A DNA stretch of 26,751 nt from a virus. Under the pieces are notes generated by a model. That model made no database searches and was not told the DNA's origin. It saw only the letters and a program-made list of their open reading frames with translations. The stretch lies in IMG/VR virus record IMGVR_UViG_3300023184_000451, positions 1 through 26,751 of that record. One strand, written 5' to 3'. This document shows, piece by piece, positions 1-26,751 of the stretch (the first letter of the stretch is position 1; each line of letters begins with the position of its first letter). Position numbers and translations under genes: made by a program.

Positions 1-18
1 CACTAAATGGAGTCACCA

Positions 19-288
19 ATGACTAACTTCACCCCCCTGAGCCCCGCCGCGGAAGCGATAGAGGACGCCGCCTACGCGGCCTGGGTCATCAAGGATGACT
101 CACGCAGCATTGCCATCAGCACCCTCCGGGCGCTTGCTGATCAGGCTGGCTCCATGAAGCACTGGCACATTGATCAGCTCCGCACCATTGCCGCCGAGCT
201 GGAGGGTGCGGAACGACCACCAGCTACGGCTACGGCACTTGTTCACCGCATTTCAGCAGGAGGACACGGTGACTGCACCAATAACTGA
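19..288 (+). CDS. Small hypothetical protein, 'LSPxAEA...IAAELEG' family (copy A)
   Basis: This 89-aa protein has no function I recognise. It shares an N-terminal motif (LSPAAEAIEDA) and a C-terminal motif (IAAELEG) with the genes at 651-878 and 1083-1334, so the three are paralogues. I recall similar short proteins, often in several copies, in cyanophages and picocyanobacteria. I chose the ATG at 19 over the in-frame ATG at 7 because the paralogues also begin MT...LSP and because GGAG (9-12) sits 6 nt upstream of it. After IAAELEG this copy continues for about 22 residues not found in the other copies. Its end overlaps the next gene by 20 bp. A mostly helical small protein is likely, and no catalytic residues are evident. 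Confidence 0.7.
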   Translation: MTNFTPLSPAAEAIEDAAYAAWVIKDDSRSIAISTLRALADQAGSMKHWHIDQLRTIAAELEGAERPPATATALVHRISAGGHGDCTNN

Positions 289-658
289 ACTCCGCGCTCT
301 ATGCGCCGAGCTACTGGAAGCGCTTCAGAGCTGGTCACCACACGGCGGCGGCCCACTGGAATACTGGGAATCTGAGAAGGAAGCACTCCTAATGGCTCGA
401 GCTGAGAACGCATTGGCCCAGCCCGAGCCGGTGGCGCCCACCCCCATCCCGATGGCTGAGCGGTTGCCGTGCTTAGAAGATTGCGATGAGCAGGGTTGGT
501 GCTGGCTCTGGGAACGCGACTGCGGCTGCAACGGGCGCAAGTGGTCGCTAGTAGATCGGGCATGGTCCCTCAGCCAGTCAGATGAGGATCTATCTATATA
601 CACCCACTGGCTCCCTGCCAACGCCCTACCCACCCCCGATGCCACCGTCCATGACTAA
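269..658 (+). CDS. DUF551-like phage protein
   Basis: This 129-aa protein of unknown role has the look of the DUF551 family: a MAERLPCLED stretch (residues 62-71), a Trp/Cys-rich strand region (WCWLWERDCGC, 77-87) and a closing THWLPANALPTP segment (112-123). DUF551 proteins are common in phages and typically end in a THWMPLPxPP-type motif. I chose a GTG start at 269 because AGCAGGAGGA lies just upstream with good spacing. The longer reading from 170 would lie entirely inside the previous gene and has no such site. The gene overlaps its upstream neighbour by 20 bp and its downstream neighbour by 8 bp, as part of a tight early operon. Residues 1-60 are helical then Pro-rich and look like a separate N-terminal part. 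The family assignment is from memory and moderately sure. Confidence 0.65.
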   Translation: MTAPITELRALCAELLEALQSWSPHGGGPLEYWESEKEALLMARAENALAQPEPVAPTPIPMAERLPCLEDCDEQGWCWLWERDCGCNGRKWSLVDRAWSLSQSDEDLSIYTHWLPANALPTPDATVHD

Positions 659-878
659 ACTTTCCCCCGTCGCGGAAGCCGTATGGGAAGCCTTCAACCA
701 AGACGAGCCCGGCGTGTTTATTGGCTATAACGATTGCCTTGCCGCCGCCCTGCGTGCTGTTGATAGAGAACTCGCTTCTTGTCTTTTTGTTGGTCCCGAT
801 GAAGGCAACATTAAGCGTGTGATTGATGTCAGTGATCTACATGACCTTATTGCCGAGCTGGAAGGTACTAATGGCTGA
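651..878 (+). CDS. Small hypothetical protein, 'LSPxAEA...IAELEG' family (copy B)
   Basis: This is a 75-aa paralogue of the genes at 19-288 and 1083-1334. It starts MTKLSPVAEAV, has a central AAALRAVDREL helix and ends LIAELEGTNG. The start at 651 matches the start of the paralogues. A longer in-frame reading from 582 would add a Pro-rich stretch inside the preceding gene. The gene overlaps the preceding gene by 8 bp. Its last codons contain the ATG of the following gene (ATGGCTGA), so translation is probably coupled. The function is unknown. The conserved ends with a variable middle suggest a small helical protein that has been duplicated and diversified. Confidence 0.7.
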   Translation: MTKLSPVAEAVWEAFNQDEPGVFIGYNDCLAAALRAVDRELASCLFVGPDEGNIKRVIDVSDLHDLIAELEGTNG

Positions 879-1086
879 GATTAGTACCTACAAGCTAGAT
901 GCAGCTTTTGTGGAACTACAAGAGTTTGATCACTTTGCTAGGCCCCATGACTTCATTGAAGTCAGCCTGTGGAACAACGGAGAAGGCTTTGACGCCCACT
1001 TAAGCACACGCGCTGAGCAGGTCATTCACCTGACATGGGGTGAGTTCAAAGCACTCAAGAAGCTTGTCAAGGAGCTAGGTGGATGA
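871..1086 (+). CDS. Hypothetical protein, 71 aa
   Basis: This 71-aa protein begins MAEISTYKLDAAF. I do not recognise it. It has alternating charged and hydrophobic segments and a centre (FIEVSLWNNGEGFDAHL, about residues 25-41) that reads like beta strands. It ends in a Lys-rich helix (LTWGEFKALKKLVKELGG). I chose the ATG at 871 because it overlaps the upstream stop by 8 bp in the same arrangement seen at 1327. Starting at 823 would bury 48 bp inside the previous gene. Its stop overlaps the next start by 4 bp (ATGA). It belongs to the small-gene operon at the left edge. Confidence 0.65.
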   Translation: MAEISTYKLDAAFVELQEFDHFARPHDFIEVSLWNNGEGFDAHLSTRAEQVIHLTWGEFKALKKLVKELGG

Positions 1087-1334
1087 CCACTCCCCTGAGC
1101 CCCCCCGCAGAGGCAGTGTTGGATGCTATTAACAAAGCACTTGACGAAGCTCCTTGGGACGTAAGTTTTCTGGCAGGTGCTAGTGCCGCCGCCGCCCTGC
1201 GTGTTGCTGCGGATCGAGTGGCGCCGTCTGACTCCAATGAACCACGAAACTACCTGCCCGCATTGCTAGAGTGCCAACGCATCCGTTCAGAGCTTCTGGC
1301 CATTGCCGCCGAGCTGGAGGGTACTAATGGCTGA
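1083..1334 (+). CDS. Small hypothetical protein, 'LSPxAEA...IAAELEG' family (copy C)
   Basis: This 83-aa protein is the third paralogue of the trio. It begins MTTPLSPPAEAVLDAINKA, has a central AAAALRVAADRVAP segment and ends RSELLAIAAELEGTNG. A 23-bp stretch coding for the C-terminal motif (1300-1322) is identical to 185-207 in copy A, which points to fairly recent duplication or gene conversion. Its 3' end also carries the ATGGCTGA overlap seen at the end of copy B, but here the ATG at 1327 opens a frame of only six codons. The function is unknown. It is linked to the previous gene by a 4-bp ATGA overlap. Confidence 0.75.
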   Translation: MTTPLSPPAEAVLDAINKALDEAPWDVSFLAGASAAAALRVAADRVAPSDSNEPRNYLPALLECQRIRSELLAIAAELEGTNG

Positions 1335-1357
1335 ACCATTTGCATGAGACATGGCTC

Positions 1358-2164
1358 ATGAAGATAAAAGTTGTCAGTGATTTACACCTAGAAACGTGTT
1401 GCCAAGGGCACGGAGTTCCTGACCTCGGCCAAGGTGATGTTCTCATTCTTGGCGGAGACATCCTCTGCGCCCGACACTTCAAGAAAAGCGGCACTCTCCA
1501 AAAAGTCTATAATGACTTTCTAAAGAATTGCGCCGACAACTTTAATTGGGTTTTGTATATCACAGGAAACCACGAAGCGTATGGATACAACTACGAAGGA
1601 ACCTGGAACGTTCTTAAAGAAAGTCTTCCAGAAGGTATTCACTTGATGGAAAATAGTGTAATAAAAATTTCCGATTGGACATTCCTTGGTGCGACTTTAT
1701 GGACTGATTTTCGCAATGAGAATGCTTTAGAGATGATGGAAGCTTCTCAATGTATGAACGACTACAAAATTATTCGTATTGGCTCCAACTATCGCAAACT
1801 AAATCCTGATGACACCTTGGGATTCCACAGGAAGTCTAAGCAGTTCTTTCTGGATACCTTGCCGACACTTAAAAATCAAAAGGTTTGGGTTTGTACTCAC
1901 CACGCGCCATCGCACCAATCAATTCACCCAAAATATAGAAGTTCTGGCATTGCTAATGGCGCATACGTAAGTGATCTCGATGATTTAATTTTGTCTCATC
2001 CTCAAATTAAATACTGGTCACACGGTCACACACATGAAAGCTTTGATTACAAGATTGGCGATTGTCGAGTGGTTTGCAATCCTCGCGGATACTACAACGG
2101 ATTCAATTCAAGCGACTTAAATCCAAACTTTATCGCCAATCTTGAAATCATTTTAGACGATTAA
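1358..2164 (+). CDS. Calcineurin-like metallophosphoesterase
   Basis: This 268-aa protein is a binuclear-metal phosphoesterase of the calcineurin-like superfamily. The metal-ligand signature is complete: D8-x-H10 (SDLHLE), GGD (32-34), GNHE (70-73), THH (180-182) and HGHTH (222-226). Substrates in this superfamily range from nucleotides to nucleic acids and proteins, and the sequence does not say which applies here. The ATG at 1358 places SDLHLE right after the first strand, as is usual. An in-frame TTG at 1340 would add six residues and seems less likely. The gene is visibly richer in A/T than the five small genes before it, and it follows a six-codon remnant frame, so it may be a later insertion. 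It converges on the primase gene with only 4 bp between the stops. Confidence 0.9.
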   Translation: MKIKVVSDLHLETCCQGHGVPDLGQGDVLILGGDILCARHFKKSGTLQKVYNDFLKNCADNFNWVLYITGNHEAYGYNYEGTWNVLKESLPEGIHLMENSVIKISDWTFLGATLWTDFRNENALEMMEASQCMNDYKIIRIGSNYRKLNPDDTLGFHRKSKQFFLDTLPTLKNQKVWVCTHHAPSHQSIHPKYRSSGIANGAYVSDLDDLILSHPQIKYWSHGHTHESFDYKIGDCRVVCNPRGYYNGFNSSDLNPNFIANLEIILDD

Positions 2165-2168
2165 AGCA

Positions 2169-4091
2169 TCAAAACATATCGTCAATATCTTCCGGCTTGT
2201 AGTCCCACGACTGATACATTCTAATTTTTTCTCCATTGAGGCCATCGCTGAAGCTGCTGGTGATCAGCCCTTGTCTTCTGGCTACTTCCAGCATCTTGCC
2301 TGTGCCGGCAATGTCATAGTTACCGACAAGGGCCGCCGCTTGACGCCTGGAGAAACGCTCATGCTTGCGCATGCTAATGGCATTTACAACCTTATCCAGC
2401 TCCTCTGAAGTGCCACCTATTGGACCAGCATATTCCCAGCCATAGTTCAAGGCATCACGACGCAACACATGCTTGCCCGTGAGGCCACTTCGGCTTTTTA
2501 ACCATTCCAAGTTGAATTTATTACTGTCAAATTCATTGTCTGACTTAGACAACTTAACCACTTCACTCACGTTGTCTACAAAGCTTGTAGAATCCCTCAG
2601 GCCACCACTTTTGTTCAAATGGTGAAGAATAAGGATAGAGCAGTTATAGTTATTGGCCAGGTCTCGCAGTTTATAGATAACGTCGCCAGCATTGCTCTTT
2701 ACTAAATCTACGTCCATGCCAGCAAGGCATGCTGTAAGACTGTCAATGGTAATGAATAATGGTCGATGCTTTCTCACGTAATCTTCCAGTTGTTTCATAT
2801 GGGCAAATCGCCAGGTCTCCCAAAAGTTGATAGTACCTGGTTCCAATCCAGCATCTTCATATCCAATAACGCCAAGCTTTTCACTGGTATCTACCAATGG
2901 CTCATCACTCTGAATGATCAAGCTTTTACCTTGCATGCATCGCCTGCCGCTCCAGGGAGTGCCTAGTGCCACGTGCAGCGCCCAGTTGTAAGCAATTGTA
3001 CTTTTACCCTCTCCGCCAGAGGCTGCAAGCAGCATCACGCTTCCCAATGGCATTATGCCTGCAATTAGCCATTCCCTTGCCTTATCAGAGCCAGCAATGG
3101 CAAGGGCATCGATAGTTTCCATTTCTTCTCTGCCATAAATACGACCCTTAACGTCCTCGATAATTTTCTCAACATTGTGCTGGGGCAGCTTCATGGCGCG
3201 TTGATCTAGCCATGCATTTGTTTCGAACGCAATTCGGGCATCATTTGCATATAGCCCCACAAAGTTTTCGACGGCAGCAACAATTTCTTCGTAGGCCGGC
3301 TTGCCATCTTGATTCTTGTGGCGATTCTTGGAAACAATGGAAGCAAGCAGTTCATCTTTAGTGGCACCTTCTTCAATGTAATCCGCAAGATCGTAACCAT
3401 TGCCTGCTGGTAAATTATCCCACTCCCAAGACTTCGGGTCGGCATATAGCCAACTGGCGCCAGGATTATCAGTTTCAATTTCAGCCATGAAGGCCACGCC
3501 TTGAACATCACGATCAGGAGCTAGGACAATCTTTTGTCCCCTAAAAAGCTGGCCATAATCACCGTTGGTCCTGTATTGCTTGCTTCCCCCTAAAAAAGTG
3601 ACGGAAGGTAACTGAATGCCCCATACTGCGTCGCAAGTTAGTTCACCTTCGACAATGATGATAGGCAGTCCTGTTTCGCGACTTTTTGTTATCGCCTCTT
3701 CATACCTGTAAGGCAAGATATTTGCCTTCACCTCCTGTAGTTGAGTTTTGTGATTAGTGGCGTTAGGTTCAATGGTAGGGAAATTTTGCCAAATACGCTT
3801 ATTGCCTCCTGCGTCGTCTCGGTGAACAATGACAACCTCCTCTTTCTTGTTGTTGAAATAACGAAACTGGTGGTGGCCAGTTGTTCTTGATGGTTTCTCC
3901 CATCGAACCAATGGGGCTAATGTGTTGCGGATGTCAGCCCTGTGCGCTGAACTGGGGTCGTGCCAGCAGTTGTAGCCTCCTGTGGCCTTGTTTATAGTGA
4001 AATCGTTACCTCCGCACGCTGGGCAGACGAACTTCCCGGTTTCGTTGCTGGGCTCCAACTGCTCTAGGTGATCAAGGATTGAAAAGGACAT
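2169..4091 (-). CDS. Primase-helicase (zinc finger, TOPRIM, RecA-like ATPase)
   Basis: This 640-aa protein combines primer synthesis with a hexameric-type ATPase and would act at the phage replication fork. It has an N-terminal zinc-binding region (C23, C26, C42, H44) and a TOPRIM domain with IIVEGE (Glu149) and LAPDRD (Asp193, Asp195). A RecA/RepA-type ATPase follows, with Walker A GGEGKST (359-365), Walker B FITID (446-450) and an ILHHLNKSGGLRDS motif (488-501). The C terminus looks like a winged helix. The start at 4091 puts the zinc finger at the usual distance. In-frame ATG 4193 or TTG 4220 would add 34-43 unremarkable residues and cover the divergent control region. It is the only large minus-strand gene in the replication region, next to an RHH regulator on the other strand. 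Confidence 0.9.
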   Translation of the reverse strand: MSFSILDHLEQLEPSNETGKFVCPACGGNDFTINKATGGYNCWHDPSSAHRADIRNTLAPLVRWEKPSRTTGHHQFRYFNNKKEEVVIVHRDDAGGNKRIWQNFPTIEPNATNHKTQLQEVKANILPYRYEEAITKSRETGLPIIIVEGELTCDAVWGIQLPSVTFLGGSKQYRTNGDYGQLFRGQKIVLAPDRDVQGVAFMAEIETDNPGASWLYADPKSWEWDNLPAGNGYDLADYIEEGATKDELLASIVSKNRHKNQDGKPAYEEIVAAVENFVGLYANDARIAFETNAWLDQRAMKLPQHNVEKIIEDVKGRIYGREEMETIDALAIAGSDKAREWLIAGIMPLGSVMLLAASGGEGKSTIAYNWALHVALGTPWSGRRCMQGKSLIIQSDEPLVDTSEKLGVIGYEDAGLEPGTINFWETWRFAHMKQLEDYVRKHRPLFITIDSLTACLAGMDVDLVKSNAGDVIYKLRDLANNYNCSILILHHLNKSGGLRDSTSFVDNVSEVVKLSKSDNEFDSNKFNLEWLKSRSGLTGKHVLRRDALNYGWEYAGPIGGTSEELDKVVNAISMRKHERFSRRQAAALVGNYDIAGTGKMLEVARRQGLITSSFSDGLNGEKIRMYQSWDYKPEDIDDMF

Positions 4092-4105
4092 GCGGGCCAG
4101 AAGGG

Positions 4106-4175
4106 CTGAGCCATCATGGCATCCCTGTCGGCCCACTGCAACGACTGGGCTCCATAAGAAAGCCTGATGGCTCAG
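4106..4175. promoter_or_regulatory. Divergent control region with 11-bp inverted repeat
   Basis: CTGAGCCATCA (4106-4116) and TGATGGCTCAG (4165-4175) form a perfect 11-bp inverted repeat separated by 48 bp. It lies between the primase-helicase (minus, start 4091) and the RHH-type gene (plus, start 4229). The left arm also overlaps an odd palindrome, GCCATCATGGC (4110-4120), and CATGATGG at 4191-4198 repeats part of it in inverted form. Paired sites between divergent genes beside a ribbon-helix-helix protein suggest operators. That role is inference. I could not pick out convincing -35/-10 elements here. Confidence 0.4.
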
Positions 4176-4228
4176 AGGCTTGCCAGCCAGCATGATGGGC
4201 CTATAGTCAGGGGGCACCAACGGAGGCC

Positions 4229-4462
4229 ATGCCCAGAGCTCACTACGATGGCGGCAAACAACGCCGTCACTTCACTCTGTCTAGCCAAGTTTACGATCAC
4301 TTGTCCAGCCTGGCAACAGAAGCCCAGCTCAGTCGATCTGAAACTGTTGAGCGCATCTTGCGCTCCACAGGCCCTGAATACAGCAGTATCGTCTCCGACG
4401 ATGTCTGGCCTGAAATCATTGATCACACCACCCTTTTGCCGTCTCAGCCATTGTCATCATGA
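4229..4462 (+). CDS. Ribbon-helix-helix-like DNA-binding protein
   Basis: This 77-aa protein fits the ribbon-helix-helix fold: a basic strand RRHFTLSS (about residues 12-19), helix A QVYDHLSSLATEA, a turn, and helix B SRSETVERILRST. RHH proteins bind DNA as dimers through the paired strands, and many autoregulate. The tail (residues 49-77) is acidic and not conserved-looking. There is no alternative in-frame start upstream before a stop. GGAGG (4222-4226) is only 2 nt from the ATG, so initiation may be weak. It is divergent from the primase gene and next to an inverted repeat, so control of that promoter region is plausible. It overlaps the next gene by 4 bp (ATGA). Confidence 0.7.
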   Translation: MPRAHYDGGKQRRHFTLSSQVYDHLSSLATEAQLSRSETVERILRSTGPEYSSIVSDDVWPEIIDHTTLLPSQPLSS

Positions 4463-4725
4463 ACCTAGCCGAACTTACCAAGATCTGCCAGCAAGCACAC
4501 GACACCTACGGAGATATTCCTGTGCTGCTTTGCTACGAGCAATCAGCAATGGATGAGGGCTACGACGAATTAGAGACAGAAGGAATTAGTGACATCAGGC
4601 TCACAGAAAGCTGGGCATTGCCAGGATCAAGTCTGGTGACAGACGAAAGCGAAAAGCCAAAGAGGTTGGTTATTTTTTATGACAATCATTACAAGCTTGA
4701 CTCTGCCCATCTTTCTCCCTTCTGA
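4459..4725 (+). CDS. Hypothetical acidic protein, 88 aa
   Basis: I do not recognise this 88-aa protein. It starts MNLAELTKICQQAHDTYG, then has a strand-like IPVLLCYEQ, an acidic central part (about residues 31-50) and a second strand KRLVIFYDN near the end. This general shape (N-terminal helix, then strands predicting a small alpha/beta fold) is common among small phage proteins of unknown role. It is translationally coupled to the RHH gene (ATGA overlap) and is followed after 2 bp by the annealing-protein gene, so it is part of the same early operon. Confidence 0.65.
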   Translation: MNLAELTKICQQAHDTYGDIPVLLCYEQSAMDEGYDELETEGISDIRLTESWALPGSSLVTDESEKPKRLVIFYDNHYKLDSAHLSPF

Positions 4726-4727
4726 TA

Positions 4728-5651
4728 ATGACATCTTCTTCTGAATCACCGACCAATATGATGCTGGTCGAACGAATTTTAGGTAGCTTCCTGCCATTGG
4801 AAATATCTCTTGATGCTTTCACAAAGGCCTATGAACTCCCCATTGGGGAGCACGTGGAAAAGAACTACAAAGGCCTTTCCTATCTTTCCTGGCCGTTTGC
4901 TTTTCGCTACCTTAAGGAATGCTTTCCTTCTGTATATGTGGCATTTGAAGAACGCGAACACGGTTGGCCGGTTTTCGGTCAGGATGGTTGCTGGCTTTTG
5001 AGGCCATACCTAACAGACGGACAACGACGCACTACAGCGCTGGTCTTTCCCTTGATGGACAATAAACACAATGCTTTAGCAAAGCTTGACGCTCGTGCCG
5101 TCAGCGACAATATTCAACGTGCAAGCGTTAAATGCATTGCCACCTTCACCGGTCTCGGCCTCAAACTCTACTCAGGGGAAGACATCCCCAGGAGCGACAA
5201 TGACTCGGCGACCACGGCCACAGGCTCGTCATCTGAGGAGGCAGCGAAGCCTGCTTCGAGGGCAAGCAAGAAAGCAGCGCCAACTCCAGCAACTGTATCT
5301 ACAACTGGAGCAACTGAAGCTTCTGCCACCCCTGCCACCGTTGAGTTTGACGGCAAAGCAGCGCTTCTTGGATTCTGTAAGGCCAATCCCCTTGGCAAGG
5401 CTGACGAAAGATCCAGCATGATGTTAGGCAAAAATGCCTTGCAAAACCTTGGTCTCTCCAAGGGAGAAGACATCAAGGATGCCGAGATGTTTGCCAATGT
5501 GATTAGCACCCTGATCACTTCGTGGACAAAAGATGAAGGAATCAAGATGGCAAAAGATGCAATGGAAAAAGAAATTGATGACTTGCGAAGTGCCTGCCTG
5601 GAGGGTAACGCAATTGAATGGACGAAGGATTATGTGATAAGAAAAAAGTAA
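4728..5651 (+). CDS. DUF1071/Sak3-like single-strand annealing protein
   Basis: This 307-aa protein resembles the DUF1071 (Sak3-type) family of phage single-strand annealing proteins, which promote strand annealing in phage recombination. Recognisable blocks are YLSWPFAFRYLKECFP (52-67), a middle strand region with FPLMDNKHNAL (107-117), and the hallmark IQRASVKCIATFTGLGLKLY-GEDIP block (129-154). Then comes a low-complexity Ser/Ala/Thr/Pro/Lys linker (about 155-205) and an extra helical C-terminal region (about 206-307). That tail may bind a partner such as SSB or the neighbouring exonuclease, which is inference. The next gene is a RecB-like exonuclease, the expected partner in a two-component recombinase. 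The start is supported by position only, since no clear ribosome-binding site is visible. Confidence 0.8.
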   Translation: MTSSSESPTNMMLVERILGSFLPLEISLDAFTKAYELPIGEHVEKNYKGLSYLSWPFAFRYLKECFPSVYVAFEEREHGWPVFGQDGCWLLRPYLTDGQRRTTALVFPLMDNKHNALAKLDARAVSDNIQRASVKCIATFTGLGLKLYSGEDIPRSDNDSATTATGSSSEEAAKPASRASKKAAPTPATVSTTGATEASATPATVEFDGKAALLGFCKANPLGKADERSSMMLGKNALQNLGLSKGEDIKDAEMFANVISTLITSWTKDEGIKMAKDAMEKEIDDLRSACLEGNAIEWTKDYVIRKK

Positions 5652-5663
5652 GCAGGGCTGCGG

Positions 5664-5693
5664 CCATGCTCGCAAAAACCTTTGCGGGCATGG
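5664..5693 (+). terminator. Strong hairpin between annealing protein and exonuclease
   Basis: CCATGCTCGCAAA (5664-5676) and TTTGCGGGCATGG (5681-5693) pair over 13 positions, with one G-U pair, around an AACC loop. Weaker pairing can extend the stem outward for a few more bases. It lies in the 82-bp gap after the annealing-protein stop. No U-run follows on the plus strand, so this may be an attenuator, a processing or stability hairpin, or a factor-dependent terminator rather than a classic intrinsic terminator. Confidence 0.45.
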
Positions 5694-5733
5694 TTGTATG
5701 TAACAAGGACGGATCTTTATTTGACAGCCCTCT

Positions 5734-6498
5734 ATGACTTCATTCAAGCACTTCCATCCACAGCGCATTAGCTTAAACGGAAAAAGGCACTATCAATGTC
5801 TTGATTTTCCCAACGTGCCCAATGGCATGCTTTTGCCTTCTGTTACCACGTTCTTGTCTGCATTAGCGCCAGCTTCTAAAATTATGGCACTAATGAATTG
5901 GCGCAAGAAAGTAGGAGATGAGGAGGCAAATCGTCGAACTAGACTAGCGGCCAATCGTGGCACTTGGCTTCACGCTGTATTGGAGGATTGGTTTGGCGGA
6001 GAGGATGTTGAGCATCATCTTGACAAGGCCCCTGATTGGCAGCCATACTTCAAGGCAGCAGAACCGTTCCTCGCAGGAGTGAAGAGGCCGTTGTTAGTGG
6101 AAAGTGCTGTGTCATGGTTCAATGCTGATCTAGGCATAGGGTTTAGTGGCACCTTGGACATGGTGGCAGAGATGACCAGCGGAGCCATTGCGCTGGTTGA
6201 CTGGAAGACTAGCTTCAAGGAGAAGCCAGACTATCAATTGGCGGATTACAAGCGCCAATTAGGCGCTTATTCCATGGCGGCATCTCAAATGTATCAACAA
6301 CCAGTAGATGAAGCATGGTGCGTAATAGCCTGTTACGACCCGGAAAACAAAGAAAGCGAGCCAGTTCTGCAACTGGTGCATCTTGATGGCTTCGAGCTGG
6401 TCTGCCAGCAGCGAATTGTTCAGGACATGGTAAAGAGATATTTCATAGAGCACTACCCAGGCGGCAAAGCATTTGCGCTTACCGTCGATAAAGGGTAA
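5734..6498 (+). CDS. RecB/Cas4-like PD-(D/E)XK exonuclease
   Basis: This 254-aa nuclease of the PD-(D/E)XK superfamily has motifs in the order seen in RecB/Cas4-type enzymes: RGTWLHAVLE with His80, GTLDM with Asp142, VDWKTS with Asp156-x-Lys158, and QLGAYSMAA with Gln175 and Tyr179. Such phage enzymes chew one strand from duplex ends and hand the single strand to an annealing protein. The gene just upstream encodes exactly that kind of protein. The start at 5734 is preceded by no obvious ribosome-binding site. It is separated from the annealing-protein gene by a gap holding a strong hairpin, which could set their relative expression. Confidence 0.88.
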   Translation: MTSFKHFHPQRISLNGKRHYQCLDFPNVPNGMLLPSVTTFLSALAPASKIMALMNWRKKVGDEEANRRTRLAANRGTWLHAVLEDWFGGEDVEHHLDKAPDWQPYFKAAEPFLAGVKRPLLVESAVSWFNADLGIGFSGTLDMVAEMTSGAIALVDWKTSFKEKPDYQLADYKRQLGAYSMAASQMYQQPVDEAWCVIACYDPENKESEPVLQLVHLDGFELVCQQRIVQDMVKRYFIEHYPGGKAFALTVDKG

Positions 6499-6547
6499 AC
6501 TTAGCAAGCCCAACTGGGCACCAACCATCATCCCCTAGGGAGACACC

Positions 6548-6790
6548 ATGGCTAACAAGCCGCCCATCACTGCTGCCATTGACCTCACCCCTGACGTGCT
6601 TAAGGCCTTAAAGGAAGCAGGTCCAAACGAGCGAGGGAACTACAGCCTCGAAATGGCCGTTTGGGATAACACCAAGCGATCGTCCGATCGAGCTCCAGGA
6701 TACACGGGCTCCGTAAAAGTGAAGGGCCAACGCGATGGCGCAAAGGGCTATGCCAGCGTCTGGGTAAACGAAGCCGAAGATGCATTCTGA
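6548..6790 (+). CDS. Hypothetical protein, 80 aa
   Basis: I cannot assign a function to this 80-aa protein. It begins MANKPPITAAIDLTPDVLKAL, then has a strand-rich middle (YSLEMAVWDNTKRSSDRAP) and a basic, Gly-rich part (YTGSVKVKGQRDGAKGYASV) with a short acidic end. The basic strands and position between exonuclease and nucleotide-metabolism genes would suit a small nucleic-acid-binding protein, but that is inference. The start is well supported by AGGGAG (6537-6542) 5 nt upstream. Its TGA stop shares one base with the ATG of the following gene. The 49-bp gap before it includes a small GCCCA/TGGGC stem-loop. Confidence 0.75.
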   Translation: MANKPPITAAIDLTPDVLKALKEAGPNERGNYSLEMAVWDNTKRSSDRAPGYTGSVKVKGQRDGAKGYASVWVNEAEDAF

Positions 6791-7377
6791 TGGGAAGTTT
6801 TCTTTGCGACAATCAAATACAAAAGCTTGCTGAGCTGGATGTATTTTTGCCCTTTGTCGGAGAGAAGCAACGTACGCTTGACTATGGAGTAAAGGCCATT
6901 TCTTTTGGCCTTTCCCAAGCGGGCTACGATATTCGTTTATCTCCGGAAGAGCTGTTAGTTTTCAATGGCGCCAACAAAGCTAACGCCATACTCGACCCCA
7001 AGTTAAGCGATCCAACTCTTTGCTATGCAGCACCAAGAGCTATTGACGGCAGCACTTTCTTTATTCTCCCTCCCCATAGTTTTGGCCTTGGCGTCAGTCT
7101 TGAGCTGATTTCTATGCCAGATAATGTATTTGCCATTGCTCAAGGCAAATCCACCTATGCAAGGTGTGGATTGATCACTAATATCACGCCAATCGAACCT
7201 GGATGGAGCGGTCATTTGACTATTTGCCTTGTCAATCCGACAGGATTCTCCATTCGCATCTATGCAAATGAAGGCATTGCTCAGGTGATGCTTTATCGCT
7301 TAGACGAAAACGCAGATAAGCCTTACACCGGACCCTATCAAGGACAAGGTGCTAGGGTAAGACAAGCCATGGTCTAA
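6790..7377 (+). CDS. dcd: dCTP-deaminase-family protein lacking the usual catalytic Glu
   Basis: This 195-aa protein is a clear member of the trimeric dCTP deaminase/dUTPase family, which turns dCTP into dUTP on the way to dTTP. Family motifs are present: GYDIRLS (45-51), QGKSTYARCGL (118-128, with Ser121 and Arg125), PIEPGWSGHLT (134-144) and IYANEGIAQVMLY (157-169). Known deaminases read LT(I/L)E(I/L)SN after PGWxG. Here the codons give LTICLVN, so the Glu that activates the water is Cys146. The alignment needs no gap on either side. The protein may therefore be a dUTPase, a binding or regulatory homologue, or have moved its catalytic residue. It overlaps the previous gene by one base and lies in the same operon as ThyX further downstream. 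Confidence 0.85.
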   Translation: MGSFLCDNQIQKLAELDVFLPFVGEKQRTLDYGVKAISFGLSQAGYDIRLSPEELLVFNGANKANAILDPKLSDPTLCYAAPRAIDGSTFFILPPHSFGLGVSLELISMPDNVFAIAQGKSTYARCGLITNITPIEPGWSGHLTICLVNPTGFSIRIYANEGIAQVMLYRLDENADKPYTGPYQGQGARVRQAMV

Positions 7378-7380
7378 ACA

Positions 7381-7758
7381 TTGAGCGCTCTTGAAGACGA
7401 CTTTCACAGCCTTTGGCAAGCCCACCATCCACAGCTTATTCTTGAGCGAGAATTTTCTGATATTGATGCATGGGAAAGAGATTTTCAAGAGCGCCACTTA
7501 AAAAGCAAGCGATCTAAAAGGTACCGACTAGATTTTGCTCACCCTCAAAGCCGCACGGGCATTGAAATACAAGGCGGAGTTTATATTCGTGGGCGGCATG
7601 TAACTGGATCAGGGTATGAGCGTGATTGCCAAAAGTACAATCTTGCTTATACCAGTCAATGGACAATCTTCCTTCTCACTTCTACCATGGCCAAAGAAAC
7701 CGCTTGGCTCTCTTTGGTTGCGGAGCATATTGCTGCACAGTCTCTGCGGCTTCATTGA
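7381..7758 (+). CDS. VSR-like PD-(D/E)XK endonuclease
   Basis: This 125-aa protein matches a common small phage nuclease type related to VSR/DUF559 enzymes. Visible features are a basic patch KSKRSKRYRLDFAHP with Asp51, an IEIQGG core (Glu62, Gln64), RGRH, and GxxxDCQKYNLA (about 78-89) followed by WTIFLLT. These would form a one-metal or two-metal PD-(D/E)XK active site acting on branched or mismatched phage DNA; the exact substrate is unknown. The frame opens with TTG at 7381, 3 bp after the preceding stop, and there is no strong ribosome-binding site. The last 77 bp overlap, tail to tail, the gene on the opposite strand. Confidence 0.75.
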   Translation: MSALEDDFHSLWQAHHPQLILEREFSDIDAWERDFQERHLKSKRSKRYRLDFAHPQSRTGIEIQGGVYIRGRHVTGSGYERDCQKYNLAYTSQWTIFLLTSTMAKETAWLSLVAEHIAAQSLRLH

Positions 7759-8041
7759 GAATTTCGTCAGCCGCACGCAAGTCAAGCGCTTGCTTTGCCA
7801 GTGTTTGACGAAGTTGCATATTTTCAAGCATTACTGTTTGAAAAGCTGTCTGCATTGATGCCCAACCCTCCAGCAACTGCTTGGACGCAGTTTTTAATTG
7901 TGACAAGTCAGAACAATTGTCAATTGCACGACGATTGACCGTCATTGCAAATTCTCGCTCCGCAGAATGCTGAAATGGGCCCATAGTACCATGAACTGTT
8001 TTGCCATTGTACTTCATTTCCATTGCAATGCCGAAGACCAT
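7682..8041 (-). CDS. Hypothetical coiled-coil protein
   Basis: This 119-aa protein has no recognised function. It begins MVFGIAMEMKYNGKTVHGTM and then forms long heptad-like helices (about residues 35-100, rich in Leu, Gln, Ala and Glu). It ends in a basic/aromatic tail, PKRAKRFLWPW. Alternative starts are ATG 8023 or 8017, the latter giving MKYNGKTVHG. A longer frame reaching 8173 seems unlikely. It stands alone on the minus strand within a plus-strand block and overlaps the nuclease gene convergently by 77 bp. Clean helical periodicity supports it as a real gene. It could be a scaffold or DNA-binding accessory protein, but nothing proves this. Confidence 0.6.
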   Translation of the reverse strand: MVFGIAMEMKYNGKTVHGTMGPFQHSAEREFAMTVNRRAIDNCSDLSQLKTASKQLLEGWASMQTAFQTVMLENMQLRQTLAKQALDLRAADEILNEAAETVQQYAPQPKRAKRFLWPW

Positions 8042-8183
8042 GAGTCGATTCTCATTTATCGTTAGGCTAGGACATCGGGATGGACGCAACAGCTTTGCCA
8101 AGGCCGTGGACAAAGGCGAAATCACCGCAAACACTGGTTCGGAAAGCCCTAGGATATTGCATCCATCCAGCAAAAGGCATAGA

Positions 8184-8411
8184 ATGCGGCGGTTGCCTCG
8201 GGATTATGCATGGAGCATTGGAGAGCGAGTGGTGTTGGTTGCCTTCACGGCAGCCGGACTGGTTCCAACAAGCTTTTTGGGAGACTTCCAGGGCTTCACT
8301 GGTCTCAATGGAAGGAAAAAAGCTGTCGTCACCTGGGACCAGGAAGATTCTTCTGTCTCTGATACAGTGGCAATTCAACGCATCCGTCCCATTTCCTTTA
8401 TTCCATCATGA
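8184..8411 (+). CDS. Hypothetical small beta-rich protein, 75 aa
   Basis: This 75-aa protein is of unknown role. From residue 12 onward it alternates short strands and turns: GERVVLVAF, a GLVPTSFLGDFQGF segment, RKKAVVTWDQ and TVAIQRIRPISF. That could be a small SH3/KOW-like barrel, which is inference from pattern only. I chose ATG 8184 because AAAAGG (8172-8177) is 6 nt upstream and the frame ends in an ATGA overlap with the next gene. A competing plus-strand frame over 8080-8418 lacks both supports. The 142-bp stretch before it (8042-8183) has no gene and separates it from a divergent minus-strand gene, so promoters in both directions are expected there, though none stands out. Confidence 0.6.
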   Translation: MRRLPRDYAWSIGERVVLVAFTAAGLVPTSFLGDFQGFTGLNGRKKAVVTWDQEDSSVSDTVAIQRIRPISFIPS

Positions 8412-8629
8412 CATCTGAAACTGAAGCAATTGCAAAAACCTTAGGCAATTTTGCTGGCACTGCGCTATCTATCTTTGCTATCTATTGCCTGCGTGCTTAT
8501 CTGCTTAGCGTTTGTTGCGCAATGTTTTTCCCATTGATCACTTTAGGCTTTTGGCAATGGTTCTTAGTAGCATTAGCTGTTCGGACTTTGATTGCCCCAT
8601 CTGGTATTACAACTGAAAATGACAAGTAA
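8408..8629 (+). CDS. Small membrane protein, 73 aa
   Basis: This 73-aa hydrophobic protein likely has two transmembrane helices: about residues 17-36 (ALSIFAIYCLRAYLLSV) and 39-60 (MFFPLITLGFWQWFLVALAV). It has a short polar N terminus and a polar C-terminal tail, APSGITTENDK. No family is recognised. It overlaps the upstream gene by 4 bp (ATGA) and the thyX start by 11 bp, so it is translated as part of this operon. A role in membrane attachment or host take-over is possible but unsupported. It is far from the lysis cassette, so a holin role is less likely. Confidence 0.65.
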   Translation: MTSETEAIAKTLGNFAGTALSIFAIYCLRAYLLSVCCAMFFPLITLGFWQWFLVALAVRTLIAPSGITTENDK

Positions 8630-9329
8630 TGAATGCTGCCCATTGGACGATGGGCAAAGTTACCTTGCCTTGGTGGATTCAATGGGAAATAGTCTTTCCG
8701 TTGTTAATGACGCCAGGCAAAGCTTTGATAAGGAAAGCACGGAATGGGCCGAGCAAGATGGCAAGCTTCTTCGCTACCTAGCCGATCATCATCACACGTC
8801 GCCATTCAGGGGGGTAGTTTTCAAATGGCGGGTGAAGGCTCCATTGTTTGTGGCTAGGCAATGGTGGAAGCATACAGTGGCCTCTAGCTATGTTGACGAT
8901 CAGCTTGGCTGGAACGAAAAAAGCTTTCGCTATTGCTCCGCCGAGGACGCACAGTTCTACATGCCCAAGCAATTCTTGGCCCAAGCGAAAAGCAATCGTC
9001 AGGCCTCTGGAGAGGCCCTTCCTTCTGGAACCCAGCAGAGTGCCAAGCTTGAATGGTCAAGGGCTCTGGGGGCGGCCACAGCGGCCTATGCCGAGCTTCT
9101 GCTGATGGGAGTGAGCAAGGAACAGGCACGAGCCGTTCTCCCTGCTGCGCTTTATACCAGCTTCACCTGGACATGCTCCTTGCATGCACTGCTGCATTTC
9201 ATCAGTCTTCGCAAGCAGGATGGCGCCCAAGGAGAGATTATTGCCTACGCCAATGCACTGATCGAACTGGGCTCACCAGTGGCACCTGAAGCCTTTGAGG
9301 CTTTTGCCGCAAACAACTATCAATTCTGA
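8619..9329 (+). CDS. thyX: Flavin-dependent thymidylate synthase, atypical motif
   Basis: This 236-aa ThyX-family protein would make dTMP from dUMP using FAD and methylenetetrahydrofolate. Supporting features are the early HTSPFRGVVFKWRVKAPLFVARQ-type region (59-81), the GWNEKSFRY segment (97-105) and the C-terminal ARAVLPAALYTSFTWT and AQGEI motifs. The classical RHRx7S flavin/dUMP signature is altered: after RQWW the protein has KHT, not RHR, and about eight extra residues (SYVDDQLG) precede WNExSxRY. I recall phage ThyX proteins of this type but cannot verify it. The start at 8619 overlaps the membrane-protein gene by 11 bp. In-frame ATG 8682 is possible but shorter. Confidence 0.85.
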   Translation: MTSNECCPLDDGQSYLALVDSMGNSLSVVNDARQSFDKESTEWAEQDGKLLRYLADHHHTSPFRGVVFKWRVKAPLFVARQWWKHTVASSYVDDQLGWNEKSFRYCSAEDAQFYMPKQFLAQAKSNRQASGEALPSGTQQSAKLEWSRALGAATAAYAELLLMGVSKEQARAVLPAALYTSFTWTCSLHALLHFISLRKQDGAQGEIIAYANALIELGSPVAPEAFEAFAANNYQF

Positions 9330-9332
9330 ACC

Positions 9333-9584
9333 ATGCACGACATTATCAACAATCCCCAGCACTACACAGATCGCCGCTTTGAAGTGATCGAAGTGATCGA
9401 AGATGCAATTGAAAAGGCTGCTGATCCAGTGTCTGGCAATTGTCAGTCCCAAATATTGCGCTATATCCTACGCATGTGGGACAAAGACACTCCATTGCAA
9501 AATGCAAAAAAAGCACAATGGTATCTATCAAGATTGATTAACAAGCTTGAACATCAGCCGGAAGAATCTTACAGACTGGGCTAA
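9333..9584 (+). CDS. DUF3310 protein
   Basis: This 83-aa protein fits DUF3310, a small family very common in phages and sometimes labelled 'similar to nucleotide kinase'. The family pattern is visible: NNPQHYTDRRFEVIEVIEDA near the start (HY followed by the E-V-I helix), then NCQSQILRYILRMWDKD and NAKKAQWYLSRLINKL. The biochemical role is not established. Its place directly after thyX (3 bp gap) fits the usual association with nucleotide metabolism and replication genes. It ends 4 bp inside the antisense HNH gene. Confidence 0.85.
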   Translation: MHDIINNPQHYTDRRFEVIEVIEDAIEKAADPVSGNCQSQILRYILRMWDKDTPLQNAKKAQWYLSRLINKLEHQPEESYRLG

Positions 9585-10081
9585 AAAGTAGAATGGCCTC
9601 CCTTGCTCAGACAAGTCAGCGAGGGCGGCCAGGACATGGCTAAATTTGAGTGTTCGTGTATCGGTAACACTCGCTGCTGTTGTTCCATCCACTCCTCCCA
9701 TGATCCAATGGCGCTATGGGCACTAACAAAGCTATTGCTATGCACCCAAGATAGCAACGCTTGCTCTCTTTCCATTGTCCAAAACTTTTGCGGACGCCAC
9801 CACTCAAAAACTGGCAAGCTTCCTTTTGCTGCATTGCACGATAAGCACGCAGGAGCATTATTCCACTTAGCAAAATGCGGCCCACCCTTGCTCTTGGGTA
9901 CAATATGATCAATGGTCAACTTTTCATTCCATTCTCCGCAATAAGCACAAACACATTGACCTAGGAATCCTTTTTTAGGATAATCCTCAAAAATACTTTT
10001 ACGAAATCTACGTTTTGCTTCGCCAGGGCGCAATTCAGAAAGAGAATACAGAAGGAGATCGGCTTCGTTTCCCTTTCCCAT
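9581..10081 (-). CDS. HNH endonuclease
   Basis: This 166-aa HNH nuclease has a beta-beta-alpha metal core: zinc ligands Cys45/Cys48 (CAYC), LTIDHIVPKSKGG with Asp58-His59, Asn74/Asn75, second ligands Cys79/Cys82 (CLSC), and Lys86. A basic N-terminal part (RPGEAKRRFRKSIFEDYP) precedes it and a Trp-rich tail follows. Similar stand-alone HNH proteins occur in phages and cyanobacteria, as homing-type or DNA-processing nucleases. It lies antisense between DUF3310 and the lysis cassette, breaking an otherwise plus-strand run, which suits a mobile insertion. No intron or intein is visible around it. Confidence 0.88.
   Translation of the reverse strand: MGKGNEADLLLYSLSELRPGEAKRRFRKSIFEDYPKKGFLGQCVCAYCGEWNEKLTIDHIVPKSKGGPHFAKWNNAPACLSCNAAKGSLPVFEWWRPQKFWTMEREQALLSWVHSNSFVSAHSAIGSWEEWMEQQQRVLPIHEHSNLAMSWPPSLTCLSKGGHSTF
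9595..9630 (+). terminator. Hairpin just past the DUF3310 gene
   Basis: GGCCTCCCTTGCT (9595-9607) and AGCGAGGGCGGCC (9618-9630) pair over 13 positions, with one mismatch and one G-U, around a 10-nt loop. It begins 10 bp after the DUF3310 stop and lies inside the last codons of the antisense HNH gene. No U-run follows on the plus strand. It could end the plus-strand nucleotide operon in a factor-dependent manner, or be a chance result of coding constraint. Confidence 0.3.
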
Positions 10082-10121
10082 GGCAATAATGCATTGTCAC
10101 TGCATCAAGCCTAGTCGCAAA

Positions 10122-10149
10122 TCGGCAAGGTCGCGCAAGCAGTTAGAAT
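10122..10149 (+). promoter_or_regulatory. Possible promoter of the lysis cassette
   Basis: TAGAAT (10144-10149) is a good -10 match. TCGGCA (10122-10127), 16 bp upstream, is a weak -35 match. The site lies 23 bp before the first lysis-region gene, in the 91-bp gap between the divergent HNH gene and the cassette. A promoter is expected here because the cassette is cut off from the upstream plus-strand operon by an antisense gene. The match itself is weak. Confidence 0.25.
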
Positions 10150-10172
10150 GGAGAAAATTCTCTTGCTAATCC

Positions 10173-10382
10173 ATGGAAAAGTGGCAGAATGCATTGGCTA
10201 ATTTAGCAGTAAGCATTACTGCTGGCATGCTTCTGGCTACAGGTGGCATGATGATGAGTATTGGCAATCAACAAGTAAAGATTACTACGCAAGTGGAAAA
10301 TATAGCGGAAAAACTTGATGCCCTCACTGAAAACATAAAAAACCTTGAGGCTCGTGTGCGCTCTTTGGAGATTCGGCGCTAG
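10173..10382 (+). CDS. Small membrane protein with coiled coil (lysis-region candidate)
   Basis: This 69-aa protein has one transmembrane segment (about residues 9-29, LANLAVSITAGMLLATGGMMM) followed by a heptad-repeat coiled coil (about 35-66, VENIAEKLDALTENIKNLEARVRSLE) and a basic end. A single membrane anchor with a coiled coil just before an endolysin gene suits a holin, antiholin or membrane-fusion accessory protein. Homology to a named holin family is not evident. No clear ribosome-binding site precedes the ATG. It starts a three-gene lysis cassette. Confidence 0.65.
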   Translation: MEKWQNALANLAVSITAGMLLATGGMMMSIGNQQVKITTQVENIAEKLDALTENIKNLEARVRSLEIRR

Positions 10383-10410
10383 GATTTAGTGGACTCTTTT
10401 ACTGATCGCC

Positions 10411-10554
10411 ATGTCTGGAGTTGAATGGTTTGTTGTGGGCGGCATCATCATTGCCGCCTTGGACCAAGTGATTCAGCACACACCCTGGAAAAGCAATAAC
10501 GTCGTTCAGCTTGTGCTGACTGGCCTCAAGGCAATTTTCCGAGTGAAAAGCTGA
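10411..10554 (+). CDS. Putative holin-like membrane peptide, 47 aa
   Basis: This short frame encodes 47 residues starting MSGVEWFVVGGIIIAALDQV. One hydrophobic segment spans about residues 6-20. An amphipathic, positively charged second half follows (HTPWKSNN, then VVQLVLTGLKAIFRVKS). Its TGA stop shares one base with the ATG of the lysin gene, which strongly supports translation. A tiny one-helix membrane protein directly upstream of an endolysin is the classic layout of a phage holin or lysis accessory. The holin function is inferred from position and topology, not from a recognised family. Confidence 0.65.
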   Translation: MSGVEWFVVGGIIIAALDQVIQHTPWKSNNVVQLVLTGLKAIFRVKS

Positions 10555-11492
10555 TGGCAGCCAATGAGCAATTCTGGAACGAGTGCTTTTCTATTGCCCG
10601 GCAATGTGGTGCTCGCTTTCCAGAACTTGTGGCTGCGCAATGCTGCCTAGAAAGTGGCTTTGGACAATACGTGTCTGGTCGGAATAATTTTCTTGGCCTG
10701 AAAGGTAGCGGATCCAGCGTGTCTACACAAGAGTGGTACGATGGTCAATGGGTGAATATCACTGATGGCTTCATTGACTTTCCTAGTCTCGCGGCTTGCA
10801 TAGAATACTTGGTCACAAGGTGGTACAAAGACTATCATCAATTCAAGGGCATTAACAATGCACCCAATCGCTATGCTGCCGCTCGCATGCTGAAGGATCA
10901 GTCCTACGCCACTGATCCAGATTATCCGGCAAAGCTGTCGCGTTTAATGAAACAATACTCTCCTCAATCCTCCCTTCCAATGATTGGACCAACCAAGCGC
11001 CCTCAAGATTTTGGTTTCAAGAAGGGTGACTTTCATCTTATTGTCAACGACATTAGTGAAACCATGAAAGCTTTTTCTTACGAAGGAAAGCTTCTATGGG
11101 AAATCCCCTGTCTAGCCCGTGGACAATACAGCGATTTTGAATTTAAGCTTACCAACTCTGATACGCCTGTCGGCTTGTATAAAATTGGGCAAATCTATAA
11201 AGATTATGATAATGTTGGAGGCACTCCTGAATATGATCGTACCTTGATGTCATATGGATGGTATAGCTTTGATTTGGTAGAGCTGGAGAATCAAGAAAAC
11301 AAGTTTGGCCGGGCCGGCATTATGATCCACGGCGGGGGATCGGCATGTGGTTGGCCTGGCGCATGGGCACCTACTCAACAACTATTTCCGACCCATGGTT
11401 GCGTGCGCTGTAAAAACATTGATCTCAAAGACAAAATTCTTCCACTAACCAAGACAGGCACGGTATTTGTCAGCGTTTTTCAGGAAGGATGA
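10554..11492 (+). CDS. Endolysin: glucosaminidase fused to L,D-transpeptidase-like domain
   Basis: This 312-aa protein has two peptidoglycan-acting domains. Residues about 1-138 resemble the FlgJ-type N-acetylglucosaminidase fold (glycoside hydrolase 73-like), with candidate catalytic Glu33 in CLESGFGQY, NNFLGLKG (44-51), and FPSLAACIEYL then YAAARML. Residues about 158-308 resemble a YkuD L,D-transpeptidase, with MIHGGGS (His259) and THGCVRC (His281, Cys283, Arg285) matching the HGxxx...(S/T)HGCxR signature. A Pro-rich linker (139-152) joins them. There is no signal peptide, so a holin is needed. The second domain might cleave or bind peptide cross-links rather than form them. The gene is coupled to the 47-aa peptide upstream and overlaps the next gene by 4 bp. 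Confidence 0.88.
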   Translation: MAANEQFWNECFSIARQCGARFPELVAAQCCLESGFGQYVSGRNNFLGLKGSGSSVSTQEWYDGQWVNITDGFIDFPSLAACIEYLVTRWYKDYHQFKGINNAPNRYAAARMLKDQSYATDPDYPAKLSRLMKQYSPQSSLPMIGPTKRPQDFGFKKGDFHLIVNDISETMKAFSYEGKLLWEIPCLARGQYSDFEFKLTNSDTPVGLYKIGQIYKDYDNVGGTPEYDRTLMSYGWYSFDLVELENQENKFGRAGIMIHGGGSACGWPGAWAPTQQLFPTHGCVRCKNIDLKDKILPLTKTGTVFVSVFQEG

Positions 11493-11887
11493 ACAAAGCA
11501 GCGTGGTTCAATGCGGTTTGCTATGAGGCTGGTTTATGGGCGGTGCAACAATGGCCTTCGCTGGCTGCCAATCCATGGTTCAAGCGGCTTATGGAGTATT
11601 GCAGGTCTGATTGGGCGGAGTGGAAGACCACGTTTGTAATGGAATCCGTAGATCGCCAGATTGCGCCCCTGATAGATCAATGGCACGAGGAGGGAAGACT
11701 TGCCACTGCAGCAAAGCTTGCAGAAAAGGCTCAGGAGCTCTTCCCAGTGGCTACAATTACAGCACTGCCAGATGCCATTGTTCCGTCAGTCATGATTGTT
11801 CACAGTGCCCCAGAGGACGCCAGTGATGCAATCAAAGCGCTTGGCGCCGAACTTCGCATTACATGGCAACTTCCCGACACAAAGTAA
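11489..11887 (+). CDS. Hypothetical protein, 132 aa
   Basis: I do not recognise this 132-aa protein. The first 80 residues look helical and are Trp-rich (AAWFNAVCYEAGLWAVQQW, NPWFKRLM, DWAEWKTTF). A Pro-containing linker and a strand-rich end follow (IVPSVMIVHSAPEDASD, LRITWQLPD). It is translationally coupled to the lysin gene (ATGA overlap), so it is probably expressed late with lysis functions. No signal peptide or lipobox is seen, so a spanin role is not supported. It is the last clear plus-strand gene before the convergent tail operon. Confidence 0.65.
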   Translation: MNKAAWFNAVCYEAGLWAVQQWPSLAANPWFKRLMEYCRSDWAEWKTTFVMESVDRQIAPLIDQWHEEGRLATAAKLAEKAQELFPVATITALPDAIVPSVMIVHSAPEDASDAIKALGAELRITWQLPDTK

Positions 11888-11899
11888 ATCTTATTCACA

Positions 11900-12028
11900 A
11901 TGGAAGTCGTAATCGGTTTAGCTTTATTTTCCGCTGGTATTGCCCTGACTAGCCGTCTATACTATCAATTGGTCCATCCATGCCGATCGACTTGCGAGAT
12001 TGCATCTTTGCGTCATCTTGATGAATAA
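11900..12028 (+). CDS. Possible small membrane peptide, 42 aa
   Basis: A 42-codon frame starts MEVVIGLALFSAGIALTSRL, giving one hydrophobic helix (about residues 3-16) and a polar tail with two Cys. It begins 12 bp after the previous stop, but its second half (from 11949) overlaps the 3' end of a minus-strand gene by 80 bp. A short membrane peptide after a lysis cassette is plausible. Nothing beyond the hydrophobic stretch supports it. Confidence 0.3.
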   Translation: MEVVIGLALFSAGIALTSRLYYQLVHPCRSTCEIASLRHLDE

Positions 12029-12251
12029 GATCGCGCAATTCTAAATAATAGTTCAATCCATCAATATAGTCCACTTCAAAGACAGCGTGCATTGCGTCAG
12101 CGTAAGGCAGCTTGTCGATCACTTCGGCCTTGTGCATCAATTTAATAACCTGCCGAAACGCTTGGCTTCGTTGCTTGTGACTTAAACTGTCCCACCAAGC
12201 ATCATCTTCGGCGCGTTGCCATCTTTCGGCGGGGTGCCAGTCTGGCGACAT
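11949..12251 (-). CDS. Hypothetical protein, 100 aa
   Basis: I do not recognise this 100-aa protein. It is helical, with an aromatic N-terminal part (WHPAERWQRAEDDAWWDSL), SHKQRSQAFRQVIKLMHKAEV in the middle, and an acidic YIDGLNYYLELRDLI helix before a short tail. I chose ATG 12251. A TTG at 12263 would add four residues. It is the last gene of the minus-strand run, 47 bp after the virion-protein gene, and meets the plus-strand genes head-on. Its helical pattern and length argue that it is real. Confidence 0.6.
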   Translation of the reverse strand: MSPDWHPAERWQRAEDDAWWDSLSHKQRSQAFRQVIKLMHKAEVIDKLPYADAMHAVFEVDYIDGLNYYLELRDLIHQDDAKMQSRKSIGMDGPIDSIDG

Positions 12252-12297
12252 ATTCAGACTCAACGGTTCTCGGCCAACTGTACCAGATCAAGCCCAA

Positions 12298-13521
12298 TCA
12301 GACAACTTCCACCCAGCCAATCATTCCAAGCGCTTGAGCATTGGCTCCACTATCCACGGTTAATATCAACGTGTCACTCACTCCAGACGCATCCTGGCCA
12401 AGAGACAGTCGAATGGCAGTGTCCATTGCATAAGTGGCAGATGAGTCTTGAGAAATAAAGCCAGAATCCACTACAGTGCCGCCAGTGGCAGTGCCACTTG
12501 TTGTCACCTCTACGTTTCCGCGACCATTAGAAGCTGCTGTCCATGTTACGCCGGACAAGGTGGGATTCAAGCGCAATCTCCACAATATTATGTCATTAGA
12601 GACAGCGGCGGTAGATATTTTTACGGGAAGAATTACATTATTGGTACGACCGCTTGCCATGCGAATACCAGCAGTTATTCTTTCTCCTGATACATTTGGA
12701 ATAGAGGCAAGGCTATGACTAACAGAGTAGGTGGCTCCATCTGGTTCGTATCCGCCTTCGCTCAGTACACTGCAACAAATATGCTTCATCGTATGGGATG
12801 ATCCCTGGGAGGAACTATTGTGAATGCGGTATGACAGCGGCAAAATAGCAGTGGCCATGTACGTGCTATTTAGGACATTGAAGTGCCCAAATTCATGACA
12901 ATAAGTGATTTCGCCATTGACAACAAAGCCAACTCTTACTCTTCCCACCCCAAGCCATTCAATGTCTGCCGTGAAAATTTGAGCCTTTGAGATGTCAATG
13001 GAGGAAAGTGTGTCGATATTCCAGTCTGATTGGTTCACCACATCCTCGACCACTGAGCCAGTCGTATTACTCCTTACCACAAATTGAAGAGTGGTTCCAC
13101 TAACTCGCAGCATGACACCATTGTCATCATTGAAAAAGCCCACCTCCTGAGTAAGGCCACTGGTCGGAGTGGCACCAACAAAGCTTTGCAAGATCATTAA
13201 ACTCTTCCCGGCCTGATAGGGAAGGTTTTGCTTTGTTCTTCGCAGTACAGTATCGCCAGACGCAGTGGAGACGGTCATTGCCACACTACTTTCGTTGGTC
13301 AAGAAAGTAGATGTGCCACCGCCAGTCAAGCTGTCAAACCATTGGTCTGGACGCTTGTCATAGCGCATTGTGCTATCAAAAAGCGTAAACGGAAAGCTTA
13401 CCCTCGCTCGCCCAAAAGCATCAACCGCCCCACTGTCCGGTCCACTTTGTAGAATTCGCCCACGGTGATCAGCTTCAATGTGAGTCTCAAATTGCACGCC
13501 ACCAGCAACAATTTGTCCCAT
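12298..13521 (-). CDS. Phage virion structural protein ('DAFGRxRVSxPFTLFDS' type)
   Basis: This 407-aa protein carries DAFGRARVSFPFTLFDS near residues 35-51. I recall this as a hallmark of a virion-protein type widespread in marine phage genomes, where it appears among tail or fibre proteins. A lectin-like strand-rich body follows (AGKSLMILQSF, VGFFNDDNGVMLRV, FTADIEWLGVGRVRVGFVVNG) and then a Gly/Thr/Ser-rich C-terminal domain. The start at 13521 has AAAGGAAGG immediately upstream. It belongs to the minus-strand tail operon, downstream of the fibres, which fits a tail-fibre, decoration or receptor-binding part. The exact place in the virion is unknown. Confidence 0.75.
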   Translation of the reverse strand: MGQIVAGGVQFETHIEADHRGRILQSGPDSGAVDAFGRARVSFPFTLFDSTMRYDKRPDQWFDSLTGGGTSTFLTNESSVAMTVSTASGDTVLRRTKQNLPYQAGKSLMILQSFVGATPTSGLTQEVGFFNDDNGVMLRVSGTTLQFVVRSNTTGSVVEDVVNQSDWNIDTLSSIDISKAQIFTADIEWLGVGRVRVGFVVNGEITYCHEFGHFNVLNSTYMATAILPLSYRIHNSSSQGSSHTMKHICCSVLSEGGYEPDGATYSVSHSLASIPNVSGERITAGIRMASGRTNNVILPVKISTAAVSNDIILWRLRLNPTLSGVTWTAASNGRGNVEVTTSGTATGGTVVDSGFISQDSSATYAMDTAIRLSLGQDASGVSDTLILTVDSGANAQALGMIGWVEVV

Positions 13522-13555
13522 GGGCCTTCCTTTATTAACCTATTGTAATGGCTTA

Positions 13556-13696
13556 TTAGCCACCTTGTCCCCTTGTGGGCTTCTTCCCCTTGCGTCGTGG
13601 GCGTGAATTTTGTCCTTGACCAATAGATGTAGTCTTTGGATGTGAGATGACAACATGCTTGGCGCTAGCTACGCCAGTTTTGCTTTTGACTGCCAT
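13556..13696 (-). CDS. Small basic phage protein, 46 aa (MAVKSKTGV type)
   Basis: This 46-aa, strongly basic protein begins MAVKSKTGVASAKHVVISHP and ends in a run of Arg, Lys, Gly and Gln. I recall tiny MAVKSKTGV-type proteins with similar basic tails in cyanophages and other marine phages, usually among structural genes, without known function. The charge suggests binding to nucleic acid or to acidic virion proteins. It lies between the virion protein at 12298 and the gene at 13774, with 34 bp on its downstream side and 77 bp upstream. It falls below common length cut-offs and is easily missed in annotation. Confidence 0.7.
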   Translation of the reverse strand: MAVKSKTGVASAKHVVISHPKTTSIGQGQNSRPRRKGKKPTRGQGG

Positions 13697-13773
13697 TGGT
13701 CAATGGGAAAGAGATAGTGTAACGCTTTTTTCCATTGCCATCGCTCTAGTAACAAGATTGGTCCCGGCCTAGT

Positions 13774-14286
13774 TCAAAGCCCAAATCCTGACGAGGTGAA
13801 GCCATTGCTAAAGGAAACCACATCACCAGAAGGCACTCTGACAGGAGCGGAGTTCCAATCGCTGTAGCCAGCGCTGGTGATATAAGCGGCTAGCTCTTCA
13901 GTGGTAGTGGTGGCGTTGATTGCAGCAATTCTGATGCCAGCAGCATCACGGATAAGTTGACGGTCAGCCTTGATGGCGGCATCCATCGGCTTGCTGTTGT
14001 CAGCTTCACGGATCACCTGCCAGTCAGTAGGCGCCAGTAGTGTGTTGGCTGTTGTGCGGGTGGTGCTGATCCACTGCTCAACCAGTTGGCCGTGGTCCTT
14101 GGGTAGATCGGGACTCCAGTAGAAGCGTTGATCATATGGCGCTGGATCGGGCGCCTCGGTGATGCCAATTGCATCCCGCTCCTCGGGGCTAGCAAGCCGC
14201 AGCCAGTTAGCTGGGTATTGGATGCCGGTTTTTGGATCAGTAAATGCGCTGTCAGGACTAAGCGGTTGATTATTGAAAATGAACAT
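13774..14286 (-). CDS. Small tail-fibre-associated protein, 170 aa
   Basis: This 170-aa protein resembles the small proteins that follow tail-fibre genes in many phages (tail-fibre assembly or DUF4376-like types); that assignment is tentative. It begins MFIFNNQPLSPDSAFTDP, then has IQYPANWLRLASPEERDAIGI, a pattern common in such proteins, and YDQRFYW. A helical middle follows (AAIKADRQLIRDAAGIRIAA) and a short Gly/Ser end. It is 53 bp downstream of the long fibre gene, consistent with a chaperone or fibre cap. The spacer (14287-14339) includes an odd palindrome, TCTAGGCTAGA (14314-14324). Confidence 0.65.
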   Translation of the reverse strand: MFIFNNQPLSPDSAFTDPKTGIQYPANWLRLASPEERDAIGITEAPDPAPYDQRFYWSPDLPKDHGQLVEQWISTTRTTANTLLAPTDWQVIREADNSKPMDAAIKADRQLIRDAAGIRIAAINATTTTEELAAYITSAGYSDWNSAPVRVPSGDVVSFSNGFTSSGFGL

Positions 14287-14339
14287 GAGATGTATGCAAT
14301 GGGATAAGTCTAATCTAGGCTAGAAGACGTGTCCACTAC

Positions 14340-17300
14340 TCACCTAGCGCGGGAGTAGTTGAGGGGGGATTCGGCCCAAGCAAAACCGACGTAAGTGTTT
14401 CCGTTTTGGTTCCACACAGCATCGACATCTCGCAGCTTGAAGCCATTGGATAAAGCATCAATCACGTTCCTATCGGATGCTTCAGCAGAACTGGAGTTTG
14501 CTTCTAGGCGGTTGTTCATTACGTTATAGGTGTTACGTGCTGTGTCGAACAAATACCAAGGTCCCGTTGTATTGGTGACCTTCAAAAGTATTAACCGTGG
14601 GCGGAACCCAAGGTACACAAAAGGCCCATCGCTCGATCCATTCCCGCTATACGAAAAAGCATTAGAGTACCCGGTTACTGGGGCGAAGCAGTATGCTACA
14701 TACGTGCCACCGCTTGCATTACTGCCACCATCATTTAGGATGCTAAATACAGTTGAAGTGGGTGCAGTGTCGTTCCACAAGCCTGAATACGGACCGCCCT
14801 TAGCGTTTGTTACATTCAGTTCAAGATAGTAACTAGCCCCAAGGTCTTTGTGATACACCTCCCACGGCCTTGCTGCATTTCTCTGCTTGACAATTAGCAA
14901 ACTTGGCGCAACGCCTAATCCATGCCCCACCGTTGCTGCGGATCCCGTACCTGTATAAGTAACAATCGAGAACCCCGCACTAGCATTAGCCCTCACCTGA
15001 CTAGTGATGCTGGGTACTCCGGCAGAGTAAGCATTAGCGTTGATTGTGGTTGTTGTGGTGCCTGCGTCCCAGGCCCATCCAACATACGTCGATCCGGAAG
15101 CATTTACTCCAGATAGCGAACCAAGGCTGAACCCATCAGAGTTAAATGATGTAAGTCCAGTGGAGATTGATTGCTCTGCATCAGTACCATCAGAATACAG
15201 AACGGATGATGTACCACGAATTACGTCGTAGAGGTAGTGAGCTTGCGCAGAACTACGGCGTTTTAACCACACAAAATCAGGATTAAACGCCAAGCCAGTA
15301 ATACTTTGCGTTCCTCCATTACCCGTATATAACGCAACATCCATCACCGTATTAGACTTTGTGACTAATGGCGCGGGCAGGTTTGTAGTGCAGAGGGACA
15401 GAAACCCTGACGGCGCTGAGAAGATAAAACTGCGTTGACCAAAGTTGGCACTAAGTTTTGAACCGCTGTAGTAGTAATTATCCTGGACAAATGGAACAAA
15501 CTCACCATTTAGGCCACTAAATGCCTCTCCTGTTCCGGACGCTGGATCGCCGCCGCTCTGCCACACTCCGTCCTTGGAAAACCAAACTTTTCCAGCATTA
15601 AGGTCTACAGCAACACCAATTATGCACTCAGCAGTAAAAGCTGTTCCATAGGACTGACTTCCTCCAGAAGAGGACCATTTGCTACCCCCGCTGGCATAGA
15701 GATACGCTCCAGATGGATATAGACTTCCGGAGCTGGAACTTGATGGTGCGATTCCAATATCTACACCGCCGTCACTATAAGCGATTTCCCAGTAGAACTT
15801 TCCAGCCCTAAAGCCAACAGTGCCAACACTAGAACCAGTAAAAGCGTACCCGCATATTAACGCTAAGTTGCCATTGAGCAACGATGCAGTTCCATTTCCA
15901 GGAGAAGATGTCGAGCCGTAAGAACGAATTAAGGGATTAAATGTGCAATAGTTTCCAGAAGCTGTGGGGCTAGAAGTTGAGTTTGATGGGCTATCTCTTA
16001 GAGAGTCGCACTCTTGGTTGACAGTGTCGACTGTAGGATTAACAAGAGTTTGACCTGTTGCCAATGTACCAACAACGTCTCTCAGGACAACCTGAGACCC
16101 AGATGTAGAAACAACGAAAGCGCCCGGTAAAAACTGGTTGTTCACCAAAATTTGCCCGTCAAGCTCAATAGCCGCCCAACCCCAGTATGGTTGGAAGCCG
16201 CCGCCAGTATTGATATTTCCAACTCTAAGAGAGGTTAAAGTACCAGGGCCACCGCAATTTACCCACCCTTCCCCAATAGATCCCGTACTCCCAAGCCATG
16301 CTCCGTTGTTAACGCTTACACCATATGTAATTGTGCCGTTTGTCCCAGTACGAGCGTATACTCTTAAAGTTGAATACGCAACACCTGTCGAAGGAGTAAG
16401 AATAACGCCTGCATAATTGCTGGGAGTGGGAAGCCAAAGACTGCCTAGCGAAAGAATTGTAGAAGTATCCCCGTCCCATGGATCGCCATAAATGGCGTCA
16501 TGTGGATTGGAAGTATTAAACTGTTTAATTGTTCCAGAGATAGAAGTGTTGACTAAAGATGCGTTGGATTGATAAATACGTTTTCCAGAACTTAAGGCGC
16601 CAAGCCCGCTAGCGCCCGCAAACGTGACAGTTGTTCTGCCGGCACTCGGAGTGTTGAGGGAAACAGAAGAGATTAAGTCTGTGGAACGTGGATATTCAGA
16701 AACGCTAAAATTGTTCGGGGTCCAGTTGTTGCCCAGACCAGAAGTGTCCTTCCCTAAGGTGCTGGCGGTGTTGCTGCTGTTATCGTCAAATTTCAGATAG
16801 AAACCATTGGTGCCATAACTGCCGCCGCTAAATGCTTTAGGTATCCACTGCCCGGTGGTTGCGTCAGTCTCCGCAAATGATGCCGGGGTAAGTGCTTGGC
16901 CGTCGATGAAGTAAACGTCGGCTAGGTAGCCGTCGAAGTAGTCTGTTGACTGCCTCCTGCCTATCTTATGCTCAACATTTCTGTTAACGCCGTAATCGGT
17001 ATTAATAGTTGGATCACTGGAGGTCGTAAATGCAGTAACTTGTGCCCCATTTACATAAATTTTTACTCTATCTGCGCCAGTAGATTGTGTTGTGTCAAAT
17101 GCGCAAACTACATGCATCCAAGCTGAATAATCCCTATAAACTGCTGTGGTACGGCGAAGCCATACAGTGTCTGTTGCCAAGCCAATTTGATCTGAATAAA
17201 ATGTGAGCTGGAGATAATTGGCTTCCGCCAAGCTAGAGCCGTCGTAAGCTTCAAAGAGGGGGACCCAGCTACTGTTTATCTTGCTCCGCTTTGCCCAGCC

Positions 17301-17462
17301 GCTCCAAGTCCAAGTCCTACGGTTACCAGCAGATGCCGGAGTCCTAGACAAATATGCACTATCGACGCTGCCATTGAAGCGGAGGGATCTACTCACTTGG
17401 AGTCCGCCAGCAGCGGCAGCAGATGCCAGCAGTAAAGGATTAACAGAACCTGGAACAATCAT
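14340..17462 (-). CDS. Multidomain tail fibre: LamG, SPRY and three C-terminal repeats
   Basis: This 1040-aa protein is a likely receptor-binding fibre. Residues about 25-210 form a LamG/concanavalin-like lectin domain (WTWSGWAKRS, WMHVVCAFD, KIYVNGAQV). A GTNGFYLKFDDNS...TSGLGNNWTPNNF link (218-252) and a beta-rich segment (about 315-440) follow. A SPRY-type domain spans about 530-690 (GKFYWEIAYSDGG, VGFR, VAVDLNAGKVWFSKDGVW). Three related C-terminal units follow (about 705-810, 830-935 and 945-1035), each with a P-D/S-x-(V/L)-(W/L)-(L/V)-K core and a final TYVG/AWAW- or YCF-type end. I recall this layout, including DUF7483-like repeats, from cyanophage and pelagiphage fibres. It overlaps the upstream fibre gene by 4 bp. 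Confidence 0.85.
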   Translation of the reverse strand: MIVPGSVNPLLLASAAAAGGLQVSRSLRFNGSVDSAYLSRTPASAGNRRTWTWSGWAKRSKINSSWVPLFEAYDGSSLAEANYLQLTFYSDQIGLATDTVWLRRTTAVYRDYSAWMHVVCAFDTTQSTGADRVKIYVNGAQVTAFTTSSDPTINTDYGVNRNVEHKIGRRQSTDYFDGYLADVYFIDGQALTPASFAETDATTGQWIPKAFSGGSYGTNGFYLKFDDNSSNTASTLGKDTSGLGNNWTPNNFSVSEYPRSTDLISSVSLNTPSAGRTTVTFAGASGLGALSSGKRIYQSNASLVNTSISGTIKQFNTSNPHDAIYGDPWDGDTSTILSLGSLWLPTPSNYAGVILTPSTGVAYSTLRVYARTGTNGTITYGVSVNNGAWLGSTGSIGEGWVNCGGPGTLTSLRVGNINTGGGFQPYWGWAAIELDGQILVNNQFLPGAFVVSTSGSQVVLRDVVGTLATGQTLVNPTVDTVNQECDSLRDSPSNSTSSPTASGNYCTFNPLIRSYGSTSSPGNGTASLLNGNLALICGYAFTGSSVGTVGFRAGKFYWEIAYSDGGVDIGIAPSSSSSGSLYPSGAYLYASGGSKWSSSGGSQSYGTAFTAECIIGVAVDLNAGKVWFSKDGVWQSGGDPASGTGEAFSGLNGEFVPFVQDNYYYSGSKLSANFGQRSFIFSAPSGFLSLCTTNLPAPLVTKSNTVMDVALYTGNGGTQSITGLAFNPDFVWLKRRSSAQAHYLYDVIRGTSSVLYSDGTDAEQSISTGLTSFNSDGFSLGSLSGVNASGSTYVGWAWDAGTTTTTINANAYSAGVPSITSQVRANASAGFSIVTYTGTGSAATVGHGLGVAPSLLIVKQRNAARPWEVYHKDLGASYYLELNVTNAKGGPYSGLWNDTAPTSTVFSILNDGGSNASGGTYVAYCFAPVTGYSNAFSYSGNGSSDGPFVYLGFRPRLILLKVTNTTGPWYLFDTARNTYNVMNNRLEANSSSAEASDRNVIDALSNGFKLRDVDAVWNQNGNTYVGFAWAESPLNYSRAR

Positions 17463-19843
17463 GAGACGGTGTTGGTAAGCAGTTGGGCGGTAATGCGGCT
17501 AGAAGATTCAACGTAATAAGCAATCACGTTTACGCTGCTAAGCGTGGTACTCACGCTGGGCGCACCACCTTGGAACTTCCAGTTGCCTCCATAGGCAACG
17601 GTGGCCGCAGTGCCGCTGTTTTGAGTGATTGTCACAACACCAGACTGGCCAGCAGTTTGATTGCTTGGATTAGCAAGCGTTACCGCCCCACCTGCGGGCA
17701 AGCTAAGGCTGAAATTATTGGCAGTGGCAAGATCAAGTGTCGTCGTACCGGCAGATACAGCGCCCAATGCTGATACCGTCCCACGCTGAGCAACAGTGAA
17801 TGACTGAACGGCATTGGTTGCCGCAATGTTTGTGATGGCGCCCGCATTGCCGTTGACGCTTAAAACACCGGTATTTGCAATTGCAGTGCCGGTAACGCTG
17901 ATGCCACTGCCAGCGGTGGCAACTGTAATGTTTGCGGTGCCATCAAAGCTAACGCCTTGAATGGTGCGAGCTGTAGCCAATGCCGTGGCGCTGCTAGCAG
18001 TACCAGTCAGGGTTGCAGTGATTGTGCCAGCGCTGAAATTACCAGACGAATCGCGAGCCACAATAGCGCTCGCCGTATTTGTATTTGCGGCAGTAGTGGC
18101 GCTATTGCTGACCTTGCCAGCAGTAGCAATGGTGGCCAACTTGGTGTCTACAATCCCAGCGCTGGCGTTGATGTCGGCATTGACAATCGAGGCATTGCCG
18201 CTGACGATTACGTTGCCCGACTGATCAGGGAATACGATGGCGCGGTCAGCCGTTGGATCAACCGCCGACAAATAAGTTTCATAAGCGTTAGCAGTGGAAC
18301 CTTCAAAACCAAACGTGCCAGTAGTACCGATTAGTAATTCACCTGTTACAACTCCACCGGTTTTGGCGATCTTTTCGTCGTCTAGTTCTTGCAGTGCCGT
18401 TTGAACGTTAGTGGAAGCAAGGTTGCCATATGGCGTTACGGAAATGTTAGTTGCGGTTTGACCTGCAATAGCATTTGAAACGTCAACTAGATCCCAAGTT
18501 GCGCCATTGCAAATGATCATGTCCGGCGGCGCGAGCGCTACCACCGGTGCAGGTGACACGCCATTGCCCGATTCAGATACAACAACGTAATACTGGTTTA
18601 AAGTTGCCGAACCAGCGGGCAGTGCGTTGCCGACAACTAGGCCGCCTGCAGTGCCTGCAGTTGTTACAGATGCAACTCTATTTGTGTTGCCATTATACGT
18701 ACCAGCATAGACAAGGTTCCCGCTGATGACTGTCAACGGTTGCCAGGTGTTGCCATCATAGATGTAGTAGTCGCCGTTAGTGCTATCGAAGAATCCCTGG
18801 CCCGTAAAGTCGGGCGTCGGGAATGTAACCACACCGCTGGTGCTACCTGCGCCACCAAATTTAATAGTAGAGTAATCGGCTAATTTAGGCCCAGTAATTG
18901 AGTTAGTGCCAAATAAACTGGCGCTTAACGTTCCTGTTGTGATCTTATTGGCATCTAGGTTTGGAATATCTATCACGGGGTCTAGCGTTGTGCCTGCGGT
19001 TACAATGCCCTTGGTGGTTACCGTCACCTTGGGATAGGTGCCAGCAGTAAGGCCAGCCCGAGCCGCCAGCGAAATGGTGCCGGTGTTGACAGCAAAATCA
19101 CTGCCGACAATCACACCGCCTAACGTGCTAGACGTGGCTGCCGTAACGCTTAATACACTATCGCCATTTACTGAGGTGCCGGTGCCCGGACTAACAGCGC
19201 CGCGCACGCCAGCGCTAGCTTTAGGCAGATCAGTCGATGCCAGCGCAACTATGCCAGTCACGTGGCCTTGCTGATCAACGGTCACGCCATTGACGGTAAT
19301 GCCTGACGCAAGTGAATTGCTATGGTTTAGTACGCCAGCGCCGGTAACGCTGAGGCCCGTGCCAGGCGAGATAACACCAACAACAGAGGCGGTAGCAAGG
19401 GGCACGTCAGTGCCAAGTAGCGTGGTGCCAGATGTCACGTGGCCCTTGGCATCCACTGTCACCTTGGTCCAAACGCCAGATGCGACCGTGCTGTTTGCGT
19501 GCTCAAGGCTACCAGTGCTTCCGTTGCGCTGAATTGGGCTAGTGGGTGCCACCAGTCCCAGAATTCCACTGGCCGCCGTTAGGCCGCTAGCCACGGGAAT
19601 GCCACTGGTATTAAGCTTGGCGACAGTGACGGTTCCGTCGGTAAGATTGGTGCCACTGATGCCACTAAGATTTACTTTGGCAGCGGGAATAGAGCCATCG
19701 CTAATTAGCACAACCCCTGAACCTATCAATGTTTGAACTGTAATCTTCTTGGTATCTCTACCTGTTATTGAATATATGGGGAGTAGATCTGATGCTGCTG
19801 GCGCTGTTTCAGGGTTTAACTCATCTATCCGCTGGTTGGCCAT
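17459..19843 (-). CDS. Tail fibre with internal repeats, 794 aa
   Basis: This 794-aa, Gly/Thr/Ala/Ser-rich fibre protein has low aromatic content. The N terminus, MANQRIDELNPETAPAASDL followed by a TKKITVQTL segment, matches the kind of fibre attachment region that anchors to the tail. Residues about 120-300 hold imperfect repeats of the type KVTVDAKGHVTSGTTL and VVGVISPGTGLSVTG, which suggest a trimeric beta-helical shaft. A central globular-like part (about 330-470, FFDSTNGDYYIYDGNTWQPL) reads like a carbohydrate- or collar-type module. The C-terminal half is again repetitive beta. It lies in the minus-strand operon and overlaps both neighbours by 1-4 bp. Confidence 0.8.
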   Translation of the reverse strand: MANQRIDELNPETAPAASDLLPIYSITGRDTKKITVQTLIGSGVVLISDGSIPAAKVNLSGISGTNLTDGTVTVAKLNTSGIPVASGLTAASGILGLVAPTSPIQRNGSTGSLEHANSTVASGVWTKVTVDAKGHVTSGTTLLGTDVPLATASVVGVISPGTGLSVTGAGVLNHSNSLASGITVNGVTVDQQGHVTGIVALASTDLPKASAGVRGAVSPGTGTSVNGDSVLSVTAATSSTLGGVIVGSDFAVNTGTISLAARAGLTAGTYPKVTVTTKGIVTAGTTLDPVIDIPNLDANKITTGTLSASLFGTNSITGPKLADYSTIKFGGAGSTSGVVTFPTPDFTGQGFFDSTNGDYYIYDGNTWQPLTVISGNLVYAGTYNGNTNRVASVTTAGTAGGLVVGNALPAGSATLNQYYVVVSESGNGVSPAPVVALAPPDMIICNGATWDLVDVSNAIAGQTATNISVTPYGNLASTNVQTALQELDDEKIAKTGGVVTGELLIGTTGTFGFEGSTANAYETYLSAVDPTADRAIVFPDQSGNVIVSGNASIVNADINASAGIVDTKLATIATAGKVSNSATTAANTNTASAIVARDSSGNFSAGTITATLTGTASSATALATARTIQGVSFDGTANITVATAGSGISVTGTAIANTGVLSVNGNAGAITNIAATNAVQSFTVAQRGTVSALGAVSAGTTTLDLATANNFSLSLPAGGAVTLANPSNQTAGQSGVVTITQNSGTAATVAYGGNWKFQGGAPSVSTTLSSVNVIAYYVESSSRITAQLLTNTVS

Positions 19844-20700
19844 TACAGTTCCTCTCCAAGTTCTAAAATGTCACCATCAGCGGTGCTTAGCACCAGTCTA
19901 TCACCACCAGCCCTAAGTAGCAGATCTGCCCACGTAGTGGTTTGTACCCTCAGTTTAATCTCGCCTGTTGTTACAAACGTAAATCGACTTTCGATAATAT
20001 CGGTTGCAGTGCACTTGACTGCTGAATTTGTCATGATACCATTAATCTCATACCACACCGCATCGTTTTCCGCGTTAGTTCCCGTCGCCTGGCCTTCGCG
20101 CAATAGATAAAGATTGGCCTTAAAGTCACTGCCAAATTGTTGGCGCAAAATTAAGTTATGTAAATATACCGCAATCTCAGTGTCGCCTGCAGTGGCATAG
20201 TCAAAAATACAATTAATGCTGCCGGATCCTGTGATCAATGTGCTGTATTGATTCCTGAATTCATCGCCAAGCCCAGTCGTGTCAACTGCTTCCCTATCGG
20301 TAGACAGTTCATAACCGACTATCTGTCCCAGCAGCCGAGGCGTTGCGTTTAAGATTGTGCATGTGATCGCAATGTCCGACGCTGGAGCGGCCAGTGCAAC
20401 CCTGCCAGTCGAGGTGCCAGCAATGGCATTGGAGTAGGTGGTATATAGGCGCAGTCCGCCAAGTTGATCAACATTGACAAACCAGTTTCCCTTTGTATCG
20501 GTACATCCAGACACAAAAGATAACGTAGTCTTGCTGCTGAATTCAACAAAATCACCTGTCACAAGGGCGCTTGATTGCAAATCAAAGCCAAACCTGCCTT
20601 TGCTGGCGTCCACGTTTGAAACCTTGACTGTCCCTGTGATCGTGTCGCCACTATCCCTGATTAACTCTACGTTGCCAGATTCACCTACGTAGACCGTCAT
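19843..20700 (-). CDS. Tail-tube-like protein with extra N-terminal domain
   Basis: This 285-aa structural protein's second half (about 120-285) matches the shorter gene downstream on the right (20697-21104). Both have a V-D-T(L)-x-T-T-(G/A)-L-x-D stretch, an R-x-(Q/S)-Y segment, then GSGSINCIFDY here and SGSATIFYY there. These features suggest a tail-tube (gpV-like) fold. Residues 1-115 form an additional beta-rich domain (VKVSNVDASKGRFGFDL, FVEFSSKTTLSFVSG) that could be a decoration or fibre-contact domain. It ends GDILELGEEL. The gene is translationally coupled on both sides (ATGA and 1-nt overlaps). The role in tube or baseplate is inferred. Confidence 0.7.
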   Translation of the reverse strand: MTVYVGESGNVELIRDSGDTITGTVKVSNVDASKGRFGFDLQSSALVTGDFVEFSSKTTLSFVSGCTDTKGNWFVNVDQLGGLRLYTTYSNAIAGTSTGRVALAAPASDIAITCTILNATPRLLGQIVGYELSTDREAVDTTGLGDEFRNQYSTLITGSGSINCIFDYATAGDTEIAVYLHNLILRQQFGSDFKANLYLLREGQATGTNAENDAVWYEINGIMTNSAVKCTATDIIESRFTFVTTGEIKLRVQTTTWADLLLRAGGDRLVLSTADGDILELGEEL

Positions 20701-21104
20701 AAGGTAACTCCAGTCAATGGCCCGGTAAATTGAAATTGAATGCTAGCTTGCATTACTTCACCTACCGCACAGTTCAATTCGCCGCTGGTGATGATGACAT
20801 TGCCTTGTATATACTTGCCGCCCCATCCAAGCTTAATTCCTATAATGTCAGATTCGCTAACGGCGCTTGTGCCAACAATGCGCGCTAGCAAAGGTTTTGG
20901 TGCATTATTTTGCGCCTGTTCATAATAAAAGATCGTAGCGCTACCGCTACACTGACGCAAGCCAGGCACGTAAGAGCGGTCACCATCTGTAAGCGCTGTG
21001 GTTTCCAGCGTGTCAACACTACTAGAAAAGCTCCAGCTTGAAACCTTGGCGACTGAGTCGCCGCTATAAGTCAGAGTGCCATCTTTGCCGCTGTAATAAG
21101 TCAT
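20697..21104 (-). CDS. Tail-tube-like protein, 135 aa
   Basis: This 135-aa protein resembles small phage major tail/tube proteins: SGKDGTLTYSGDSVAKVSSW at the start, then SVDTLETTALTDGDRSYVPG, SGSATIFYYE and a strand-rich end with IQFQFTGPL. The GKDGxLxYxG...VxxWSF...VDxLETTxLxDxxRxYxPGL pattern is, from memory, common in cyanophage siphovirus tail proteins. It overlaps the next gene by 4 bp and the previous by 4 bp (ATGA at both ends). The longer paralogue beside it suggests a duplicated tube fold. Confidence 0.7.
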   Translation of the reverse strand: MTYYSGKDGTLTYSGDSVAKVSSWSFSSSVDTLETTALTDGDRSYVPGLRQCSGSATIFYYEQAQNNAPKPLLARIVGTSAVSESDIIGIKLGWGGKYIQGNVIITSGELNCAVGEVMQASIQFQFTGPLTGVTL

Positions 21105-21742
21105 GAATCAAGCACACCAATTAGCTTCACTGTAACCGACATACGGCCAGGTTTTACACTATTAAACTGCGGTGGTTCCGCATAACGGTATTTTAGCCCA
21201 AACGGCGTGGCGCTGTACCTAGCACTACCATAAGCATTGGGATTTGGGTCTGGGTAGTAACCGGTTAATGATGAAGCGGTAACAGAAGTACCAATTGGCG
21301 GTGGCGAGTCACTCGGATGCGGCACTACACCATTAACTGGTGATGCAGTTGTAAACCATGCCGTAGGATTCTTGGTTGTATCTAAACCAAAATAAAACGT
21401 TGTCCCAACAAATCCTGGCACATCAGTATAAGCTTGACCGTATACAAATTTACCGCTGGGGTTATGGAAACCCTGTGCCCCTGCTTTTGGTCGCTCCAAT
21501 AAAGAAAACCAGTATAACGTCCCATTGCAAGCTAAATAATGATCATGAATTGATGCTGCTAAAGCATCAGTAATGTTGTTATATTCTAAGTCTAAAGTTT
21601 TATTAAATGCTTTATTGCCATATTGCACCCGCGATTCAATGCCGCTTTGTGAACGAAATGCCTTACTTGCAAAATCACCAGGTGACATTGACCGTGCGCT
21701 AGGCACAAGATCTGGAAAATTAGGGCCCTGGGGTGAACTCAT
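21101..21742 (-). CDS. Minor tail protein, 213 aa
   Basis: This 213-aa structural protein begins MSSPQGPNFPDLVPSARSMS. It has FASKAFRSQSGIESRVQYGN, then KTLDLEYNNITDALAASIHDHY and GTLYWFSLLE, a helix-plus-strand pattern seen in phage minor tail proteins that sit near the tail tip. A Pro/Ser-rich loop (about 140-165) and an ending KPGRMSVTVKLIGVLDS follow. Function is inferred from its place between the J-like protein and the tube-like genes and from its pattern. It is coupled to both neighbours by ATGA overlaps. Confidence 0.7.
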   Translation of the reverse strand: MSSPQGPNFPDLVPSARSMSPGDFASKAFRSQSGIESRVQYGNKAFNKTLDLEYNNITDALAASIHDHYLACNGTLYWFSLLERPKAGAQGFHNPSGKFVYGQAYTDVPGFVGTTFYFGLDTTKNPTAWFTTASPVNGVVPHPSDSPPPIGTSVTASSLTGYYPDPNPNAYGSARYSATPFGLKYRYAEPPQFNSVKPGRMSVTVKLIGVLDS

Positions 21743-24700
21743 GACTGCACCTCAATTGTAAATTTCTTATCGTCTAAATCTAGATAAGAAATAGCGCCTG
21801 CTGCATTGGTGCCAACATGGCTGGCGCCAATCTCAAGAAGGCCATCCTCATCATAGCTGATTGATTCGGCCTTGTATAATCGTGGGTATTGATCGGAAGC
21901 ATCATAAACGGTAAATACTGCTCCAAAGAATTTACGGTCAGTCGCAATACCATTGCTATCAACGGTCATTGATCCTGACTCAACCTTGGGCATGCCAGAC
22001 CGCCACCAATATACATTCACATTTTGTTGCCCATTCAGGCTGGTACTTGTAACTACCTTTCCGGAGTCTAGAATGTAACCATTTTCAAATGATGTAACAT
22101 GTCGCGCTACACTAAACAACTTAAAATAAGCGCCTGGCTCAAGTGCGATAGATTCTGGTAGTGTTTTAAATGTAATAGTATGAGTGGTATTTGCCCTCAC
22201 TTGAATGAGCAATTTAGCGTAAGTTTTGGCATGTTCTAGACTGGTGCAAAAACCAGTAAAATCCACGGCCTCGACTGGCGCCGCTTCTGTTGAACTAAGC
22301 AGTCGCACCAATACACTACGGGTTTCAGCAAAGCCATTTTCTATTTCCTGTCGATAATTGACTACCACCTGAGGTGCGATACGTTGCTCAGTGGAGTACC
22401 AGCTTACTTCGAGGCTATCTTCGATGATGTTACCATCAGTAAATAATGCGCTTACTGTTGGCGGTCGGTTGTAATCAATGGCATATCCATTGGTTAGTTT
22501 AGGGTCAATGGGATAAGTAGGTGCAAGTGATATTTTGCCTCCTTTGACTATAAAATCAAGCATAAAATATGGCGCATGTTGATAGGCCCATTCTCTGACA
22601 TTTGTCTGGCTGGTTATTGCACCATCAAAAAACCAACCATTAGCTTGACATGCGCGGGCAGCAGCCCTGAACCCATCCCAGTCGATCATTGATTCTGGCA
22701 CCAATGAGCCGGAGCCATATACAGTGGAACGTAATAGATCACGTAGGATCTCCGGGAACAAATGGCTAGCACCTGTGACGCTTAAATTTGTTGGTGAATT
22801 AACGTCGTCGCCGCTACTCTTAATCATCAATGGTATGCTGTGCCCCGTTTTGGCGTAATAACTAAAATTACTAAAGCTGTTCCAATCCTTGCCGCTACGT
22901 AATTGCATAGCACTAAGTGCTAAATTTTCATATCGTGGCGCCGTTAAGTTTCTGCGCTGTTCATTCACGTAGACAATTTGATGCTCAGGGCTATCTTCAT
23001 GGCTACCTTCTTCTTCGCTGAATAGGTATACATCAGACACTGCATCCCATATTGATACTTTTGATGTATTGGCAGACTGCGCTGCTTTGGTTTCAATGCC
23101 AAGGATCATAATTGCTGGCAAGCTAGTGCCATTGACGGTAAATGTACTGCGGTATGTATAGTTGCTGCCGGGGTTTGCAATTTCTAGCTTTGTTATTGTT
23201 GTGATAGTTGTGTTGTATCTCATCCCTACACTCGTGCCCCCAGGCACATCTACAGAAAACGTATCTCCATTATTTACATTGCCATTAAAACCATAAACTT
23301 GAGTGGTTTCATTCACTTGCAATTCACTGATCCATCCATATTTAACGTTGCCGTATCCAGCGGTAATCATATCAGCATTGTAAACTGGATCAGCAACTTC
23401 AACGCTATACAGATCAATTATTACTAATATGTTGCTGCGATTGCTATTGTTGTATAGTGTTAATCTTTGAGTGGCTGTTAGGCCTGCGCTTGCTGGCAAT
23501 GGCAGCCCTAAGACGTCTAGATGCAGTGAGCGCTGCCGCCAGCCAGTGGTGATCGTAGTGGCTGACTCTGCGTTAATCAGCTCCTCATGCCGTACTCGTA
23601 CCGTCAAGCCCGAACCGCCACCGCCTGATGTGGCATAAACGCCTTCGGCTGGTATAGAACTGGTGGCCAATGAATTTGGCTGGATAGATGTAACTGCTGC
23701 GTTAGATGCTGGTATGGCTAATCTATCACCATAAAACATCACTGAATTTGTACCCTTCTCCCAGTCAATAGCAACTTCATCAGTGCCAGCATAGCTAATG
23801 CTAACTTCACCGTTGGTTGATCTAAATGTTTGTATGTTGCCGCTACTGGCATCTAAAATTCGTGCGCGCTGATGCCTTAAAATAAATTCACCACCTGACA
23901 CTGGCACAAAGCGCACTTCATACATGTCGCTGCCTTGATAAAAGGCTAAACGGATAAAATTGAACTGAGCGACTGGCGCAATGCCTTTGATCCCAAATGG
24001 CCTGTCATATACTTTTTGCCATGGTTGTGAGCCAGTTGATTTGCGGTATTCAACGTAGAAAAATGAATACCGTATGCCGTAGTCAGAATAGGTACCATAC
24101 GTTACAGTGCCTCCACCTGCCTCAATGGCATCTGCAAGTGATTCAGCCGGGATACCTGCAAAATTTACTATCCCATTGAATTTCTTATATACAGTTGATT
24201 TAATTCCTATTTCTACTTGATTGACAGCTCTGGTGGTAACTATATTCGCAATGGCAAGCTTTGAGATTGTTAGGTCAGTTGTAAATGCACCATAAGGACC
24301 AACGGACGCATAGTGATTGATGCTACCTACACCCAAAAGCATTACCAGGCCTCTGGATGTAATCCTAAATCTATAGCTCTTGGTAAATGTTCCATCGTAT
24401 GGCGCTGTTGTGCTAGCACTTATGCAAACACCTTGCGCTGAGCCAATTGAGTAGGTTTCACCGATGGTAAATGCAGTATCCGCTTGTTCGCCAATTGTTT
24501 TTCTTTTGTTTATGATGTCGGCAACCCCCTGCGATCCACGCGGTGGTTCGCTTTGATCCGCATAAATTGTATATTCAATTTCATTGCCATCTACTTCGCG
24601 ATTCTCCCTATAGACACCACTGATTTCAGTGTTATCAATTTTATTGATGCCGCAAAATGTGCCATAATAAGCCTGAACCTTGTATCGTTCTGCTTCCGCT

Positions 24701-25617
24701 AGCCCGAATGATTCGTACTGTTGTGTTGTTGGGCTGCGTGTATCCCATCGAACCTTAACTCGCTTGAATTGTAACCGCCAGTCCTGGCCATTACGTACTG
24801 GTTGATATGTACCAAATTCAGTGCTGCCCGTTGGCGTGCGAGTGCTGCTAAAAATAGCTTTTGGGCCTTCATTGGCATATTCAGCTAAAATCAAATCAGT
24901 GTTAAATCTTGGTGCTAAACTTCCGCCAATCTTATCGCTGTCATTGATTCTATTGTTTAATTCCCCGCTGCGGTAATAAATGCAAAGCTTAGGGGCTTGA
25001 TAGTTTTTTAGTAATGTATCGCCGATGGCTAGACCTTCAAGGTCAGGTTTAGCCATTGCCATGGAGTTAAGTGCAAATAAAGCTACCAACTCTTGGCCAT
25101 CGCCTTGGCTTAATAATTGACTCCACAGCAGTTTGGTTTCAGCGCGAACGCCACCAAACCATTGGCTGTTGAACTGTTCGCGCTTAGCAAACACCAACGG
25201 CGCCACCTCACCTAGTCGGGCTACCGGCTGAACTGAGGTAAAGCCGTCTACATTGGCAAATTTGCGGTTATTGCTTATATTTTCGCCTTCGAAGTTTTCT
25301 ACGCTGCCACTGCTAGGATCATCCTGCCGTGGAATCTTTGGTTTAGGCGCCATTGCTGATGCGGCATAGCTAAGGCCTGCACCGACAACAGTCATTGCCA
25401 ATGGCACAATCGGTACACACACCACGTCTGGAATGTGGTCATATGCAGCACTACGTTCAGGCTTTATATTGGCTACTTCGCTTGCATACCAGGCGTATTC
25501 GTCTGGGCTCATGCCCAGCGCATCCATCAGTTGCTTTTCCCAGGGCAGTACAGCACCTCTGAATTGACGGACGGGGACCATACTACCCGGCTGGTTTGAG
25601 TGCTGCAATGAAGCCAT
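21739..25617 (-). CDS. Tail tip protein, J-like
   Basis: This 1292-aa protein is the largest in the window and the likely central tail-tip/host-specificity protein (lambda J type) of a siphovirus tail. It begins with GAVLPWEKQLMDALGMSPDE (21-40), then a hydrophobic stretch (about 65-90, VVCVPIVPLAMTVVGAGLSYA) typical before the hub in these proteins. KFANVDGFTSVQPVARLGEV (119-138) is a conserved-looking segment. Near residues 950-1060 it has VPESMIDWDGFRAAARACQ followed by WFFDGAI, matching a J-family hub region. The ATG at 25617 overlaps the peptidase gene by 91 bp; ATG 25581 would reduce this to 55 bp. It follows the tape-measure and peptidase genes, the usual order. Confidence 0.85.
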   Translation of the reverse strand: MASLQHSNQPGSMVPVRQFRGAVLPWEKQLMDALGMSPDEYAWYASEVANIKPERSAAYDHIPDVVCVPIVPLAMTVVGAGLSYAASAMAPKPKIPRQDDPSSGSVENFEGENISNNRKFANVDGFTSVQPVARLGEVAPLVFAKREQFNSQWFGGVRAETKLLWSQLLSQGDGQELVALFALNSMAMAKPDLEGLAIGDTLLKNYQAPKLCIYYRSGELNNRINDSDKIGGSLAPRFNTDLILAEYANEGPKAIFSSTRTPTGSTEFGTYQPVRNGQDWRLQFKRVKVRWDTRSPTTQQYESFGLAEAERYKVQAYYGTFCGINKIDNTEISGVYRENREVDGNEIEYTIYADQSEPPRGSQGVADIINKRKTIGEQADTAFTIGETYSIGSAQGVCISASTTAPYDGTFTKSYRFRITSRGLVMLLGVGSINHYASVGPYGAFTTDLTISKLAIANIVTTRAVNQVEIGIKSTVYKKFNGIVNFAGIPAESLADAIEAGGGTVTYGTYSDYGIRYSFFYVEYRKSTGSQPWQKVYDRPFGIKGIAPVAQFNFIRLAFYQGSDMYEVRFVPVSGGEFILRHQRARILDASSGNIQTFRSTNGEVSISYAGTDEVAIDWEKGTNSVMFYGDRLAIPASNAAVTSIQPNSLATSSIPAEGVYATSGGGGSGLTVRVRHEELINAESATTITTGWRQRSLHLDVLGLPLPASAGLTATQRLTLYNNSNRSNILVIIDLYSVEVADPVYNADMITAGYGNVKYGWISELQVNETTQVYGFNGNVNNGDTFSVDVPGGTSVGMRYNTTITTITKLEIANPGSNYTYRSTFTVNGTSLPAIMILGIETKAAQSANTSKVSIWDAVSDVYLFSEEEGSHEDSPEHQIVYVNEQRRNLTAPRYENLALSAMQLRSGKDWNSFSNFSYYAKTGHSIPLMIKSSGDDVNSPTNLSVTGASHLFPEILRDLLRSTVYGSGSLVPESMIDWDGFRAAARACQANGWFFDGAITSQTNVREWAYQHAPYFMLDFIVKGGKISLAPTYPIDPKLTNGYAIDYNRPPTVSALFTDGNIIEDSLEVSWYSTEQRIAPQVVVNYRQEIENGFAETRSVLVRLLSSTEAAPVEAVDFTGFCTSLEHAKTYAKLLIQVRANTTHTITFKTLPESIALEPGAYFKLFSVARHVTSFENGYILDSGKVVTSTSLNGQQNVNVYWWRSGMPKVESGSMTVDSNGIATDRKFFGAVFTVYDASDQYPRLYKAESISYDEDGLLEIGASHVGTNAAGAISYLDLDDKKFTIEVQS

Positions 25618-25979
25618 CCGCCTTCAAAATAAGCCGCCATTGCATAACTTGTTGCCACGCGCACTAGCGCAATGGTCGCAGTTGTTGCTGTGGTGGTTTG
25701 ATGTCCCCATAATTCTAGCTGTTCTATGAAAATTGAACTGTCGCCAGCCCTAAGACGTCGATACCATTGCCTTTCTGGCGTTGGTGTGCTGATGCCATGC
25801 CACGCCAAAACAAAGCGACATAGGTTCACACAATCGGTTGCGCCATGCTTGGTTGGATCGGCGCCAATACGATACGGCATCCCTATCAGATCAATCGGAC
25901 CTGATATTGCCCGTTGATGGCAGCGCTCCAACTTGTTTGGCCGTGAACCGTAGATTTGGCACTCGCGATTCAATTGCAT
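25527..25979 (-). CDS. NlpC/P60-like tail peptidase
   Basis: This 150-aa protein has the core of phage tail-tip NlpC/P60 (K-like) cysteine peptidases: PIDLIGMPYRIGADPTKHGA followed by TDCVNLCRFVLAW (catalytic Cys50) and GGWLHCS (candidate His124). Such enzymes cut peptidoglycan peptides during DNA entry. It sits where K lies in lambda-like tails, just before J. The ATG at 25979 is the second codon after a TTG at 25982. Translation overlaps the upstream gene by 89 bp and the J-like gene by up to 91 bp. These are unusually long overlaps, so a later start cannot be excluded. Confidence 0.8.
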   Translation of the reverse strand: MQLNRECQIYGSRPNKLERCHQRAISGPIDLIGMPYRIGADPTKHGATDCVNLCRFVLAWHGISTPTPERQWYRRLRAGDSSIFIEQLELWGHQTTTATTATIALVRVATSYAMAAYFEGGWLHCSTQTSRVVWSPSVNSEVLYCPGKSN

Positions 25980-26370
25980 CAAGGGGACTGCTTAGCTCGA
26001 TTTGTGTCTGCTGTGTATTGTAATTTAGGCCAGTGCATAACCATGACTCCTGCCCCCGTGGTGGAATGATTGGCTGGTAGGTATCAGTTAACTGGTACGT
26101 ACGCACCTCAGCCACCCAGCTATTGTTTACTGCATCACGCGCCCAGGCTAGTGTTAGTTGATTTGTTGGTAGTGTTAACTGGCTTGATATGTTATCACCA
26201 TTACGTGTTCTTTGCGCGCCTTGATAAATAAACGGCAATAGGTTCCAGCTAATATTCGGGTCAATAGCATCAATTCTAACAGCATTGTCATTAAAGAAGT
26301 TTTGCCAATAGCTTGCGCCACCATCATGCTTGATGAATGTCAGAAAATTACCAATTACAACGACTGCCAT
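25891..26370 (-). CDS. Minor tail protein, BR0599/L-like
   Basis: This 159-aa protein is probably a minor tail protein of the type between tape measure and NlpC/P60 in siphovirus tails (phage BR0599/lambda L-like). The closing pattern SSPLDAIESRVPNLRFTAKQ (120s-140s) and VGALPSTG is typical of this family, and the start has FLTFIKHDGGASYWQNFF. Lambda L binds an iron-sulphur cluster, but no matching cysteine set is seen here (one Cys near 111), so that activity is not supported. The gene shares one base with the tape-measure stop. Confidence 0.7.
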   Translation of the reverse strand: MAVVVIGNFLTFIKHDGGASYWQNFFNDNAVRIDAIDPNISWNLLPFIYQGAQRTRNGDNISSQLTLPTNQLTLAWARDAVNNSWVAEVRTYQLTDTYQPIIPPRGQESWLCTGLNYNTQQTQIELSSPLDAIESRVPNLRFTAKQVGALPSTGNIRSD

Positions 26371-26751
26371 CAGACTCCTACCTGCCTGCGGAATGCAGGC
26401 GATGTCCGCATCTTAGTGGCCACCTGTTGCGCTCCAGCCTTGGCTCCGGCAGCAGTGGCGCGTTTCTCGGTTGCAGCCATGGCAGCCACCAATTGATCCT
26501 TGCTCACCCAGTCCTGACCCATGAATTGTGTGGTTTCAAAGTTCATGGATAGTATAGGGATTCCTCCAGCAGCGGCTGGAAGACCTTCCATTGCCGATGG
26601 GGCGCTACTGCTGCCTTGGCGCTGATAACGTGCCATGGCGGCGGCTGTAGTGTCCGCTGGGATGACGGTGCCAGCAGTACGAGGCACGAATAGCTCAGGC
26701 CCTTGCTCGCCTACAAGGGAAGGTACTCCAATCGGCGGGATACCACCTTCC
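26370..26751 (-). CDS. Tape measure protein, C-terminal part (cut by window edge)
   Basis: The frame stays open to the right edge, so only the C-terminal 126 residues of a longer protein are present; a GTG at 26687 should not be taken as the start. Reading in from the edge gives GIPPIGVPSLVGEQGPELFV followed by PRTAGTVIPAD, the classic 'VGExGPELFVPxxxGxIIP' motif of tail tape-measure proteins. A Gln/Ser/Ala-rich linker and a helical tail follow (VAAMAATEKRATAAGAKAG), ending SPAFRRQVGV. Tape-measure length sets tail length in siphoviruses. It leads the minus-strand tail operon visible here. Confidence 0.85.
   Translation of the reverse strand, partial: EGGIPPIGVPSLVGEQGPELFVPRTAGTVIPADTTAAAMARYQRQGSSSAPSAMEGLPAAAGGIPILSMNFETTQFMGQDWVSKDQLVAAMAATEKRATAAGAKAGAQQVATKMRTSPAFRRQVGV

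Follow-up and report, generated by a model that had tools for sequence, protein, structure and literature searches.

A thyX-linked member of the dCTP deaminase family that lacks the catalytic glutamate in S-CBS4-like phages

The gene and its surroundings

The window, i.e., the whole stretch of 26,751 nucleotides that we analysed (IMG/VR record IMGVR_UViG_3300023184_000451), carries a gene of the dCTP deaminase (DCD) family whose product has a cysteine in the column of the catalytic Glu138 of Escherichia coli Dcd. The viral proteins that share the loss of this glutamate are called Glu-less below. The gene and its neighbours are as follows, with residues numbered as in the phage protein:

5734-6498, plus strand: PD-(D/E)XK exonuclease, in the same replication/recombination module as the DCD gene
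6548-6790, plus strand: open reading frame of 80 residues (unknown function) directly upstream of the DCD gene; 96 of the 103 Glu-less viral loci have it
6790-7377, plus strand: Glu-less DCD-family gene, 195 residues and a stop codon
6859-6867, plus strand: Gly24-Glu25-Lys26, a motif specific to the Glu-less clade
7147-7164, plus strand: K120-S-T-Y-A-R125, the nucleotide-binding motif in the R110-R115 column of E. coli Dcd, with K120, S121, T122 and R125 invariant in the clade
7195-7197, plus strand: Glu136, in the Asp128 column of E. coli Dcd, which is that of the dUTPase motif III acid; invariant in the clade, proposed water activator
7225-7227, plus strand: codon TGC of Cys146, in the column of the catalytic Glu138 of E. 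coli Dcd
7333-7335, plus strand: Pro182, in the Lys178 column of E. coli Dcd (C-terminal GKYQ motif)
7381-7758, plus strand: open reading frame between the DCD gene and thyX, PHROG 503 (unknown function), present in 103 of 103 Glu-less viral loci
7682-8173, minus strand: open reading frame between the DCD gene and thyX, matched by a frame of 37% identity at the corresponding position in Synechococcus phage S-CBS4
8592-9329, plus strand: thyX, flavin-dependent thymidylate synthase, the conserved downstream partner of the DCD gene

The start ATG of the DCD gene overlaps the stop codon of the preceding reading frame (TGATG at 6788-6792). Its product matched the dCTP deaminase equivalog of NCBIfam (dCTP_deam, TIGR02274; 112.6 bits, cut-off 92.8), the Pfam family DCD (PF22769; 84.9 bits, cut-off 27) and PHROG 1663 (dCTP deaminase). 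The match to PF00692 was weak (27.8 bits), and the canonical dUTPase model TIGR00576 was absent among the NCBIfam matches. The glycine-rich C-terminal motif of canonical dUTPases is absent as well; the protein ends with GPYQGQGARVRQAMV. AF2 modelled the monomer with high confidence (pLDDT 92.9), and the best fold match was the bacterial Dcd 4dhk. Sequence comparison with PDB entries gave 122 and 104 bits for the bacterial Dcds 4dhk and 3km3, and 60 bits for 9ln0 (P45). The full reading frame and the TIGR02274 and Pfam DCD matches bear out the original prediction of an intact dCTP deaminase homologue. A defence-system DCD was considered and dropped, as PADLOC gave no match for one.

The gene had also been placed in an operon upstream of thyX. 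It is true that thyX lies downstream, but it is not the next gene, and the label operon fits only loosely because the plus-strand frame at 7381-7758 and the minus-strand frame at 7682-8173 separate the two. We found thyX in 101 of the 103 Glu-less viral loci, on the same strand each time, and in 78 of the 79 loci whose sequence extends 3.5 kb or more downstream. The same search found no thyX in five Glu-bearing viral loci, which form a small comparison set. Among the other neighbours, the 80-residue frame had no Pfam or PHROG match, and the minus-strand frame had no Pfam match.

The window shares a largely collinear gene block with S-CBS4, from primase/helicase to endolysin (32–76% identity), so that the half with replication and lysis genes resembles S-CBS4. 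An apparent mosaic boundary lies near position 12000; the genes to its left are largely collinear with S-CBS4, and those to its right (the tail region, on the minus strand) are almost without similarity to it. The predicted endolysin (10554-11492, plus strand) combines a glucosaminidase domain with a YkuD L,D-transpeptidase-type domain, and is 76% identical to the annotated endolysin of S-CBS4.

Loss of the glutamate in a viral clade

Alignment with Dcd from the E. coli K-12 genome record placed Glu138 on Cys146 of the phage protein, and the E138A mutant chain in the PDB (1xs4) has its alanine in the Cys146 column, which fixes the column independently. Both agree with the original prediction that Cys146 replaces the catalytic glutamate. 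The same cysteine occurs in five IMG/VR relatives with ~92% amino acid identity. A sequencing error or lone mutation is ruled out by these relatives and by the 104 sampled records without the glutamate.

Our sequence set combined two IMG/VR scans, one GTDB genome scan and annotated phages. The Glu-less viral clade (n = 104) has Cys in 46, Ser in 29, His in 15 and Asn in 14 sequences, with Asp or Glu in 0/104, and Glu was found in 94 of 95 relatives outside the clade, although the totals of 104 and 94 contain near-identical rows. Whether the cysteine is shared by a clade had been raised earlier: what all 104 members share is the absence of Glu, and 46 of them have Cys. Hence the cysteine itself is not the point, because sister lineages carry Ser, Asn or His, which rules out a Cys-specific chemistry. 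The only cultured member that we found is S-CBS4 (gp073), with Ser in this column.

Maximum-likelihood trees were built with column 146 removed. In a quick tree, thinned to 101 rows (37 Glu-less and 63 Glu-bearing), the Glu-less viral proteins fell on one side of a branch with an SH-aLRT value of 98. The same split was recovered in a careful tree of 73 rows (bootstrap/SH-aLRT 100/98). The glutamate was thus lost once, in the ancestor of the S-CBS4-like phage clade. The gene is under purifying selection in this clade: pairwise dN/dS ranged from 0.06 to 0.23, and was below 0.16 in every measurable pair except one.

The remaining relative outside the clade is a cellular sequence from an Omnitrophota MAG in GTDB (L149:4950-5540), with Ala in the Glu138 column (LTIAISN) and other motifs that look intact. 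It sits apart from the viral clade and would therefore represent a separate loss, if real. Within the clade, a Cys-type subgroup (L059-L061, L063, L064 and L066) has GKSTYGR and ILP instead of GKSTYAR and ITP, a further change beside the pocket.

The pocket compared with related enzymes

Arg115, Ser111, Asp128, Trp131, Tyr179 and Gln182 of E. coli Dcd correspond to Arg125, Ser121, Glu136, Trp139, Tyr183 and Gln186 of the phage protein. Residues K120, S121, T122, R125, N131, P134, E136, W139, G141 and T144 were identical in 104/104 rows, as were N149, E161, G162, Q165, Y179, G181, Y183 and Q184; Q186 was Gln in all 96 rows reaching that column. Two pocket columns changed in the Glu-less clade. 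One is Glu138, changed in all rows, and the other is Lys178, which is relaxed: Lys was present in 88/88 scored Glu-bearing rows versus 49/104 Glu-less rows. Columns 43, 44 and 118 also divide the two groups. Of the hallmarks of a dCTP deaminase, the protein thus has the TIGR02274 score, the fold, and Arg115, Ser111 and other nucleotide-binding residues, and lacks Glu138 and Lys178.

Loss of Glu138 should abolish deamination. Johansson and co-workers reportedly found in 2005 that the E138A and E138Q variants of E. coli Dcd had no detectable activity. PDB titles indicate that the E138A variant still binds dCTP and dTTP. The residues found at position 146 (Cys, Ser, Asn and His) can all form hydrogen bonds, from which we infer a possible contact with the base. 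Conservation of Glu25 (98 of 101 rows) and of Lys26 (every row) is confined to this clade, and Glu25 is a possible candidate for an acid that substitutes for the lost Glu138.

Bacterial Dcds (TIGR02274, 4dhk, 3km3) are nearest to the phage protein in sequence and fold, and have the GKSTYAR and TP-x-E-x-x-W motifs in common with it. The phage clade differs from them by Cys, Ser, His or Asn at Glu138, the relaxed Lys178, the GEK motif, and columns 43, 44 and 118.

The DCD fold is also found in two PDB structures titled as dUTPases, "A thermostable enzyme dUTPase P45" (9ln0/9ln3) and "Thermococcus pacificus dUTPase complexed with dUMP" (8y1w). We take P45 to be the Pyrococcus furiosus protein annotated as dCTP deaminase. 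These archaeal enzymes have Met in the Glu column and Asn in the Lys178 column, and the window protein is likewise without Glu and Lys. Like the phage protein, they also lack the DR insertion before the GxYQ motif. Fold alignment gave 22–25% identity to the phage protein, and the bit scores indicate no close kinship. Since the archaeal dUTPases have Met where the phages have Cys, Ser, His or Asn, the glutamate was probably lost independently. According to PMC5122711, which cites Hogrefe 2002, the P. furiosus "dCTP deaminase" hydrolyses dUTP efficiently and has no deaminase activity.

The bifunctional dCTP deaminase-dUTPases of Methanocaldococcus jannaschii, Mycobacterium tuberculosis and Bacillus halodurans have the same fold, and the phage protein would perform the dUTP-hydrolysing half of their reaction. 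However, the M. tuberculosis and B. halodurans enzymes keep the Glu, unlike the phage protein, and the E145A and E145Q mutant structures mark Glu as the natural residue in M. jannaschii. Sulfolobus virus proteins annotated as dUTPase keep the Glu as well. Hence, loss of Glu alone is no marker of a dUTPase, because these viral proteins and the bifunctional enzymes retain it. Canonical trimeric dUTPases (PF00692/TIGR00576) belong to the same superfamily and share with the phage protein an acid in the Glu136 column. The Glu is absent from E. coli Dut too, where Ser occupies the Glu138 column. In contrast to these enzymes, the phage protein has neither the glycine-rich C-terminal motif nor a TIGR00576 match.

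Probable function and the source of dUMP

A picocyanobacterial host is presumed for the phage of the window, with S-CBS4 as the sole guide, and we took the family of Synechococcus sp. 1G10 (151 genomes) as the presumed host family. The canonical dUTPase model TIGR00576 matched in 0/151 of these genomes, and dCTP deaminase (dcd) was found in 144/151. Of 41 sampled genomes of this family, 38 have thyX, by coordinates beside dcd in many of them. With dcd and thyX present and no dut match, the presumed hosts therefore have enzymes to supply dUTP and to consume dUMP, but a canonical dUTPase to link the two is missing. The step to dUMP might be taken in the host by a bifunctional Dcd, by MazG, which was present in the single host genome tested, or by another enzyme. 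The adjacency of dcd and thyX without a canonical dut hints at a host Dcd with both activities.

On the phage side, we searched 15 long Glu-less records (38–80 kb), which are possibly incomplete and none of which is certified complete. Each has one ThyX and exactly one DCD-family gene. No second intact DCD, and no match to a separate dUTPase beyond the DCD gene, was found in the 15 records; nor was a PF00383 deaminase (dCMP deaminase) or MazG. The dimeric dUTPase model had no match in them either, but this carries little weight because the model matched, weakly, in just 1 of 14 control genomes. A gene missing from one possibly incomplete viral record says little, but its absence from all fifteen counts for more. 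DNA containing dU is unlikely in these phages, because they encode ThyX; the Dcds of the dU-phages described in PMC12697855 fall outside the metal-independent family of this protein.

We consider it likely, with a probability of about 0.6, that the phage protein is a deaminase-dead dUTPase derived from a DCD, which hands dUMP to ThyX. Deamination would have disappeared from a DCD-fold enzyme a single time, in the ancestor of the S-CBS4-like phages. The conserved pocket (Lys120, Ser121, Thr122, Arg125, Trp139, Tyr183 and Gln186) would hold dUTP, Glu136 would activate water, and dUTP would be cut to dUMP and pyrophosphate, after which the phage ThyX would methylate dUMP to dTMP. The dUTP would be supplied by the host Dcd, and in S-CBS4, where a ribonucleotide reductase is annotated, possibly by this phage enzyme too. 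For the phage protein, we infer dUTP binding, dUTP hydrolysis, the role of Glu136 and the trimer.

The original prediction held that deamination should fail without the Glu, and listed a dUTPase, regulatory nucleotide binding or the use of another residue as options. Loss of the deaminase base is upheld by the E. coli Dcd alignment, the E138A structure and the clade-wide loss of single origin. Among the options, the archaeal precedents, the gene context with its thyX linkage and the dut-less presumed host family favour the dUTPase. The Glu loss, its single origin, purifying selection and the kept pocket also speak for this reading, as do the 15 long records, in which no separate dUTPase was recognised. 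Several points count against it. Glu136 is also present in deaminases that are not dUTPases, the sequence is nearest to bacterial Dcds (4dhk, 3km3) and not to P45, the clade-specific Glu25 might restore deamination, and MazG or a bifunctional Dcd may already provide the hosts with dUMP.

The conserved pocket might also hydrolyse a different nucleotide (dCTP, dTTP or a modified dNTP), which would serve control of the nucleotide pool instead of dUMP supply. In its favour, the residues that bind phosphate are intact, and changes fall on the base-contacting column and on columns 43, 44 and 118. We nevertheless regard it as rather unlikely: the linkage with thyX points to dUMP, we noticed none for DNA modification among the annotated genes of S-CBS4, and we know of no such substrate for a Glu-less DCD fold. 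It is distinctly improbable that the protein is still a dCTP deaminase that works through another acid, such as Glu25, or a rearranged pocket. The conservation of Glu25 and Lys26 in the Glu-less clade alone would suit this explanation, but E. coli Dcd is reportedly inactive when Glu138 is replaced by Ala or Gln, and Lys178 is relaxed as well. Moreover, the Glu is replaced by four different residues (Cys, Ser, Asn and His), so deamination does not constrain this site.

A non-catalytic role, as a nucleotide-binding sensor or in mixed trimers that block the host Dcd, seems quite unlikely. The active sites of DCDs lie between subunits (PMC4827122), the hosts carry a related dcd, and staphylococcal phage dUTPases are described as signalling proteins (PMC5593958). 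However, the hydrolysis side of the pocket is almost fully conserved, Glu136 included, and mixed trimers are doubtful because the phage protein is only ~42% identical to the host Dcd. A decaying pseudogene without importance has nothing but the absence of the expected catalytic residue in its favour, and is ruled out by the dN/dS values and by synteny over ~100 loci, along with the conserved pocket; its chance is minute.

Apparently, the proteins of this clade are misannotated, as a curated equivalog model and RefSeq name them dCTP deaminase even though the deaminating residue is gone clade-wide. Should they indeed be dUTPases, thymidylate pathways in phages would have to be annotated differently. 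More tentatively, a one-function dUTPase may have evolved from a dCTP deaminase in this large phage lineage, supplying ThyX with dUMP and filling a step for which no dedicated host enzyme is recognised. Host and virus would then share the bifunctional DCD-DUT reaction, with deamination by the former and hydrolysis by the latter. It becomes a testable question where dUMP comes from in picocyanobacteria that have dcd and thyX, apparently without a canonical dut, and whether the phage supplies this step. In the picocyanobacterial genomes G027-G066, dcd often adjoins thyX; for instance, contig C45 of G037 has dcd at 3417-3881 and thyX at 3911-4507.
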